64,000 nt of DNA from Arenibacter amylolyticus. GTDB taxonomy: Bacteria; Bacteroidota; Bacteroidia; Flavobacteriales; Flavobacteriaceae. The stretch spans positions 1 through 64,000 of the forward strand of contig NZ_MTAZ01000007.1 of NCBI RefSeq assembly GCF_002150785.1, given 5' to 3'. Both the position numbers and the translations under genes were made by a program. Positions 1-64,000 of the stretch are shown here, in pieces (the first letter of the stretch is position 1; the number at the start of each line of letters is the position of its first letter). The notes under the pieces were generated by a model. That model ran no database searches and was not told the DNA's origin. It saw only the letters and a program-made list of their open reading frames with translations.

Positions 1-103
1 TATTTTCAAAGCGGAGCTTTGTCAGGAAAAGCGAAGCTAATCCTATTGCGATCACATCGCTCAAGAAACCACGCTCCCATTTTTAGGCGTTACACTCCTT
101 CCG
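1..103. other. Window-edge non-coding stretch with small hairpins
   Basis: No gene is visible. There are two short perfect inverted repeats: CAAAGC/GCTTTG at 7-12 and 16-21, and GCGAT/ATCGC at 48-52 and 56-60. Neither is followed by a T-run, so neither is a convincing terminator for the MgtC-like gene that ends at 104. They could belong to a repeat element cut by the window edge. Confidence 0.3.
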
Positions 104-619
104 TTACTTAAACTTGCGCCCGATCAATCCAAAAATAAGATTTACAAAGACCACTAGTCCCGTGAATAGGATCAGATCTGTTACCAAATAAAGAGCTGCT
201 ATACATCCGGCCGCGGCACTGCACCAAACGGTGGCAGCAGTTGTTAGCCCTTTCACAGATCCCTCTTTTTTAAGGATGACCCCTGCTCCTAAAAATCCTA
301 CACCGGTCACCACCTGACTCAACACCCTAGTAACATCTGTAAATTCTACTCCCTGAAACTGCAAGGACAGCATCACAAAGCCACATGCCCCAAGAGACAC
401 AAGCATGTTGGTCTTTAACCCTGCGTCCTTCCCCTTAAACTCACGCTCCATTCCGATGAGTAAGCCGGCTATCACCGCCAACAAAATTTTAAAAAGAAAA
501 TCGGAGGTAAATCCAAAATCGGGTTTTTCCCCGATCGCCCCCAGCATCAGCAACCCTACTACGTCCTTTCCAAAAATTAATGTAGCACTCATACCCTTCC
601 CTCTTATAAATCGCGCCAT
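104..619 (-). CDS. MgtC/SapB family inner-membrane protein
   Basis: A 171-residue integral membrane protein of the MgtC/SapB family. The family signature is visible around residues 57-80: GMEREFKGKDAGLKT followed by LVSLGACGF, matching the typical RE-x-GK-AGLRT pattern with the following hydrophobic helix. I count about five hydrophobic segments, and the C-terminus is short and basic (GRKFK). The ACT-like cytosolic tail found in longer members is missing, so this is the short form. In pathogens MgtC proteins affect adaptation to low magnesium and the F-type ATPase; the role of environmental homologues is unclear. It appears monocistronic. The ATG at 619 is used, with another possible start at residue 10 just before the first membrane segment. 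Confidence 0.85.
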   Translation of the reverse strand: MARFIRGKGMSATLIFGKDVVGLLMLGAIGEKPDFGFTSDFLFKILLAVIAGLLIGMEREFKGKDAGLKTNMLVSLGACGFVMLSLQFQGVEFTDVTRVLSQVVTGVGFLGAGVILKKEGSVKGLTTAATVWCSAAAGCIAALYLVTDLILFTGLVVFVNLIFGLIGRKFK

Positions 620-787
620 GACTAAGCCTCCATTATTTCACCTCAACCATAATCGCGCCATAATTCCTTTGTCTGTATAACAAAATAAAAAAATAAAAAA
701 AGAATGATTTTACTGCATTGAAAGGAATTGTAACACAATCCACTCTTTAATAGTTATCACCAACCTAGAAACTCGGCGGACGAACTG

Positions 788-830
788 CAAAAAATAATCG
801 GGGCCTAAGCTGCGAAAAGCCTAGACCCCG
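788..830 (-). terminator. Intrinsic terminator of the isomerase-like gene
   Basis: Inverted repeat with arms at 799-810 and 819-830 (CGGGG core plus six further pairs including G-U), followed on the minus strand by a T-rich tract at 788-796. It lies about 50 bp after the stop codon at 882. Confidence 0.75.
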
Positions 831-881
831 AATTAAACCGTTTAGCACAAAGCGATGGTTTTACAAAACCTCCGTTTCAGC

Positions 882-1748
882 TTAATTAAACCCGATATTT
901 TTTAAAGCCTTATGACTAATTTTAATAGCCTCTAAGGGCTCCAAACCATCAAAGGTTTGATCTTGCTCTACCATATAAAATTTCATCCCAGATAGCTCTT
1001 TTTTGCTTAGTATACGGGAAAAATCAATAGTACCCGTTCCAACCGGTGCAAATCGGCCTTTTTTGTCCATATCCTTTACATGCCAGCTTATAAAACGCCC
1101 AGGATATTTCTCAAAATAGGCAATAGGATCAACCCCTGCCTTAGTCACCCAAAACAGATCCATTTGATAGTTGACATATTTTGGATCGGTGTTTTCTAAC
1201 AGATAGTCAATGGGTACCACGCCCTCCCTATCCTCCACAAACTCAAAATCATGATTGTGGTAAAGCAGCTTCAGTCCGGCTGCATGCGCTTTTTCCCCAA
1301 GCGTATTTAATATTCCTGCTAGCTTGGCCGCTCCGCCTGTCATTCCCATGGACTTAGTTTCCTGATCATAGATAAAATGGCCCATTGGCGGTATGGGCAC
1401 TACAAAATATTCAAAGCCAGCAGCTTTTACATCGGCCATCATGGCATCTGCATTTTCCAAAGTAACACTCCCCTGGTGAGCACTAATTGGCCTTAAATTC
1501 AATTTATTTAAATACGCTTTAAAATCGGCCGGTGCCATCCCATAGAACTTTCCATCGGCATAACCTGCCGCCTCAATATTTTTATATCCAGCATCTGCCA
1601 CTGCTTGGAGGGTAGCTTTAGCATCTTGTTTCATATCGTTGCGCACGGTATACAATGCCAGCCCTCCAAATTGATCTTGGGCATTACCAATAAACATCCC
1701 GATTAATAAAAGGGACAATACAACATTACTTAATCTCGATATTTTCAT
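882..1748 (-). CDS. Secreted sugar phosphate isomerase/epimerase-like TIM-barrel protein
   Basis: A 288-residue protein of the AP-endonuclease-2 / xylose-isomerase-like TIM barrel superfamily. An N-terminal hydrophobic signal (about residues 1-23, ending GNAQ) suggests export, as in many Bacteroidota sugar isomerase/epimerase-like proteins. Typical barrel motifs are visible: LGGLALYTVRND-like strand 1, YKNIEAAGYADGKFYG, LLYHNHDFEF (metal-ligand strand), YQMDLFWVTKAGVDP (Asp ligand strand) and SWHVKDMD (His ligand). The conserved metal-binding Glu/His/Asp pattern seems intact. Substrate is unknown. The gene stands alone with its own promoter motif and terminator. Confidence 0.85.
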   Translation of the reverse strand: MKISRLSNVVLSLLLIGMFIGNAQDQFGGLALYTVRNDMKQDAKATLQAVADAGYKNIEAAGYADGKFYGMAPADFKAYLNKLNLRPISAHQGSVTLENADAMMADVKAAGFEYFVVPIPPMGHFIYDQETKSMGMTGGAAKLAGILNTLGEKAHAAGLKLLYHNHDFEFVEDREGVVPIDYLLENTDPKYVNYQMDLFWVTKAGVDPIAYFEKYPGRFISWHVKDMDKKGRFAPVGTGTIDFSRILSKKELSGMKFYMVEQDQTFDGLEPLEAIKISHKALKNIGFN

Positions 1749-1791
1749 ACTATTAGTGTTTAGGGAAAGAATTTCCGTTAAGGTTCTATTT

Positions 1792-1799
1792 CAAATTTA
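1792..1799 (-). promoter_or_regulatory. Candidate Bacteroidota -7 element for the isomerase-like gene
   Basis: TAAATTTG on the minus strand matches TAnnTTTG exactly, about 44 bp upstream of the ATG. I see no -33 TTTG at the expected 19-21 bp spacing, so this is a motif match only. Confidence 0.35.
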
Positions 1800-1982
1800 A
1801 CTAATTAACTACAATTGATTGCCACCCTCTCCTAATTATCACAATAATCACCACAGGGATATCTTTGGGACAGTCATTGCTAAAGACGTCCATAGCACTC
1901 AATACAAACAAAAGCGCACAAAAATCGCCTAAACAAGCCTTCAGCGACTCCACATTCCACTTTAAGTAGTGGTTTTCAAAAT

Positions 1983-2010
1983 AAAAAACCCCAGGACAAC
2001 TTCCTGGGGC
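1983..2010 (-). terminator. Intrinsic terminator of nrdBA
   Basis: Perfect 8-bp stem CCCCAGGA/TCCTGGGG (1989-1996 and 2002-2009), followed on the minus strand by six T residues (1983-1988). It sits about 30 bp after the nrdA stop. Confidence 0.85.
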
Positions 2011-2040
2011 CTTACTACTTTAGTTTACTTAAAGCTGTAT

Positions 2041-3846
2041 CTACGCCTCACAACTAGCACACTCTTTTTTCTGTCTAAATTTTTGCGCGGCATTCATACT
2101 ATGCTGATAGTAGAGGGATTTTAAGCCCAATTTCCAAGCAGTGACATGGATCTTGTTTATTTCCTTCACCGGCATATCTGGATGCACGATAAGATTCACC
2201 GACTGCCCTTGATCTATATGATTCTGGCGATTTGCAGCTTGGTAAACAATATCCATCTGATCTATCTCCGAGTAGGTTTTAAACACCTCTTTCTCCAAGT
2301 CCGAAAGGAAATCTAAATGCTGCACAGACCCATCATAATCTCGGATACTACGCCACACCTCTTGGGTATTTTTTCCTTTTTCCTCTAGTAGCGCCTCTAG
2401 GTATGGATTTTTAATAGTGGTTTTAATCTTGGCAATATCTTTCACATAGATATTAGACCAAATAGGCTCTATCCCTTGTGAAACCTGCCCTAGAATAAAA
2501 GCGGAGGAAGTTGTAGGAGCAATAGCATTTAAAGTAGCGTTACGTCTACCATACCCTTTAAGCACCTTAGGCTCTCCAAATCTATCGGCCAATTCACTTG
2601 AAGCGGTATAGGATTTCTCCTTAATCAATTTAAAGATTTCACTATTTAGGTTATAGGCTTCCTGACTATTAAAGGGCAACATTTTGGATTGCAAAAACGA
2701 GTGCCATCCCAATACTCCTAAGCCCAATGCCCTATTTTCCTTTGCAAAGTTATAGGCCCGTTCCATGAATAGGAAGGTTTGGCGGTCTTCCCTTTCCTCG
2801 GAATCCCTATATTCCTCTAATTTTTCTATAAATTCCGTAATTACCGCATCCAGAAAATAAACCATTGTTTCCACCGCATCGGTATCTTTCCACTTATCAT
2901 AATGCAATAAGTTTACGGAAGATAGCACACAAACAAAAGACCACTCGTCATTGGAGGGCAGCATAATTTCTGTACAAAGGTTACTGGCATAGATGGTATG
3001 CTTCTCATTTCGGTACACATCGGCGGCAGCGTTGTTTGCATGATCTTTAAAAAAGATATAGGGGTACCCCATCTCACCTCTTCGCTGCAATACCTTTGCC
3101 CAGATGGTTCTCTTTTCTACATCCCCATCTATCATTTCCTGCATCCATTTATCCGTTACGGTAACCCCATGGGTCAGTTCCTGAATAGGATTCCCTTCGG
3201 TACCAATCTCCAAAAACTCCATAATGTCTGGATGCTCTACGGGCAAGTAGGGTGAAAAACGACCACGTCTTACCGAGCCCTGACTTACTACATCTACCAT
3301 AGACTCGAACAACTGCATAATATGAACAGCTCCCGATGCCTGTCCGTTATTTTTTACTTCAGCGCCACGATGACGGATCTTTCCGAAATACCCGGAGGTA
3401 CCCCCTCCTAATTTAGACATCATCCCTACTTCCGATTGGGTGTACAAAATATTCCCCATATCATCGTCTATGTGAGATCCAAAACAGCTAATAGGGAGTC
3501 CTCTTTTCTTCCCAAAGTTAGACCAAACAGGGGAAGCCAAAGAGTAGAAGCCCTGAGACATATACCCATAAAATTTATCTGAGTACCCTGGTATTTGAAG
3601 AATCTCCTCTGCTCTATCGGCTATTTCCCGGATGCGCTCTTCGGCAGACATTCCATTGGAGATATATCCTAAGGCCAGGAAGTTTCTACTATGTTCGGTT
3701 AACCATTCAAAACCTTTATTGTTTTTTTCTTTACTCTTTTCTAGCGCTTCTTTTCTAGACGCTATTAGCAATTCGCTCTGGTTGGTGGTTTGGACTTCGG
3801 AATCTGCGGTCAATTTGTTATCGTTCATATTAAAAAAGGTCTTCAC
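2041..3846 (-). CDS. nrdA: Ribonucleoside-diphosphate reductase, alpha (catalytic) subunit
   Basis: Catalytic subunit of class I ribonucleotide reductase, which converts NDPs to dNDPs. Active-site residues are in place: Cys121 and Cys306 as the redox pair, the N289-x-C291-x-E293 motif (radical Cys and its neighbours), Tyr579-Tyr580 of the radical-transfer path, and a C-terminal C596-x-x-C599 re-reduction pair. At 601 residues it is short for an NrdA because the N-terminal ATP-cone is absent; that domain is on NrdB here. The first ATG overlaps the end of nrdB by 17 bp. Met7, whose ATG starts 1 bp after the nrdB stop codon, is an equally plausible start. It is co-transcribed with and downstream of nrdB and ends at a strong terminator. 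Confidence 0.95.
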   Translation of the reverse strand: MKTFFNMNDNKLTADSEVQTTNQSELLIASRKEALEKSKEKNNKGFEWLTEHSRNFLALGYISNGMSAEERIREIADRAEEILQIPGYSDKFYGYMSQGFYSLASPVWSNFGKKRGLPISCFGSHIDDDMGNILYTQSEVGMMSKLGGGTSGYFGKIRHRGAEVKNNGQASGAVHIMQLFESMVDVVSQGSVRRGRFSPYLPVEHPDIMEFLEIGTEGNPIQELTHGVTVTDKWMQEMIDGDVEKRTIWAKVLQRRGEMGYPYIFFKDHANNAAADVYRNEKHTIYASNLCTEIMLPSNDEWSFVCVLSSVNLLHYDKWKDTDAVETMVYFLDAVITEFIEKLEEYRDSEEREDRQTFLFMERAYNFAKENRALGLGVLGWHSFLQSKMLPFNSQEAYNLNSEIFKLIKEKSYTASSELADRFGEPKVLKGYGRRNATLNAIAPTTSSAFILGQVSQGIEPIWSNIYVKDIAKIKTTIKNPYLEALLEEKGKNTQEVWRSIRDYDGSVQHLDFLSDLEKEVFKTYSEIDQMDIVYQAANRQNHIDQGQSVNLIVHPDMPVKEINKIHVTAWKLGLKSLYYQHSMNAAQKFRQKKECASCEA

Positions 3847-5110
3847 TGGTTATACTTTGGGTTCTTTTACTATAATTTATGGATCGCTTAACGAAGAAAT
3901 CTCCGTGTTTGGTGCCTATAATCTCGTCATCAAACCACTCTGTTTCCGCTATGAGCGTTTGATCTATTTCAAATATTTTTCCAATCCCAATACTCTCTAG
4001 GGATTTATTAAAGCGGTCTTTTATAAACTCGTTAACTAAGTTTTTGGGTAAAAAGTCCAATTCTCCTGCCTCAAAGATCCAATCGATAATTTTACTCTCC
4101 GCCTCAAAAGACTCCCTACACATTTCCTGAATCATTAGCTCATAATCCTCATCGAACCAATCTGGATTTTCTTGTTTTATAATTTTAATAAGGTCAATTC
4201 CAAAATCCCCATGGATCTGCTCTTCTTTAGAAGTAGCTTCTACGACATTGGAAATTCCCTTAAGCATATTTTTATGCTTGTTAAAAGCCATGATGATCAA
4301 AAATTGGGAAAAGAGGGAAACGTGCTCTATAAAGAGTGAGAAGAGCAAAACTGACTCTGCATACTCTCTATTATCCTCACTTTTGGCATTTCTAAGGGCG
4401 GTTTCCAAATACTGCACCCGTTTCATGATCGCCGGTTTCTTTTTCAGGTTTTTAAACTCTTCGTTCAGCCCCAAAATCTCCAAAAGATGGGAATAGGCAT
4501 CATGGTGTCTAACCTCACTTTCGGCAAAGGTAGAACCCACCGAACCTATTTCCGGTTTTGGCATCCTATGGTATAAATCTCCCCAGAAGTTTTTTACGGC
4601 TACTTCTATTTGCGAAATAGCAAGCATGGTATTCTTGATGGCAGAGCGCTCAACATCTGTAAGTAAAGCCTTAAAGTCCTGTATGTCACTAGTGAAGTTA
4701 AATTCGGTATGAATCCAATAGGAATGCCTTATGGCTGGCACGTATTCGTACAGCTCTGGATATTCGTAAGGTTTAAGATTGAGTCGCTTTTCAAAAATAT
4801 TGCTTTTACGTTTTTTGGCTTGCTCGTTCCTATATAGGATATAGGCTTTTGCCACCTCAAAAAAGCCACTTTCCATTAATTTTGTCTCCACCAGATCTTG
4901 CACCTCCTCAACTGTAGGCACATAGTCTCTATCCTTCTCTTTTCGTTCTGCAAGAAATGTGTACACCAATTCGGTTATACGCTCGGCATCGGCGGGCTCA
5001 CCCTGTTCTACGGCGGTCATGGCCTTTAATACGGCATTGCTTATCTTTTTTAATTCAAAGGGTTCTGTTGCAAAGCCTCTTTTTACAATTGAGGTAATTT
5101 CCATGGTCAT
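3830..5110 (-). CDS. nrdB: Ribonucleoside-diphosphate reductase, beta subunit with N-terminal ATP-cone (class Id-like)
   Basis: Radical-generating subunit of class I ribonucleotide reductase, 426 residues. Residues about 5-95 form an ATP-cone (KRGFATEPFELKKI near the start, then a VEEVQDLVE helix and AKAYILYR), a domain normally found on NrdA. The ferritin-like core follows, with metal-ligand candidates Glu169, Glu199, His202, Glu262, Glu297 and His300. Tyr206 sits four residues after His202, at the position of the E. coli Tyr122 radical. A beta-fused ATP-cone is known from Leeuwenhoekiella blandensis, where the enzyme uses a dimanganese cofactor (class Id) and dATP inhibits through beta oligomerisation. 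I infer the same here from architecture only. Alternative start at Met3. A cobalamin riboswitch lies upstream. Confidence 0.95.
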   Translation of the reverse strand: MTMEITSIVKRGFATEPFELKKISNAVLKAMTAVEQGEPADAERITELVYTFLAERKEKDRDYVPTVEEVQDLVETKLMESGFFEVAKAYILYRNEQAKKRKSNIFEKRLNLKPYEYPELYEYVPAIRHSYWIHTEFNFTSDIQDFKALLTDVERSAIKNTMLAISQIEVAVKNFWGDLYHRMPKPEIGSVGSTFAESEVRHHDAYSHLLEILGLNEEFKNLKKKPAIMKRVQYLETALRNAKSEDNREYAESVLLFSLFIEHVSLFSQFLIIMAFNKHKNMLKGISNVVEATSKEEQIHGDFGIDLIKIIKQENPDWFDEDYELMIQEMCRESFEAESKIIDWIFEAGELDFLPKNLVNEFIKDRFNKSLESIGIGKIFEIDQTLIAETEWFDDEIIGTKHGDFFVKRSINYSKRTQSITSEDLF

Positions 5111-5650
5111 TAAATATTTATAAATTTAAAATCATGCTTGTTATAAAGGTCTACCTTTATTCTTTATGATTATATATTTTCAAATTTGATTGTCCACATG
5201 GTTATTAACATTCAGGGTTTTAACGCTCCAATGAGGAGTTAAATAGCCCACCATGCTAGACATTACTTAGTATGCGCTCAATTCCAGTTAGCCCTTTCCA
5301 ATAGGAATAATTGAGTTATTTTCACTCTAGGATTACATTTTTCCCTACAAAAAGCAATCTTTACACCTCTCTAGAACAGGACTACATCTTTTAAATAATA
5401 GAAAAGATGTCACCGATTCGCGAACAACCAGTTTACTACGCTTATAACCACTTAAAACTTTTCCAAATGAATAGTCTTAGTTTAAAGCGGTATTGCGGTA
5501 CCGAGCAATACTTTATTTATGAAGAAATTTCTTGTGGTAAATGGTTTAAGAAATAACCTTGGATCTTCCATATAAATAGATAACCCTCTTGTTATAACCA
5601 AGTACACATTAGACTACAACTTCAATCGCGAAAGCATTGTCAATTCGGAA
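5111..5650 (-). other. Long leader between cobalamin riboswitch and nrdB
   Basis: About 540 nt with no convincing gene. I find no exact TAnnTTTG promoter on the minus strand within it, which supports one transcript from the riboswitch into nrdB. It contains a perfect 9-bp hairpin (5384-5392 and 5402-5410), a 7-bp inverted repeat GTATTGC/GCAATAC (5490-5496 and 5505-5511), and a 29-codon open frame from ATG at 5571 to TAA at 5482 that may be chance. No T-rich rho-independent terminator is obvious, so the switching mechanism is not visible. Confidence 0.5.
5384..5410. repeat. Perfect 9-bp inverted repeat in the nrdB leader
   Basis: ACATCTTTT and AAAAGATGT separated by 9 nt. In the nrdB transcript it would form a hairpin about 275 nt before the start codon. 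It is not followed by a U-run, so it may be an RNA structure or a protein site and not a terminator. Confidence 0.5.
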
Positions 5651-5810
5651 TAGGCAGGTCTCCTGACTTGTAACTGCTTCCACCGTCCTTCCCGCATATG
5701 CAGTGGACACTCTTAGATGAAAGCATTTGGCATGTTACTTACAGTTGCGCGACAGTTCGTGATTTTCACACGATTCCCTTTTTGCTACGGTTAAGTAAAT
5801 CCTTTTCCGG
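5651..5810 (-). promoter_or_regulatory. Cobalamin (B12) riboswitch
   Basis: The minus strand carries the landmarks of a cobalamin riboswitch in order: AAAAAGGGAA (about 5774-5783), a hairpin with GTGTGAAAATCAC, the B12-box core GCGCAACTGTAA (5739-5750), TGTCCACTGC (about 5699-5708), GGGAAGGACGG (about 5683-5693), and the 3' hallmark AAGTCAGGAGACCTGCC (about 5653-5669). All conserved blocks are present with normal spacing, so the aptamer looks functional. It reads toward nrdBA. Such switches normally reduce expression when adenosyl- or methylcobalamin is bound. Confidence 0.95.
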
Positions 5811-5841
5811 TTATTGAAGAATATTAAGAACATACAAAGCG

Positions 5842-5849
5842 CAAATGTA
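5842..5849 (-). promoter_or_regulatory. Candidate -7 promoter element for the riboswitch-nrdBA transcript
   Basis: TACATTTG on the minus strand matches TAnnTTTG exactly and would start transcription near 5836, a few tens of nucleotides before the first conserved riboswitch block. A TTTG occurs upstream at 5863-5866, but only 13 bp away instead of the usual 19-21. Confidence 0.5.
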
Positions 5850-6309
5850 GACATAAATTTCACAAAAACGTCCTAAGCTTAGTGAAGTTTATCTGGACAT
5901 TTTTTAAGTTAGCATATATCACAAAAACACCATTTTCCTATAATTCCTTGACGTTTAAATGTATATTTATAGTACCTACAACTTACTTGTAAGATGTATA
6001 TAAATACTATTACCCCTGAACGTTACTATAACGTACCTATCTATATTTGGATCTAAGCAAAATACAGTAGAATTTAGGAGGAAGGCACTCCTAATCTAGG
6101 TATGCGATCTTATAACCAATTACCTCCGAGCAGGCCATAAGGCATCGGACGGATACTACCGACAACAATTCCCCCTTATATGGAACGAGCAGGTGCGCCT
6201 GTGCGGAGTGGGTAGGCAAGCGCTGAGGCATACAAATCTCGCTTAGTGAGTAAAAAGCTCCTATTTTTAGGAGTTGACCTTTATAAATCATAACTAAACC
6301 AAAAAAAAC
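5850..6309. other. Intergenic stretch ahead of the orphan gene
   Basis: No credible gene. It holds the presumed minus-strand promoter region of the nrd transcript and, on the plus strand, the leader of the gene starting at 6310. A hairpin AGCTCCTA-TTTT-TAGGAGTT lies at 6256-6275; read on the minus strand it ends in a short T-run, read on the plus strand it does not. The segment 6160-6240 is somewhat more GC-rich than its surroundings, with no recognisable content. Confidence 0.35.
6042..6049 (+). promoter_or_regulatory. Candidate -7 element upstream of the orphan gene
   Basis: TATATTTG matches TAnnTTTG exactly. If used, the leader before the ATG at 6310 would be about 255 nt and include the hairpin at 6256-6275. 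No -33 partner is evident. Confidence 0.25.
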
Positions 6310-6753
6310 ATGGCACAAATAAATTCCGTAGAGGTTAAAAATGTCCCTGAATACATTCATGTAGGTAATAAGGAGAGTGAAATTATGGTAGCTGTAGCGG
6401 TTACCTTCCACAAAATTGACATGCAACTTGAAATGGAATATATCTTGGACGTTGTTATATTTGACATTCACGGCCCCATGGACATTCCGGTTATCTTGGC
6501 CAATTGGGAAGACACCAAGGTGCTTCCCGTTTCACTAGGTAGAAAAGACCAATATCTTGGAGCCGCAAAAAAGCATATCCTGGCAAGTACGGAAAGCGAA
6601 CTCTTTGAAATTCCGGTAAACTTACAACTGGGAAAATTAACAAGAACGGACTCCTATATCCGACGCCGGTTAGATGCTTTTGCCACCTTAACCCCTGCAA
6701 TAGGAAGATCTTCCAAATGGTCTGCCCAGTTGGAGTCTTATTTATTACATTAA
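6310..6753 (+). CDS. Hypothetical protein (orphan, 147 residues)
   Basis: I do not recognise a family. The protein has no signal peptide or membrane segment. The sequence alternates hydrophobic and charged residues in a way that suggests beta strands in the first half (residues 20-80) and a helical, basic C-terminal part containing SYIRRRLDAF. The start is the first ATG after an A-rich stretch (AACCAAAAAAAACATG), typical of Bacteroidota genes lacking a Shine-Dalgarno sequence. It lies alone between two minus-strand transcription units, so gene context gives no clue. Codon use looks like its neighbours, which supports it being real. Confidence 0.6.
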   Translation: MAQINSVEVKNVPEYIHVGNKESEIMVAVAVTFHKIDMQLEMEYILDVVIFDIHGPMDIPVILANWEDTKVLPVSLGRKDQYLGAAKKHILASTESELFEIPVNLQLGKLTRTDSYIRRRLDAFATLTPAIGRSSKWSAQLESYLLH

Positions 6754-6852
6754 AAACACCTTTTCCAACCTTGATTGGGCGCATCCCTAACACCTAGGTC
6801 GCGTTATTAATTCCGACAAAATGCTAGGACCATAAAGGCTTATTTTTTGACC

Positions 6853-7731
6853 CTATAGTTCCGTTAGGACGAGCTTGTAAATTACCCCTTCCGAACCCCT
6901 CCCCGCTTCTGAAGCTACATAGAGTTCTCCGTCCTCACTAAAAGTAATCCCCTCTGGTTGAGGAAATAGCTGTGGATCCAAGGGGTACACCCCTTTAATC
7001 TCATTATTGGACGACATTATCATTAATTTTGGCCTTGTCCCTTCCAAAATATAAAGGTCTCCGGTTTTAGGATGAATGGCCATATCCGAAGGCCTAAAGG
7101 TTTTATTTTGATGTTTACGAACAAAAGGAGTTAGCATTTCATCGTCCAAAGAAATTTTCATAACCGCTTCCGTATTTAATTCATAGGTATCCAAGGAAAA
7201 AGCATAGATCCCTTTAAACGTATCATCCTCCAGATTCCGATCTTTGGGCACCATTAATAGACTGTTCCGCTCCTTATCAAAAGTAAGCGTTTCCATGTTA
7301 TGCTTGCTCTTAAAAGGCGTCTTATACACCTCCACCTGAGGCTGGGGATTTTTATATCCCCGGACCTCAAAAAGATCGCCATCACTTCGCAGCACAAAGG
7401 CATTCTCCCCGAGCACAACCAACCCCTCATAGTCCCCGTCGTCTCCAAACTTATAGGAATTCGCCAACTTGTTGTTTGCTAGGTCGTACATAAAAATCAC
7501 CCCTTCCTCGTCCTGTACCGCAGCAATCATATCCTGGCTCACCCATGAAATTGCCGATATCTCCCGAAGCACGTTTGGAAGCTCCCACTTAGCCGTTATC
7601 TTTATGGGGCTTGTACTGGGATCAACGGGTGCCCTGTGACCATTGAATAAAAGAAAAATGGTAATCAGTCCTAAGACCAAAACCACTACTGTCAATATTT
7701 TTATGGTTCCTATTTTCAATTGACCACTCAT
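6853..7731 (-). CDS. SdiA-regulated domain protein (beta-propeller, membrane-anchored)
   Basis: A 292-residue protein with one N-terminal membrane segment (about residues 10-30, TIKILTVVVLVLGLITIFLL), then an SdiA-regulated/YjiK-type beta-propeller. Visible repeats include ISAISWVSQDMIAAVQDEEG, NMETLTFDKERNSLLMVPKD, FRPSDMAIHPKTGDLYILEG and QPEGITFSEDGELYVASEAG, the last being the characteristic blade of this family. The propeller is expected to face the periplasm. Function is not established, though related propellers include phytase-like hydrolases. It has its own promoter motif and no operon partner. Confidence 0.8.
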   Translation of the reverse strand: MSGQLKIGTIKILTVVVLVLGLITIFLLFNGHRAPVDPSTSPIKITAKWELPNVLREISAISWVSQDMIAAVQDEEGVIFMYDLANNKLANSYKFGDDGDYEGLVVLGENAFVLRSDGDLFEVRGYKNPQPQVEVYKTPFKSKHNMETLTFDKERNSLLMVPKDRNLEDDTFKGIYAFSLDTYELNTEAVMKISLDDEMLTPFVRKHQNKTFRPSDMAIHPKTGDLYILEGTRPKLMIMSSNNEIKGVYPLDPQLFPQPEGITFSEDGELYVASEAGRGSEGVIYKLVLTEL

Positions 7732-7770
7732 TCTGTTGCCGTTTATGTATTATAAAAAATACAATTTCCT

Positions 7771-7778
7771 CAAAATTA
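7771..7778 (-). promoter_or_regulatory. Candidate -7 element for the SdiA-regulated-type gene
   Basis: TAATTTTG on the minus strand matches TAnnTTTG about 40 bp upstream of the ATG at 7731. No correctly spaced -33 TTTG is seen. Confidence 0.35.
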
Positions 7779-7821
7779 AAGAATACCCCACAAAATAATT
7801 GAGCCAATGCCGCAAAATTCC

Positions 7822-7875
7822 GAAAAAATAAAAAGCTTCTGTCCTTGGTGGGTTATTTCCAAAGACAGAAGCTTT
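7822..7875 (-). terminator. Intrinsic terminator of the glutamate-synthase-like gene
   Basis: Perfect 12-bp stem AAAGCTTCTGTC/GACAGAAGCTTT (7832-7843 and 7864-7875), followed on the minus strand by TTTTTATTTTTT. It lies 25 bp beyond the stop codon at 7900. Confidence 0.85.
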
Positions 7876-7899
7876 AATCTGGTTCCGTACCTAAAAATT

Positions 7900-9489
7900 T
7901 TATTTCATTATCCGGGTTAATTTATAGAAGCGTTGGTAGTGATCCGGAATAGTATCTATTCTTAACAGGGATCCCTCTTCCATGTACGGATAAATCTCAT
8001 CATAGGTACGCACATCGTACATACTTATTCTTTTACTTATGTGTTCCCTACTCAACTCATAGGGTCCGTCTAAACCAGCGGCCGCCACCAATTCCAAGAA
8101 GCTGTGAATAGTAGCCTTATGATAATTGTACACCCTGGGCGCCTTGTCCTCTACCACCAAGCCTTTGGCAAGGGATTTATTCTGCGTAGCCACTCCAGCG
8201 GGGCAGGTATTTAAGTTACACTGCAGGGCTTGTATACATCCCACTGCCAACATCATGGCCCGGGCACTGTAACATCCATCGGCTCCAAGGGCAATGGCAC
8301 GCGCCATACTAAATCCGGTGATAATCTTTCCTGCAACAATAATTTTTATCTCTTTTCTCAAGGCAAAGCCCACCAAGGTATCATGAACAAAAACTAGCCC
8401 TTCCCTAAGTGGCATACCCATACTATTGGAGAATTCTACAGGAGCAGCTCCCGTACCACCTTCTCCACCATCTACGGTAATAAAATCTGGCGTAATCCCA
8501 GTATAGACCATGGCCTCACAAAAGTCCATAAACTCCTGCTTTCTACCTATACACAGCTTAAATCCAATAGGTTTTCCATCGGAAAGATCCCGTAGTTTCT
8601 TAATGAAATACATAAATTGGATGGGGTCTGCAAAGGCACTATGAGCTGGGGGAGAATGAACAGCAACATGCGGTTGTATGTGTCTTATCCTTGCAATCTC
8701 CTCCGTGTTTTTAGAAGCTGGAAGTATACCACCATGCCCAGGCTTGGCACCTTGAGACAATTTTATCTCAATCATTTTCACTTGAGGACGCAATGCATTT
8801 TCACGAAAGGTAGTTTCGTTAAAACTCCCATCATCATGGCGACAACCAAAATAACCGGTACCAATTTGCCAAATTAGGTCCCCACCATTTTCCAAATGAT
8901 AATCGCTGATACCTCCTTCTCCTGTATTGTGGGCAAAATTTCCCATTTTAGCTCCCTTGTTCATCGCTAGCACGGCATTATGACTCAAGGACCCGAAACT
9001 CATGGCCGAAATATTCAACAAACTGGAAGAATAGGGTTGCAAGCAATCTTTTCCACCAATAATAAGTCTAGGAAACTCCCCAATTTCCTTGGGGTTATGC
9101 TTGGCATACATGGAATGTTCCATCCACTCATAGCCCGCATGATAAAGGTCCATTTGCGTACCAAATGGCTCCGTATCGGTTTGTTTTTTCGCACGCCTAT
9201 AGATCAACGATCTCAAGATTCTATTTAAGGGCCTCCCCTCTGTATCCGTCTCAACAAAATATTGCATAATCTCCGGCCTAATAGACTCCAGCATATATCG
9301 GAATCTCCCAACAATCGGGAAGTTTCGCCGTATGGTATGCTTTTTTTGCACAATATCATAAACCCCCATAAGGATTAGAGGACCAACTAACAGAAGTACC
9401 CATAAGATAGGGGGCCAGAAAACAGCGATACCAGCAATTACAACCATCACGATCGCGGAGATAACCATAAACTGTTCACGAACTTTCAT
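7900..9489 (-). CDS. FMN-binding glutamate synthase family protein
   Basis: A 529-residue protein related to the synthase domain of glutamate synthase (GltB) but without the glutaminase domain. Two hydrophobic segments at residues 8-45 suggest membrane anchoring. The TIM-barrel synthase domain follows, with GEGGISDYH, GAKPGHGGILPA, ITVDGGEGGTGAAP (FMN-phosphate region) and ALGADGCYSARAMM. A 3Fe-4S cluster motif is visible near residues 415-430 (Cys-x5-Cys-x4-Cys in GCIQALQCNLNTCPAGV). Stand-alone proteins of this kind are common in Bacteroidota, and their true reaction is uncertain since no glutaminase partner is encoded nearby. It is monocistronic, with a strong terminator. Confidence 0.9.
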   Translation of the reverse strand: MKVREQFMVISAIVMVVIAGIAVFWPPILWVLLLVGPLILMGVYDIVQKKHTIRRNFPIVGRFRYMLESIRPEIMQYFVETDTEGRPLNRILRSLIYRRAKKQTDTEPFGTQMDLYHAGYEWMEHSMYAKHNPKEIGEFPRLIIGGKDCLQPYSSSLLNISAMSFGSLSHNAVLAMNKGAKMGNFAHNTGEGGISDYHLENGGDLIWQIGTGYFGCRHDDGSFNETTFRENALRPQVKMIEIKLSQGAKPGHGGILPASKNTEEIARIRHIQPHVAVHSPPAHSAFADPIQFMYFIKKLRDLSDGKPIGFKLCIGRKQEFMDFCEAMVYTGITPDFITVDGGEGGTGAAPVEFSNSMGMPLREGLVFVHDTLVGFALRKEIKIIVAGKIITGFSMARAIALGADGCYSARAMMLAVGCIQALQCNLNTCPAGVATQNKSLAKGLVVEDKAPRVYNYHKATIHSFLELVAAAGLDGPYELSREHISKRISMYDVRTYDEIYPYMEEGSLLRIDTIPDHYQRFYKLTRIMK

Positions 9490-10027
9490 AAATATGATTT
9501 AAGTGTTATTCATTTTATATTGAAACACCTTTACATTGATGTTTCTTAATTTTTAAACTCCCTTACATTTAGGAAGATCAGCAATAAACAAACTACATCC
9601 TTTCCATAACTACAACCTTTGCGTACTAATTATTTTACCAGCCATGGTTGATAAAATGGAATCCAAAAGATTATCAATCCCTTAATTTTCACTCTTCAAA
9701 TTTGGAAGAGATTACGACATCCATTTTCTATCGTCAAATTTTTACAAATATCACATCTTTTTTTATTCTCTAAGAATATTTAACCAACTTTTATCCTTTT
9801 AAATCCCTAATGACTTCACCACCCATATTTTATCGACTTTTATCGCCCTCAATTCTTACGGTAAAATGACCTCTGGGCCTTTAATTCAGGCAAACTAATA
9901 GTAGAAAATGATCTTGAGGTGTAGCATAGGTTGGCATGACCAATACTTTCTGTGTTTATAAGGAAACACTCTTTAGCCCCAAAGTCCCGTATCTCCCCCC
10001 TTAGCAAGTAGATTAAATAAGCTGGAT
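9490..10027. other. Intergenic region with TTTTATCG repeats
   Basis: No convincing gene in 538 bp; open frames here look like chance. It must hold the promoter of the glutamate-synthase-like gene, although I find no exact TAnnTTTG. Two direct copies of TTTTATCG occur at 9828-9835 and 9838-9845, the same octamer that forms the palindrome at 10929-10950. No terminator with a T-run is evident after the SMP-30 gene. Confidence 0.4.
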
Positions 10028-10912
10028 TCACCCAAATATATTTGCTGGCATACCTGTATAGCCGCAATTTTCAATCACAAAAAGTGAACCGGCCAGCGGC
10101 TGCCGCTTTAATTCCTCCTCACTAAGCCCCTTCCTAGCTGTGGTGATATACAAGTTTTCCAAAGTGGGCCCTCCAAAAGTACAGGAGGTAACATTGGAGA
10201 CAGGAAGTTTAAATGCGGCCAGTTGCTCCCCCGTTTTAGGATTCCAACGCGTTACCTGCCCCCCTCCCCAGTGTGCAATCCATAGCATTCCCTCCTTATC
10301 AATGGTCATCCCATCAGGGAAACCTTCTTCTTTGGGTATTTGGATGATGGTTCTTTTATTGGAAATAGCTCCAGTAGCCTCATCGTAGTCGTAGCGAACT
10401 ACTTGCAAGGTAGGCGAATCTATGTAGTAAAATGCCTTCTCCCTTTGGCACCACGCCAAACCATTGGAAATAGTAATGGTATCCTCTTTTTTTTCTACGG
10501 TCCCGTTTTTGTGCAATACATATAGACTCCCAGCGGCTTTATCTTCCGAGAGGGGCATGGTCCCCGCCCAAAATCTCCCTGCTGGGTCGCACTTTCCGTC
10601 ATTAAATCTATTGCCCGGCAAATGCTTTTCGGGATCGGCAATTGGCTGCACTTCCCCATGCTTACGATCCAGATAGGCAAATCCGTGGTGAAGGGCGGCC
10701 ACATAGTTAACACTGCTAGCTACGGCCATAGCACCAATCATCTGCCCAATTTCTAGGGTGCGTAATTTTTTATTTTCCACGGACCATTCGTGAACATGAC
10801 CGCTCAATATATCTACCCAACAGATAAGTCCTCTCTTCTCATCCCAAATAGGGCCTTCTCCCAATTCGCTCTTATGGGCACAAACAACTTCTATTGATTT
10901 CATAGTATCCAT
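10028..10912 (-). CDS. SMP-30/gluconolactonase/LRE family protein
   Basis: A 294-residue six-bladed beta-propeller of the SMP-30/gluconolactonase family, which hydrolyses sugar lactones or related esters. The divalent-metal site is intact: Glu19 (ELGEGPIWDE), Asn150 (ISNGLAW) and Asp200 (FPDGMTID), plus the substrate-side Asn104-Asp105 (RFNDGKCDPAGRFWAGT). No signal peptide is present, so it is probably cytoplasmic. The first ATG gives MDTMKSIEVV; Met4 is another possible start. It is the last gene of the minus-strand run downstream of the phytanoyl-CoA dioxygenase-like gene, with a 122-bp gap holding a palindrome. An aldonolactone or similar intermediate is a reasonable substrate guess. Confidence 0.88.
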   Translation of the reverse strand: MDTMKSIEVVCAHKSELGEGPIWDEKRGLICWVDILSGHVHEWSVENKKLRTLEIGQMIGAMAVASSVNYVAALHHGFAYLDRKHGEVQPIADPEKHLPGNRFNDGKCDPAGRFWAGTMPLSEDKAAGSLYVLHKNGTVEKKEDTITISNGLAWCQREKAFYYIDSPTLQVVRYDYDEATGAISNKRTIIQIPKEEGFPDGMTIDKEGMLWIAHWGGGQVTRWNPKTGEQLAAFKLPVSNVTSCTFGGPTLENLYITTARKGLSEEELKRQPLAGSLFVIENCGYTGMPANIFG

Positions 10913-10928
10913 CTGTAAGTAAGTATCT

Positions 10929-10950
10929 ATTTTATCGGAGTCGATAAAAT
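10929..10950. promoter_or_regulatory. Palindrome upstream of the SMP-30 gene (possible operator)
   Basis: Perfect inverted repeat ATTTTATCG - 4 nt - CGATAAAAT, 16 bp before the start codon. It lacks a T-run, so it is more like a protein-binding site than a terminator. The same half-site occurs twice at 9828-9845, beyond the other end of this gene. The binding protein is unknown. Confidence 0.4.
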
Positions 10951-11034
10951 TATCATTATCAAATCTCCAAGATAGTAAACTTTACGGTTAGGATATCCCA
11001 AGCATGCATGGGTACTTAAGTGGCTACCCCTTGC

Positions 11035-11919
11035 TTAATCTCCGCTAAATAACAATGGAAAGAATTTCCCCTTCATCTTTTCCCCTTTTGGAATGGGCGG
11101 CACCCCATGCAGCAACTCTTCATCGGTATTGCTAGTGGTACCATCGGCAAATACGTTTAACACAAAAGCCCGCCGACTTCTTCCGGAGGTATTTGCATAA
11201 GATCCATGAACCAATAAAGGATGATGGAAGGTAGCGTATCCTTTTTTCAATTCAATGGGGACCGGATTAAAGGCTTCCTGTTGTTCTGGGGAGAGAAATT
11301 GCTTTAGCCCCTCCATTTCCCCTGCCAAAGCAGGTTTCTGCAATAACCCCCACTGATGACTTTTAGGTATATAATGGAGACAGCCGTTGTCTAGATTAGC
11401 ATCATCCAATCCGGTCCAGCAACTAAGGTGTTGCATGGCCACCGTTCTGGTCCAATAGGAATAATCTTGGTGCCAGGCCACCACACCCCCGTGATGGGCC
11501 GGTTTACAGAAAAGCTGATCGTGCCAAAAGCGTACGGACCTATGCTCCAACAATTGATGGGCAGCCATTACAAAAGCTGGATTCCACAAGACATCATGGA
11601 AACCCTTGGATATGCGCCAATGTCCCAAGGAATGGAATAAAACCGAATTGGGATCCTCTGACTCATTGCTGTGAAATTCATAAAATAGATGATGCCCAGG
11701 ATGTTCCGGATCCATAACATTTTTTAGTTCCTCTAGCAATTGCTCTACCTGCCATTCCTCTAACAGCTTAATACCAGAAACATAGCCATACTCTTGGTAA
11801 TGGGTTATCTGCTCCTCCGTAAGTTTATATTGTTCCCAGTCTTCCGCACTCTTTGGCCACTGAAAGAGGTCTGAAAGTAAATAAGGGTAATCTGCAAGGT
11901 CTTGTTCCGTAGCCATCAT
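11035..11919 (-). CDS. Phytanoyl-CoA dioxygenase (PhyH) family protein
   Basis: A 294-residue Fe(II)/2-oxoglutarate-dependent oxygenase of the PhyH family. The iron ligands are clear: His150 and Asp152 in AWHQDYSYW and His238 in LLVHGSYANTSGRSRRAF, with Arg247 or Arg249/250 placed to bind 2-oxoglutarate. No signal peptide, so cytoplasmic. Bacterial members hydroxylate diverse small molecules, including phosphonates, ectoine and amino acids, and the family does not reveal the substrate. It lies 57 bp downstream of the VCBS/ASPIC gene and upstream of the SMP-30 gene, suggesting one catabolic cassette with the SusCD pair. Confidence 0.88.
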   Translation of the reverse strand: MMATEQDLADYPYLLSDLFQWPKSAEDWEQYKLTEEQITHYQEYGYVSGIKLLEEWQVEQLLEELKNVMDPEHPGHHLFYEFHSNESEDPNSVLFHSLGHWRISKGFHDVLWNPAFVMAAHQLLEHRSVRFWHDQLFCKPAHHGGVVAWHQDYSYWTRTVAMQHLSCWTGLDDANLDNGCLHYIPKSHQWGLLQKPALAGEMEGLKQFLSPEQQEAFNPVPIELKKGYATFHHPLLVHGSYANTSGRSRRAFVLNVFADGTTSNTDEELLHGVPPIPKGEKMKGKFFPLLFSGD

Positions 11920-11976
11920 GTTATAGGAATTACTAGTTCTCTCCTGCTAAAGGGGAAAAAGGGTCAACAAAAAAAT

Positions 11977-14900
11977 CTATTGATTCTTTTGAAATACCTG
12001 GATGCGATCGTCATTGTTAGCAACCACCAACCATTGTTGATCACCTACCGTTAGTTGAATTATTTTCTTAGCGTCCTTATTGGCGAAAAATCCACTGTCC
12101 TTAAACGGCAGGGATGTAAATCCTCCCTTGCCATCACCCAACATCATCACTCCTGTCCCGGCATCATTCCTTGGGGTTTCAATCTCTGAGACAAATAGAT
12201 TCCCAACCGCAAGGAAGTCGAGGTTACCATCCAAATTAAAATCTTCTATATGAATATCATTAATACTTGAAAGCTGTGCCATATTAGGAAGGGGAGAAAT
12301 CTTAAAATTTCCGTTTCCCAAATTCTCCATATAGGATGAAGCGAAGGTTTGAGCTGCATAATGCAACGAATTATCCAAATTTTCCTTACCGTAAACCTGA
12401 TCTATTTCCAAGGAGGCGAACAGATCATATTTTTGAATTTTATCCTTTAATCCAGGAATTTGCTCGGCAGAGCAAGAAAACCCCCTTAAAGGATAATGCT
12501 TATCATTATTATAATAGCCCAAAACAATATCATACTTCCCGTTGCCGTCAAAGTCGTTGAAATATATATCGAATGGCTTATCAACTGAGGTCTTATACTT
12601 ATAATTTAGGCCGATATTCCCAACAATAAAATCCGTATCCCCATCATTGTCAAAATCTCCCTTCTCAATACTAAACCACCACCCCCAAGAATTCTCCAGC
12701 CCTATTGGAATTTTCTTTTGCAACTGACCCTCCACATTTTCAAAAATAGTAATAGGCATCCACTCCCCGACAAGAATCAGGTCATCATCCCCATCATTAT
12801 CATAATCTTCCCAAATGGCATCGGTAACCATTCCCAAATCCTTGAATACTGGTGCAATATCGTTAGTTTTATTTACCAATTGCCCATTTTGATTTTGCAG
12901 GAGCATACTACTGGCAGGCAAGGGATAATGATAGGGAATGTGTCTGCCTGCTACAAACAGATCCATATCCCCATCTTTATCGTAATCATTGGCGGCTACC
13001 TTAGAGCCACTCGTTCTACCAAGATTTAAAACGGCACCCTTAGTAAAACCTCCTTTTCCGTTATTCATATAAAGTCGGTCTATATAATGTGGATCGTTTA
13101 CCTTGTATTCATTGCCCCCACTTACTACATAGAGGTCTAAAAAGCCATCACCATTTACATCCACAAACAAGGCATCTACATCCTCATAAGCCGCATCCTT
13201 CTCCCAAAGGTCATTCAATATGGACATGAAACTACCATCCCCTTGCATGAGGAATAATGCCCCTGCCTGACCGTTGGCTCCACCCACATAAACATCTTCC
13301 AATCCATCATTGTTAACATCCCCTTTTGCCAATGCCGGTCCAAATTGCGACAGTTTATGTGGCAATAAAACCTGATAGCGATAATCGTCAAAACTATTTT
13401 CTTTATGTACGTAATCTAAGGCTCCTCTTAGTGATACTTCACTATAGTACGGTTTGCTGTTTTCATGGTTATAAACAGTCCTTTGCTCCCCGTCTTCCAT
13501 ATCTAAACGAACCATCTGATTGGCAGGTATATTTTGTAGGACAGTGGTTAGATCATTTGGCCACTGTACCACTATACTATCTATAATTTTTGCATTACCC
13601 ACTCCAAAGTGAAGAATGGGCTCACTGGTAGAATAAATACCGCGTACATTGGTATGTTCCAAAAACTGGATTCCACCTTCCTGATACAAGGTGGCCTTGG
13701 TCCCAAATACACTTCTGTTAGCCCCGTCTTTTAGCGCAATTCTTATAAAGTTAGTATGTGGCAGTTTTTCAGTGTTATTCCGATATATAAAAGCCGTATT
13801 ATTAATATTGTTCACCACAAGATCGAGGTCGCCATCATTATCCAGATCAGCATAGGCAGCCCCATTGGAAAATGAAGGCTGATCAAGTCCCCATTCTGCT
13901 TTAACCTCCTTGAACTCTAAATTCCCTAAGTTCTTAAAGGCATAATTTTTAAGGGGTTGCGATGGCAAGAGGGCAATAGTTTTATCCAAATCCAAAATAT
14001 CCCAGATGCTTGGAGGATTTGTATTCGGATTTTCCATCACCCACTTATTAGCAGTTTCGGTAATAAACTTGCCCACCTTCTTATCTGCATCGGTATTTCT
14101 TATATCGTACAGAAGGCCATTGGTTATATAGGTATCTTTTAATCCATCGTTATCAAAATCTGCTATTAAATTTGCCCAACTCCAATCTGTTGCCGCCATA
14201 CCTGTAATTTGGGCTACGTCTGAAAAGGTGGTATTCCCATTATTCAATTGCAAGGTATTGTACATATACTGATAGTGTCCGCCCTCCTCTACTACCTTCC
14301 AAAACAAGCTAGGGTTCATTCCGCTCATATTGGCCTTTAACCTATAATTATCCTCTGCCACCATATCCAAAACAAACACATCTAGCAATGCGTCATTATT
14401 TATATCTGCCACATCTACCCCCATAGAATAAAATGAAACATGGTTCATAGCTTGGGGAAGGATATTGGTAAAGGTGCCATCAGCATTATTTATAAAAAGA
14501 AAATCCGGAGCATTAAAATCGTTTGCCACATAGAGGTCTGTCCACCCATCATTATTTAAGTCGCTTGCCGATACGGCATTTGGAAATCCAGTAAGATCCA
14601 CCCCTGCCCTTTTGGAAACATCCTCGAAAAACCCTTTGCCGGTATTTCTTAATAGTTTAATATGATATTCTGGCTGCAACAGCGTTGTTCCGGAGTATTT
14701 GGAATAGCTTCCTGGGTTAGGTGGCTGCGTCAACAACAACAGGTCTAAAAAACCATCTTTATCATAGTCCAAAAAGGTTGCGTGTCTTGTTCTTTGGGAA
14801 TCATCTACGCCATAGGCCTTGGCCTCTTCCTTAAAAGTCCCATCTCCCTTATTAATGTATAATTGATTTTTTCTGAGCTCCGGGGCGTCGTCATACAGCT

Positions 14901-15300
14901 CCCTAGTCACATAGATATCCAGGTGTCCATCATTATTTACATCTGCCACGGTCACGCCTGTAGACCATCCGTTATCTTCCTTAATCCCTGAGGACTTTGT
15001 AACATCTTTAAATTTAAGATCACCTTGGTTAAAATATAACTTATTGGGCACTAAATTCCCTGCAAAAAACAAATCTGGGAGTCCGTCCTTATTAAAATCT
15101 CCAATCCCTACTCCGGCACCTCCATAGAAATTAGAGTATAATAAGATGTTAGCTTCTTTGGTATCTTTTATTTTATTGTTGAATTTAACCCCGGTATACT
15201 TGGCGTCCAAAAGGGAAAATCGTGGGATATCCTGCCCCCAACTAATGGTTGAACCTAAAAGCCCTATAGCCCAAAAGACGATTGCTTTCTTTCTTCGCAT
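11977..15300 (-). CDS. Secreted VCBS/FG-GAP repeat protein with ASPIC/UnbV domain
   Basis: A 1107-residue exported protein (signal peptide residues 1-22, ending SWGQD). At least a dozen FG-GAP/VCBS repeats with calcium-loop sequences of the type D-x-N-x-D-G are visible, for example GDFNKDGLPDLFFAGN, ADVNNDGHLDIYVTR, ADLDNDGDLDLVVNN and GDFDNDGDTDFIVGN. Between two repeat clusters, about residues 520-600, lies an ASPIC/UnbV domain (ILHFGVGNAKIIDSIVVQWPN). The architecture resembles CRTAC1-like proteins commonly found beside SusCD pairs in marine Bacteroidota. It is probably surface-exposed or periplasmic and may bind ligand. A hairpin separates it from susD, so it may be expressed less than susCD. 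Confidence 0.88.
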   Translation of the reverse strand: MRRKKAIVFWAIGLLGSTISWGQDIPRFSLLDAKYTGVKFNNKIKDTKEANILLYSNFYGGAGVGIGDFNKDGLPDLFFAGNLVPNKLYFNQGDLKFKDVTKSSGIKEDNGWSTGVTVADVNNDGHLDIYVTRELYDDAPELRKNQLYINKGDGTFKEEAKAYGVDDSQRTRHATFLDYDKDGFLDLLLLTQPPNPGSYSKYSGTTLLQPEYHIKLLRNTGKGFFEDVSKRAGVDLTGFPNAVSASDLNNDGWTDLYVANDFNAPDFLFINNADGTFTNILPQAMNHVSFYSMGVDVADINNDALLDVFVLDMVAEDNYRLKANMSGMNPSLFWKVVEEGGHYQYMYNTLQLNNGNTTFSDVAQITGMAATDWSWANLIADFDNDGLKDTYITNGLLYDIRNTDADKKVGKFITETANKWVMENPNTNPPSIWDILDLDKTIALLPSQPLKNYAFKNLGNLEFKEVKAEWGLDQPSFSNGAAYADLDNDGDLDLVVNNINNTAFIYRNNTEKLPHTNFIRIALKDGANRSVFGTKATLYQEGGIQFLEHTNVRGIYSTSEPILHFGVGNAKIIDSIVVQWPNDLTTVLQNIPANQMVRLDMEDGEQRTVYNHENSKPYYSEVSLRGALDYVHKENSFDDYRYQVLLPHKLSQFGPALAKGDVNNDGLEDVYVGGANGQAGALFLMQGDGSFMSILNDLWEKDAAYEDVDALFVDVNGDGFLDLYVVSGGNEYKVNDPHYIDRLYMNNGKGGFTKGAVLNLGRTSGSKVAANDYDKDGDMDLFVAGRHIPYHYPLPASSMLLQNQNGQLVNKTNDIAPVFKDLGMVTDAIWEDYDNDGDDDLILVGEWMPITIFENVEGQLQKKIPIGLENSWGWWFSIEKGDFDNDGDTDFIVGNIGLNYKYKTSVDKPFDIYFNDFDGNGKYDIVLGYYNNDKHYPLRGFSCSAEQIPGLKDKIQKYDLFASLEIDQVYGKENLDNSLHYAAQTFASSYMENLGNGNFKISPLPNMAQLSSINDIHIEDFNLDGNLDFLAVGNLFVSEIETPRNDAGTGVMMLGDGKGGFTSLPFKDSGFFANKDAKKIIQLTVGDQQWLVVANNDDRIQVFQKNQ

Positions 15301-15340
15301 GGTATAAAAAAATGTATAAACTTTTTTCTTGATTCTATAT

Positions 15341-15364
15341 AAAAGGAGGGGATTCCCCTCCTTT
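15341..15364 (-). terminator. Hairpin terminator/attenuator after susD (first pair)
   Basis: Perfect 10-bp stem AAAGGAGGGG/CCCCTCCTTT (15342-15351 and 15355-15364) with a 3-nt loop, followed on the minus strand by the moderately T-rich TTTTATATAG. It lies between the SusD gene and the VCBS gene, so it may only partly terminate. Confidence 0.65.
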
Positions 15365-15402
15365 ATAATTATTATTGATTTGCAATGCTTTGGGAAAATA
15401 GT

Positions 15403-16881
15403 TTACTCTACATCCCACCACACCCTTGTTGTTAGGAGGTCTGGACCTTGTGCTGCAATGGCGGCCTGGTAATTTTCTGGATTATTGCTCTGTTCGCTTT
15501 CCGAGTAGGTGAGTCTTCTTGGGATAGTTCCATTGGTTACATTACCCGGGTAATTTACGGGCACCAAGTTTGGAAACCCTGTTCTTCTCCAGTTAGCGAA
15601 CGCTTCATATTCATTTAGAAAAGTAGCTGCCCAATATTGCGTATTAATCTGTTCTAGGGCATTAGCTGCATCAAAGGGATTGGCAGCCAAGTAGGCGTCT
15701 ATTTCGGCATCCGCTATCACTGCATCCGGCCCGTATAACTCCAACATTTTCATTGCAGCCCGCACTCCTGCGTTGTAATGGGGCTCTGGATCTCCACCAG
15801 CTAAATTCCACCTAACAGCGGCTTCGGCCAACATAAACTCTACCTCCGCATAGGTTTGAAAGAACATTGGAGCTTCAAAAAAGGTAATGATATCACTAGG
15901 TTCCGCATACAGACTAGTATCCTCTTCTCCGGTTGCAGCTAATAATAGCTCCGAATCCAAGCCGTTTGGCAAGCCTTTAAGATCTGCTGGAGCAGTACTC
16001 CCATCACTTCTTCTAGAAGCAAGTATCGGAAGTCTTGGGTCTCCTTGCAAAAAGTCTACAAAAGTTTTACTTAAACGCTGATTTCCATCGGCATCGAAAG
16101 CCTCGCTGTTCCCATTTCTATTGTTAACATCGTGTTGCAGGTAAAAAATATCTTCGTTGCTCTCCATTACTCCTCCTGCGATCGCTTTAGTAGCCCAAGC
16201 TTCTGCCGCAGCCGGATCTCTTTTAATTAACCGCAACCCCAATCTTAGCATTAAGGAGTTCGCCAATTTTTTCCATTTTGTTTGGTTGCCTTGATATATT
16301 AGATCGGCATTCCCAAACGCGGAAGTTCCCGTTCCTAAAGCCGCCGCTGACTCTTCCAGCTCTTTTAAAAGGTCTGGGTAGATTTCACTTTGCGCATCGT
16401 ATTTTGGAGTTAAAATGCCAGAAATAAATGCCTGGCCTGCTTCGCTATAAGGAACATCTCCATAGAGGTCTGTTAACCGAGCAAAGACAAACACCCTCAT
16501 AATTCTTACGATAGCCCTCATTTCTTCAGGGGAATTTTCTTCTTCCATTTGCACTTTCATATCCTCCAAGGATTTAATCACGTTAGGATAATAACGATCG
16601 ATTAAGGAGGATGCATATCCTTTATTCCAAGTGTATTTATCCCCCGCCCAATATCCAGCAGTAACCGCCAAATGCTGCATCATGGTTGATTGGTAAATAA
16701 GATTGGCACGCCAGTTGTCGTATCGTTCACTGGACATGAATTTTTGTGCTGCCGTAAGTTTGGTAGCAAGGCTAACCTGTACCGGTTTCGTAGGATTAAC
16801 ATTCAATTCCTCGAACCCTTTATCACATGCACTCAAAAAGAACACAAATAATAATATATATATCGAATTTTTCATAGTCAT
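15403..16881 (-). CDS. SusD/RagB family nutrient-binding lipoprotein (pair 1)
   Basis: A 492-residue outer-membrane lipoprotein. The signal peptide ends in a lipobox with Cys19 (VFFLSACDKGFEELNVNPTKP), and the D-x-x-x-x-N-x-NP sequence just after the Cys is typical of SusD-like proteins. TPR-like helical content follows, and the C-terminus (NNPENYQAA then LTTRVWWDVE) matches the SusD-like subfamily that ends with a tryptophan-rich WWD motif. It forms the lid that captures substrate over the SusC channel. The start codon lies 4 bp after the SusC stop, so the two are co-translated. Confidence 0.92.
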   Translation of the reverse strand: MTMKNSIYILLFVFFLSACDKGFEELNVNPTKPVQVSLATKLTAAQKFMSSERYDNWRANLIYQSTMMQHLAVTAGYWAGDKYTWNKGYASSLIDRYYPNVIKSLEDMKVQMEEENSPEEMRAIVRIMRVFVFARLTDLYGDVPYSEAGQAFISGILTPKYDAQSEIYPDLLKELEESAAALGTGTSAFGNADLIYQGNQTKWKKLANSLMLRLGLRLIKRDPAAAEAWATKAIAGGVMESNEDIFYLQHDVNNRNGNSEAFDADGNQRLSKTFVDFLQGDPRLPILASRRSDGSTAPADLKGLPNGLDSELLLAATGEEDTSLYAEPSDIITFFEAPMFFQTYAEVEFMLAEAAVRWNLAGGDPEPHYNAGVRAAMKMLELYGPDAVIADAEIDAYLAANPFDAANALEQINTQYWAATFLNEYEAFANWRRTGFPNLVPVNYPGNVTNGTIPRRLTYSESEQSNNPENYQAAIAAQGPDLLTTRVWWDVE

Positions 16882-16885
16882 GTTT

Positions 16886-19800
16886 TTAAAACTTTACATT
16901 TACATTTAATCCAAAACTTCTTGTTGAGGGTACCCCGAAATATTCCAGTCCTTGTGAATTGCCTACGTTATAGGCACTTTCGGGATCTATATTGTCCACA
17001 CTACGTTTGAGGTAGAAAAGGTTGGAAGCAATCACCGATATATTTACGTTGGTCAAAAATATATTCTCTAGGGTCTTCTTTGGCAGGGTGTACCCCAGAC
17101 TGACTTGCCTGAACTTTATATAATCCGAATCCTCTACAAACTCTTCCGCTATATCGTTGATTTCACCGTAATAGGTCTGCAGAAATTCTGGAGCCACGGT
17201 AGTTGTAAATGGCTGACCTGTATCGGCATCTATTCCAGAAACCGATAATCCATTTTCCCTACCTTCCAAGGTTTCCTTATGCAGTCCATTTCCGTAAACA
17301 ATGGTATTGGTTCCCGAAAAGATTTGACCACCAAATTTTCCATCTATTAGAAAGTTTAGATTAAAGTTTTTATACCTAAAACTATTGTTGAATCCAAATG
17401 TCCATGGCGGCACTCCTTCCCCTAGGATCTTTCTTTCCCCTTCCACTGCTATTGGGACTCCATCTCCGTTTATCGTATACTTTATGGTACCATTTTCATC
17501 CCTATCATAGGAAACTCCCACTATAGTTCCATACGCTTCCCCCACAATGTGGGTTATTCTAACATTACGTGTTCTCGGTTCATCCAAATTTACATCCGCA
17601 TTGGAATCGTTGGTTGCCAAAACCTTGCCCTGATTATAGGCACCATTAATACTTGTTGTCCAAGTGAAATTATCAGTTTTGATTGGGCTTCCGCTCAATA
17701 AAAATTCGACCCCTTTATTTTCTACACGTCCTATATTGGCTTTTGCACCTCCGTACCCAGAGAATATGGATGTAGAAACATCCACAATATCCTTGGTGGT
17801 TTCATTATTATAGTACGCAAAATCCAAGGACAGCCTATTGTTGAAGAATCGGGCATCCAACCCAATTTCAGCTTCGGTTTTACTAAATGGCACCAGATTG
17901 GAGTTGGGAACGGTACCACCATTTACCCTACCTGTTGGTTGTCCTAAAAATCCTTGCCCGAATATTTCATAGGTTAGGGCCAATGCATATGCATCCTGTG
18001 CACCACCGGCCACTTCCGAGTAACCACCCCTCAGCTTTAGAAAGCTAACGGGCTCTGCCAAATCCAAGGCATCCGAAATAATTACACTAGCATTAACCGA
18101 TGGATAAAAATCATCATTAGGGGTAGTCTTCCCAGGAAAGGACAAGGTAGAGAACCAGTCGTTCCTTCCTGTGAAAGTTACATAAGCCCAACGATCATAG
18201 GAGAGCTCCACGGATCCGTAAAGCGACCCAATTTTTCTTTCGCTATACCCTCTACTTCTAGATTGGGTTTCCGTATTGGCGATATCCTCCAAACCGGGAA
18301 CGATAAAACTATTTCCACCCAGATTTAATTGCTCTTGTTTTATATGATTGCTATTAGCACCTACAAAAGCAGAAGTAGCAAATTTCTCTGTTATATCTTT
18401 CTCAAATCCTAAGATAACATCTGCATCAATTTGTGTATACCTACGCTCTTCCTCGTTGATACCGCCCAAAGGTTTGTAAGCAGTTCCAAAGGGTTCTACG
18501 GACGTTCTCTTAATGGTAGAATGGTCTATCCCAGCTCTACCAGAAAGATATAACCAATCCGTTATATCGTATCGCAATGTGGTTGAGGCGATTAGCCTGT
18601 TTTTGGTATCCTCATTCCTAAAGCTATAGGCAGCGAAGTAGGGATTTTGTGAAAAAGTATTGTTAGAGTACTGTCGTTCGGTACCATCAGGGTTGGTTCC
18701 CGGATTCATAAATCGCACGTCCACATTGGGAGACAAGTTGGCCACCGTAAAGTTTCCGTTCCCTGGAGCATCGGATAAACGCGGACGGTTTTGAACATCT
18801 TCATTAATATATTTCACATTGACTTGAGAGGTGATTTTTTCTCCTAAAATTGCACTGGAATTCAAGGAAAAAGTTTTCCTATCCAGTCCGGCGTTGGGCA
18901 TTACATCCTTATTAGCTAAATCAGAAGCAGAAAACCTATAACTCAATTTTTCGGAGCCACTGGTCAATGCCACTGTATTTATAAAGGTGGTACCTGTTCT
19001 ATAAAAGTGCTTTAAATTACTACCAACATAGGAATAAGGTCTTTCCACGCCATCCCACTGTACCACAGGGGTGCCATCCAACCTTGCTCCCCAGGAGCTA
19101 AGTCCAAGATCTAAAGCTTCAGATTGGTTAACGGGCTTTCTTCCCCTGGTACCTTGACCATATTCACGTTGAAAATCCTGCAAGGAAGTATCTACTTCAT
19201 CGAAGGTAACCGAACTACTGAGTTCCACCCCAAAACCTTCTTGGCCTTGTCCCGATTTTGTCGTTACTATAATAACGCCACCTGCAGCCCTAGACCCATA
19301 TAATGCAGATGCAGCCCCACCTTTCAATACACTTACGGAAGCAATATCATCTGGATTGATACTAGATATACCATCTCCTCCATCGGACCCGCCCCAGAGT
19401 CCGGCAGAACCATTATTTTCATTTCCAATAGGGATCCCATCTACAATATACAATGGCATATTATCTCCGGACAAGGAGCTTGCACCCCGTATTACCACTC
19501 TACTGGAACCAGCGGCACCGGTTGCATTTTGGGTGATGTTCACTCCTGCCACCTTACCTTGTAGGGAATTAATAGCATTGGTCTGTTTTACCGTGGACAA
19601 CTCTTCCCCACCCACTTCGGTAAGGGAGTAACCCAGTGCTTTTGTCTCTTTTCTAATTCCCAAGGCGGTCACTACAACCTCCCCAAGTTGTTCTGCGTCT
19701 TCCACCAACCCTACATTTATAATAGTTTGGCCGTTAATCGCCACTTCCTTGGAGGAAAATCCAAGTGAAGAGAAAACCAATGATCCATTTAGATTGGCTA

Positions 19801-19993
19801 CATCTATGGCATAGTTGCCATCAAAATCGGTAGAAGTACCGTTTGTAGTTCCTTTTTCCACCACATTTACTCCGGGGAGAGGGCTTCCTAAATCATCGGT
19901 TACAGTTCCTGTAATCGTTACGTCTTGTGCAACTAATCCCTGAATAAAGAAAATTGCAAAAAACATTAAGTAGTAATGGTTTTTTTTAAACAT
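16886..19993 (-). CDS. SusC/RagA family TonB-dependent outer-membrane transporter (pair 1)
   Basis: A 1035-residue TonB-dependent transporter. After the signal peptide (1-22, ending GLVAQD) there is a carboxypeptidase-regulatory-like domain (about 25-100, VTGTV-type start with PLPGVNVVEKGT), then the TonB-box region LGEVVVTALGIRKE (about 107-121). The plug domain contains IVDGIPIGN and SVLKGGAASALYGSRAAGGVI, and the beta-barrel ends in aromatic Phe (NVNVKF). Partner of the SusD encoded immediately downstream. Its N-terminal domain is very similar to that of the second SusC in this window. No exact -7 motif is found upstream. Confidence 0.95.
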   Translation of the reverse strand: MFKKNHYYLMFFAIFFIQGLVAQDVTITGTVTDDLGSPLPGVNVVEKGTTNGTSTDFDGNYAIDVANLNGSLVFSSLGFSSKEVAINGQTIINVGLVEDAEQLGEVVVTALGIRKETKALGYSLTEVGGEELSTVKQTNAINSLQGKVAGVNITQNATGAAGSSRVVIRGASSLSGDNMPLYIVDGIPIGNENNGSAGLWGGSDGGDGISSINPDDIASVSVLKGGAASALYGSRAAGGVIIVTTKSGQGQEGFGVELSSSVTFDEVDTSLQDFQREYGQGTRGRKPVNQSEALDLGLSSWGARLDGTPVVQWDGVERPYSYVGSNLKHFYRTGTTFINTVALTSGSEKLSYRFSASDLANKDVMPNAGLDRKTFSLNSSAILGEKITSQVNVKYINEDVQNRPRLSDAPGNGNFTVANLSPNVDVRFMNPGTNPDGTERQYSNNTFSQNPYFAAYSFRNEDTKNRLIASTTLRYDITDWLYLSGRAGIDHSTIKRTSVEPFGTAYKPLGGINEEERRYTQIDADVILGFEKDITEKFATSAFVGANSNHIKQEQLNLGGNSFIVPGLEDIANTETQSRSRGYSERKIGSLYGSVELSYDRWAYVTFTGRNDWFSTLSFPGKTTPNDDFYPSVNASVIISDALDLAEPVSFLKLRGGYSEVAGGAQDAYALALTYEIFGQGFLGQPTGRVNGGTVPNSNLVPFSKTEAEIGLDARFFNNRLSLDFAYYNNETTKDIVDVSTSIFSGYGGAKANIGRVENKGVEFLLSGSPIKTDNFTWTTSINGAYNQGKVLATNDSNADVNLDEPRTRNVRITHIVGEAYGTIVGVSYDRDENGTIKYTINGDGVPIAVEGERKILGEGVPPWTFGFNNSFRYKNFNLNFLIDGKFGGQIFSGTNTIVYGNGLHKETLEGRENGLSVSGIDADTGQPFTTTVAPEFLQTYYGEINDIAEEFVEDSDYIKFRQVSLGYTLPKKTLENIFLTNVNISVIASNLFYLKRSVDNIDPESAYNVGNSQGLEYFGVPSTRSFGLNVNVKF

Positions 19994-20329
19994 CCTTGTA
20001 AAATTTAGTTCGTTTAATTAGAGTTCTCGGCGCTACCCGGATGTTAATTTAATCTTAAATTTTCAAAAATCAATAATTTTAACGCTCTTAATTGAATAAA
20101 ATGAACACAATCGTCATATATGTGAGATTTAACTCACTCAACAGTTTATTTTATTGCACTTTCCTCAATAAAGTGTTTTTCCTTATAGGATATATACCTT
20201 TCTACTATGGACAACCCTATCTTCCAGTACTAGTGCTGGGCGTTCCTATTATTCATCACTGGCACTAGGACAATGCCTAATTATTTCCTAACAACACCGG
20301 ACATTCCACCATTGGTTAAACTCTGAAGC
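19994..20329. other. Upstream region of susCD pair 1
   Basis: No gene. It should hold the promoter for susC pair 1, but no exact TAnnTTTG is present on the minus strand. An inverted repeat with 7-bp arms CTAGTGC/GCACTAG (20230-20236 and 20262-20268) encloses TGGGCGTTCC, a decamer also present at the left end of the GC-rich element at 62904-62989. This may be coincidence or a degraded repeat copy. Confidence 0.35.
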
Positions 20330-20360
20330 AAAAAAAAAGGCTGTCCAAATGGACAGCCTT
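20330..20360 (-). terminator. Intrinsic terminator of susCD pair 2
   Basis: Perfect 10-bp stem AAGGCTGTCC/GGACAGCCTT (20337-20346 and 20351-20360) with an AAAT loop, followed on the minus strand by nine T residues. It sits 27 bp after the SusD stop and separates the two susCD operons. Confidence 0.9.
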
Positions 20361-20387
20361 TTAGGACTAATATTATAACTAGTAATA

Positions 20388-22310
20388 CTAGTTTTGTTTC
20401 GCCCACCAAAGTGGTGTAAACACATCATCCGGACCACCTAGGTGACCAACAGCTTGCTGATAACCTTCTGGTACGTTGTTCTCAATATTACTAGGATACT
20501 TCAAACGCTGCGGGAAAACATTAACACTATTGGTCATATAATTACCCTCGTTCAATGAAGGTAAGTTTGGCAACGCATTTTCTATAGCGGGATTTTCGAA
20601 GAACGGTAAGCCCAATCTTCTATGGTCATTCCAGGTTTCTAATGGCAACCATGGGGTTTGCGCAATAAACTTCTGTGTTATAATCTTTGTTAAAAGATCA
20701 TTTTTAACGCTACCTCCTTGGTATATAGTGTTTTCTGGATACTTAAAAGTAGTAACCCCCGGAGTATCAGTATAACCGTCTACAAAGGTCTTAGTCTCTG
20801 TTGCCGAAGGCTCCACGGTATGATTCCATGCTACAGAAGTACCAGCCCTATTGTATTCTTGAGAGGTAATATACTCCCCTAAATACTCGGACACACCCCA
20901 GTATTCAAAACTTTGAGCTATACCAGCTTCGTAAGCCGCTTGTCCAGAGGTAGGCACATTCCAACCCCTAACTGCTGCTTCAGCAATTAAGAAATGCGTT
21001 TCCCATGCTCCGAAAAATATTCTTTCCGAAGTGCTATTTCTAAATTTATTGGCTAGGCGGGGTACTGTTCCTCCCCAACTATAAACTTTGTTCTTACTAC
21101 CTTTTTCACCCCAAGATCCGATGGAAGGTGCATTCCATGTAAAGGCCCCTTCTACTTCTTTAACGACATTCTCATTATCGTCCATCAAGCTCCTTTTGGT
21201 TACCCCTGTGAAATCCTGATTCCAAGAAGGGTACCTATTCATTTCTGGGTTATCAAAATACCCTGGAATTATATAAGCTTTATAGGCTCTCGGATCTATA
21301 TTTTCATGCAATCCATCAAACCAGAATCCGGCTGAAGGATCGTTGGTTAATGTGGTGAAGTGATCTTCAAACTTTAGCCCCATATAGTCAGCTGGCTTAA
21401 TATGGGAATGTAATTCAGCGGGCAGTTGATCTTCGGAGGAAACTCCACCCAAACCTATCATTAAATTATTCAGGGTTGGAGATAGGTACTGACTGTTCCA
21501 CTCTCTAGACATAACTCCGGTCAAAGCATTCCAACCTGGAGCTTCGGCCACCTTAAAGTTATCATCGTTGGAAGCGATAAACGCACCAGAAGCAGCTGCA
21601 TCCTCAAATTCCTGTTGGGCTTTGGAAGCATCAACCTCGGATAAACGCATAGCAAAGCGCATCCTTAAGGAGTTAGCGTACTTTTGCCATTTGCTGAAGT
21701 TATACTGGTAAGCAGGATCCAAATTTTTAACATTGTTTGGAACTACAATATCCGTATCCAGTTCAGCAGCTGCATCTTTCAACTCAGCCAACATATAGGT
21801 GTACACTTCCTCAACGCTGTTGAAGTCAGGGTTTACCCCTTGGTATCCGTTAATTGGCATTGGCCCAAAATTATCTGCCATTTCACTCATTAGATAAGCT
21901 CTCCAAATTCTGGCAACCTGCTTTAAGTTATTGGTATACTCCTTTACCGTTCCTGCCTCAATTTGCGCATCTGCTACCTGAATAGCCGTATAAGTGTGCT
22001 TTAACCAGTCAGAAACATACCGAAAGTAATCCGAAGACCAGCCTTCATTATAACTTCCTACGGGAAGCGTATTTATTCTGTCCATTCTACCCGCAGCCTT
22101 CCAATAAAGGACAAATACCCTTTCCGCAATATGTGGATCTTGCTGCGTACCTATAATGGAATTATTAATGAAGTACTCCACTTGCACTTGCTCTTCCGAT
22201 GCTGCTGTTGGGTTCTGATTTATTTCTTCAAAATCGGAACAGGCAACCAGGGAAGCGACCATCCCCGAAAGAATCCCTATTTTATATAGTATATTTTTCA
22301 TCTTTATCAT
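20388..22310 (-). CDS. SusD/RagB family nutrient-binding lipoprotein (pair 2)
   Basis: A 640-residue outer-membrane lipoprotein, longer than the first SusD. The lipobox is SLVACSDFEEINQNP with Cys24 if the first ATG is used (Met4 is an alternative). Helical TPR-like segments such as YTYMLAELKDAAAELDTD and WQKYANSLRMRFAMRLSEVD are characteristic of the family, as is the C-terminal VPEGYQQAV then FTPLWWAKQN. It begins 12 bp after the SusC stop. It probably recognises the ligand delivered to SusC pair 2. Given the neighbouring GH20 enzyme, a hexosamine-containing oligosaccharide is a reasonable candidate. Confidence 0.92.
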   Translation of the reverse strand: MIKMKNILYKIGILSGMVASLVACSDFEEINQNPTAASEEQVQVEYFINNSIIGTQQDPHIAERVFVLYWKAAGRMDRINTLPVGSYNEGWSSDYFRYVSDWLKHTYTAIQVADAQIEAGTVKEYTNNLKQVARIWRAYLMSEMADNFGPMPINGYQGVNPDFNSVEEVYTYMLAELKDAAAELDTDIVVPNNVKNLDPAYQYNFSKWQKYANSLRMRFAMRLSEVDASKAQQEFEDAAASGAFIASNDDNFKVAEAPGWNALTGVMSREWNSQYLSPTLNNLMIGLGGVSSEDQLPAELHSHIKPADYMGLKFEDHFTTLTNDPSAGFWFDGLHENIDPRAYKAYIIPGYFDNPEMNRYPSWNQDFTGVTKRSLMDDNENVVKEVEGAFTWNAPSIGSWGEKGSKNKVYSWGGTVPRLANKFRNSTSERIFFGAWETHFLIAEAAVRGWNVPTSGQAAYEAGIAQSFEYWGVSEYLGEYITSQEYNRAGTSVAWNHTVEPSATETKTFVDGYTDTPGVTTFKYPENTIYQGGSVKNDLLTKIITQKFIAQTPWLPLETWNDHRRLGLPFFENPAIENALPNLPSLNEGNYMTNSVNVFPQRLKYPSNIENNVPEGYQQAVGHLGGPDDVFTPLWWAKQN

Positions 22311-22322
22311 ATTATTTTTTTT

Positions 22323-25300
22323 TTAGAAACTAACCGCTAAGTTAAGAAATACCGTCCTTGATGTTGGAGAGGTTAGGTTTTCAAATCCAACGGCGTTGGA
22401 ATTGGTTGCGAATACAGATTCTGGATCCACTCCATTCAGGTTACTGTCTATCATCCACACATTATTACAAGAAACACCTATTTTCGCGCTTTGAACAGAC
22501 ATGCTTTGTAACCATTTACTTGGCAATCTATAGTCTAGTTGCACACTTCGCAAACGAATATTGGTAGCATCATAAATATTTGCTTCAGATATCCCCAAGT
22601 TACCGGATCTAGAAGCGATGGTTTGCCAATAAATCTGCGGAGAAACTGGGGTTGTATTGGCTACATATCCTCCGTTTCCATCTTCTACAACTCCATCAAA
22701 AACAAAATCTGCACGTTCGCCATTAACTACCGTTGCTGCACCTGTACCTGCTCTATTGATAGCCAAATTGGTTCCGGAGAATATTTCCCCTCCAATTCTT
22801 GCATCCACCAAGAAGGCCAAGGACAAGTTTTTATACTGGAAGTTGTTTGTCCAACCAAGCAATGCATCTGGCTGTTGGTTCCCCAAGTTAAACTTTTCGC
22901 TGGTAGCCAACGGAATTCCATCCGCATCTACAATTATCTTATTGAAATTAGGACTGTTTGGGTCTTCTACTCTTTGATACTTGGTTCCTGAAATCTGCCC
23001 GTAAAGTTCACCAGATTCTGCCAAAATGGATAAGTTGTCAAATCCACCCAGAGCGTATTGTGTAACCTCATCGGTTAAGCTAACCACAGTATTTTCGTTT
23101 TTAGAGTAATTTACGCCCATATCCCAATTTAAACCATTAGGATTATCCAAGATTCTGGCATTTACCATTAATTCGAATCCTTTGTTCTCAATATCACCCG
23201 CATTAGCTTTCACAGCACTGTAACCACTTAATGGGTTTAGCGGCAAATTCAATAGCTGTCTTGTAGCATTTGTTTTATAGTAAGCAAAATCAAAGCTAAG
23301 TCTATTCTGGAAGAAACGAGCTTCTAGGCCTACCTCCTTGGATTTAATCAACTCACTTTTAACATCTGGGTTAAATAAGGTACTGTTGCTACTAGCAGTT
23401 GTATTTCCATTAGGATCTTTCCCAATACTATAGAAATTATACAGCTGATATGGGCCTAAGTCATTACCTACCTCAGCATGAGATCCTCTCAGTTTTAGGT
23501 ATGTAAACCAATCTGGGATACTCCCTCCATTATTTTTAACCAAATCGGTAACTACAATGGACGTACTTATGGAAGGATAAAAGAAAGATCTATTTTCCTT
23601 ACTAAGTGCGGAAGACCAGTCGTTTCGTCCCGTTACATCTACGAAGAAATATCCATCGTAATTCAACTGCAAGGTTCCGTAAAGTGAGTTGATTCTCTTC
23701 TCACTGAATCCTTGCCAAATAGAAGGATTGTTTTTACCGTTGTTAAGGGAGAATAAGTTAGGAACTTCCAACTCACCAGAGTTTCCTCTTAGGCTACTAT
23801 TTTCTTGAGCCATAAGGTTACCTCCTAAGGTTACCGCTCCTCCAAACTTACCAAAAAGATTGTCTTTGGTAGCAGTAATCAACGCACTATAGTTGCTTTC
23901 CACGAAAGTTTCCTTTCCAAGACCAAAGCGGCCAGTATTGGATAGTGGACTACCTGCAAATAGCTTGGTTTCTGTATTTGTGGTATACAAATCGGCACCC
24001 GCCTTAATTTCGGCAGTTAGCCAATCGGTAATTTGATTTTTAATGGAACCACTTAACATAAATCGATCCCTGGAGTCCATATTCCTGTTAAATTTGGAAG
24101 CCCAGTATGGGTTAACCGTATTTCCAGATGGCTGGAACCAGATCATATTTCCAAATTCGTCCGTACTATTTCTAAAATCCGTTACGTCCAAGGAACGTGG
24201 TAATAAATACATTGTACTAAAAACGTTTGAGGTGTTAACTCCACTCAAAGGCCTGTTCTCGGCAGAAATTTTCAAGTACTGTACTTTTACGTCGGTCGTC
24301 CAGCTATCATTCTTTCCAAAATTGGATACTGCACGGGTAAGCAAATTCAAACGGTCCAAGGTAGCCCCTGGAATCTTACTGTCATCACTGTAGTAAGTAG
24401 CGGAACTATAAAGCGATGTTCCGTTACTGACCTGCTGTTGAAAAGCAATACTATGGTTAACACTGAACCCTGTTTTAATATAGTTTTCAAGGTTGTTATA
24501 AGCTCTTAAGGAAGTTTGTTCTCCATTCCACTTTTCAACCTGCTGACCTTCTATTTTTGGCCCCCAGCTAGAACCCGAATCATTGGCATAAATACCATCT
24601 GACCCCTGTCCAAACTCATTTTGCAATTCTGGCTTCATAAAAATACTTTCAAAACCAGTAGTTACAGAATAGGTTACACCTAATCCTTGCTGTGCCTTAC
24701 CTGTTTTGGTAGTAATTAAAATAACACCATTTCCAGCTCTAGATCCATACAAAGCAGCTGCAGACGCTCCTTTTAACACAGACATGCTTTCGATGTTCTC
24801 TGGGTTAAGATCCCCTAGACCATTACCCATATCTGCTGCTGGATTCCAGAAATCGGAATTACCACCCGTAAAGTTATCCATTGGCACTCCGTCCACCACA
24901 ATTAAAGGCTGGTTGTCACCAGTTAAGGAGTTATTACCCCTTAATACAATTTTGGATGAACTAGCAGGTCCGTTACTTCCCCTTACTACTTGCAAACCGG
25001 CCACTTTACCTGTTAGCGCGTTGGAAAGGTTGGTTTCTCTTGATTCAACCAATTCCCCTCCTTTAATTTCCTGAAGGGCATAACCAAGGGACTTTCTTTC
25101 CCTTTTAATACCTAAAGCGGTTACTACTACTTCTCCTAATTGCTCGGCATCCTCCTCCAAGCTAACATCAATGGAAGATTTTCCGTTTACGACAACTTCT
25201 TTGGTCGTAAAACCCAAGGACGAAAAGACCAAAGTAGCGGTGCTGGAAACATTAATGGTATAATTACCATCAAAATCTGTTGAAGTACCATTAGAGGTCC

Positions 25301-25442
25301 CTTTTTCCACCACATTCACCCCAGGGAGCGGGGAGCCCAAATCATCGGTTACAGTTCCAGTAACCGGATTGCCCTGCGCTACCATTCCCTGTATACAGAG
25401 AGATGCGAAAAGCAGTAAAAAGTAATGCAATTTCTTACTCAT
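22323..25442 (-). CDS. SusC/RagA family TonB-dependent outer-membrane transporter (pair 2)
   Basis: A 1039-residue TonB-dependent transporter. Signal peptide 1-23 (ending GMVAQG), carboxypeptidase-regulatory-like domain (about 25-100), TonB-box region LGEVVVTALGIKRERKSLGY, plug with VVDGVPMDNF and SVLKGASAAALYGSRAGNGVILITT, then the barrel ending LNLAVSF. The region PLPGVNVVEKGT...NGTSTDFDGNY is almost identical to the first SusC, while barrels differ, so the pair probably arose by old duplication with ligand divergence. A well-spaced -33/-7 promoter lies about 240 bp upstream. Confidence 0.95.
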   Translation of the reverse strand: MSKKLHYFLLLFASLCIQGMVAQGNPVTGTVTDDLGSPLPGVNVVEKGTSNGTSTDFDGNYTINVSSTATLVFSSLGFTTKEVVVNGKSSIDVSLEEDAEQLGEVVVTALGIKRERKSLGYALQEIKGGELVESRETNLSNALTGKVAGLQVVRGSNGPASSSKIVLRGNNSLTGDNQPLIVVDGVPMDNFTGGNSDFWNPAADMGNGLGDLNPENIESMSVLKGASAAALYGSRAGNGVILITTKTGKAQQGLGVTYSVTTGFESIFMKPELQNEFGQGSDGIYANDSGSSWGPKIEGQQVEKWNGEQTSLRAYNNLENYIKTGFSVNHSIAFQQQVSNGTSLYSSATYYSDDSKIPGATLDRLNLLTRAVSNFGKNDSWTTDVKVQYLKISAENRPLSGVNTSNVFSTMYLLPRSLDVTDFRNSTDEFGNMIWFQPSGNTVNPYWASKFNRNMDSRDRFMLSGSIKNQITDWLTAEIKAGADLYTTNTETKLFAGSPLSNTGRFGLGKETFVESNYSALITATKDNLFGKFGGAVTLGGNLMAQENSSLRGNSGELEVPNLFSLNNGKNNPSIWQGFSEKRINSLYGTLQLNYDGYFFVDVTGRNDWSSALSKENRSFFYPSISTSIVVTDLVKNNGGSIPDWFTYLKLRGSHAEVGNDLGPYQLYNFYSIGKDPNGNTTASSNSTLFNPDVKSELIKSKEVGLEARFFQNRLSFDFAYYKTNATRQLLNLPLNPLSGYSAVKANAGDIENKGFELMVNARILDNPNGLNWDMGVNYSKNENTVVSLTDEVTQYALGGFDNLSILAESGELYGQISGTKYQRVEDPNSPNFNKIIVDADGIPLATSEKFNLGNQQPDALLGWTNNFQYKNLSLAFLVDARIGGEIFSGTNLAINRAGTGAATVVNGERADFVFDGVVEDGNGGYVANTTPVSPQIYWQTIASRSGNLGISEANIYDATNIRLRSVQLDYRLPSKWLQSMSVQSAKIGVSCNNVWMIDSNLNGVDPESVFATNSNAVGFENLTSPTSRTVFLNLAVSF

Positions 25443-25683
25443 ACTTCTGAATTTTAAATTAGTTAATTAGAGTTGTTAATTATTTGATAAAATTTGACCT
25501 TATTAGACAAAGGAGAAAACTATTTCGACCAACAACGAAGCCTACTTGCCAAAGGACAAGTTATCGCAACTGTTTGCTAGTAAAAATGAGCTGAAAATCC
25601 ATCCACAAAGTCAAAATCATATCGTTTAAGGGGTGAAAAGTACTCATGCAGTTATTTCCTTTTAGAGTTCTTTAACACCGCGC
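25443..25683 (-). other. Long 5' leader of susCD pair 2
   Basis: If the promoter at 25684-25714 is used, the susC transcript carries about 235 nt of untranslated leader. No gene, terminator or known riboswitch is apparent in it. Long leaders on susC genes are a frequent site of post-transcriptional control in Bacteroides; whether that applies here cannot be seen. Confidence 0.4.
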
Positions 25684-25714
25684 CAAACATAGCTACAATT
25701 CATGATTTATCAAA
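25684..25714 (-). promoter_or_regulatory. Promoter of susCD pair 2 (-33 TTTG, -7 TATGTTTG)
   Basis: On the minus strand TTTG (25711-25714) is followed after exactly 19 bp by TATGTTTG (25684-25691), a full match to the Bacteroidota consensus TTTG-N19-21-TAnnTTTG. Predicted start of transcription is near 25678. Confidence 0.6.
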
Positions 25715-26116
25715 TACTAATTTTACTCTATTTTAAATTATCATATTTATTATTTAAAAGGCTTTATTTGGGAATTTGCAACCCGCCATTAAACTTAGCA
25801 GCAACCTTCCCTCCGAGTGCTTCATTTTTGCCAATGAATCTCAGAGGGTCCATATTTTATAACGCAAAACAGCCCCTATTTTCAGAAATTAAGGATCCTC
25901 TTTGTCCGAAATTGGTAAAAGAACTGTGATATATTGAAGAATATTATTGAAATAAGAGCCGTTAAATCTGTTAAATTTTTAACGTTATGGAGAGCCATCG
26001 ATCCTTTTCCCAAAAATCAACGCTGAGGCTATATTTTGTTTTGACAACAGCCCTTTAGCTACCCCTGGCTTGGATTGCAACCACCCTCACAAGGTAATCT
26101 TCTGGCAACGTATTTC
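25715..26116. other. Intergenic region between the GH20 gene and the susCD pair 2 promoter
   Basis: No supported gene. A 75-codon open frame on the plus strand (25702-25929) has AT-rich, low-quality coding character and overlaps the promoter of susCD pair 2, so I treat it as chance. Confidence 0.4.
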
Positions 26117-26171
26117 TATAAAATAGAAACGCCTAAAACAAGCCGAATTTTATATCGGCTTATTTTAGGCG
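26117..26171 (-). terminator. Intrinsic terminator of the CBM9-GH20 operon
   Basis: Long stem of about 17 bp (26130-26146 with 26155-26171, one G-U pair) and an 8-nt loop, followed on the minus strand by TTTCTATTTTATAG. It separates the GH20 gene from susCD pair 2, which therefore forms a distinct transcript. Confidence 0.75.
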
Positions 26172-26214
26172 AATCAGTTAAATGAGAGATACAAAGTATA
26201 CCTCTCAAAAACTT

Positions 26215-28542
26215 TTACTCTACGATAATCTCATCTATAAACAACCAAGATCCACCACCAGTAGGGGGCGTTCCCAAATTGATAGCTTTTACCTTGATAT
26301 ATCTAGCAGATTGCTTTGTAAGATCGATGATAAAATCCTTTAATTCAGATTTCGTATTTGCGGCATAGTCTCTTTCCAAGACACCAGCCCTATCAAAGGA
26401 CTTAGCATCATTGGACAGCAAAACTTCCACTTCCACTGGAAAATAAATACCAGAGCCCTGATTCTCCAAAGCTCCCACAGTAACCCGTTCAATTTCCGTG
26501 GGCTCTTCCATGTCGATAATCAACTCCATATCATCTCCCAGCCATCCTTGCCATTGACCATCGTGAAAGTTTTTGGAACCTCTTACCACATTTACCATCC
26601 CAACATCCTTAGCTCCTTGATAGCTATCGTGGTATTTATTTAAATAGGTCACTGGTTTCCCCGCGGCCTTGTGGAAATTGATGGTTTTCTCCAATTGGGC
26701 ACCCACGGGCTCTCCATCCTTAAATACCTGCGCTTTTACCTGGGTAGTCTTATCCAAGACTATGGGACTTTCATATTGCTGAGAATCACCATCAATATCG
26801 CTGCCATCTAATGAATATCGAATATCCGAATTTGGAAACTCATTTTTCAAAGCAATGGAAAGCGTACCCGTTTCTGAATCCACGGTTACATCCGTAGTTA
26901 CTTGAAAGGCACTTTTAGCGTAATTAATTCCCATCACCTCGTACCTTTTAAACATCGCCTGAACCCTATTTGAGAAGTCGGCCCAACTTTTGTTTTCCTT
27001 CTTACTCCAAACAGATTCTGCCAATGCCGCCAAACGGGGGTAGGTCATATATTGTGATTGTGCTTCAGTAGGTACAAACTCTGACCATAAATTTGCTTGA
27101 CCCCCTAGTACATGTTTTTCCTGCTCTGGAGACATTCCTTCCACCACTGGGTCAAATTCGTACACCTTGCTCAATGGGGTAAATCCGCCCCATGCCATAG
27201 GCTCTACATCTTGATTCCCCTGATAATAATCGAAGTAAGAATGTGAGGTTGGAGACATCACTACATCGTGCCCTTCTTCAGAGGCTTTTAAGCCCCCTTC
27301 AAATCCACGCCAGCTCATTACCGTAGCACCCGGTGCCAGTCCACCTTCCAATATTTCGTCCCAACCGATTAAGGTGCGCCCCTTAGAACTTATAAATTGT
27401 TCCATCCTTCTAATAAAGTAGCTTTGCAGCTCCTCTACGTTAGCCAATCCTTCCTCTTTTACCCTTCTTTTACAATCGGGACAAATTTCCCAATTGGTCT
27501 TGGTAGCCTCATCCCCTCCTACGTGAATATAGGGAGATGGGAACAGCTCCATTACTTCTATCAATACATTTTCTAAAAACTCGAAGGTAGACTCTTTCCC
27601 TGCACAATAAATTTCTGTAATAGGCCAAACTCCGCCCGAAGGAACCATAATAGGATTTTGGAAACAGGAAAGCTCCGGATATGCTGCTATAGCACTCATC
27701 ACATGAGCAGGCATTTCTATCTCTGGCACCACATTAATCCCCCTGCTAGTGGCATAGGCTACAATTTCCTTTATATCTTCCTGGGTATAATATCCGCCAT
27801 AGGTGGCCTCCTCCCCTAGTTCTGGGGTTCGTCTGGCATCCCAATGCTTATCTTCCTGATCTACCCTAAAGCCACCTACCTCCGTAAGTTTTGGGTATTT
27901 TTTAATTTCAATCCTCCACCCTTGGTCGTCCACCAAATGCAGGTGTAGGGTATTCATTTTCAACAATGCCAATTGGTCTATAGTTGCCAAAACATATTCC
28001 TTTTCAAAGAAATGACGGGATACATCCATCATAAATCCACGCCATTTAAATCGCGGACTATCCTTAATCTCTACAGCAGGAATAACCCAATCGCCATTTG
28101 TTACCTGGGTATCACTTTCTATGCTTACCGGAAGCAATTGCCTAACAGATTCCAACCCATATAAAAATCCGGAATACCCCTTAGCGGTTACCAGTACATT
28201 TTCTTCAGTAACTTTCAGCGTATAGGCCTCCTCTCCCATTGCTGGATCAAGGACCAACTTCACATAGTTTTTAGAGGGGGCGGCATCTACCACCTCCAAT
28301 TGCCATCCCGCTGCTGCTTCAAATTTATTGAGTAAGACATCCGTCACCTCAGCGTATTTCTCAGGGACTACAAACCTGGTATCCTCATTAAATACAAACG
28401 CCCCTGCCATTAACTCCACTTTATCTGGCTTGGGAATAATATTGATATCGTTTTCCGTAAACTGCTTCTGAGATTGTCCTCCACAGCCTATTAATGCTAC
28501 AAGCATCGTTACTCCCAACCATTTCCCCACTATTCTCTTCAT
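26215..28542 (-). CDS. Family 20 beta-N-acetylhexosaminidase, lipoprotein
   Basis: A 775-residue glycoside hydrolase family 20 enzyme that removes terminal GlcNAc or GalNAc residues. Lipobox LVALIGC puts a lipidated Cys at residue 20, so it is anchored to a membrane facing the periplasm or surface. An N-terminal GH20b-like domain spans about 30-150, followed by the catalytic barrel from about 155. The catalytic Asp344-Glu345 pair is visible in YIHVGGDEATKTNWE, and the MPAHVMSAIAAYPEL and NTLHLHLVDDQGWRIEIKKYP motifs are canonical. The C-terminus carries a chitobiase-like segment (about 560-620, ending AQVFKDGEPVGA) and a discoidin/F5-F8-type domain (about 640-775). It is co-transcribed with the CBM9-like gene 28 bp upstream. 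Confidence 0.95.
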   Translation of the reverse strand: MKRIVGKWLGVTMLVALIGCGGQSQKQFTENDINIIPKPDKVELMAGAFVFNEDTRFVVPEKYAEVTDVLLNKFEAAAGWQLEVVDAAPSKNYVKLVLDPAMGEEAYTLKVTEENVLVTAKGYSGFLYGLESVRQLLPVSIESDTQVTNGDWVIPAVEIKDSPRFKWRGFMMDVSRHFFEKEYVLATIDQLALLKMNTLHLHLVDDQGWRIEIKKYPKLTEVGGFRVDQEDKHWDARRTPELGEEATYGGYYTQEDIKEIVAYATSRGINVVPEIEMPAHVMSAIAAYPELSCFQNPIMVPSGGVWPITEIYCAGKESTFEFLENVLIEVMELFPSPYIHVGGDEATKTNWEICPDCKRRVKEEGLANVEELQSYFIRRMEQFISSKGRTLIGWDEILEGGLAPGATVMSWRGFEGGLKASEEGHDVVMSPTSHSYFDYYQGNQDVEPMAWGGFTPLSKVYEFDPVVEGMSPEQEKHVLGGQANLWSEFVPTEAQSQYMTYPRLAALAESVWSKKENKSWADFSNRVQAMFKRYEVMGINYAKSAFQVTTDVTVDSETGTLSIALKNEFPNSDIRYSLDGSDIDGDSQQYESPIVLDKTTQVKAQVFKDGEPVGAQLEKTINFHKAAGKPVTYLNKYHDSYQGAKDVGMVNVVRGSKNFHDGQWQGWLGDDMELIIDMEEPTEIERVTVGALENQGSGIYFPVEVEVLLSNDAKSFDRAGVLERDYAANTKSELKDFIIDLTKQSARYIKVKAINLGTPPTGGGSWLFIDEIIVE

Positions 28543-28570
28543 ACTAAACCTATTAACTAGTTACTTTTAA

Positions 28571-29635
28571 TTAATTATTATTTAAACTTATAAACTGTCC
28601 ATCTTCCTTTATCAATAGGACATTTCCGCTAAAAGGGCTCTTAACCCAAATATTATAGCCAGATTGATGTTTTTCTATGGTTGGCCGTATTACAGCGCCC
28701 AAGATCTCCTTAGGCTTCCCAACTTTCTTCTCGGCATCTTTTTCCTTATGCAGTACCCCCCTGTAGAGTGAATACAGATACCATTTAATATGATCGTCCT
28801 GGGGAATGGAAAATTGAACCTCAGCACCTACTGGCTCCGATGAGAAATATACATACCCCCAATGTTCGGGTTCGTGCATATTTATAACACCTTGAGGAGA
28901 CCATACCCAATTGTATTCTGGGAGGTAATTTCCTTTTTCATCCTTTTTTCGGGAATACCGCCCCTCCGTTAGATCAAAATCCCAGTTTACCCTTGAAAAA
29001 TTAAGTCGCCAAAAATCGTTTTCCGGCACCCTGCCATCTTTGGAAGCCTCGGTAATCACTTTCCAGGGAAGCGCTATTTCTACCGTCCACCCCTCATCCG
29101 TGTCGGAGGAATTATTAAGTGTACCCCTAATATCCACGGCCGACTTCACTCCTTGTATATCCCAACTATCTATTACCTTACCGTTGTTCCGGTATGGTTT
29201 GGTAAGGAATAGATCCCATACCGTATTGTGAGCGTTCATTTCAAATTCATAGTAATTATGGGTATCCCCTTCGGCATCTATAAAGATTTCAAAATCGTTA
29301 TTGTAAAAAATAACGGTATCACGTTGTTTTAGGGTCGCCCAAATATGAGGTTCTTCCATTTCTGCCAGCACGTAAAGATAGTCCTCATCCCATAACATCT
29401 TCATTCTGGTTCTATAGGTGGGAGTAAGTTGGCCTTCAATATCTATATAGTCTTCCGACCAAGGGGCCATTCTCCAGGAATTTTCATCCATCTTTCCATC
29501 TACCACTATGGCTTCATTGGTCATATGGGCAATATAGCTTCTGGGAGTATCTTGGGCTTTTAAACCCAAAGACGCCAACAGCGCAACTAGGGCTATCATC
29601 CCAAACCTTCCTTTGTACTTCATCAAATTAAACAT
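28571..29635 (-). CDS. Carbohydrate-binding family 9-like protein (secreted)
   Basis: A 354-residue exported protein (signal peptide about 1-27, ending LGLKAQD; Met5 is an alternative start). The bulk is a CBM9-like beta-sandwich of the DOMON-type group: VVDGKMDENSWRMAPWSEDYIDIEG, MLWDEDYLYVLAEMEEPHIWATL, DTHNYYEFEMNAHNTVWDL and WTVEIALPWKVITE are characteristic. No catalytic domain is evident, so it probably binds a carbohydrate or acts as an accessory to the GH20 enzyme. It is the first gene of the CBM9-GH20 operon and diverges from lytS. Confidence 0.88.
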   Translation of the reverse strand: MFNLMKYKGRFGMIALVALLASLGLKAQDTPRSYIAHMTNEAIVVDGKMDENSWRMAPWSEDYIDIEGQLTPTYRTRMKMLWDEDYLYVLAEMEEPHIWATLKQRDTVIFYNNDFEIFIDAEGDTHNYYEFEMNAHNTVWDLFLTKPYRNNGKVIDSWDIQGVKSAVDIRGTLNNSSDTDEGWTVEIALPWKVITEASKDGRVPENDFWRLNFSRVNWDFDLTEGRYSRKKDEKGNYLPEYNWVWSPQGVINMHEPEHWGYVYFSSEPVGAEVQFSIPQDDHIKWYLYSLYRGVLHKEKDAEKKVGKPKEILGAVIRPTIEKHQSGYNIWVKSPFSGNVLLIKEDGQFISLNNN

Positions 29636-29790
29636 TTTATAAAATTTTAAACACGTACTTACAAGTTACTTCAATTAGATATTATTCACTTTACATCAAG
29701 GTCTCCTCAATGAGATTTCACTAAAAAAGGCCAGTGTTCCTATTTTTTTGCTAAATTTCGTGATTATTAAGGTTTCGACCCTGAGGAAAG

Positions 29791-29824
29791 CAAATTTAAA
29801 CCAATAACCCAGATCGATTTCAAA
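29791..29824 (-). promoter_or_regulatory. Candidate promoter for the CBM9-GH20 operon
   Basis: TAAATTTG (29791-29798) on the minus strand matches the -7 consensus. TTTG at 29821-29824 is 22 bp upstream, slightly longer than the ideal spacing. Confidence 0.4.
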
Positions 29825-29920
29825 TATTTGACATTTTTATACCGACCAAAACAAAATTAGACCAACAACCATCCAATGAGGCACTACGTCCTTATAAGGA
29901 ATAACCAACCGTTATAGCAT

Positions 29921-31009
29921 ATGCCATTAAATGATGGGATAGACCAATTGCTTAATCACAATACATCCAGGGATTATCGTATTAATTACAAACACCACCT
30001 AGTGTTCTGGCTGGTTTATTTTGTTTTTAACACCCTGCGTTGGACCAGCTTGCACAACGATTTTGAATATTCCCTTAAAACCAACCTATTAGGATTTCCC
30101 ATTCATATGGCCTTGGCGTATTTTAACGTGTACTACTTAATGCCCAAATTTGTCTACACCAAAAAGTACGTAAAATTCACCTTATTGATATTGAGTTCTC
30201 TCTTTGTAATGCTTTTGGTGAAATATAACCTAACCTACTATTTAGTAAGCACTGATGTATGGCCAGAAGGACCTGAAAATGCCACTGGTCTTACCCTCAA
30301 CTATGCAATTACCACCATGTTAGGGGAGCTTTATGTGATTGCCTTTGTCACGGCCATTAAAGTTACCATAGATTGGCTTAATGAAAGCAACAAACTTCAT
30401 GAGTTGGAAAAAAGGCAGCTTACCACGGAACTAAAGTTCCTGAAATCACAGGTTTCCCCGCATTTTTTCTTTAACACCCTAAATAACATCTATGCACTCA
30501 GCTTGGAAAAATCGGACCGAGCTCCACAGATAATTATAAAACTATCCGAACTGATGCGCTATTTGCTCTACGGAACCAAAAAAAATCATCAAGAACTTGG
30601 CAAGGAATTAAATTGTATTGAAAATTATGTAGACTTAGAACGGATACGGTTTGATGAGTCCCTGCGAATCAATTTTAATATTTCGGGAGATCCAACCAAC
30701 AAAACCATCGCCCCCATGCTATTGATCCCCCTTGTAGAAAACTGTTTTAAACACGGGGCCAATAAAAATATAGGCGAGATGGACATCACAATCGATATTG
30801 TTATAGAAGAATCGTTTTTATACTTTAAAGCAATCAATACCATCCCAGAAAATAAAACAAACCTTATTCCGTTAACCAAGGAAGGTGGAATTGGCCTGGA
30901 GAATGTAAAAAAAAGATTGGAACTAGGGTATGCCCCTGAAGATTACCATCTATCCATATTTGAAAAAGACAAAACGTTTAATGTAATTCTAAAATTAAAG
31001 GTACAATGA
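29921..31009 (+). CDS. LytS-type sensor histidine kinase
   Basis: A 362-residue membrane kinase. Four hydrophobic segments (about 26-42, 55-74, 86-107 and 126-150) form the sensor region. The His_kinase (LytS/YehU) domain follows, with the phospho-accepting His181 in SQVSPHFFFNTLNN, the N-box LVENCFKHG (Asn274) and the G-box GGIGLENVKKRLEL. No extracellular ligand-binding domain of useful size is present, so it senses through the membrane part. The next gene begins within its stop codon (ATGA overlap), forming a classical pair. Adjacent to the divergent CBM9-GH20 operon, which it may regulate. Confidence 0.92.
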   Translation: MPLNDGIDQLLNHNTSRDYRINYKHHLVFWLVYFVFNTLRWTSLHNDFEYSLKTNLLGFPIHMALAYFNVYYLMPKFVYTKKYVKFTLLILSSLFVMLLVKYNLTYYLVSTDVWPEGPENATGLTLNYAITTMLGELYVIAFVTAIKVTIDWLNESNKLHELEKRQLTTELKFLKSQVSPHFFFNTLNNIYALSLEKSDRAPQIIIKLSELMRYLLYGTKKNHQELGKELNCIENYVDLERIRFDESLRINFNISGDPTNKTIAPMLLIPLVENCFKHGANKNIGEMDITIDIVIEESFLYFKAINTIPENKTNLIPLTKEGGIGLENVKKRLELGYAPEDYHLSIFEKDKTFNVILKLKVQ

Positions 31010-31722
31010 GTTATACAGTAGCAATAATTGATGATGAGCCACTAGCGGTTAAAATAATCAAGAACTACGTGGCCCAAATTAAGGAATTACAATTGAAGGC
31101 CACTTTTACCAATGCTATTGATGCCTCCTCATTTTTTCAGAAAAATGAGGTAGATATTGTTTTCCTAGACATCAACATGCCCATTATGAGCGGCTTGGAA
31201 TTTCTTAACACCCTAAATACTGACGCCATGGTGGTTATCACCTCCGCTCACGAAGAATATGCCTTAAAAAGTTTTGAATTAGAGGCGATAGACTATTTAA
31301 TGAAACCCATTCCTTTTCCCCGCTTTCTAAAAACAGTGAATAGGATCATTAAACTTAAGGAAGGGACCAAGCACCCTAAGCACCCTATGCCTGGAGAAAA
31401 TCCCAGTATTTTCGTAAAGGTAGATAAGAAGAAAATGCAGAAGGTATATCTAGACGAGATTACGGTAATTGAGAGCTTAAAGGACTATATCCGAATACGC
31501 ACCAAAACCAATAATTTTATTGTCCATAGCACACTTACCAGCTTTACGGAAGAGCTTCCCGAGGACAAGTTTTTAAGAATTCACAGGTCTTACACCATTG
31601 CTGTTGATAAAGTGGATGCCATAGAGGGCAATAGCATTGAGATTGGCGGGATTAGGTATACTATAGGAAGGTCTTATTTGCACGAGGTGAAAAGTATCCT
31701 CTTGGAGAATGCATTACTGTAA
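31006..31722 (+). CDS. LytTR family response regulator
   Basis: A 238-residue regulator with an N-terminal receiver domain (acidic pair in IIDDEP, phospho-acceptor Asp55 in FLDINMPIMSG, conserved Lys in MKPIPFP) and a C-terminal LytTR DNA-binding domain (about 135-235, including IESLKDYIRIRTK and FLRIHRSYTIAVDKVDAIEG). It starts inside the lytS stop codon and forms the cognate output. LytTR proteins bind direct repeats upstream of target genes. A single ACCGTTAT-like half-site sits just before the lytS start (29908-29915), too little to call an operator. Confidence 0.92.
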   Translation: MSYTVAIIDDEPLAVKIIKNYVAQIKELQLKATFTNAIDASSFFQKNEVDIVFLDINMPIMSGLEFLNTLNTDAMVVITSAHEEYALKSFELEAIDYLMKPIPFPRFLKTVNRIIKLKEGTKHPKHPMPGENPSIFVKVDKKKMQKVYLDEITVIESLKDYIRIRTKTNNFIVHSTLTSFTEELPEDKFLRIHRSYTIAVDKVDAIEGNSIEIGGIRYTIGRSYLHEVKSILLENALL

Positions 31723-31790
31723 TACCCCGTCTTTACTATAGGATGAAGTCTTCTTTCATATAAGACCATTTTATCCCCTCCAACACTATT

Positions 31791-31873
31791 GGCAGTGCAC
31801 CCCATAATTAGGTGGATGCATAGGATGCTCTATAAGAGTTTAGCGAATGGAATTATGGGGAGCTAACATTGCC
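31791..31873. repeat. Nested inverted repeat in a convergent intergenic region
   Basis: Perfect 10-bp arms CCCCATAATT/AATTATGGGG (31800-31809 and 31851-31860) sit inside outer arms GGCAGTG/CATTGCC (31791-31797 and 31867-31873, one G-U). A small CTCT-ATA-AGAG hairpin (31828-31838) lies in the loop. There is no T-run. Its position between convergent genes is compatible with a repeat element or a structured RNA. Confidence 0.5.
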
Positions 31874-31880
31874 TAGGACA

Positions 31881-31892
31881 GTAAACGTTTAC
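31881..31892. promoter_or_regulatory. Perfect palindrome GTAAACGTTTAC
   Basis: A 12-bp perfect palindrome resembling LacI-family operators (AAACGTTT core). It lies between the convergent lytTR and clpS genes, where no promoter is expected, so its role is doubtful. Confidence 0.2.
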
Positions 31893-32006
31893 ATTTACAA
31901 CTTCCTGATCATGGAAACTGCTTAGCAATCATCCTTTTATAAAGTTATTTAATAAGACCTTATGGCATGGGTAGTGAAGGAAGATTAAACCTGTAAAATA
32001 AGAGCG

Positions 32007-32297
32007 CTATACGATTTCTGCACTTAATCCTGCCTGTAAAAGCAGGGTGCATCTTGGCTCCAACTCCTTATAATCCCCAGTTTTAACGGTACATTTACCG
32101 TTGTAATGAACAATTAAAGCGCATTGTTCTGCCTGTTCTGGCGCATGATCGCAAACTCTGATCAAGGTTTCAATAACATGATCAAAAGTATTGACATCGT
32201 CATTAAATAGAACTATTTCATTCTGATTAGCAGTCTCTTCATCCAAAAGTAATTCCTCCGAGACTTTTTCTTTGGTACTCATAGAATCAATTTTCAT
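32007..32297 (-). CDS. clpS: ATP-dependent Clp protease adaptor ClpS
   Basis: A 96-residue ClpS homologue, which delivers N-degron substrates to ClpA or ClpC. The core is typical: IVLFNDDVNTFDHVIETLIRVCDHAPEQAEQCALIVHYNGKCTVKTGDY. It contains the NDDVNTF peptide-binding segment and the H-x-x-G-K ClpA-contact region (VHYNGK). The N-terminal tail (1-25) is acidic and flexible, as expected. It follows prmA by 6 bp and is the last gene of the tpiA-prmA-clpS run. Confidence 0.93.
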   Translation of the reverse strand: MKIDSMSTKEKVSEELLLDEETANQNEIVLFNDDVNTFDHVIETLIRVCDHAPEQAEQCALIVHYNGKCTVKTGDYKELEPRCTLLLQAGLSAEIV

Positions 32298-32303
32298 AAC
32301 TAT

Positions 32304-33140
32304 CTAAATTACGTATTTTACCGCAACCCAATTGTTCTTTTCCAATTTTTTTTCAAATTTGAGCCCTACCTCCTCACACTTTTCGGTGATTATTGGAATA
32401 TCTTCCACATAGAAACCACTTAAGAACAGCAGTCCATCTGGAGCAAGACATTTCACATAGGCCGGAATATCCTCCAGCAAGATGTTTCTATTAATATTCG
32501 CAATAATAATATCGTATTGTTGATCTACCAATAAATCGGCGGTTCCTTCGTATACTTTAATATGATTACAATTGTTTCGCTCCACATTTTCCAAAGCATT
32601 TAAATAGCACCAATTGTCAATATCAATCGCATCGATGCTTTTGGCTCCTTTCATGGCCGCCAAAATTGCTAATACCCCGGTTCCGCTCCCCATATCTAGG
32701 ACCGACTTCCCTTTAAAATCGTGTTCCAAGATGTGCTGCAACATCATATGGGTAGTTTCATGGTGCCCAGTACCAAAGCTCATCTTTGGCTCTATAACAA
32801 TATCGAACTCCACCTCTGGCTTTTCATGAAAAGGGGCACGTACCACACACTTATCTCCTACTTGTATCGGATTAAAGTTCTGCTCCCAGGTGGCGTTCCA
32901 GTTCTCCTGTTCTATTTCCACAAATGAGTATTCTATAGCAAACAGGCTATTACTAAGAATTGCTAAACCCTCTAAAATTTCAGGATTCCATTCCTCCTTT
33001 TTAATATAGGCTTGTACTCCCTCATCGGTTTCCACGAAGCTTTCAAAGCCACGTTCTCCCAATTCGGCGATCAAAATATCCGAAGCTGGCTGCAGGGGTT
33101 TTACCGTAAAATTGTACTCTAAATAAATGGAATTAGACAT
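32304..33140 (-). CDS. prmA: 50S ribosomal protein L11 methyltransferase
   Basis: A 278-residue S-adenosylmethionine-dependent methyltransferase that modifies ribosomal protein L11. The N-terminal substrate-binding part (about 1-115) precedes the Rossmann fold. Motif I is SVLDMGSGTGVLAI, preceded by PKMSFGTGHHETTHMML, a PrmA signature, and motif IV is DIIIANINRN. The enzyme is cytoplasmic. It starts 174 bp downstream of tpiA, a gap rich in hairpins, and is tightly linked to clpS. Confidence 0.95.
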   Translation of the reverse strand: MSNSIYLEYNFTVKPLQPASDILIAELGERGFESFVETDEGVQAYIKKEEWNPEILEGLAILSNSLFAIEYSFVEIEQENWNATWEQNFNPIQVGDKCVVRAPFHEKPEVEFDIVIEPKMSFGTGHHETTHMMLQHILEHDFKGKSVLDMGSGTGVLAILAAMKGAKSIDAIDIDNWCYLNALENVERNNCNHIKVYEGTADLLVDQQYDIIIANINRNILLEDIPAYVKCLAPDGLLFLSGFYVEDIPIITEKCEEVGLKFEKKLEKNNWVAVKYVI

Positions 33141-33170
33141 AGCGTGTACTTAATATTGAATAAAATGGAA

Positions 33171-33287
33171 CCTGGTTCAATATTCCAGGCAGCTAGACCT
33201 CCATGCATTTATGGAGACCGCAGTTTACTGGTATAACCACATCAAATCCTTTTAGGGAAGCAGTCCCTTGCTGAAATTGATGTGGTT
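33171..33287 (-). repeat. Cluster of stem-loops between tpiA and prmA
   Basis: Three inverted repeats in 117 bp: CCTGG/CCAGG (33171-33175 and 33185-33189), CTCCAT/ATGGAG (33199-33204 and 33211-33216), and a perfect 11-bp AACCACATCAA/TTGATGTGGTT (33235-33245 and 33277-33287). The last encloses an inner AGGGA/TCCCT hairpin (33254-33258 and 33264-33268). No U-run follows. It could be a processing or stability element in the tpiA-prmA transcript, or a dispersed palindromic repeat. Confidence 0.5.
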
Positions 33288-33314
33288 CAGCAGTTAACAT
33301 TAATAATACTTTAC

Positions 33315-34064
33315 TTAAATAGCGTTTATTATCGCTACAAAATCATCTGCTACCAAAGAAGCTCCCCCAATGAGTCCGCCATCCACGTCTGGCTTGGAAA
33401 AAATCTCTTCTGCGTTACTAGGCTTCACACTACCTCCATAAAGAATGGATACATTATTAGCTACCTCAGCGTTTACAGCATCGGTAATAGCCTTACGTAT
33501 AAATGCGTGCATTTCCTGTGCTTGCTCTGGCGAGGCGGTTTCCCCGGTACCAATGGCCCAAACAGGCTCATAGGCCAATATAATCTTACTCCAGTCCGAA
33601 GCGTCCAAATCAAACAATGCATTCTTCAACTGACTCTCTACTACGGTAAAATGATTATCAGATTTCCTATCTGCCAATTCTTCTCCAAAGCAGAACATCA
33701 CTCTCATATTTTTAGCCAATGCGGCCTTCACTTTTTTGGCAAGAATCTCATCTGTTTCACCAAAATAGGCTCTCCTTTCAGAATGCCCAATAATTACGGT
33801 ATCTACGCCGATTCCCAACAACATATCCGCAGAGATCTCACCTGTATAGGCACCGTTTTCCGCAAAATGCACATTCTGTGCAATTACTTGTACCGCCGAG
33901 GACTCCAACGCCTTTTTAGCCGCCGCAAGGTTTACGTAAGTGGGTGCTACCATTACTTCTGCCTTGGTTTCTGGCAATTTAGCGGAAAGATCAGCCAACA
34001 ACGCTTCGGTTTCCGCCAAGTTTTTATTCATTTTCCAATTTCCTGCTACAATTTTACTTCTCAT
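33315..34064 (-). CDS. tpiA: Triosephosphate isomerase
   Basis: A 249-residue glycolytic enzyme interconverting dihydroxyacetone phosphate and glyceraldehyde 3-phosphate. Catalytic residues are evident: Lys in AGNWKMN (near residue 11), His in IGHSERR (about 95) and Glu in AYEPVWAIGTG (about 167). The phosphate-binding YGGSVKP and GGLIGGASL motifs are present. Length is normal. It is encoded downstream of the DoxX-like gene with a 79-bp gap. Confidence 0.97.
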   Translation of the reverse strand: MRSKIVAGNWKMNKNLAETEALLADLSAKLPETKAEVMVAPTYVNLAAAKKALESSAVQVIAQNVHFAENGAYTGEISADMLLGIGVDTVIIGHSERRAYFGETDEILAKKVKAALAKNMRVMFCFGEELADRKSDNHFTVVESQLKNALFDLDASDWSKIILAYEPVWAIGTGETASPEQAQEMHAFIRKAITDAVNAEVANNVSILYGGSVKPSNAEEIFSKPDVDGGLIGGASLVADDFVAIINAI

Positions 34065-34143
34065 GTTCTTTTAATTAGGTTGTTGTTCTTTTACTATCTA
34101 CTTAACCAATACTACTCCCCACCAAAGGGAATCATAATTGGGG

Positions 34144-35241
34144 CTATTCTAGTTTCAGTTTCTTTATATCATTATAATGGACCTTTTCCGTGATGGTTCC
34201 CTTTTCCAAGACCAAGATACCAGGATTGGATCTTACCATAGTTTTTAAGGTGGTTTCGTCAGTAAAGTAAAAGTCGAAATTCAATCGATAATCCTTTTTT
34301 ACTCCCCCTGTATAATCCGAGTCGGAGGCCGACATCCCGATTACCTTATAGCCATTTTTAACAGCTCTTTCCGATAAGCTTTTAATTTCCCCAAATACAT
34401 TGAGGTTCGCTTTTCTTAAATCGTAGGCTATGACCATCATTAACTTTGGCTCCTGCAAAAGGGACGCTGCAAAGTCTTCTCCCTCCTTTTCTATGGTAAA
34501 ATCGTGAATGGGAGGCTCATATCCCTTCTGCACTTCCGTAGTCTCCACCCCTATAAACTCTCCCTCCACACTGGGATAATCTCCTTGGGTAACAATAATC
34601 TGTTCTTCCCCGTCTACCTTAAATTTCCATGCATAATCAAAAATGGGCATCGGCGCTCCTTCGGGCACCGTCATCCCCTCTTCTATATTGGCTCCAATTT
34701 TATAGGGCCTAAAATCTACCGCCGGCAAATGATGAAGCACATGGTATACAAAGATAGCGGAAGCCAACAAAGTAAGCCCTACAATAAATCTTTTTGCTCC
34801 ATTTCCTAAAATAGGCTTAATGGTCTTCATGCCCAGTACCAAGATAATTATGAGCACCAACAGCACAATGTCCTTGGCAAAGGATTCCCATGGGGTAAGT
34901 TTAATGGCATCCCCGAAACACCCACAATCCGTAACCTTGTTAAAATAAGCCGAATAAAAGGTAAGGAAGGTGAAGAATACAATCATTACCAGCAAGCTCC
35001 ATATGGTAAATTTAATACGGAATCCTACCAAGAGCATAACCCCCAGCAAAACTTCTAAAATTACCAATGCGATGGAAATTTCCAAAGCAATGGGTTCTAG
35101 CGAGGGGAGGTTTAATACCCCAGCGCTAAAATATTCTTCCAACTTAAAAGAGAATCCAACGGGATCGTTCAATTTTATCAGTCCACTAATAATAAATAAC
35201 AACCCAACTACGGCACGACTAAATCCTACTAAATATTTCAT
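34144..35241 (-). CDS. DoxX/MauE-type membrane protein with C-terminal soluble domain (BT_3928-like)
   Basis: A 365-residue protein. Residues about 1-165 form a DoxX/MauE-like four- to five-helix membrane domain (SRAVVGLLFIISGLIKLNDPVGFSFKLEEYF, with VTDCGCFGDAIKLTPWESFAKD carrying a Cys-x-Cys). The C-terminal part from about 180 to 365 is soluble and looks thioredoxin-like in places (KLMMVIAYDLRKANLNVFGEIKSLSERAVKNGYKVIGMSAS), but no CxxC redox motif is visible there. This architecture matches the conserved Bacteroidota family usually named BT_3928; the role is not established. It starts 20 bp after the DUF1599 gene. Confidence 0.85.
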   Translation of the reverse strand: MKYLVGFSRAVVGLLFIISGLIKLNDPVGFSFKLEEYFSAGVLNLPSLEPIALEISIALVILEVLLGVMLLVGFRIKFTIWSLLVMIVFFTFLTFYSAYFNKVTDCGCFGDAIKLTPWESFAKDIVLLVLIIILVLGMKTIKPILGNGAKRFIVGLTLLASAIFVYHVLHHLPAVDFRPYKIGANIEEGMTVPEGAPMPIFDYAWKFKVDGEEQIIVTQGDYPSVEGEFIGVETTEVQKGYEPPIHDFTIEKEGEDFAASLLQEPKLMMVIAYDLRKANLNVFGEIKSLSERAVKNGYKVIGMSASDSDYTGGVKKDYRLNFDFYFTDETTLKTMVRSNPGILVLEKGTITEKVHYNDIKKLKLE

Positions 35242-35261
35242 ATTAAATTTTATATAGCTTT

Positions 35262-35813
35262 TTAATCTTCTTGCTCATTAGAATCAAGAAGAATCATTGC
35301 AAATATGGCATAATTGATCATGTCCTGGTAATTGGCGTCTATACCCTCGCTTACCAGTGTTTTTCCTTTATTATCCTCTATCTGTTTTACCCTAAGTAAT
35401 TTTTGCAGAATAAGATCTGTTAAGGAGCTAACCCTCATATCTCTCCAGGCTTCCCCATAATCGTGATTTTTATTCTCCATCAAGGTTTTTGCTATAGCGA
35501 TGTGTTCATCATATAGGCTTACGGCCTCCGCAACCGAAAGATCTGGCTGGTCTACTACCCCTTTTTGCAGTTGAATTAAGGCCATAACGGAATAATTTAC
35601 AATCCCAATAAACTCGGATTGCTCATCCTCGTCTACCTTACGCACTTGGTTCTCTTGCAAACCCCTTATGCGCTGTGCCTTTATATAGATTTGATCTGTA
35701 AGAGAAGGCAATCGTAAAATGCGCCATGCACTCCCGTAATCATGCATCTTTTTCTGAAAGAGGTCCCTACATTTTTCTACTACGGTATCGTATTGCTTAG
35801 AGGTTTTACCCAT
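35262..35813 (-). CDS. DUF1599 domain protein (internally duplicated)
   Basis: A 183-residue cytoplasmic protein made of two copies of the DUF1599 unit. The first copy (about 10-85) contains KKMHDYGSAWRILRLPSLTDQI and IVNYSVMALIQL; the second (about 105-178) contains ENKNHDYGEAWRDMRVSSLTDLI and MINYAIFAMILL. Charged positions (H-D-Y-G, W-R) are conserved in both. The function is unknown; the family has been linked to nucleotide-modification contexts in some databases, which I cannot verify here. It leads the run DUF1599-DoxX and diverges from folP. Confidence 0.85.
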   Translation of the reverse strand: MGKTSKQYDTVVEKCRDLFQKKMHDYGSAWRILRLPSLTDQIYIKAQRIRGLQENQVRKVDEDEQSEFIGIVNYSVMALIQLQKGVVDQPDLSVAEAVSLYDEHIAIAKTLMENKNHDYGEAWRDMRVSSLTDLILQKLLRVKQIEDNKGKTLVSEGIDANYQDMINYAIFAMILLDSNEQED

Positions 35814-35921
35814 GTAATTAATCTAATTTGTGTAAATTTCGCCTAAATTTTTAAGGAAATCAAAAATCGAGGTTTTTAAGCAACTTCCCAAAGTTTTGAG
35901 CCCTTTTATCTTATTAAACTT

Positions 35922-36746
35922 ATGACCATAAATTGCAAAGGAAATTTAGTAGATCTTAACACTCCTAAGGTGATGGGAATCCTCAACGTCACTCCAGATT
36001 CGTTTTATGATGGGGGCCGATATAAAAATGAGGATGAAATTAAGACCCAGGTAGGGAAAATGCTACAGGAGGGAGCCACATTTATAGATCTGGGGGCGTA
36101 TAGCAGTAGGCCTGGAGCCCTACATATTGGCGAGGAAGAGGAGTTACAACGCATCCTTCCCATCGTAGAGCTATTGGTGGCGACCTTTCCAAATATTTTA
36201 TTATCCATTGACACCTTTAGGAGCAAGGTTGCCCACGAATGCATATTAGCTGGCGCTGCCTTGATAAACGATATTTCGGCAGGAAGCCTAGACCCAAAAA
36301 TGATGGCCACGGTAGCCTCGCATCAAGTTCCCTATATTTTGATGCATACCAAGGGAAACCCCAGAAATATGGCTCAGCAAACAGACTACCAAGATCTCCT
36401 AGGAGACATTCTATACTACTTCTCGGAAAAGATTCTCTTAGCGAGAAAGGAAGGAATAAACGATCTGATTATAGATCCCGGGTTTGGGTTCGCAAAAACC
36501 CTGGAACAAAATTATGAGGTTATGCAGAAAATGGAATTGTTCCATCAATTGGAGTTGCCCCTGCTTACAGGAATCAGCAGGAAGTCCATGATCTATAAAC
36601 TTTTAAATTCCACCCCACAAGCAGCCTTAAATGGCAGCACCGCGTTAAACATGTTTGCTCTTTCCAAGCAATCCCACATATTACGGGTGCACGATGTAAA
36701 GGAGGCCATGGAATGCATCACCATTTACAACGCCCTACAGGCATAA
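35922..36746 (+). CDS. folP: Dihydropteroate synthase
   Basis: A 274-residue folate-biosynthesis enzyme that joins pterin pyrophosphate and p-aminobenzoate. Signatures are clear: PKVMGILNVTPDSFYDGG near the N-terminus, DLGAYSSRPGA (pterin and pABA loop), ILMHTKGNP, and LIIDPGFGFAKT. Length and order are normal. It is cytoplasmic and forms a two-gene unit with cdaA downstream, an arrangement seen widely in Bacteroidota. Confidence 0.97.
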   Translation: MTINCKGNLVDLNTPKVMGILNVTPDSFYDGGRYKNEDEIKTQVGKMLQEGATFIDLGAYSSRPGALHIGEEEELQRILPIVELLVATFPNILLSIDTFRSKVAHECILAGAALINDISAGSLDPKMMATVASHQVPYILMHTKGNPRNMAQQTDYQDLLGDILYYFSEKILLARKEGINDLIIDPGFGFAKTLEQNYEVMQKMELFHQLELPLLTGISRKSMIYKLLNSTPQAALNGSTALNMFALSKQSHILRVHDVKEAMECITIYNALQA

Positions 36747-36862
36747 CGACCGGTGAAGGCTACAGTGAAATCCCACAAAAACAAAAGAGGAAGACCTCAA
36801 TATTTTTCCCTGATTTAATTTGGGGTTCTTTCTTATTTCCTATTTTTACAAAAACCCTAACA

Positions 36863-37648
36863 TTGGATTTTCTAAATTTCTTAGATTTTAACGTAACAGA
36901 TTTAATAGACATCTTTTTGGTGGCCATCTTGTTGTACTACATATACAAATTAGTACGCAGAACGGTTGCCATTAATATTTTTATAGGGATTGTCATAGTC
37001 TGGGCATTTTGGAAATTGACTGAGGTCTTAGATATGACCATGATCAGCAGTATGGTTGGTGGCTTTATGCAGGTGGGACTTATTGCCCTTATTATTGTCT
37101 TTCAACAAGAAATACGAAAATTTCTATTAATGGTAGGCTCTACCAACCTTGCCTCTAAACGCAACTTCTTAAAACATTTTAAGTTTATGCGGGAAGACGG
37201 ACTCTCCATAGGAACCAATGTGGATGCCTTGATCAGTGCCTGCGAGAAAATGGGCAGCACCAAGACCGGGGCCCTCTTGGTAATAGAAAGAAATAACTCT
37301 TTGGATTTTGTAAAATCTACCGGGGATAAAATGAACATTGAAATTAACCAGCCCATCATAGAAAGTATCTTTTATAAGAACAGCCCTTTACACGATGGAG
37401 CTGCGGTGATCCAAGACAATTATATTGTAGCCACCCGAGTAATTCTACCGGTATCCAATGAACGTACCATCCCCTTAAGATTTGGTCTAAGACATAGAGC
37501 AGCGGTAGGGATTACGGAAAAAACGGATGCCCTGGCATTAATTGTTAGCGAGGAAACCGGACTTATCTCTTATATTAAAAACGGAGAATTTATACTGTTC
37601 AATAATTTGGATGAGTTAGCCAGCCAAATAAAGGAAGACCTTATGTAA
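36863..37648 (+). CDS. cdaA: Diadenylate cyclase CdaA
   Basis: Synthesises the second messenger c-di-AMP. Three N-terminal membrane helices (about 10-90) precede the DAC domain, whose catalytic motifs DGA (SPLHDGAAVI) and RHR (GLRHRAAVGI) are intact. The frame is open from ATG at 36713, but that start would overlap folP by 34 bp and add about 50 residues of poor character. I prefer TTG at 36863, which gives LDFLNFLDFNVTDLIDIF, a normal CdaA N-terminus; translated initiation would give Met. The TTG choice is inference. Co-transcribed with folP. Confidence 0.93.
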   Translation: MDFLNFLDFNVTDLIDIFLVAILLYYIYKLVRRTVAINIFIGIVIVWAFWKLTEVLDMTMISSMVGGFMQVGLIALIIVFQQEIRKFLLMVGSTNLASKRNFLKHFKFMREDGLSIGTNVDALISACEKMGSTKTGALLVIERNNSLDFVKSTGDKMNIEINQPIIESIFYKNSPLHDGAAVIQDNYIVATRVILPVSNERTIPLRFGLRHRAAVGITEKTDALALIVSEETGLISYIKNGEFILFNNLDELASQIKEDLM

Positions 37649-37714
37649 TTACACTGCTAAAAGCAGAGGTAAGACTTAGAATTCACAAGAATAACCCAAA
37701 CAGCAATACCCTCT

Positions 37715-39481
37715 TTACAGCACCTCTTCGGTTAAGAACTGGGCTTCGTACAGGTTCTGATAATACCCATTTTGCTTTAAGAGCTCTTTATGGGTGCCCA
37801 TTTCCACAATCTTCCCTTGATCCATTACCAATATTTTATCGGCTTTCTTAATAGTTGCCAGTCTATGAGCAATAATTATAGACGTTCTGCCCTCTGTAAT
37901 TTTTTCGGTAGCCCTTTGTATCAACTGTTCGGAATAGGTGTCTACCGAAGAGGTAGCCTCATCCAGTATCAGAATACTGGGATTGCTTACATAAGCCCTT
38001 AAAAAGGCTATAAGCTGCCTTTGACCACTAGAAAGCATAGTTCCACGCTCCTTTATATTATAGCGGTAGCCTTCCGGGAGACTAGTTATAAACTGATGTA
38101 CCCCAATCTGCTTGGCGGCCTCCTCCAAATGCAGCTCGGTAATTTCATCATCCTTTAAAGAAATATTATTTGCGATGGTATCGGCAAACAGGAAAACATC
38201 TTGCAACACCACAGCAATCTTAGATCGGAGGGAGCTTAATTTATAATCCCTAATATCTACGCCATCCACTTTAATGCTGCCCGAATTAATCTCATAGAAT
38301 CGGTTTAACAAATTAATAATAGTAGATTTTCCCGCACCCGTTGCCCCTACAATGGCTATGGTCTCCCCAGCGTTCACCTTAAAAGAGACGCCGTGTAACA
38401 CCTCTTCATCTTCCAAGTATCCAAAACGCACATCACAGAACTCTATATCCCCCTTAATAGTATCTTTTTCCACCGTACCAAGATCTTCAATATTGCTATT
38501 GGTATCCAAAATTTTAAAGACCCTATTTGCGGCAACCATTCCCATCTGCAAGGTATTAAACTTGTCTGCTATTTGCCTTAGAGGACGAAACAACATACTG
38601 GAAAGCAGTATAAACATAAAAATGGTTCCGTATTCTTCCTTCCCTATATTGGCCACATTCTGAAGTCCGCCATACCAAACGATTAACCCCACCGTAATAG
38701 AAGAAACAATCTCGGCAATAGGAAAAAAGATGGAGTTATACCAGACTGTTCTCAGCCAGGCGTTTTGATGTTTTTCATTGATTTCCCTAAACTTTTCCTT
38801 TTCAATTTCCTCACGGGTAAAAAGCTGCACTATTTTCATTCCCGTAATACGCTCTTGTACAAAGGAGTTTAAATTGGAAACCTGTGCCCTAACTTCTATA
38901 AAAGCAACCTTCATTGCTTGCTGAAACAATCTGGTAGCGTACAATAGTATTGGCAAAACCGCAAAAACGATCAAGGCCAGTTTCCAATTAGTAAAGAGCA
39001 TTACGGAGGCTACTACCACCATTTTTAAAAGATCCGAGACAATTACAAAGAAGCCCTGACTAAAGATTTCCCCTATTCGTTGCATATCGGTAACGGCCCT
39101 GGTTACCAACAAACCAATGGAGGAATTGTCATAGTACTTCATCTTAAAACTCATCAAATGCTGAAAAAGACGAATTCGGATATCCTTAATTACGGACTCC
39201 CCCAACCAATTGGCGTAGTAATTAAATAACAGCTGGCAAATCACCTCTCCCAACAATACGCCCACCATGGCCAGAATAAGATTTAACAATTTGGCACTAT
39301 CCTTATTGGTAATGGCATTGTCTACAATCTCCCCCACCAAAATAGGGGTCAACACAGCAAATCCCGAAAGCAATATAGCCGACACGGCAACGCCAAAAAA
39401 CGTTGCCATATAAGGTTTCACATGCCTTAGCAATCGCCTAAACAATCTAAAATCAAATGCCTTACCGGTATCTTTATCCAT
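37715..39481 (-). CDS. ABC exporter, fused permease and ATPase
   Basis: A 588-residue half-transporter with an N-terminal six-helix membrane domain (about 1-320) and a C-terminal ATPase. Walker A is VGATGAGKSTI (about 385), the signature is MLSSGQRQL, Walker B is SILILDEATSSVD, and the switch His is in IIAHRLAT. It resembles MsbA/MdlB-type multidrug or lipid exporters and would act as a homodimer. The substrate is not predictable. It overlaps the end of truA by 8 bp, so the two are co-transcribed. Confidence 0.93.
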   Translation of the reverse strand: MDKDTGKAFDFRLFRRLLRHVKPYMATFFGVAVSAILLSGFAVLTPILVGEIVDNAITNKDSAKLLNLILAMVGVLLGEVICQLLFNYYANWLGESVIKDIRIRLFQHLMSFKMKYYDNSSIGLLVTRAVTDMQRIGEIFSQGFFVIVSDLLKMVVVASVMLFTNWKLALIVFAVLPILLYATRLFQQAMKVAFIEVRAQVSNLNSFVQERITGMKIVQLFTREEIEKEKFREINEKHQNAWLRTVWYNSIFFPIAEIVSSITVGLIVWYGGLQNVANIGKEEYGTIFMFILLSSMLFRPLRQIADKFNTLQMGMVAANRVFKILDTNSNIEDLGTVEKDTIKGDIEFCDVRFGYLEDEEVLHGVSFKVNAGETIAIVGATGAGKSTIINLLNRFYEINSGSIKVDGVDIRDYKLSSLRSKIAVVLQDVFLFADTIANNISLKDDEITELHLEEAAKQIGVHQFITSLPEGYRYNIKERGTMLSSGQRQLIAFLRAYVSNPSILILDEATSSVDTYSEQLIQRATEKITEGRTSIIIAHRLATIKKADKILVMDQGKIVEMGTHKELLKQNGYYQNLYEAQFLTEEVL

Positions 39482-40235
39482 GTTTTCCTATACTATTATC
39501 CGGATACTTAATTGCTGTTAAATATAAGCCTTTTGCCGGTACGGATGCCCCGGCCCTACTTCTATCCTTACTCTCTAATATGGAGACAACCTCTAACAAG
39601 GAAGTCTTTCCCTTTCCCACATCTATTAATGTTCCCACAATGGCACGCACCATATTGCGCAAAAATCGGTCGGCCACAATGGTAAACACCAATTTATTAT
39701 TATCCACTGTCCAATTTGCGCTCCGAAGATCACACCTAAAGGTATTTACATCGGTATTAGACCTGGAAAAGCATTCAAAATCTTTCTGTCCCACTAAAAT
39801 ACTGGCTGCCTTGTTCATTTGGGCAATATTTAACGGATATTTCACATGATAGGCTCCATCATTTAAAAATGGATCCTTCTCATTAACCACCCAATACTCA
39901 TAAGTTCGCTCCGTTGCATCAAATCTTGCATGGGCCGTTTCGGGGACAGGAAAAATAGCTTGCACCGCCAAATCTGGGGGCAAAAACGAATTCAACCTTT
40001 GGCACAAGGCCTCCGTTTCCAAAACCAAACTACAGTCAAAATGAGCAAACATCACCTTGGCATGCACCCCAGCATCCGTTCTACCCGCCGCCGTAATCTG
40101 AATGGTCTCCCTTAACAACAGAGACAAGGCGTGCTGCAAAACCTCCTGTACAGTAAGCGCATTGGGCTGAATTTGCGAGCCGTGATACCTTTTCCCGTGA
40201 TATGAAAATTGGATGAAATATCTCAACAGAATCAA
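39474..40235 (-). CDS. truA: tRNA pseudouridine(38-40) synthase
   Basis: A 253-residue enzyme that forms pseudouridine in the tRNA anticodon arm. The catalytic Asp54 lies in the family motif AAGRTDAGVHA. RYFIQFSYHGKRYHGSQIQPN at the start and RFLRNMVRAIVGTLIDVG near the C-terminus are typical. Length is normal. First gene of a two-gene unit with the ABC exporter, with a -7 element a few bases upstream of the start codon. Confidence 0.96.
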   Translation of the reverse strand: MILLRYFIQFSYHGKRYHGSQIQPNALTVQEVLQHALSLLLRETIQITAAGRTDAGVHAKVMFAHFDCSLVLETEALCQRLNSFLPPDLAVQAIFPVPETAHARFDATERTYEYWVVNEKDPFLNDGAYHVKYPLNIAQMNKAASILVGQKDFECFSRSNTDVNTFRCDLRSANWTVDNNKLVFTIVADRFLRNMVRAIVGTLIDVGKGKTSLLEVVSILESKDRSRAGASVPAKGLYLTAIKYPDNSIGKHG

Positions 40236-40251
40236 TTAGTTTTGTGGATGG

Positions 40252-40259
40252 CAAAGATA
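40252..40259 (-). promoter_or_regulatory. Candidate -7 element for truA
   Basis: TATCTTTG on the minus strand matches TAnnTTTG, 17 bp from the ATG, which implies a very short leader. No -33 TTTG at standard spacing. A plus-strand match (TAGTTTTG, 40237-40244) overlaps the region and could serve the phosphoesterase gene. Confidence 0.45.
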
Positions 40260-40435
40260 CTTGTTCTGGATTAGAAAAAATAAAAAAGATTCCTTAGCGC
40301 ATCCCCTTTGGACTTTATTAAAAACATTTTTTTTGGCGATGGAACCGCTAAGCAGCCCATAAACGGACTAAGGCTACTTAACATCACTGCACCTAAAAAA
40401 GGAGTTCCCCTCCTCAAAAAAAGTAAAGAAACAAT

Positions 40436-40936
40436 ATGACTAAAATATTACTACTGAGCGACACCCACAGCCATATGGACGAGCAAATATTGAAATATGT
40501 GAAACAGGCAGATGAAGTATGGCATGCCGGTGACATCGGAAGTTTAGCCGTCACGGATGCCATCAAAGAAATTAAGCCGCTCAGAGGTGTTTACGGAAAT
40601 ATAGATGAGCATAAGATACAATTGGAATTTCCGTTAGACAACCGATTTAAATGTGAGGGCGTAGATGTATGGATCACCCATATCGGTGGCTACCCCAACA
40701 AATACAATACGCGCATACGGGAAAAAATAAAAGAGAATCCACCTAAGATATTCATCTCAGGACATTCCCACATTCTAAAAGTTATGTGGGACAAAAAATT
40801 AAACCTACTCCATATGAATCCCGGTGCCTGCGGAACCCACGGTTTTCATCAGATGAGAACCATGCTAAGATTTGTCATTGACGGGGAAGAGATCAAAGAT
40901 CTGGAGATTATAGAACTAGGGAAAAGAGGTGGATAA
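40436..40936 (+). CDS. YfcE-type metallophosphoesterase
   Basis: A 166-residue calcineurin-like phosphoesterase. Metal-binding motifs appear in order: LSDTHSH (D-x-H), HAGDIGS (GD-x-G), YGNID (GN-x-D), THIGGYP and SGHSH (GH-x-H). The short length and motif spacing match the YfcE/MJ0936 group of phosphodiesterases. The substrate is not known; related proteins cleave model phosphodiesters and sometimes cyclic nucleotides. It is cytoplasmic, transcribed alone and followed by a strong bidirectional terminator. Confidence 0.92.
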   Translation: MTKILLLSDTHSHMDEQILKYVKQADEVWHAGDIGSLAVTDAIKEIKPLRGVYGNIDEHKIQLEFPLDNRFKCEGVDVWITHIGGYPNKYNTRIREKIKENPPKIFISGHSHILKVMWDKKLNLLHMNPGACGTHGFHQMRTMLRFVIDGEEIKDLEIIELGKRGG

Positions 40937-40943
40937 AAGCCCA

Positions 40944-40974
40944 TAAAAAAACCCGGGAACAACCCCGGGTTTTA
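40944..40974. terminator. Bidirectional intrinsic terminator
   Basis: Stem AACCCGGG/CCCGGGTT (40950-40957 and 40964-40971), with an A-run to the left and a T-run to the right. It can serve the phosphoesterase gene on the plus strand and the DUF4293 gene on the minus strand. Confidence 0.85.
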
Positions 40975-41002
40975 ACGCACTAATACTACTAAGATGTTAG
41001 GC

Positions 41003-41413
41003 TTAACGTAAACGATCCACAGATTTTACAAGATCTTCATCCTTTTTAATAGCCCTGTTAGCCAGCACTAAAAAAACGATAGAAAATACAGGAATCAGCA
41101 TCCCAATACCCTTCTCTGAAACCGAGGTCTCTCCGGATAAGTTTAGAGATCGATAAACGAAAAATCCTAGTAAAAAAAGATTCAATATCATGTTCAATCT
41201 GTTCATCACAAATTGATTTTTCCTATTTTTATACATCATTATGGCCACCAATGCCAAAACTGCACTCCCGTAAAAGGCAAGTGAAACGAATACTGCTTTA
41301 TCCGCATATATTTCGTTCCCAGCGGCATCGGACCATAGATTCACAAAAAAGGGCAAAACTGCCCCAAGAATGATAACCACAATTAAATAAAGAGTCTGTA
41401 TTCTTTGAATCAT
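41003..41413 (-). CDS. DUF4293 family membrane protein
   Basis: A 136-residue protein with four hydrophobic segments (about 4-24, 42-60, 70-88 and 100-122) and the conserved opening MIQRIQTLYLIVVIIL of the DUF4293 family, common in Bacteroidota. The loop after helix 1 is extracytoplasmic and the C-terminus is basic and charged. Function unknown. It diverges from rho, an association repeatedly seen in flavobacteria as far as I recall. Confidence 0.85.
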   Translation of the reverse strand: MIQRIQTLYLIVVIILGAVLPFFVNLWSDAAGNEIYADKAVFVSLAFYGSAVLALVAIMMYKNRKNQFVMNRLNMILNLFLLGFFVYRSLNLSGETSVSEKGIGMLIPVFSIVFLVLANRAIKKDEDLVKSVDRLR

Positions 41414-41489
41414 GAATTCTTATCGTCTATTAGAAAGCAAAAATAAGCGTCTTTTTAAAATTTATCCACTAAATATTGAAAATTATTTG

Positions 41490-41497
41490 TAATTTTG
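41490..41497 (+). promoter_or_regulatory. Candidate -7 element for rho
   Basis: TAATTTTG matches TAnnTTTG and predicts a leader of about 110 nt before the rho ATG. On the opposite strand TATTTTTG (41438-41445) is a possible -7 for the DUF4293 gene. Confidence 0.4.
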
Positions 41498-41611
41498 CGT
41501 TGTTATAAGTCAAATCACTTACCAACAAGGGCTTACACGCCCGGTTTATTACCCAAAACAAGTACAGTATACTTCATACTTTCGAAATACGTATAATTTA
41601 TTCAAAACTTA

Positions 41612-43291
41612 ATGTTTGAAATTTCAGAATTAAAATCAAAAAAGCTTCCTGAGCTTCAGGAAATAGCCAAAGGCTTAAATGTAGCCAAGTTTAAATCTTT
41701 AAAAAAACTGGATTTAGTCTATCAAATTTTGGACGTTCAGGCTTCCAACCCCAAAATTGTCCAGGAGAACCTAACCGCAGCCGCTGTGCAGCCCGAGAAG
41801 ACGGACCCCAAGCCCAAAAGGGCCAGGGTAGTTAAAAAGGATCCACCTGCCCCTGCTGAAAAACCAGGTCCGGCACCCACCAAAGCAAAAGAGGAGGGTA
41901 CCGATACTCCGGTCAAAAAACGCGTACCGGCTTCCAAATCACCCTCGGAGGACCAAAAGCAAGAGAAGAGCAGACCAGAAAGAACCCCACGCACACAAAA
42001 CGCTTCGGGCCCTACAAAGAGAGATCATCAGAAGAACTCCAGTCAACAAAACACGGGGCAACCCAACAAGCAACAACACAAGAAAAGTCCACACCACCAA
42101 AAGTCAAACGCAGACAAAGGAAACAGCAACTTTGACAAGGACTTAAAAAATAAATATAAGGAACCCGAATACGAATTTGACAGTATAATTGAAAGCGAGG
42201 GTGTACTAGATATTATGCAGGATGGTTACGGATTTCTAAGGTCTTCCGATTACAATTACCTTTCTTCCCCAGATGACATCTACGTATCCCAATCGCAGAT
42301 TAGGTTATTTGGATTAAAAACAGGGGATACCGTTTTAGGTAACGTTAGACCTCCAAAAGAAGGAGAGAAATATTTCCCGCTAATTAAGGTGAACAAGATT
42401 AACGGAATAGACCCACAAATAGTTAGGGACCGAGTTGCATTTGAGCACTTAACCCCGCTTTTCCCTCAGGAAAAATTTAACTTGGCAGAACGCCAAAGCA
42501 CTATATCTACCCGCATAATTGACCTATTCTCCCCTATTGGAAAAGGCCAAAGAGGGATGATTGTTTCCCAGCCAAAAACTGGTAAAACGATGTTGCTTAA
42601 GGATATTGCCAATGGTATTGCCGCCAATCACCCAGAGGTATACCAAATTATCCTTCTAATTGACGAAAGACCGGAAGAAGTTACAGACATGCAGCGAAAT
42701 GTACGCGGCGAGGTAGTAGCCTCTACTTTCGACAAGGAAGCTACAGAACACGTGCGCGTTGCCAATATTGTATTGGAAAAAGCAAAACGTCTTGTAGAAT
42801 GTGGACACGATGTAGTAATCCTATTAGATTCTATCACCCGTCTTGCAAGAGCTTACAACACAGTACAGCCAGCCTCTGGAAAAGTATTGAGTGGAGGGGT
42901 GGATGCGAACGCACTTCACAAGCCAAAAAGATTCTTTGGAGCTGCCAGAAACATCGAAGGAGGTGGATCTTTATCCATCATAGCAACGGCACTTACCGAA
43001 ACTGGATCTAAAATGGACGAGGTGATTTTTGAGGAATTTAAAGGAACCGGTAACATGGAACTTCAGTTGGATAGAAAAATCTCCAACAGAAGAATATTCC
43101 CTGCTATAGACCTCACCTCTTCCAGTACAAGGAGGGACGACCTACTGTTGGATGAAAACACCATTCAGCGTATGTGGATCATGAGAAAATACTTGGCAGA
43201 TATGAATCCTGTAGAAGCTATGGAATTCATAGAACAGCGGTTTAAGCAAACCAAGAACAACGAAGAGTTCTTACTGACCATGAATCAGTAG
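41612..43291 (+). CDS. rho: Transcription termination factor Rho
   Basis: A 559-residue RNA helicase that ends transcription. A short Rho N-terminal helix domain (1-45) is followed by a long disordered Lys/Pro/Gln/Ser-rich insert (about 46-185), the cold-shock-like RNA-binding domain (about 190-260) and the RecA-like ATPase. The P-loop is SQPKTGKT (319-326), with [13 protein letters not shown] and [16 protein letters not shown] downstream. The conserved core is intact. E. coli Rho is 419 residues, so the extra length is mostly the insert, a known feature of Bacteroidota Rho. Its own mRNA ends at a strong intrinsic terminator. Confidence 0.97.
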
Positions 43292-43321
43292 CATTTAGCG
43301 CTAACCGTAGGATAAATTATT

Positions 43322-43360
43322 ACTCCCGATTGACAAATTTGCCAATCGGGAGTTTTTTTT
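43322..43360 (+). terminator. Intrinsic terminator of rho
   Basis: Perfect 11-bp stem ACTCCCGATTG/CAATCGGGAGT (43322-43332 and 43343-43353) followed by eight T residues. Confidence 0.9.
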
Positions 43361-43615
43361 CATGCAACATGAAACACCCTTTCCTCATCCTTTTCCCAAG
43401 AATTATTCTGGACACCCTACCCCAATAATCGCACTACTCCCCTCCCTTATACCTGAAACCTACAGACATTTATAAACGGACTTCAGACACCAATTAATGA
43501 TATTTTGAAGTATATTTATTTTTTAAGCGCGGTATTATCAGTAATTTAACAGGCTCCCCCCAGTCTTTATAACGAAATAACCTAATAACACCAACCAATC
43601 TAAATAACCAACCTT
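43361..43615. other. Intergenic region before the lipoprotein gene
   Basis: No gene or clear promoter motif seen. This 255-bp stretch lies between the rho terminator and the hypothetical lipoprotein gene and presumably holds that gene's promoter. Confidence 0.3.
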
Positions 43616-44293
43616 ATGAAGTATCTAAAAAAAGTTGCAAAACCAAGCGCACTATTAACCCTACTTTTATTAGCAATTGCCTCCTGCAAACCTTCCCCAG
43701 AACCAGCCCCTACCCCTGTAAAGGCACCCGCACAGATAGTTTCCGTTGCGCAAGCAAAACAGATGTACGATGCCTATGGAGAGCGCCGCGTAGGACTCAT
43801 AGAAAGATTTGAGAACGAACAAAGTCCAGAAAAAAAGTTTGACGTGGCCAGATTTGGATCTTATGACTACCAAACCATAAAGGACTACTTAAACTATATT
43901 GAACAGGAAGCAAAAAAGGCCAATGTGGAGATCTCAACTTTACGTTTTTATTTCTCCAATTATCCAGATCAGGAGACTTTTAAAGACGGCAGAAAGATTA
44001 AGCACCCTAAGCAAAACTCCTTTTTTCTAATACCCACAACAAAAGACGATAAAAAGGAGGATTATGCCTTTTATATCCAAGAGGATGACGCTGGCAACCG
44101 AACTCCCATCCTTCTAACAAACAACTTAAACCCTAAGAAAAAAGGGAATGCCACCCCAAGTCAAGAACAAGACAATGAAAAGATGGAAGCTTCCATGCTC
44201 CCCAACTTTACTAACAAAACCTTGTTTGCCAAAAACACAAGCCTCATCCTGAACGAGGCAGATATGACCCCTCCACCATATACGGAGAATTAA
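43616..44293 (+). CDS. Hypothetical lipoprotein
   Basis: A 225-residue protein that I do not assign to a family. The N-terminus has a lipoprotein signal peptide (LLTLLLLAIASC, Cys24) followed by a Pro-rich linker (PSPEPAPTPVKAP). The mature part is charged and largely hydrophilic, with a YDYQTIKDYLNYIEQEAKKANVEISTLRFYFSNYP segment of mixed helix and strand. It is followed 40 bp downstream by a small polytopic membrane protein gene, so the two may form an operon and act together at the envelope. Both look like lineage-specific genes. Confidence 0.75.
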   Translation: MKYLKKVAKPSALLTLLLLAIASCKPSPEPAPTPVKAPAQIVSVAQAKQMYDAYGERRVGLIERFENEQSPEKKFDVARFGSYDYQTIKDYLNYIEQEAKKANVEISTLRFYFSNYPDQETFKDGRKIKHPKQNSFFLIPTTKDDKKEDYAFYIQEDDAGNRTPILLTNNLNPKKKGNATPSQEQDNEKMEASMLPNFTNKTLFAKNTSLILNEADMTPPPYTEN

Positions 44294-44333
44294 GACAGCT
44301 CAAGACTCGTTGCACCCTATTTCACCCCCACCA

Positions 44334-45047
44334 ATGGAAAAGGCATTTATAGACCTAATACTGGAGAACTTATACAGACCCTTATACGGCTTAACGGTAC
44401 TGGTAGCATTAATCAAATACCCAAAGTACTACAACACCCCGTTAAAGCTATTCCCGGTCATAGCCATGTACACCTTCCTTACAGAGTTACTGGGCTATAT
44501 CACCAAAAATTACGAAGTATACGATATTACCATTTTCTCGGCTTTTGTAGCGCATAATGTAATTATCTACAACATCTACAATATTATCTTCTTCAGCTTC
44601 TTTTTTTATGTGTATTGGAGCTATTTGACACATCCTAAATACAAAAGAATAATCCTATACGGAAGCATAATATTCCTGGTTGTTACTATAGCCAACGTCT
44701 TTCTACAGAGTTTTATATTGGAATCCCAAATATTCAGTTATTTGGCAGGAGGGCTACTTATTCTCCTATGTACGATACTGCTATTTTTAGAACGGAAAAA
44801 GATACAAGAAAGACAAGGGTTTAGGTTTGAGGGTATAAAGTGGATCAGTATTGGACTTTTTATTTTTTATGCAGGCTACCTCCCCATTAAGGTTATTAGA
44901 TATCATAATTACCTTTATAAAATAAACGAGTACATACACCTAAGGAGGATTCATCTAAGTTTAGTGTGCCTCCTATACATATGTTTTATAGTTGGTCTTT
45001 TAAAGATGAAGCGTAAATTCTGGATCCTATCCAGCAAACGAAGCTAA
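44334..45047 (+). CDS. Hypothetical polytopic membrane protein
   Basis: About 237 residues with seven likely hydrophobic segments spread across the protein (for example MEKAFIDLILENLY, LFPVIAMYTFLTELLGYI, NIIFFSFFFYVYWSYL, IILYGSIIFLVVTIANVFL and LSLVCLLYICFIVGLL). The frame extends upstream to a TTG at 44310, but ATG at 44334 gives a more natural start. The layout recalls seven-helix membrane proteins without any catalytic motif. I do not recognise the family. It lies just after the hypothetical lipoprotein gene and is followed by a strong bidirectional terminator. Confidence 0.7.
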   Translation: MEKAFIDLILENLYRPLYGLTVLVALIKYPKYYNTPLKLFPVIAMYTFLTELLGYITKNYEVYDITIFSAFVAHNVIIYNIYNIIFFSFFFYVYWSYLTHPKYKRIILYGSIIFLVVTIANVFLQSFILESQIFSYLAGGLLILLCTILLFLERKKIQERQGFRFEGIKWISIGLFIFYAGYLPIKVIRYHNYLYKINEYIHLRRIHLSLVCLLYICFIVGLLKMKRKFWILSSKRS

Positions 45048-45083
45048 GGGGCTAAATAGTTATAGCGTTAACCAAGACCCAAC

Positions 45084-45118
45084 AAAAAAACGCCCTTTCC
45101 ATCAGGAAAGGGCGTTTC
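45084..45118. terminator. Bidirectional intrinsic terminator
   Basis: Perfect 13-bp stem (45088-45100 and 45105-45117) with an ATCA loop, A-run on the left and T residues on the right. It separates the convergent membrane-protein gene and rpsT. Confidence 0.9.
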
Positions 45119-45143
45119 TTAAATACCGTTATAATAAATAGCG

Positions 45144-45395
45144 TTAGAGTGCAGCTACTTGCTTAGTAAGCTTACTCTTAAGGTTAGCAGCTTTGTTAGC
45201 GTGAATAATGTTACGCTTTGCCAATCTATCGATCATGCTTACTACACTTGGCAATAATTTCTCAGCAGCTTCCTTATCCTCTTCTGCACGCAATTTTCTT
45301 ACTGCATTACGAGTTGTTCTGTGCTGGTACCTGTTACGTAAACGTACTGCCTCGTTTCTTCTGATTCTCTTTATTGCTGACTTATGGTTTGCCAT
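45144..45395 (-). CDS. rpsT: 30S ribosomal protein S20
   Basis: An 83-residue basic protein that stabilises 16S rRNA in the small subunit. It starts with [21 protein letters not shown] and continues with a long helix, [20 protein letters not shown] at the end, all typical of S20. It is transcribed on the same strand as the two tRNA-Glu genes located just upstream, so a joint transcript is likely. Confidence 0.97.
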
Positions 45396-45445
45396 TTCTT
45401 TTTAATTATAATTTTTTAATGGGAGCTATCCCTTTCGCTACTATG

Positions 45446-45517
45446 TAGTCCGTAGGGGATTCGAACCCCTGCTACCAGGATGAAAACCTGGCGTCCTAAC
45501 CCCTAGACGAACGGACC
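45446..45517 (-). tRNA. tRNA-Glu (anticodon TTC), copy 1
   Basis: A 72-nt cloverleaf on the minus strand: acceptor GGTCCGT pairing with ACGGACT, anticodon loop TTTTCAT with TTC, and T-arm GGGGTTCGAATCCCC. The 3' CCA is not encoded. Identical to the second copy 73 nt away. Confidence 0.95.
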
Positions 45518-45590
45518 ATTCTAATTTTTGATTTACGGACCTTGCCGATGCACTGTCCTAATCCTAAATTAATATTTCAAAAAACCTTTG

Positions 45591-45662
45591 TAGTCCGTAG
45601 GGGATTCGAACCCCTGCTACCAGGATGAAAACCTGGCGTCCTAACCCCTAGACGAACGGACC
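45591..45662 (-). tRNA. tRNA-Glu (anticodon TTC), copy 2
   Basis: Same 72-nt sequence as copy 1, transcribed in the same direction. The identity covers the whole gene and only a couple of flanking bases, so only the genes were conserved after duplication. The CCA end is not encoded. Confidence 0.95.
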
Positions 45663-45740
45663 AACTAATTCCTAATTGCGGATGCAAAAATACAACTATT
45701 TTTAAGGTTCGCAAGCACTAAGCAAAAAATTTTTAAAAAA

Positions 45741-47216
45741 TTAATATGCCCGTGCAAAAAGGACTCTTTTGGCAGACGGTTTCCCGGTTACCATACATTC
45801 TCCTTCCTCGTTTTCACCCTCTATAGGAATACAACGAATGGTAGCCTTGGTCTCTTCTTTCACCAACTCCTCGGTCTCGGCAGTCCCGTCCCAATGCGCA
45901 GCAATAAATCCACCTTTAGTTTCCAATACTTCTTTAAACTCCTCATAGGAACTCACTTCAGTAATATGCTCCTCTCTATAGGTCAATGCTTTCTTAAAGA
46001 TATTCTTCTGCATATCCTCTAATAGAAACTCAATCTTACTTACAATGGCATCGGCAGAAACGGTTTCCTTTTCCAAGGTGTCCCTTCTAGCCACCTCAAA
46101 GGTATTGTTATCCATATCGCGTTGTCCTATGGCCAAACGCACTGGAACTCCTTTTAGCTCATACTCATTAAACTTGAATCCTGGCTTTTGGGTATCCCTA
46201 TTATCATATTTTACTGAAATCCCTTTGGAACGTAATTCCTTCACCAAGGGAGCCACCCTGTCAGAAATGGCATCCAACTGCTCCTCTCCTTTATAGATAG
46301 GAACAATTACTACTTGTATAGGGGCCAACTTTGGTGGCAACACCAAACCATTATCATCACTATGAGTCATGATCAAAGCACCCATCAACCTAGTGGAAAC
46401 ACCCCAAGAGGTAGCCCATACATATTCTTGCTTTCCTTCCTTATTTGCAAACTTTACATCGAAGGCTTTGGCAAAATTTTGACCCAAAAAGTGCGATGTC
46501 CCCGCTTGCAAGGCTTTTCCATCCTGCATTAAGGCTTCTATACAATAGGTATCCAATGCTCCGGCAAAACGTTCACTGGCAGTTTTGGTACCTTTTATCA
46601 CAGGCACTCCCATATATTCCTCTGCAAACTCTGCATACACATTCATCATCTGTACTGCTTCTGCCACCGCTTCTTTCTCGGTAGCGTGTGCAGTGTGCCC
46701 TTCTTGCCATAAGAACTCTGCCGTTCTAAGAAAGAGACGGGTTCTCATTTCCCAACGCACCACATTGGCCCATTGGTTAATTAAAAGAGGTAAATCTCGA
46801 TAAGACTGTATCCATCGCCTATAAGTATCCCATATAATAGTTTCGGAAGTTGGCCTAACTATTAGCTCCTCTTCCAATTTAGCTTCGGGGTCTACAATTA
46901 TTCCACTACCATCCTCGGCATTTTTTAGTCTATAATGTGTAACCACGGCACACTCCTTGGCAAATCCTTCTACGTGACTGGCTTCTTTGCTTAGGTACGA
47001 CTTTGGGATAAACAAAGGAAAGTAGGCATTCTCATGTCCGGTTTCCTTGAACATTTTATCTAATTGGGCCTGCATTTTTTCCCATATAGCATAACCATAT
47101 GGCTTAATGACCATACACCCTCTAACCCCTGAGTTTTCAGCTAAATCTGCCTTCACCACCAGCTCGTTATACCATTTGGAATAGTCCTCTGCTCTTTTCG
47201 TTAATTTTTTACCCAT
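45741..47216 (-). CDS. proS: Prolyl-tRNA synthetase
   Basis: Class II aminoacyl-tRNA synthetase charging tRNA-Pro, 492 residues, of the short form that lacks the editing insertion domain and resembles archaeal/eukaryotic ProS. The frame extends upstream to 47300, but the ATG at 47216 gives [20 protein letters not shown], the family's usual start. A -7 promoter match lies inside the extension, supporting the shorter protein. Class II landmarks include [19 protein letters not shown] and [15 protein letters not shown]. It diverges from the low-complexity lipoprotein gene. Confidence 0.96.
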
Positions 47217-47269
47217 GCTAGTAAGTTTGGCACAAAACTTGTGACTTATGTTAATATAGAATAGTTCCG

Positions 47270-47277
47270 CAAAACTA
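47270..47277 (-). promoter_or_regulatory. Candidate -7 element for proS
   Basis: TAGTTTTG on the minus strand matches TAnnTTTG, about 54 bp before the ATG at 47216. It argues against the upstream start at 47300. Confidence 0.45.
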
Positions 47278-47314
47278 ACTATTTTTACAAAGTCGAACAA
47301 TTAAATTTTTAACG

Positions 47315-48538
47315 ATGATACACTCCCTACTTCATAGCAAAATACACATACGGATCCCCCTTTTCCTTTTGGGTTTGCTGGTGGTTTCCTGTGGCTCTTA
47401 TCAATCAGCCTCCTATTATGACAATGATGGCATCTATGCCAGCAGAACACAAAGCGAGGAACAGCCTAGACAGCACAGGCAGGCTAACAATCAACGCCTT
47501 GAGACAAAACAAAATAACTACGGGGAATATTTTGGACAAAAAGCTGATGAATTTGGGGAGATTCTAGACAGCGAAATTTTCACCGATATAGATGGATATT
47601 ACGGCGATATGGAAGGCGATGGCCAGTATGCTCAGGCTGATATAAATGCCTATGGCGCCAATAATGACTACAGAGGTTACGCCGCTTGGGGAGACAATCC
47701 TACCAACGTGAGCATTAATATCTATGACAATTGGGGATATAACGACTTCTACTATGGCTGGGGAAGCCCCTGGTTTTATCGCGGTTTCTACAGAGGCTAC
47801 CACAACCCATGGCGTTGGGGCTTTTACGGTAGCTACGGATATTCTTATAGTCCCTATTATTGGGGATGGGGCGGTTACGGCTATTCTTACGGATGGGGCT
47901 ACCCTTACAGATCCTACTACTACCCTTACTACAGACCTTATTATAACCACTATTACAGACCGGGTTACTACAACTACAATAGAAACTATGCGTACAATGC
48001 TAGTAGACGAGGCGTTTACAGATCTAACACCCTGAACAGAAGCAATTCTTTACGCAGCAGGTCTAACGTAAGCACTAACAACAACTCCACCCGATATAGG
48101 AGTAATGGAACGCGCAGCAATGTTTCCAGACAGTCTTCTACTAATAACAACAGTCGTTATAGAAGCAGCACCAATACTAGAACTAGGGTTGGAGTGGATG
48201 CCTTGGACAGAAACAGATCTTATAGAACCAGCAGAAGCACTAGGGCGGTGCCCAATTATAACAGCAGAACTCGTAGCACCCAAACCTACAAAGGCAGTGC
48301 GCCCAGCAATAGTACCTACAGAAGCAGTCGTAGCACAAGCGCTCCTAGGACTTCTACGTACCGAAGCACCAGAAGCACTAGCAGACCTAGCAGTAGTACT
48401 ATTAGAAGCTCGGGAAGCAACCAACGATCTTCCAGCGGTACTATTAGAAGCAGCAGTCCACCTAGATCTTCCTCAGGAAGCGTACGGAGCAGTAGCTCCT
48501 CTAGCAGATCATCTGGCAGTAGATCTAGAGGCAACTAA
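47315..48538 (+). CDS. Low-complexity lipoprotein (Tyr/Gly-rich then Ser/Arg-rich)
   Basis: A 407-residue predicted lipoprotein with signal peptide and lipobox LVVSC (Cys26). After an acidic region (about 40-125) comes a Tyr/Gly/Trp-rich stretch (about 140-230), in which aromatic residues make up a large share, then a Ser/Arg/Thr/Asn-rich tail of about 170 residues with repeating short motifs such as SRSTS and RSS, ending SRSRGN. The second half has almost no hydrophobic residues and should be disordered. I do not recognise a function. The protein is next to proS and an OmpP1/FadL-like porin. Similar proteins beside proS in other flavobacteria are sometimes misnamed after that neighbour. Confidence 0.8.
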   Translation: MIHSLLHSKIHIRIPLFLLGLLVVSCGSYQSASYYDNDGIYASRTQSEEQPRQHRQANNQRLETKQNNYGEYFGQKADEFGEILDSEIFTDIDGYYGDMEGDGQYAQADINAYGANNDYRGYAAWGDNPTNVSINIYDNWGYNDFYYGWGSPWFYRGFYRGYHNPWRWGFYGSYGYSYSPYYWGWGGYGYSYGWGYPYRSYYYPYYRPYYNHYYRPGYYNYNRNYAYNASRRGVYRSNTLNRSNSLRSRSNVSTNNNSTRYRSNGTRSNVSRQSSTNNNSRYRSSTNTRTRVGVDALDRNRSYRTSRSTRAVPNYNSRTRSTQTYKGSAPSNSTYRSSRSTSAPRTSTYRSTRSTSRPSSSTIRSSGSNQRSSSGTIRSSSPPRSSSGSVRSSSSSSRSSGSRSRGN

Positions 48539-48587
48539 AACCCTGCTATAGGCTATATTTCAAAATAGACATCCAAAATTTATTAAG

Positions 48588-50090
48588 ATGAGAAGACTCA
48601 ACACTTTCTTTCTACTATTGGCATGCGCATACGCAAGTGCCCAAAACATTAACGACGTGGTGCGCTACAGCACCGAATCGCTTCAGGGAACTGCACGCTA
48701 CCAAGCAATGAGCGGTGCTTTTGGGGCACTTGGCGGGGACTTATCGGCCCTAAATGCCAATCCGGCTGGATCTGCAGTATTTAACCACGGCCTATTTACC
48801 ATTACCGGATCTAAAAACCGTCAGCAGAACGATGCAACCTACTTCTCATCCTTTAACGCCACCACCATCAACGCTTTTGATCTAAACCAATTAGGCGGAG
48901 TGTTTGTTTTTAAAAGCAGGAACGATAATTGGAAAAAGGTATCCCTGGCATTTAATTACGATATGGCGAGGAGTTTTGACAATGAAACTTATATCACCGG
49001 AAATAGCGATCAAGGGATAGACAACTACTTCTTGAATTTTGCTGGGGGAGTCCCTTTTGGCGACCTGTTGCTACAGGACAACGAGTTTCTGGAAGAAGCC
49101 TATTTAGACATAGGAGCTAGCTATGGCTACGCAGAACAACAGGCTTTTCTAGGATATTTCGGGGGGATCATAGACCCCATGGATGAGTCGGACAACAACA
49201 ATACCAGCTATATTTCCAATGCGAGATACAGCACTGTAAATCAACGCTATTTTGAAAGTACCACGGGGCATAATGGCAAGTTCACTGCCAATTTAGCGGG
49301 GCAATATGGCGACAACCTTTATCTGGGTGCTTCTTTAAATTTTCACAATGTATTATTTGAAAAGCTCAGCCAGCTTACCGAAAACGGATTTGATTCGGAT
49401 TCGGAAATAAAAAACACCTCTTTCGACAATCTCCTAAGAACCCAAGGAAATGGATTTTCCTTTAGCTTGGGGGCCATAGGAAAAGTAGGAGACAACCTTA
49501 GGGTTGGAGGTAGTTATCAATCCCCTACCTGGTACAACCTCTCGGACGAGACTTCCCAAAAGATAAATTCAGACTTAGCAGATGACGATATTTCCTTTAT
49601 CAACTTTAATGTTGTGAACGTATTTGAGAAATATACCATACAAACCCCAGCAAAATTAACGGGAAGTTTGGCTGTTATCTTTGGTCAGCAGGGACTCATT
49701 AGCTTAGATTATAGCTACCAAGACATGTCCAAAGCCAAGATAAAACCTACTGCAGACCCCAGTTTTTCATTAGAGAACAATATAATTGCCAAGGAACTAG
49801 GCGGGGTATCTACCCTTAGACTTGGTGGTGAATACCGACTAGCCGCTTTAAGCCTACGTGCTGGGTATCGGTACGAACAGAGTCCGTATGCCGATGGCAA
49901 TACCGTGGGCGACCTAAACGGTTATTCTGCGGGAATAGGGTATAACTTTGGCGGAAGTAGGCTGGACTTTTCTTTTAGCGAAGCCACACAGGATTACCGT
50001 AAATCCTTGTATGAAACAGGCATGCCAACCCCGGTCAATATCACCAACAAGAATTCGGTCTTCAGCTTAGGGTACACCCTTAACTTCTAA
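48588..50090 (+). CDS. OmpP1/FadL-like outer-membrane protein
   Basis: A 500-residue outer-membrane beta-barrel (signal peptide 1-18, ending AYASAQ). The opening of the mature protein, NINDVVRYSTESLQGTARYQAMSGAFGALGGDLSALNANPAGSAVF, is the conserved hatch-like N-terminus of the OmpP1/FadL family in Bacteroidota, and the C-terminus ends in aromatic Phe (SLGYTLNF). The family transports hydrophobic molecules; such proteins are often labelled hemin receptor without evidence. It follows the low-complexity lipoprotein gene by 49 bp, so the two may be co-transcribed and interact at the surface. Confidence 0.88.
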   Translation: MRRLNTFFLLLACAYASAQNINDVVRYSTESLQGTARYQAMSGAFGALGGDLSALNANPAGSAVFNHGLFTITGSKNRQQNDATYFSSFNATTINAFDLNQLGGVFVFKSRNDNWKKVSLAFNYDMARSFDNETYITGNSDQGIDNYFLNFAGGVPFGDLLLQDNEFLEEAYLDIGASYGYAEQQAFLGYFGGIIDPMDESDNNNTSYISNARYSTVNQRYFESTTGHNGKFTANLAGQYGDNLYLGASLNFHNVLFEKLSQLTENGFDSDSEIKNTSFDNLLRTQGNGFSFSLGAIGKVGDNLRVGGSYQSPTWYNLSDETSQKINSDLADDDISFINFNVVNVFEKYTIQTPAKLTGSLAVIFGQQGLISLDYSYQDMSKAKIKPTADPSFSLENNIIAKELGGVSTLRLGGEYRLAALSLRAGYRYEQSPYADGNTVGDLNGYSAGIGYNFGGSRLDFSFSEATQDYRKSLYETGMPTPVNITNKNSVFSLGYTLNF

Positions 50091-50117
50091 AAATAAATAT
50101 GACACCTATAGAAATAT

Positions 50118-50150
50118 AAAGACGGGAAATATCCCGTCTTTCTTTGTTTT
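50118..50150 (+). terminator. Intrinsic terminator of the porin gene
   Basis: Perfect 10-bp stem AAAGACGGGA/TCCCGTCTTT (50118-50127 and 50132-50141), followed by TCTTTGTTTT. It lies 28 bp after the stop codon. Confidence 0.85.
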
Positions 50151-50241
50151 AATAGTCAAGTTCCACCCGTACAACCCTAATCGCCTTCCTTCCCATTCTA
50201 CGATTCATTATTAGGGCCATGATGCCTTATATGGGCCACCA

Positions 50242-51684
50242 TCACCTTTTTAGGGTAAAATGGGAACGAACCATTTTTGCCACCAGCATTCCACCTTCGT
50301 CTTGGGAATACTCCATTTTAAACCAATAATCCGAAGAAGGCATAGGCCTGCCATTAAAGGTACCATCCCAGCCCGCAGAGTTCACATCTAACTGCTTAAG
50401 GAGCTTCCCATACCGATCGAAAATAAATACTACGGGATTGGCTAATGTTGCAATACCGTACACCTGCCAATAGTCGTGGATACCATCTCCATTGGGTGTA
50501 AAAAATTTGGGATAGCCTACTACCAGAAAGGGAATTGGCGCGGTGGTGCCACACCCATTTTTATCGTTAATAACAACCGTATTCTCTCCTGGGGGCACAT
50601 TGGTAAAAACAGGACTGTCCCGAAAGTCCGACCCGTTTAGGGCGTATTCAAAATTCCCATCTGGATTACCCACCACTATTTCCACTTTATTATTGTCGGA
50701 TACATCTTCTAGCACCAGCACCTCTTGCAACACGGGATCCCCAAAATAGGTAATTTGAATAGTATCCCTTGCCTGCTGAGCAAATACATTGGTCACCTCT
50801 ACCATATAGCTGCCGGAGTTAGGACTTTGCACCACCAATTCCGCGCCAGAGGGTCCGCTTCCCGTTAAGGTAGCATCCACTACCCCATCACCCTCATAAT
50901 CTACCGTCCACACCACACTGGCAAGATTAGGACCTACGGGAGAGTTCATAGCAGATAGGGTAATATCAGGATCCCCTTCACAGGCAACGATATCCAAGCC
51001 CAAAAACTGATCCCTAAGGGTACAATCCAACGCATTATCCTGATCTGCATCAACGGTACTACCTGTAAATGTCAGCACAAAGGATTCTGCTTCCTCATCA
51101 AAATTAGTATTCCAGTTATTGATTAAGATATAGTAAATTTCCCCTTCCTTCACTTCTAGCCATTCATCATAAGTGTTCCTACTTTGCTTTACAAAAGGCG
51201 CACCTTCCTGGCCACTTTCAGGGTTAATCCCCACACCGGTAAATCGGGTTTCATTGGTCTCAAAATTACACCGTATTGGCTCTATGTTCCCCGCTCCTAT
51301 TTCCAAGCAATTGACATCCGGACCATAAACGGCAAAATCCCATTCTGCAGTAATCACATCCGGTCCCCCTGGCACTGGTAGGGCTTCGATATCAAAACCT
51401 AGCTGTCCGTCCGCTCCGGTCCTAAACACATACCAAGACGTATTGTACTCGATATTGGAGGATACATTACTCCCTTTTTCCAGGCAACCAGATTGCCGCA
51501 CTTCATCGGGATCAAAATCGTCAATACCATGGCCATCGGCCGTTCCGTTTATGGGCGCATCGGCACAAACGGGAATAGCACTTCTACAATCCGGTGAGTT
51601 TTGCGCAAACACCGCACCCGTAAACAACAGTAACACCCCCAGGGAATAGCTTATTATCCGCATATTGTATAATCTCCCTATCAT
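50242..51684 (-). CDS. T9SS type B sorting-domain protein (gliding-associated C-terminal domain)
   Basis: A 480-residue exported protein (signal about 8-27, Met8 being an equally good start). The C-terminal domain, from YPKFFTPNGDGIHDYWQV to SSDYWFKMEY...LVAKMVRSHFTLKR, is the type B sorting domain recognised by the type IX secretion system, which exports the protein across the outer membrane. The preceding region contains Ig/PKD-like modules (IVACEGDPDITLSAMN, GSYMVEVTNVFAQQ), suggesting an adhesin-like or structural role. The N-terminal part has Cys-rich strands (SPDCRSAIPVCADAPINGTADG). It is transcribed alone and divergent from folE. Confidence 0.92.
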   Translation of the reverse strand: MIGRLYNMRIISYSLGVLLLFTGAVFAQNSPDCRSAIPVCADAPINGTADGHGIDDFDPDEVRQSGCLEKGSNVSSNIEYNTSWYVFRTGADGQLGFDIEALPVPGGPDVITAEWDFAVYGPDVNCLEIGAGNIEPIRCNFETNETRFTGVGINPESGQEGAPFVKQSRNTYDEWLEVKEGEIYYILINNWNTNFDEEAESFVLTFTGSTVDADQDNALDCTLRDQFLGLDIVACEGDPDITLSAMNSPVGPNLASVVWTVDYEGDGVVDATLTGSGPSGAELVVQSPNSGSYMVEVTNVFAQQARDTIQITYFGDPVLQEVLVLEDVSDNNKVEIVVGNPDGNFEYALNGSDFRDSPVFTNVPPGENTVVINDKNGCGTTAPIPFLVVGYPKFFTPNGDGIHDYWQVYGIATLANPVVFIFDRYGKLLKQLDVNSAGWDGTFNGRPMPSSDYWFKMEYSQDEGGMLVAKMVRSHFTLKR

Positions 51685-52138
51685 TTACAGGAGTTAATAC
51701 TATAACTCTTTACAAAGGGATTTAGTATAAGTTAAGAATAGGAATTAGCTGTAAATCAACAACATTTAAACCGCATACAATACCACTTGCAACGCCAATT
51801 CCTATACAAAACGAGCACAAAACCACTTTATTCTTTGTAGCCTAAAACCATCTTGATTATTCCTTTAAATCCCATAAATCCCAATGAGTAGCGGAGTCTA
51901 AAGAATTATTTCTATAAGCATCAGCCTAAAGACACAACTCCCTTTCTAGGCCAATAACTATAGTGAAAAACAAGACGATAACCATGTACCAACTTGGACA
52001 CAGGGTAAAAGGGACCTTAGCGGTCATTTTAATTATCGACCCAAAACTCCAGAAAAACAAAAGCGCCCCTCCTCATTCGTTAACACTAATTTATAGTGTG
52101 TTACTAGTGAAATATACTATTAAGTGCCATATTATGCA
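51685..52138. other. Upstream region between the T9SS cargo gene and folE
   Basis: No gene supported. The open frame beginning at 51963 that runs into folE encodes poor-quality sequence, and a -7 promoter match lies inside it at 52139-52146. No terminator or repeat is seen here. Confidence 0.4.
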
Positions 52139-52146
52139 TATCTTTG
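52139..52146 (+). promoter_or_regulatory. Candidate -7 element for folE
   Basis: TATCTTTG matches TAnnTTTG 23 bp before the ATG at 52170 and predicts a very short leader. It lies inside the longer open frame, so it supports the short folE start. No TTTG at -33. Confidence 0.5.
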
Positions 52147-52169
52147 CACCCTTAAAAAGCCATATTTTA

Positions 52170-52850
52170 ATGAAAATAGATAACGCATTGGAAAAGCACC
52201 TTGAAGACATGGGAGACGATCACGTTTCTGCGGCCGAAGACACTCCCCTACGTAAAGATGCCTTTGTTCTTAGCGACGAGGAAAAGATCACACGCATTAG
52301 AGAAAATGTAAATGAGATTATGCTTACCTTGGGCTTAGACCTAGAGGACGATAGCCTAAAGGGAACCCCCAACAGGGTAGCCAAAATGTTTGTAACCGAA
52401 ATATTTGGCGGATTGGATCCCAAGCGCAAGCCTAATCCTTCTACTTTTGACAATAAATATAAGTACGGGGAGATGTTAGTAGAGAAAAACATTACCCTAT
52501 ACTCTACCTGTGAGCACCATTTACTTCCCATCGTAGGAAAGGCACATATTGCGTATATTTCCAACGGAAGTGTAATAGGGCTATCCAAAATGAACCGAAT
52601 TGTGGATTATTACGCCAAGCGTCCCCAGGTACAGGAGCGCTTAAACATCCAAGTAGTAAGAGAGCTTCAGAGGGCATTAGGAACCGAGGATGTTGCCTGC
52701 GTTATGGATGCCAAACATTTATGTGTAAATTCCAGAGGAATTCGCGATATTGAGAGCAGCACTATTACTGCTGAGTATGGCGGCCGATTCCAAGAAGAAG
52801 CAGTGCGAAGCGAATTTCTTAGCTACATTAATATAGAAACCAAATTTTAA
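52170..52850 (+). CDS. folE: GTP cyclohydrolase I
   Basis: First enzyme of folate/pterin biosynthesis, 226 residues. The zinc-binding and active-site region LYSTCEHHLLPIVGKAHIAYI is intact, as are VIGLSKMNRIVDYYAKRPQVQERL and the second zinc Cys in VACVMDAKHLCVNSRGI. I use ATG at 52170 (MKIDNALEKHLEDMG), since the upstream extension to 51963 contains a promoter match and non-conserved sequence. It starts a run with cysS, whose ATG is 15 bp after its stop. Confidence 0.95.
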   Translation: MKIDNALEKHLEDMGDDHVSAAEDTPLRKDAFVLSDEEKITRIRENVNEIMLTLGLDLEDDSLKGTPNRVAKMFVTEIFGGLDPKRKPNPSTFDNKYKYGEMLVEKNITLYSTCEHHLLPIVGKAHIAYISNGSVIGLSKMNRIVDYYAKRPQVQERLNIQVVRELQRALGTEDVACVMDAKHLCVNSRGIRDIESSTITAEYGGRFQEEAVRSEFLSYINIETKF

Positions 52851-52865
52851 TCCTCCTGTTTACAA

Positions 52866-54347
52866 ATGCAGTTGTACCAAACCCAAGAATTAAAAATATA
52901 CAATTCCCTTTCGGGCAAAAAAGAAGTTTTTAAACCTTTAAATGAAGGTCATATAGGCATGTATGTCTGTGGCCCCACGGTGTACAGCAACGTACACTTG
53001 GGCAACTGCCGCACCTTTATGTCTTTCGATATGATTTTCAGGTACTTTAAACATCTTGGGTACAAAGTGCGTTATGTGAGGAATATTACCGATGCCGGTC
53101 ACCTAGAGGATGATGCAGAGGACGGAGAGGACAAGATTGCCAAGAAGGCACGCCTAGAGCAATTGGAACCTATGGAGGTAGTACAACGCTACACCTTGGA
53201 CTTCCACAATATATTGAACAAGTTCAACTTTCTGCCCCCCAGTATAGAACCTACGGCAACCGGCCATATCGTAGAACAAATTGAAATTGTAAAGGCCATT
53301 TTAGACAAAGGACTTGCCTATGTCGTTAATGGATCGGTCTATTTTGATGTTGCAAAATTTAGCGAGACCAATGATTACGGGAAGCTTAGCGGTAGAAAAT
53401 TGGAAGATATGATCGCCAATACCAGAGAGCTTACCGCCCAGGACGAGAAAAAAAGTCCCCAGGATTTTGCCTTATGGAAAAAAGCGGAACCCCAGCATAT
53501 TATGCGATGGCCTTCCCCATGGGGAGATGGCTTTCCGGGATGGCACTTAGAGTGTACCGCTATGAGTACCAAATACCTAGGGGAAACCTTTGATATTCAC
53601 GGTGGAGGCATGGATCTTAAATTCCCGCATCACGAATGCGAAATTGCTCAAGCCGAAGCCTGGAATAATCAGACGCCGGTAAATTATTGGATGCATGCCA
53701 ATATGCTTACCCTTAACGGGAGAAAGATGGCAAAGTCTACCGGCAACAATATTCTGCCGAACGAAATTTTCTCTGGCGAAAATCCGTTTTTAAGCAAAGC
53801 TTACTCCCCATCCGTGGTACGCTTTTTTATGATGCAAGCGCACTACACCAGTATTCTGGATCTTAGTGACGAGGCACTCTTAGCTTCCGAAAGAGGATAC
53901 CAGCGATTAATGGATAGTATTGCGAGCTTAGAGCAACTACCCACGGGAGACAGCAGCGACTTTAATGTGGCAGCATGGGTGCAGAAGGGGTACGATGCCA
54001 TGAACGATGATTTTAACACCCCAATCCTTATTGCCAATCTCTTTGAGGCCGTTAAACACATCAACCTAATAAAGGAAGGGAAAGAAACCATCTCTGCAGC
54101 GGACAAGAAAATACTTTCCCAGGCCATGCAGAATTTTGTTTTCGATATCCTAGGCTTGGAAAACCAGAACAGCACCCAATCCAATTCGGACAAACTATCC
54201 AATGTAGTAGGTCTTTTAATTGAAATGCGGAACGAAGCACGAGCCAATAAGGATTTTGCCACTTCCGATAAGATTCGGGATCAATTGGCCGAAATGGGCA
54301 TCCAACTAAAAGATGGGAAAGACGGAACTACCTTTACCCTTTCATAA
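52866..54347 (+). CDS. cysS: Cysteinyl-tRNA synthetase
   Basis: A 493-residue class I synthetase. The HIGH-type motif reads HLGNCR within [23 protein letters not shown], and the KMSKS-type motif is [10 protein letters not shown]. The zinc-binding region WHLECTAMS with [21 protein letters not shown] is intact. Length is normal. It lies between folE and yidD in a plus-strand run. Confidence 0.97.
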
Positions 54348-54386
54348 AAAATAAAGATTATACTCACCAAGAACACTTAGGCACAG

Positions 54387-54608
54387 ATGAAAAAAATATT
54401 GATCGCCCCCTTTGTGTTCTTGGTTAGAGTTTACCAGACCCTTATTTCCCCCCTTACCCCGGCCTCTTGCCGTTATTCTCCCACCTGCTCCCAATACACT
54501 TTGGAAGCCTTAAAAAAACACGGCTTGTTCAAGGGAGGGTGGCTCGCCATAAAAAGAATATTTAGCTGCAACCCTTGGGGCGGAAGCGGGTACGACCCTG
54601 TTCCTTAG
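54387..54608 (+). CDS. yidD: Membrane protein insertion efficiency factor YidD
   Basis: A 73-residue protein that helps YidC insert membrane proteins. Conserved family sequence includes [43 protein letters not shown] and the C-terminal [13 protein letters not shown]. The amphipathic N-terminus probably binds the inner membrane. It lies 39 bp after cysS and 158 bp before lgt. Confidence 0.95.
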
Positions 54609-54766
54609 CTACTTTAAACTACCCAGAACCCATCTTGCATGCGGTAGTATTTGCCGGTACTTTTCTCACTAAGGACTAGCTTTACCTGCCTGCATTTAAT
54701 TACTATTTATCCAGAGGCGATACTTCCTACTATTTACTTATCTTAGTCCCTTAAATTAGTTTGCGA

Positions 54767-55732
54767 ATGTATTTTTTAGGATTCACCTGGAACCCCGCCG
54801 ACACCTTAATCAATATAGGGGTATTACAAATAAAATATTATAACCTCCTCTGGATAATCGCCTTTGCATTGGGCTGGTATATAATGAAGAGAATCTATGT
54901 TAAGGAGAAAAAATCCATAGAGCAATTAGATTCCCTTTTCATATACACCGTTTTAGCGACCATGTTAGGTGCTCGTTTGGGACATGTCTTTTTCTACGAT
55001 TGGCCCTATTACAAGAATCATTTGGCCGAAATTTTACTTCCCATCAGGGAGACGGAAGGGAGCGCCCTTTTTGGCATTATCAACGGTTATGAATTTACTG
55101 GCTTTTCCGGTTTGGCAAGTCACGGTGCAGCCATCGGGATAATTATAGGTATGTATCTATACACCCGGAAATATCCGGAGTTTAAAATGCTCTGGATTTT
55201 AGACCGCATCGTCATTCCCGTATCCATCGGTGCCTTTTGCGTTCGATTGGGGAATTTTTTCAACTCTGAGATCAATGGAAAAATAGTGGACAAATCCTTT
55301 CTATTTGCTACACGATTCCTAAGAGATCCAGACGACCTGCATCCTGCCAACGCTTTGGCAATTACCAAGGAAAAAACAGTGAACGCCGCCTATAAACTTA
55401 TAGAAAAAGACCCTAGATTTGCCGAATACCTAGAGGCAGTACCCTATAGGCATCCAGCGCAACTCTACGAAGGGATATGCTATATTTTTGTATTCGCCAT
55501 CCTTTACTACCTCTACTGGAAAACAGACAAGAAGAACAAATCTGGTTTCTTATTTGGCCTCTTCCTAGTATTGCTATGGACGGTTAGATTCTTTGTAGAA
55601 TTCGTTAAAAAGAGTCAAGGCGGATTCGAAGAAAGCTTGGGACTTTTATCTACGGGTCAGTGGCTGAGCATACCTTTTATCCTAATCGGGTTTTATTTTA
55701 TGTTCAGGCCAACAGCTGCCAAGGTAAAATAA
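54767..55732 (+). CDS. lgt: Prolipoprotein diacylglyceryl transferase
   Basis: Inner-membrane enzyme that attaches diacylglycerol to lipoprotein cysteines, about 321 residues. Seven hydrophobic helices are visible. Family landmarks are MLGARLGHVFFYD, GLASHGAAIGIIIGMYLYTRK and VRLGNFFNSEINGK, with HPAQLYEG near residue 230. The frame can begin at TTG 54761 (two extra codons), but ATG 54767 (MYFLGFTWNPADTLIN) is more likely. It serves the many lipoproteins in this window. Confidence 0.95.
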   Translation: MYFLGFTWNPADTLINIGVLQIKYYNLLWIIAFALGWYIMKRIYVKEKKSIEQLDSLFIYTVLATMLGARLGHVFFYDWPYYKNHLAEILLPIRETEGSALFGIINGYEFTGFSGLASHGAAIGIIIGMYLYTRKYPEFKMLWILDRIVIPVSIGAFCVRLGNFFNSEINGKIVDKSFLFATRFLRDPDDLHPANALAITKEKTVNAAYKLIEKDPRFAEYLEAVPYRHPAQLYEGICYIFVFAILYYLYWKTDKKNKSGFLFGLFLVLLWTVRFFVEFVKKSQGGFEESLGLLSTGQWLSIPFILIGFYFMFRPTAAKVK

Positions 55733-55808
55733 GGGGGATACTATCAGACAACATCAACATATTCAATAAAGATAATAACATCCTAAAGGATAAATAAGCA
55801 CTGTACAA

Positions 55809-56303
55809 ATGAAGCAGCACAGCGTATATTTAGTGGCAATCCTTGCCATTTTCACACTATTGGTATCTTGCAAGGAAAAAGAAAAAGCCATTATTAAAAC
55901 CACTAAAATCGAATTTAAGAAGGAAGGCAGTTTAGAAATAATTCAGCAGGAAACCGATTCCGTATTGGTGACCTTGGACATAGAAATTGCCGAAAGTGAA
56001 TATGAGACCGCCACCGGCCTTATGTACAGAGAGTCGATGGAAGCAAACCAAGCCATGCTCTTTGTTTTTGAGGATGTGGCCATGCGCTCGTTCTATATGA
56101 AGAACACCGCTATCCCTTTAGACATTCTCTACATAGATGAAGACCTAAAGATTGTTAGTTTTCAAAAGAATGCCAGACCTTTTGACGAAACAGGCCTAAG
56201 CTCGCAATTTCCAGCCAAATATGTGCTGGAAATCAATGCTGGCAAGTCAGATGAATGGGGATTGAAAGTAGGAGACCACATAAAGTACCATAAAATACCC
56301 TAG
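55809..56303 (+). CDS. DUF192 lipoprotein
   Basis: A 164-residue protein with a lipoprotein signal (ILAIFTLLVSC, Cys21) followed by a DUF192 domain. Characteristic segments are TATGLMYRESMEANQAMLFVFEDVAMRSFYMKNTAIPLDILYIDEDLKIV and the C-terminal KYVLEINAGKSDEWGLKVGDHIKY. DUF192 is a small beta-rich domain of unknown function. The gene follows lgt by 76 bp and is followed by a hairpin terminator. Confidence 0.88.
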   Translation: MKQHSVYLVAILAIFTLLVSCKEKEKAIIKTTKIEFKKEGSLEIIQQETDSVLVTLDIEIAESEYETATGLMYRESMEANQAMLFVFEDVAMRSFYMKNTAIPLDILYIDEDLKIVSFQKNARPFDETGLSSQFPAKYVLEINAGKSDEWGLKVGDHIKYHKIP

Positions 56304-56325
56304 GATAAAAACTACAATGTTATTA

Positions 56326-56352
56326 AAATGCCGTGGAAACCCCACGGCATTT
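56326..56352 (+). terminator. Hairpin terminator of the DUF192 gene
   Basis: Perfect 11-bp stem AAATGCCGTGG/CCACGGCATTT (56326-56336 and 56342-56352) with a 5-nt loop, then the only mildly T-rich CCATTTATATAC. Confidence 0.65.
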
Positions 56353-56800
56353 CCATTTATATACACTAGTAGCAGTATTTTAAACACCACTGCTCCCAAA
56401 AACTTCAAGAGAGCAAAAGCTTTCTTCCCAACCATTTTATTTAATTAAATAGCATCTCTACCGATTCCTAAGCAAATAGAGCCTTCTAGAAACAGGGAAG
56501 ACGTCACCCCTCAGCATTCGCCACCCTAACCAATAAGAGGCTTTGGCAGCCGCCTAGCACTACATATAAGTGTAACCTAAGGCAGTAAGCACTGCTGCGC
56601 TTAGAACTGGCCAAAAATGAGTTTACCGAGATTAAACCCATCCACCTAGTCAATAACAGCCTACGCTACTACACATATCCAAGGGAAAAACCCAGGACTG
56701 CATAAAACAGCAAATGCATTGCAAGCAGTGGGATTTGTTAATATCTTGGTCCTTCCGAATATTACAACAACAAAACACCAATTATATAAAGGCTATCTAA
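56353..56800. other. Intergenic region before the ModF-like gene
   Basis: About 450 bp without a supported gene, terminator or exact -7 motif. It presumably carries the promoter of the ABC protein that starts at 56801. Confidence 0.35.
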
Positions 56801-58033
56801 ATGAAATCACCAAAACATTGGGCCATTTTCACCAACAACAATTCTAAGAAAGACCCCTTTATTCAGCAATTGATGAAAGGGAAATTTCCCGAACCACTCA
56901 GCACCCTCTCCGAGAGGGAAGGTGCGCTATTCTCCAAAATAAGCCTAGAGAAACTTATCCAGGAAGAGGACCGGCACGATATAAAAATAATAAACAAGGA
57001 CACGGAGCAACGCCTTAGCACTATGTCTAGCGGGGAGCAGAAAAAAACACTCCTAAAATACCTATTGCAATTAGATCCCGGATTTTTAATTTTAGACAAT
57101 CCCTTCGATAATCTGGATGCAGAGTCACAACAAGCGCTTAGAGCGCGTCTTCAAGAAGTAAGCAAGACCACCTCCATAATCCAATTACTAAGCAGGAAAG
57201 GAGACCTACTTCCCTTCTGTGAGCAACACCTCACCCTAGACGTATCAACCTTACAACCCTTAGAAAACACCGCAATAGAAAATCAGCCAAAAGCCCTTTT
57301 TAACGGACAGATACCACTCCCGTTTCAGTCCAACCCCTACCAAGACCCCATTTTAGTGGAATGCAAAAATATTTCGGTAACCTATGGGGAAAAGGAGGTG
57401 TTAAACAATATTAACTGGACCATAAAGCAGGGGGAGTTTTGGCAATTAAAAGGCGCTAACGGCAGCGGTAAATCTACCCTACTCTCTATGATCACAGGAG
57501 ACAACCATAAGGGATACAATCAGGAGCTTTATCTCTTTGGAAAGCGGAAAGGAAGTGGGGAAAGCGTTTGGGACATCAAAAAAAACATTGGGTACTACAC
57601 CCCTTCCATGACAGATAACTTCTCTGGCCTGCATACCGCCTTCAATATGGTTATATCGGGATTAAACGATTCTATTGGCCTTTACCTTAGGTCTACCGAA
57701 AACCAAAAAGCATTGGCAAAAGAATGGTTATTACTACTGGATATGTGGCACCTAAGAGACGTACTCTTTGCCGACCTAACAAGAGGCCAACAACGAATGA
57801 TCATGACGGCTAGAGCCATGATAAAACACCCTCCTTTACTAATCTTGGACGAGCCCACTGCGGGATTGGATGATGAAAGCGCCTCCCTTTTTATAGCATT
57901 GGTAAATAAGATTGCAGCGGAGACCCATACGGCGATCGTATTTGTATCCCATAGAACCGAACCCGGCCTACAACCTCAATACGACTACCAACTTTATCCG
58001 GGCCCCCATGGGTCTACTGGGGAAAAACTATAG
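56801..58033 (+). CDS. ModF/PhrA-like duplicated ABC ATPase with decayed first half
   Basis: A 410-residue soluble protein with two ABC modules and no membrane domain. The second module (about 195-400) is complete: Walker A KGANGSGKSTLL, signature LTRGQQRM, Walker B LLILDEPTAGLDD, switch FVSHRT. It closely matches E. coli ModF, including GY-x2-E-LYLFGKRKGSGES-WDIKKNIGY. The first module is shortened: SGEQKKTLLKYLLQLDPGFLILDNPFDNLD keeps the signature and Walker B, with Asn in place of the catalytic Glu, but the expected P-loop position reads TNNNSKKD and has lost Walker A. Its role is unknown; ModF-type proteins have been linked to molybdate and photorepair contexts. It is followed by a bidirectional terminator. 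Confidence 0.85.
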   Translation: MKSPKHWAIFTNNNSKKDPFIQQLMKGKFPEPLSTLSEREGALFSKISLEKLIQEEDRHDIKIINKDTEQRLSTMSSGEQKKTLLKYLLQLDPGFLILDNPFDNLDAESQQALRARLQEVSKTTSIIQLLSRKGDLLPFCEQHLTLDVSTLQPLENTAIENQPKALFNGQIPLPFQSNPYQDPILVECKNISVTYGEKEVLNNINWTIKQGEFWQLKGANGSGKSTLLSMITGDNHKGYNQELYLFGKRKGSGESVWDIKKNIGYYTPSMTDNFSGLHTAFNMVISGLNDSIGLYLRSTENQKALAKEWLLLLDMWHLRDVLFADLTRGQQRMIMTARAMIKHPPLLILDEPTAGLDDESASLFIALVNKIAAETHTAIVFVSHRTEPGLQPQYDYQLYPGPHGSTGEKL

Positions 58034-58037
58034 CAAC

Positions 58038-58067
58038 AAAAAAGGCCGCTGAATCAGCGGCCTTTTT
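58038..58067. terminator. Bidirectional intrinsic terminator
   Basis: Perfect stem GGCCGCTG/CAGCGGCC (58044-58051 and 58055-58062), with A residues on the left and T residues on the right. Serves the ModF-like gene and secDF, which converge here. Confidence 0.9.
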
Positions 58068-58095
58068 ACTAAATAACAATAATTAATCAAAATTC

Positions 58096-61053
58096 TTATT
58101 CTTCCTTCTTGTCTTTTCTAGTCAAAGAATCGTACATCACAGGAGTTGCAATGAACAAGGAGGAGTAAGTACCTACTAAAATACCAACGATCATAGCAAA
58201 CATAAACCCTCTTAACGATTCCCCTCCGAAGATGAAAATGGCCAATAATACCACCAGGGTGGTCATAGAGGTGTTAATGGTTCTACTCAACGTACTGTTT
58301 AGTGCCTGGTTGGTATTTTCTCCAGCTTTCCATCCCTTTTCAGCTACAATTTCCCTCACGCGGTCAAACACCACCACGGTATCGTTCAAGGAATAACCAA
58401 TCACCGTAAGGATAGCCGCAATAAATGCCTGATCTATCTCCATGTTAAATGGCATTAACGTTCCAAATATGGAGAAGACACCTAGTACCACCAACACATC
58501 GTGCGCTACAGCAGCAACTGCACCAAGGGAGAACTGCCACTTGCGGAACCTGAACAGGATATAAAGGAAGACTACCGCCAAGGATCCTAGGATCGCCAAA
58601 AGTGCATTCTTCTTAATATCATCTGCAATGGTAGGACCTACTTTTACAGACTGTAATATTCCCAAGGACTTATCACCACTTCCAATAATGAAGCTATCAA
58701 AATCGGTACCGTCTGGAAGATACTTTTGAAGAGAGGTATATAATTTATTCTGAATCTCGTTATCTACTTCAATTCCTTCTACATCTACCTTATAAGCGGT
58801 AGTAATCTTAATCTGATTCGCTTCTCCAAAGGTCTTCACATTGGTTCCACTACCAAATACATCATTCAATTCGGAAGAAATCTCAGAAGGATTCACAGCC
58901 TTTTCAAATCGGACCGTATACGATCTACCCCCTACAAAATCTACTCCCTGCTGCAACCCTTGAGTAAACAAGGAGAATAAAGCAATGGCAATTAAGACTG
59001 CAGAGAACACATAAGAGATTTTTCTTTTGGATAGGAAATCGATATTGATGTTCCTAAAAAGATTTTTGGTAATTGCTGTAGAGAAATCCAAATCCCTTCC
59101 TTTACCTTCCGAGTACCAATCTATCAGTAACCTTGTAATAAAGATGGCGGTAAATAAAGAGGTAACAATACCGATAAGTAAGGTAGTTGCAAAACCTTTA
59201 ATAGGTCCAGAACCAAAAATAAACAGTATCAATGCCGTAAGACCGGTGGTAATGTTTGCATCCAAGATAGAGGAAAGCGCGTTTCCAAATCCATCTGCAA
59301 TTGCCTGGCCACGACCTTTTCCTTTTGCAAGCTCTTCTTTAATTCTTTCAAAGATAAGTACGTTAGCATCCACGGACATACCTATGGTAAGCACAATACC
59401 TGCAATTCCAGGAAGTGTCAGTACTGCATTTAAGCTAACCAGTACCCCAAAGATCAACAAGATGTTGAACAACAAAGCAATATCGGCAAAGATACCGGCT
59501 TTCCCGTAGTAGAATATCATCCATATCAATACGATAGCCATCGCAATCATAAAGGAAGAGAAACCACTATTAATAGCCTCTTGTCCCAATGACGGACCTA
59601 CGATTTCCGATTGAATAATCTCTGCGGAGGCAGGTAATTTACCCGCTCTAAGTACGTTGGCAATATCTTGGGTCTCGTTAATGGTAAAGTTCCCGGTAAT
59701 TTCGGAACGACCTCCAGAAATAGGACCTGAAGAAACTCCAGGAGCAGTGTACACCTTGTTATCTAGAACAATGGCAATACCTGTTTGGTTGTTGAAGGCA
59801 TCTCCGGTTAATTTTTCCCATTCCTTAGCACCTCTAGTATTCATAGACATGGATACTGCAGGCTTATTAAATTGGTCAAATACTGCTGCAGCGTCGGTAA
59901 CTACGTCCCCGCTAATTCTTGGCGTATTATCTCTGTTAGATTTTAAAGCATACAATCCAACTACTTCAGCTCCTTCACTAGGACGCTCCCATAGGAACTT
60001 CACAAATTGCATATCTGCAGGAATCAACTTGCGGATTTCCTTCATTCTAAGGTACTCACCAATAGTGGCGGTATCTTTAATAGCAGCGCTTACAAATGCA
60101 TTCCCATTAGGATTTGCAGGCAACAATAAGCTGAATAGCGGATTTGCAGCAGGAGAAAAATCTTCGGTATCTTGATTAATATCAGATAACAAAGAATCTA
60201 GTTCAGATTCTGGCTTAGCAGTTGCTTCTGGCTGATCTACGTTTACCAAAGATTTTAAACGCTCATTGGCAGCCTGTAGGAAGTTACCAAGACTAGGATT
60301 GCTAGGCTTATAGGTTTCCCAGAATTCCAATTGGGCGGTACTGGACAAAAGATCCTGAGATCTTGCAATGTCTCTAGCCCCTGGCAATTCTACCAAAATA
60401 CGACCAGAATTCCCTTCCCTTTGGATGTTAGGCTGAGTAACTCCAAAACCATCGATACGCTCTCTCAATACTTCAAAAGCAGAAACGATAGACTCGTCTA
60501 TTTTGGTTCTGATGATTGGCTTTACCTGATCATCGGTCATCTGGAAGTTAATAGCATCGCTCAAGGTCTTATTGGCAAAAATATCTGGAGAAGCCAATTT
60601 GGTATCCCCTTTTATTTTATCAAAAGCATTGAAGAAAAGCTCTAGGTAAGGAGCATTACTACTTTTAGATGCCACATCGGCATCGGCCAAAGCCTTGTTA
60701 AAAACAGGGTTCTTGGAGTTATTGGCAAGGCCTTTCAAAATATCCTTCACGGAAATTTGAAGGGTAACGTTAATCCCGCCCTTTAAATCCAGACCTTTGT
60801 TTAATTCTTTTTTCTTGGCATCATTATAGCTGGTATAACCCAGGATGGAATTATTCCCTATTGAGTCCAAATACTGTGCCTCTAGCTCTTCCCTCTTCTC
60901 AAGATAATCCTCTTCGGACTCCGAAACGCGATTGGTAGCAAAGACAGTTGCATCCTTTTCTACTTTATTGGTAATAAAAGTGTAGGATAGTTGGTAAATA
61001 CTAACTAGCCCAAACAAAAAAGCGAAAAGCTTTATAAGTCCTTTATTCTGCAT
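58096..61053 (-). CDS. secDF: Protein translocase SecDF (fused)
   Basis: A 985-residue fusion of SecD and SecF, which use the proton gradient to pull exported proteins through SecYEG. Twelve membrane segments in two sets are expected: one at residues 6-26, then five at about 515-670 and six in the SecF part (about 690-975). A large periplasmic P1 domain (about 100-500) includes EVLRERIDGFGVTQPNIQREG and RILVELPGARD. SecD/SecF signatures GMSVDANVLIFERIKEEL and YSLNDTVVVFDRVREI are both present. The fusion is usual in Bacteroidota. It is preceded by a well-spaced promoter. Confidence 0.97.
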   Translation of the reverse strand: MQNKGLIKLFAFLFGLVSIYQLSYTFITNKVEKDATVFATNRVSESEEDYLEKREELEAQYLDSIGNNSILGYTSYNDAKKKELNKGLDLKGGINVTLQISVKDILKGLANNSKNPVFNKALADADVASKSSNAPYLELFFNAFDKIKGDTKLASPDIFANKTLSDAINFQMTDDQVKPIIRTKIDESIVSAFEVLRERIDGFGVTQPNIQREGNSGRILVELPGARDIARSQDLLSSTAQLEFWETYKPSNPSLGNFLQAANERLKSLVNVDQPEATAKPESELDSLLSDINQDTEDFSPAANPLFSLLLPANPNGNAFVSAAIKDTATIGEYLRMKEIRKLIPADMQFVKFLWERPSEGAEVVGLYALKSNRDNTPRISGDVVTDAAAVFDQFNKPAVSMSMNTRGAKEWEKLTGDAFNNQTGIAIVLDNKVYTAPGVSSGPISGGRSEITGNFTINETQDIANVLRAGKLPASAEIIQSEIVGPSLGQEAINSGFSSFMIAMAIVLIWMIFYYGKAGIFADIALLFNILLIFGVLVSLNAVLTLPGIAGIVLTIGMSVDANVLIFERIKEELAKGKGRGQAIADGFGNALSSILDANITTGLTALILFIFGSGPIKGFATTLLIGIVTSLFTAIFITRLLIDWYSEGKGRDLDFSTAITKNLFRNINIDFLSKRKISYVFSAVLIAIALFSLFTQGLQQGVDFVGGRSYTVRFEKAVNPSEISSELNDVFGSGTNVKTFGEANQIKITTAYKVDVEGIEVDNEIQNKLYTSLQKYLPDGTDFDSFIIGSGDKSLGILQSVKVGPTIADDIKKNALLAILGSLAVVFLYILFRFRKWQFSLGAVAAVAHDVLVVLGVFSIFGTLMPFNMEIDQAFIAAILTVIGYSLNDTVVVFDRVREIVAEKGWKAGENTNQALNSTLSRTINTSMTTLVVLLAIFIFGGESLRGFMFAMIVGILVGTYSSLFIATPVMYDSLTRKDKKEE

Positions 61054-61093
61054 TGGTTGTTTAATTTATGATATGGTATTCCTAAATAGCGTG

Positions 61094-61124
61094 CAAATAT
61101 ATTATTTCCCCTAGGAACTAACAA
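61094..61124 (-). promoter_or_regulatory. Promoter of secDF (-33 TTG, -7 TATATTTG)
   Basis: TATATTTG (61094-61101) on the minus strand matches TAnnTTTG and lies 20 bp downstream of TTG (61122-61124). Predicted leader is about 35 nt. Confidence 0.55.
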
Positions 61125-61148
61125 TATATTTGAAGAAATTATAAAATA

Positions 61149-61201
61149 AGGGCATCCATCCCTATCAGATTGCCATTTGGCTCCAATAGGACGGATGCCC
61201 T
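61149..61201 (-). terminator. Terminator hairpin of mdh
   Basis: Perfect 9-bp arms AGGGCATCC/GGATGCCCT (61149-61157 and 61193-61201) with a long loop, followed on the minus strand by TATTTTATAATTTC. It lies 25 bp after the mdh stop. Confidence 0.65.
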
Positions 61202-61226
61202 GAATTTCTATCAGCGCTCTAATTTT

Positions 61227-62153
61227 TTATACTTCTAGGAGGTTATTGGTCTTTCTGACCCCTTCGGCACTTTCTTGCATTTTTGCTTTCTCTGCCTCCG
61301 TTAATTCTATATTTACTATTTTTTCAATACCGTTTTTACCTAACAATACCGGTACACCTATACAGATATCCTCCAATCCGTACTCCCCTTCCAATAAGGC
61401 AGAACATGGAAACATTTTCTTTTGATCACAGGCAATTGCTTGTACCATAGCAGATACTGCCGCTCCTGGTGCATACCATGCGCTGGTTCCTAACAACTTG
61501 GTTAAGGTAGCTCCCCCCACCTTGGTATCTTCGGCCACTTGGTTTAAGCGCTCCTCAGAAAGGAACTCGGATACCTTAATACTGTTACGGGTAGCGTGTG
61601 CGGTTAAGGGTACCATTCCGGTATCGCTATGTCCACCGATTACCATTCCGTCTATATCGGAAATTGGGGCTTCCAAAGCTTCTGCCAATCGGTATTTAAA
61701 TCGCGCACTATCCAAGGCCCCACCCATACCAATGATTCTGTTTTTGGGAAGATCGGTAATTTTATGCGTTAAGTAGGTCATGGTATCCATCGGATTACTC
61801 ACTACCATTAAAATTACGTTGGGCGAATGCTCAATTAGGTTGGTAGCTACCGTTTTAACGATGCCAGCATTAATCCCAATCAGCTCTTCACGGGTCATTC
61901 CCGGCTTACGAGGAATTCCTGAAGTAATTACCGCAATGTGGCTATCGGCCGTCTTACTATAATCATTGGTAACCCCTGTAATTTTGGTATCAAATCCGTT
62001 TAGGGAAGCCGTTTGCATAAGATCCATGGCTTTCCCTTCGGCCAAGCCTTCCTTAATATCCAACACCACTACTTCCGATGCAAAATCCTTTATGGCAATG
62101 TACTCTGCGCAACTTGCGCCAACGGCACCTGCCCCTACTATGGTAACTTTCAT
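61227..62153 (-). CDS. mdh: Malate dehydrogenase (LDH-like type)
   Basis: A 308-residue NAD-dependent enzyme of the TCA cycle. The nucleotide-binding motif GAGAVGASCAEY (G-x-G-x-x-G) is at the N-terminus. Substrate-binding residues appear in SGIPRKPGMTREELI (mobile loop Arg), VSNPMDTMTYL, and the catalytic His in IGGHSDTGMVPL. It resembles the bacterial LDH-like malate dehydrogenases. It has its own promoter and terminator. Confidence 0.97.
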   Translation of the reverse strand: MKVTIVGAGAVGASCAEYIAIKDFASEVVVLDIKEGLAEGKAMDLMQTASLNGFDTKITGVTNDYSKTADSHIAVITSGIPRKPGMTREELIGINAGIVKTVATNLIEHSPNVILMVVSNPMDTMTYLTHKITDLPKNRIIGMGGALDSARFKYRLAEALEAPISDIDGMVIGGHSDTGMVPLTAHATRNSIKVSEFLSEERLNQVAEDTKVGGATLTKLLGTSAWYAPGAAVSAMVQAIACDQKKMFPCSALLEGEYGLEDICIGVPVLLGKNGIEKIVNIELTEAEKAKMQESAEGVRKTNNLLEV

Positions 62154-62189
62154 TATGAGAATATTTTTTAAGATTATTTTTCAATCTCC

Positions 62190-62197
62190 CAAAAATA
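62190..62197 (-). promoter_or_regulatory. Candidate -7 element for mdh
   Basis: TATTTTTG on the minus strand matches TAnnTTTG about 37 bp upstream of the mdh ATG. No clear -33 partner at 19-21 bp. Confidence 0.45.
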
Positions 62198-62459
62198 CAG
62201 ATTTTAAACAGAATTCTGTTATCCGGTAGGCATAAACAGCGTAAATTTTGGAAGATTAATGGCCAGCGCATAAAATTGGGTCTACCATTCTGGGAGTGCT
62301 ACGAGCCCTTGCCCCTAGGCCTTAACAGGCTACCTCTTGGTATGAAAACAGGATACCCGTCAATAAATGTTAAAAAAAAGCGCCGTACATCGAGTTTTTA
62401 CAATAGAATTACACTGTATTGCGTTAAAACAACGGGCTCCCTAACCAAAAACCTACGGT
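62198..62459. other. Divergent intergenic region between mdh and the small lipoprotein gene
   Basis: No gene supported. A plus-strand open frame from 62276 overlaps the real lipoprotein gene in another frame and is treated as chance. No repeat or RNA gene seen. Confidence 0.4.
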
Positions 62460-62831
62460 ATGAAAAAAGTATATTCCCTTTTGGCGCTTTTCGCCATCCT
62501 ACTTTCTGCCAATTGCACTCGAATTGCAGAAAACAACGATCCGGTTATTGGGATCTGGTCCTATTTCAGTACTGCAAGCACTGGTAAGAATGCGAAGCAG
62601 ACCGTAAAAGAGGAGTGGATTTTTAACGATGCGTATTTAGGGCGTTTCCATACCTACAACAACCACCAACTCACTATTGTCACCGATTTCAGATGGTCGT
62701 TTAAGGATAAGACCTATACCATTGCCTACCCGGGATTGGATAGGAAGGAAGACGTGGTCACCATGGACCAGACGGACCGCGGCACCGTACTTACAGACCA
62801 CCAAGGCAATATACTGGCCATCCGCGAATAG
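62460..62831 (+). CDS. Small lipoprotein, lipocalin-like
   Basis: A 123-residue predicted lipoprotein (signal LLALFAILLSANC, Cys19). The mature part begins IAENNDPVIGIWSYFSTAST and has alternating strands (EEWIFNDAYLGRFHTYN, TDFRWSFKDKTYTIAYPG), a pattern of small lipocalin-like proteins in Bacteroidota that begin with a G-x-W motif. This assignment is tentative. It is transcribed alone, next to a GC-rich structured repeat. Confidence 0.65.
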   Translation: MKKVYSLLALFAILLSANCTRIAENNDPVIGIWSYFSTASTGKNAKQTVKEEWIFNDAYLGRFHTYNNHQLTIVTDFRWSFKDKTYTIAYPGLDRKEDVVTMDQTDRGTVLTDHQGNILAIRE

Positions 62832-62903
62832 CACGACATGCGCTTAAAAAGCCCATCACTGGGTGAATCACCAGTAATGAACTGCGATATTTTCACAGGA
62901 GGT

Positions 62904-62989
62904 GTTGGGCGTTCCCCTACGGGTCGGGCTATCCGCTACAAGTCCTCACGCGTTCCTCGCTGCGGGCTTTTCACTACTATCCCTAACGC
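62904..62989. repeat. GC-rich structured intergenic element (REP- or attC-like)
   Basis: An 86-bp segment much richer in GC than the surroundings. It opens with GTTGGGCGTT and closes with CCCTAACGC, giving a short terminal GCGTT/AACGC repeat and internal CGGGTCGGGCTATCCGC and CGCTGCGGGC blocks. The outer GTTGGGC matches the integron attC end GTTRRRY, but the other end (CCCTAAC) fits RYYYAAC only imperfectly. From memory, similar elements recur in other flavobacterial genomes, where they look like dispersed repeats; I cannot verify that here. Confidence 0.55.
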
Positions 62990-63092
62990 GGGGATTCAGG
63001 AAACAGGGAGTATGGGAATACTAAGAAGCTTTCTTGGCACATGGATGTGCCTGGCCCTTATAACTTGAAATAGTAGGTAGCAAATTCCCAAA

Positions 63093-63707
63093 TTAAGCAT
63101 CCCTCTTCCAGGTCTTAAAAATTCGGGTAAGATTACGATTGGTAGGATAGGAACGTTGCTTGGTCATATTGTTAAAAATGAGGGCGACGATCAGTAAGAT
63201 CAAGGTTCCAGACAACACTGGGGACAACACATAAAAATAACCCAAGGCCTTTAATTCTGCCGATCCCGATACGGCAATAAGCGCAGTAGCTCCCCCAGGG
63301 GGATGGAGGGTTTTGGTCATCTGCATAACAATAATGGAGGTGGCTACGGCAAGAGGAGCCGTAATCCATAGAATATCCGGAAATAGCTTAAAGATGGTCA
63401 CCCCAATTATGGCAGATATGATATGTCCGCCTAGGAGGTTCCGCGGTTGTGCCATGGGACTTTGGATAGCGCCAAAAATAAGCACACTGGAAGCGCCAAA
63501 AGAGCCGATAAGAAAGATGTGATCTACCTTGTTTAGTGAAGAGGATTGCAACAGAGCAATGAGTCCAATGCCAAAAAACGCTCCAATGAAGGACCAGAAC
63601 TGCTCACTAAAATCTACTAAGGTTTCCTTGTAGATAACGTACCTACTGATGCGTATGTTTCTTTTTAACTTTTGTCCAATTCTTTTTTCCGCTACTTCTT
63701 TACTCAC
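63093..63707 (-). CDS. HPP family membrane protein
   Basis: A 204-residue inner-membrane protein with an HPP domain. The name-giving motif is visible as TLHPPGGATALIAVSGS (about residues 135-152). Five hydrophobic segments are evident (about 35-55, 65-83, 90-113, 115-128 and 160-182). The N-terminus (1-30) is basic and cytoplasmic. Some HPP proteins have been linked to nitrite transport in plant plastids and cyanobacteria; here the role is unknown. It has no partner in the window. Confidence 0.88.
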   Translation of the reverse strand: MSKEVAEKRIGQKLKRNIRISRYVIYKETLVDFSEQFWSFIGAFFGIGLIALLQSSSLNKVDHIFLIGSFGASSVLIFGAIQSPMAQPRNLLGGHIISAIIGVTIFKLFPDILWITAPLAVATSIIVMQMTKTLHPPGGATALIAVSGSAELKALGYFYVLSPVLSGTLILLIVALIFNNMTKQRSYPTNRNLTRIFKTWKRDA

Positions 63708-64000
63708 TAATACTCTAACGTTAATGTTTGCTACTTAGGAAGGGGGTTGCTGGTTATTATTTAAAGTCTCCACAAATAAATAAAACACAAGCTCCAAACA
63801 GACTTCCCCCTACCCTACCAATTTGCAAAGGTAGTAAGTAGTAGTGTCTAAGGCATTTGTTCCACGATTTGAAACACATTTGCTGCTGACTGTGAAATAT
63901 GGGACAGGGGTGGGTAGTTTGGAGAGGCAGTTAATTAACCAACAGCCATTTTAGCGGATGTTTTCCATAGGTATTGAGGAAGAGGCTCGCTTAAATGCCA
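63708..64000. other. Terminal non-coding stretch
   Basis: No gene or recognisable element seen in the last 293 bp. It presumably includes the promoter of the HPP-family gene. Confidence 0.3.

Follow-up and report, generated by a model that had tools for sequence, protein, structure and literature searches.

A cobalamin riboswitch and a conserved promoter-like block lie ahead of a class Id ribonucleotide reductase operon in Arenibacter amylolyticus

In Streptomyces coelicolor, a B12 riboswitch lies ahead of nrdABS, which encodes a class I ribonucleotide reductase (RNR) (Borovok 2006, as cited in PMC4991794). The locus described here resembles it in placing a B12 riboswitch before a class I RNR operon in a genome that also encodes NrdJ. 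The S. coelicolor enzyme, however, belongs to class Ia, whereas that of Arenibacter is of class Id with an ATP-cone on the beta subunit, and Arenibacter has in addition a conserved promoter-like block between switch and gene. B12 elements also precede nrdDG in Desulfovibrio vulgaris and Desulfuromonas, for which the same isozyme logic was proposed (PMC545781). There too a B12-independent isozyme stands behind a B12 element while NrdJ is present, but NrdDG is of the class III type and the phylum is different. The class Id NrdAi/NrdBi of Leeuwenhoekiella blandensis shares with the Arenibacter enzyme the family Flavobacteriaceae, the ATP-cone on NrdB and a genome with a class II enzyme; the control described for it, however, is allosteric and not transcriptional (PMC5794259, PMC8463856), and the word riboswitch is absent from the main texts of both papers. 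In Flavobacterium psychrophilum a cobalamin riboswitch precedes a TonB-dependent transporter (PMC9723704), and the Arenibacter switch belongs to the same RNA family. Among the papers listed in searches on riboswitches and RNR, none describes a class Id operon behind a B12 riboswitch, in line with an earlier note on this DNA, whose author knew of no such arrangement with a class Id, ATP-cone-on-beta enzyme. In our reading, the predicted nrdBA arrangement is a variation on the general repression of B12-independent isozymes by B12, and the variant appears to be new.

The window, a 64,000-nucleotide stretch of the genome of the marine bacterium A. amylolyticus, carries nrdB and nrdA (Table 1). NrdB combines an ATP-cone at residues 7–98 with an R2 domain, and PF02867 is the sole Pfam domain of NrdA, which exceeds the TIGR02510 cutoff of 602.25; by Pfam domains, the ATP-cone is thus on beta and none is on alpha. 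The solved chain closest to NrdB is 5olk (E 5.7e-217). The class Id residues E169, K173, Y206 and T293 are present in an alignment via the NrdB of genome G053, whose best solved chain is 6cwo; Tyr104, Thr191 and Lys71 of the F. johnsoniae class Id beta subunit were the reference (PMC8463856), and the Glu67 reference position was mapped in the present analysis. The proposal that nrdBA encodes a class Id RNR with the ATP-cone on beta is supported by these comparisons. As a class Id enzyme it would have an Mn2(III,IV) cofactor and lack a stable tyrosyl radical. Translation of nrdB probably begins at the second ATG (5104), since most aligned relatives begin at that methionine. A terminator-like hairpin past nrdA agrees with the terminator predicted earlier, and the genome contains no class I small subunit other than this nrdB.

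Table 1 Features of the nrdBA locus, by position in the window.
Feature	Positions	Strand	Evidence
-7 motif TACATTTG, candidate distal promoter P1	5842..5849	-	exact TAnnTTTG; invariant in 4/4 Arenibacter leaders
Cobalamin riboswitch aptamer RF00174	5636..5820	-	90.2 bits, full-length; 142/185 positions invariant across four species
Loop L5 (GUCGCG), kissing-loop half	5748..5753	-	complementary to 5625-5630
Loop L13 (CGCGAU), other kissing-loop half, just past aptamer	5625..5630	-	invariant in four Arenibacter species
Weakly conserved spacer, riboswitch to proximal block	5216..5599	-	no intrinsic terminator called, nrdB strand
Tandem boxes TGTTAATAA-N3-TGTGGACAA of proximal block	5190..5210	-	TGTTRATAA conservation
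-7-like GACCTTTA, candidate promoter P2	5144..5151	-	NAnnTTTR conservation; joint matrix score 33.7
nrdB, class Id beta with N-terminal ATP-cone	3830..5110	-	PF03477 and PF00268; class Id residues
nrdA (NrdE-prime), alpha without ATP-cone	2041..3846	-	TIGR02510, 775.6 bits
Terminator-like hairpin past nrdA	1985..2013	-	12 pairs, 6 G-C, T tail

The cobalamin riboswitch reported earlier on the minus strand was recovered by a covariance-model search with E 5.2e-21, a score well above the gathering threshold of 31.5 bits and a match spanning the full RF00174 model (1–189 of 189). The genome contains only two cobalamin riboswitches in all, and a switch lies upstream of nrdB in the other three Arenibacter with this nrdB; its position here is therefore not due to chance. 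The second riboswitch (contig C29) is 73 nt before a BtuB-like receptor with transporter genes beside it, so that the search for B12 uptake genes suggested in the earlier note had a positive outcome. Loops L5 and L13 are predicted from their complementarity to form a pseudoknot, and the two switches of the genome differ in a compensatory manner, with UCGCG/CGCGA on the nrdB side and UCCCG/CGGGA on the btuB side; the latter switch is also a short distance from its gene, whereas the former has a long leader. By minimum energy, 5590–5838 does not fold more stably than shuffled sequences (z −0.04), and the fold is uninformative; the case for the riboswitch thus rests on the covariance model and on conservation, which confirm at the sequence level that a cobalamin riboswitch precedes nrdB-nrdA.

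The -7 motif noticed earlier just upstream of the riboswitch is kept in the four Arenibacter species with the locus, in each of which it begins 29 nt ahead of the aptamer. A TTG occurs 12–13 nt upstream of it; the usual spacing in flavobacterial promoters is wider. Of 31 further B12 riboswitches examined in flavobacteria, just 2 have a perfect TAnnTTTG in the 120 nt ahead of them. We infer that P1 may act as a promoter.

The riboswitch is separated from nrdB by about 530 nt, and by coordinates the first nrdB ATG is 542 nt from the B12 box, compared with roughly 14–211 nt in other flavobacterial switches (24 of 29 measurable). The earlier note was right about the riboswitch itself, but mentioned neither this gap nor the conserved block within it. 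Among the four Arenibacter species the middle of the leader has low conservation and large indels, the mean pairwise identity of the spacer being 0.58 at 5450–5599 and 0.39 at 5216–5449. From the aptamer to nrdB, the terminator scan detected on the coding strand of nrdB no intrinsic terminator that could serve as expression platform, a looser scan of the leader gave weak candidates only, none common to the species, and no expression platform of any kind was found in this interval. On the nrdB strand, the leader in the window contains three ATG-started frames of at least 20 aa, the longest of 29 aa. A leader ORF as the regulated gene was rejected, as these frames are only 20–29 aa long and none is common to the species by eye. 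An ATG is found by eye ~43 nt past the B12 box in three of the four species, a place where the start codon can sit in other switches.

An intact promoter-like block occupies 5144–5210, between riboswitch and nrdB. Such a block precedes nrdB in all 81 upstream regions examined and is present also in flavobacterial relatives with no detected B12 box. All 80 of 80 sequences carry TGTTRATAA 98–117 nt ahead of the start of the nrdB match, as against 0.79 expected from shuffles, and NAnnTTTR follows box 1 at 52–60 nt in 81 of 81 (59 or 60 nt in 75). Within their own genome, the boxes in the window come closest to the tandem pattern, with one mismatch. A block matrix trained on 77 non-Arenibacter loci, with Arenibacter left out, scores 33.7–40.1 in the four Arenibacter species; 70 of the 77 training loci score 21.6–51.3, and the background maximum is 0.8 (119 stretches of 800 nt from the 64-kb window). 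Conservation among the four species is lower for P2 (0.64) than for the aptamer (0.87). P2 would act as a B12-independent promoter. The block may instead be an operator or another element, since its -7-like motif is GAnnTTTA, which differs from TAnnTTTG, and no clear -33 partner for it was seen. We have seen no earlier description of this strongly conserved promoter-like block before nrdBA, which would make RNR regulation in the family directly testable. A reading of the tandem boxes as DnaA boxes was not adopted: both TGTTRATAA and the box pair are absent from positions 1–9000 of the contig with dnaA (C40), a region in which one of the two flanks of the gene measures just 1.5 kb. A sigma-70 promoter scan, of a sigma type unsuited to the phylum, was set aside with 9 matches against 13.0 expected. 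One sigma-70 match (11/12) falls inside the proximal block and was left unused.

On balance, we lean towards a distal B12-repressed and a proximal B12-independent promoter for nrdBA. Transcription from P1 would yield a distal transcript that has the riboswitch in its 5' leader and runs into nrdBA. With B12 bound, L5 would pair with L13 and the leader would be shut down, so that the distal transcript would add little; with B12 scarce, distal read-through would provide extra NrdBA while NrdJ is without its cofactor. P2, common to flavobacterial relatives with no detected switch, would be independent of B12 and maintain basal expression. B12 would thus lower the distal transcript, and the step affected would be termination; direct masking of the start site is unlikely because L13 is 514 nt from the first ATG, which is too far. 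Since an old promoter-like block common to relatives lies between switch and genes, B12 probably tunes nrdBA and does not shut it off fully. The proposal of the earlier note that the switch is placed to control nrdBA stands in that the riboswitch faces these genes, but finds no support as control by the switch alone, as the promoter-like block lies downstream; that note had itself set a separate nrdBA promoter downstream of the aptamer against its proposal, and the block is a conserved candidate for one. If the two-promoter reading is true, B12 control of deoxynucleotide synthesis is extended both to the class Id enzymes, which use manganese, and to flavobacteria of marine habitats, with a manganese enzyme and a cobalt-based enzyme under a single nutrient signal. 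Many marine flavobacteria presumably depend on scavenged B12.

Conservation of the riboswitch together with its kissing loop would also be expected if nrdBA, like nrdABS of Streptomyces, were controlled by it alone and the proximal block were an mRNA or operator element; in genomes G014, G053, G007 and G089 a B12 riboswitch is directly before a class Id-type nrdB and could be the only control. For Arenibacter we consider this unlikely, yet deserving of weight, because the switch is followed, at the proper place, by an intact block, relatives with no detected riboswitch have this block too, and sole control would look like the layout of G014 and G007, where the riboswitch comes shortly after the end of the best block match (scores of 15.7 and 8.6, weaker than the range of the 70 training loci). 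The length of the leader, its poorly conserved middle and the ATG ~43 nt past the box would fit a riboswitch whose target is a short RNA of its own or a gene since lost, with its transcript ending well short of nrdB and the proximal promoter alone driving nrdBA. The short, unshared leader frames speak against this, as do the joint occurrence of switch and nrdBA in all four Arenibacter genomes with this nrdB and the class Id-type operons elsewhere with a B12 riboswitch directly upstream, and we regard it as improbable. The tandem order of riboswitch and intact proximal block would permit transcription interference, with distal read-through in the absence of B12 disturbing P2 and altering the timing or even reversing the sign of control; a fall in nrdBA under low B12 would be of no help while NrdJ cannot work, and we regard this as very improbable. 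A rather unlikely possibility is that a promoter with a riboswitch was placed ahead of an intact and widely conserved flavobacterial nrdBA promoter, and that B12, instead of turning nrdBA off, acts as a promoter-choice switch between a long leader and the ancestral start, possibly by interference, B12 riboswitches having been recruited several times to class Id operons in Flavobacteriaceae in differing layouts.

A class Id nrdB is present in 4 of 18 Arenibacter genomes, each with the riboswitch upstream, and a flavobacterial survey of riboswitch-nrdB synteny, as the earlier note had advised, extended the pairing to four further genera of Flavobacteriaceae with operons of class Id type. A decayed-looking B12 leader seen by eye before the cone-less nrdB of G100 (L033) was not counted; the Rfam cobalamin model gave it no score, even with E relaxed to 5. 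Thirty-five genomes with class Id-type nrdB, the class being assigned by homology, were compared. NrdJ was present in 7 of 8 that carry the riboswitch versus 9 of 27 that do not (Fisher p 0.0098, ignoring relatedness), and the association is weaker when three congeners are removed (4 of 5 versus 9 of 27, p 0.074). The riboswitch is present and NrdJ was not found in G089, which is 82% complete, and 9 of the 16 NrdJ-bearing genomes lack the riboswitch. As the earlier note had supposed, the A. amylolyticus genome itself encodes a B12-dependent NrdJ (TIGR02504, 576.6 bits versus a cutoff of 399.95), and so do all 18 Arenibacter genomes. Fifteen of the 18 also have a large-subunit frame of 816–891 aa (one interrupted), putatively class I and distinct from both NrdJ and the window nrdA. 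The idea that B12 generally controls class I RNR across Arenibacter was rejected, with none of 28 riboswitch places near such a frame: frame and riboswitch are on different contigs in 14 of these 15 genomes, and more than 350 kb separate the frame from the nearest riboswitch in G121.

The cobalamin riboswitch that the earlier note had recognised in the raw sequence, with a -7 motif ahead of it and nrdB, nrdA and a terminator-like hairpin after it, was confirmed by the Rfam search. The nrdB frame has two start codons close together (5104–5110). In most of the aligned relatives the protein starts at the second methionine (MEIT-like), which makes 5104 the likelier start.

Features of the riboswitch-nrdB-nrdA locus (window positions).
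Feature	Position	Strand	Remark
-7 motif TACATTTG	5842–5849	minus	starts 29 nt upstream of the riboswitch
Cobalamin riboswitch	5636–5820	minus	Rfam full-length, 90.2 bits (gathering score 31.5)
Tandem boxes TGTTAATAACCATGTGGACAA	5190–5210	minus	conserved block near nrdB
-7-like GACCTTTA	5144–5151	minus	conserved block near nrdB
nrdB	3830–5110	minus	downstream of the riboswitch
nrdA	2041–3846	minus	downstream of the riboswitch
Terminator-like hairpin	2013–1985	minus	beyond nrdA

The NrdB protein contains an ATP-cone (PF03477) and PF00268, and NrdA contains PF02867 alone and scores over the TIGR02510 cutoff. The best match of NrdB to a solved structure is 5olk (E 5.7e-217, residues 3–426), reported as the dATP-inhibited NrdB of L. 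blandensis (PMC5794259). The Glu, Lys, Tyr and Thr typical of class Id are E169, K173, Y206 and T293, in a numbering carried via the protein of genome G053 (closest chain 6cwo). The reported F. johnsoniae counterparts are Tyr104, Thr191 and Lys71 (PMC8463856), Glu67 being our own mapping. All four residues are kept in the NrdB of genomes G053, G007 and G089, the three of the eight cone-less proteins that were examined.

Within a sample of 120 Flavobacteriaceae genomes, cone-bearing NrdB occurs in 24 (E < 1e-200), a cone-less relative in eight (E 1e-105 to 1e-81) and a near full-length NrdJ in 39 (E < 1e-270). A riboswitch lies immediately upstream of nrdB in two of the 24 cone genomes (the A. 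amylolyticus genome itself, G000, and G014) and in three of the eight cone-less ones (G053, G007 and G089); a rescan with 1.5 kb of upstream sequence covered every one of the 24 cone loci and six cone-less loci, and G022 and G023 were covered solely by the family-wide riboswitch scan with its stricter filters. The three riboswitches of the cone-less group are short. That of G007 scores 55.3 bits with RF00174, that of G053 is over the cutoff with RF01482 (51.9, cutoff 50) and under it with RF00174 (31.2, cutoff 31.5), and that of G089 is over the cutoff with RF00174 (32.4) and under it with RF01482 (45.5). All 18 Arenibacter genomes have NrdJ; four have cone NrdB, each with the riboswitch. Among the best 80 of at least 562 named cone-NrdB loci, a B12 box in the 2 kb ahead of nrdB, on its strand, was found at two, both Arenibacter, in a search that allowed up to three mismatches, would miss a short-type riboswitch and had less than 1 kb of upstream DNA at four loci. 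The flavobacterial synteny that the earlier note proposed to survey is present in five genera of the family (5 of the 32 family genomes with class Id-type nrdB); the arrangement is rare and not a general feature of the enzyme.

Several neighbouring cases were seen during the survey. Besides a full-length cone-less nrdBA with riboswitch, G007 carries a second, short nrdB fragment (C5:112273–112805), a frame of 117 aa with one stop, which has a separate riboswitch match of 39.1 bits. At locus L143 of an 'Algicola' MAG, a 95.4-bit cobalamin riboswitch (3371–3574, minus strand) upstream of nrdB points away from it, towards a 136-aa ORF that by eye is thioesterase-like. The cone-less nrdB of locus L033 (genome G100, which has NrdJ) is preceded by a decayed-looking B12-type leader in which the TTTTCGCATAAAAG hairpin is kept; the Rfam cobalamin models did not score this leader, even with the threshold relaxed to E 5.

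Across the four Arenibacter species, 142 of the 185 aptamer positions are invariant, with a mean identity of 0.87. The kissing-loop halves L5 and L13 read UCGCG/CGCGA in all four, whereas the A. amylolyticus switch on the btuB side has UCCCG/CGGGA; L5 is C-rich in all 24 other family switches whose elements the script located. The difference is a two-sided change that preserves complementarity; AdoCbl riboswitches are described as commonly working via an L5-L13-type pseudoknot (PMC2258182). The plain minimum-energy fold of the riboswitch was no better than shuffles.

The first nrdB ATG lies 514 nt from the end of L13 and 542 nt from the B12 box. Among the 29 other flavobacterial switches that scored best in the scan, the box-to-next-start distance is a rough 14–211 nt in 24, the remaining five being without a matching box. 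Identity of the Arenibacter leaders is low in mid-gap (0.58, then 0.39) and higher near nrdB (0.64 and 0.72), in a four-sequence alignment of which two members fall a few bases short of the start codon. The block near nrdB (5144–5210) had been overlooked in the earlier note. Its order, in the window and at loci L085–L164, is TGTTRATAA, a TGTGGANAA-like box and then GAnnTTTA, mostly 59–60 nt on. All 80 sequences (the window and 79 named loci) have TGTTRATAA 98–117 nt ahead of the point where the nrdB match begins, where shuffling expects 0.79; the loci were chosen as nearest to the window NrdB and are not a random sample. With G121 added, all 81 sequences have NAnnTTTR 52–60 nt past TGTTRATAA, 75 of them at 59 or 60 nt; the motif occurs in 14% of shuffled segments. 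A two-part matrix trained on the 77 non-Arenibacter loci scored 33.7, 36.4, 37.0 and 40.1 on the four Arenibacter sequences, 21.6–51.3 on 70 of the 77 training loci and no more than 0.8 in 119 stretches of 800 nt drawn at random from the window. The block is strongly conserved and promoter-like. Relatives in which no riboswitch was detected need some start for nrdB transcription, and the block is the conserved candidate for it.

In two other riboswitch operons the best block match is placed differently. The top match in G014 (15.7, offset 62) starts 390 nt ahead of nrdB, with a second half that stops just a few bases short of the riboswitch, and the stretch from switch to gene holds no better one. 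The weaker match in G007 (8.6, offset 59) ends just upstream of the switch. Both scores exceed the background maximum and fall below the training-locus range. By the matrix, G053 (-11.5) and G089 (-11.0) have no match, and three other cone-less loci score 4.2 (L033) and about -4 (L032, L034). Thus in riboswitch operons outside Arenibacter a block match, where there is one, precedes the switch; in Arenibacter the switch comes first and a -7 motif of its own stands before it. Such a motif is uncommon for these switches, since 2 of the 31 other flavobacterial ones examined have an exact TAnnTTTG in the 120 nt ahead of them.

We favour two promoters, of which the distal one (P1) would produce a B12-repressed leader and the proximal one (P2, in the block) would act independently of B12. 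The P2 motif departs from TAnnTTTG, the -7 consensus given in PMC9723704 and PMC6847099, and could be an operator instead. DnaA boxes were considered as a reading of the proximal tandem boxes and were not supported by the 9 kb examined around dnaA, of which 1.5 kb lies on one side of the gene. As for how a leader from P1 would be repressed, the nrdB start probably lies too far from the switch to be masked directly; scans of the leader found no intrinsic terminator as expression platform, and Rho-dependent termination is possible.

Control of a B12-independent ribonucleotide reductase by B12 has precedents in Streptomyces nrdABS (PMC4991794) and in B12 elements ahead of nrdDG in delta-proteobacteria with NrdJ (PMC545781), which, as described there, establish the principle. 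Among the papers listed for riboswitches with RNR, for class Id and for L. blandensis, subscription papers being mostly outside this range, no title or opening of an abstract concerns a B12 riboswitch with class Id, and the term nrd is absent from the main text of two riboswitch surveys.

The earlier note had supposed that the organism also has NrdJ and responds to B12 supply, and a genome-wide search found the components. PF02867 identifies two large subunits, the window NrdA and an 850-aa ORF on contig C37, and PF00268 one small subunit; the C37 protein is NrdJ by TIGR02504 (576.6 bits, cutoff 399.95). The three proteins with a PF02310 B12-binding domain are MetH, methylmalonyl-CoA mutase and IcmF, each scoring over its own cutoff. 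The sole other cobalamin riboswitch lies 73 nt upstream of a TonB receptor; TIGR01779, the B12 receptor model, is its top NCBIfam match, at 218.9 bits and so under the cutoff of 599.7. Adjoining the receptor are a divergent BtuC-like permease (227.3 bits, below the cutoff of 334), an ABC ATPase and an ORF resembling substrate-binding proteins.

In 32 family genomes pooled with the three congeners, NrdJ is present in 7 of 8 genomes that have the riboswitch versus 9 of 27 that lack it (Fisher p 0.0098, kinship ignored); minus the congeners the counts are 4 of 5 versus 9 of 27 (p 0.074, kinship ignored), and among family cone-NrdB genomes alone 2 of 2 versus 6 of 22 (p 0.10, kinship ignored). The association points in the expected direction, in statistics that ignore relatedness. 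Other, presumed class I, large subunits occur in 15 of the 18 Arenibacter genomes (one frame interrupted); since these have no riboswitch nearby, B12 control in Arenibacter seems confined to the class Id operon. Elsewhere in the window, tandem tRNA genes lie on the minus strand at 45446–45517 and 45591–45662, with the same score and the same aligned sequence.
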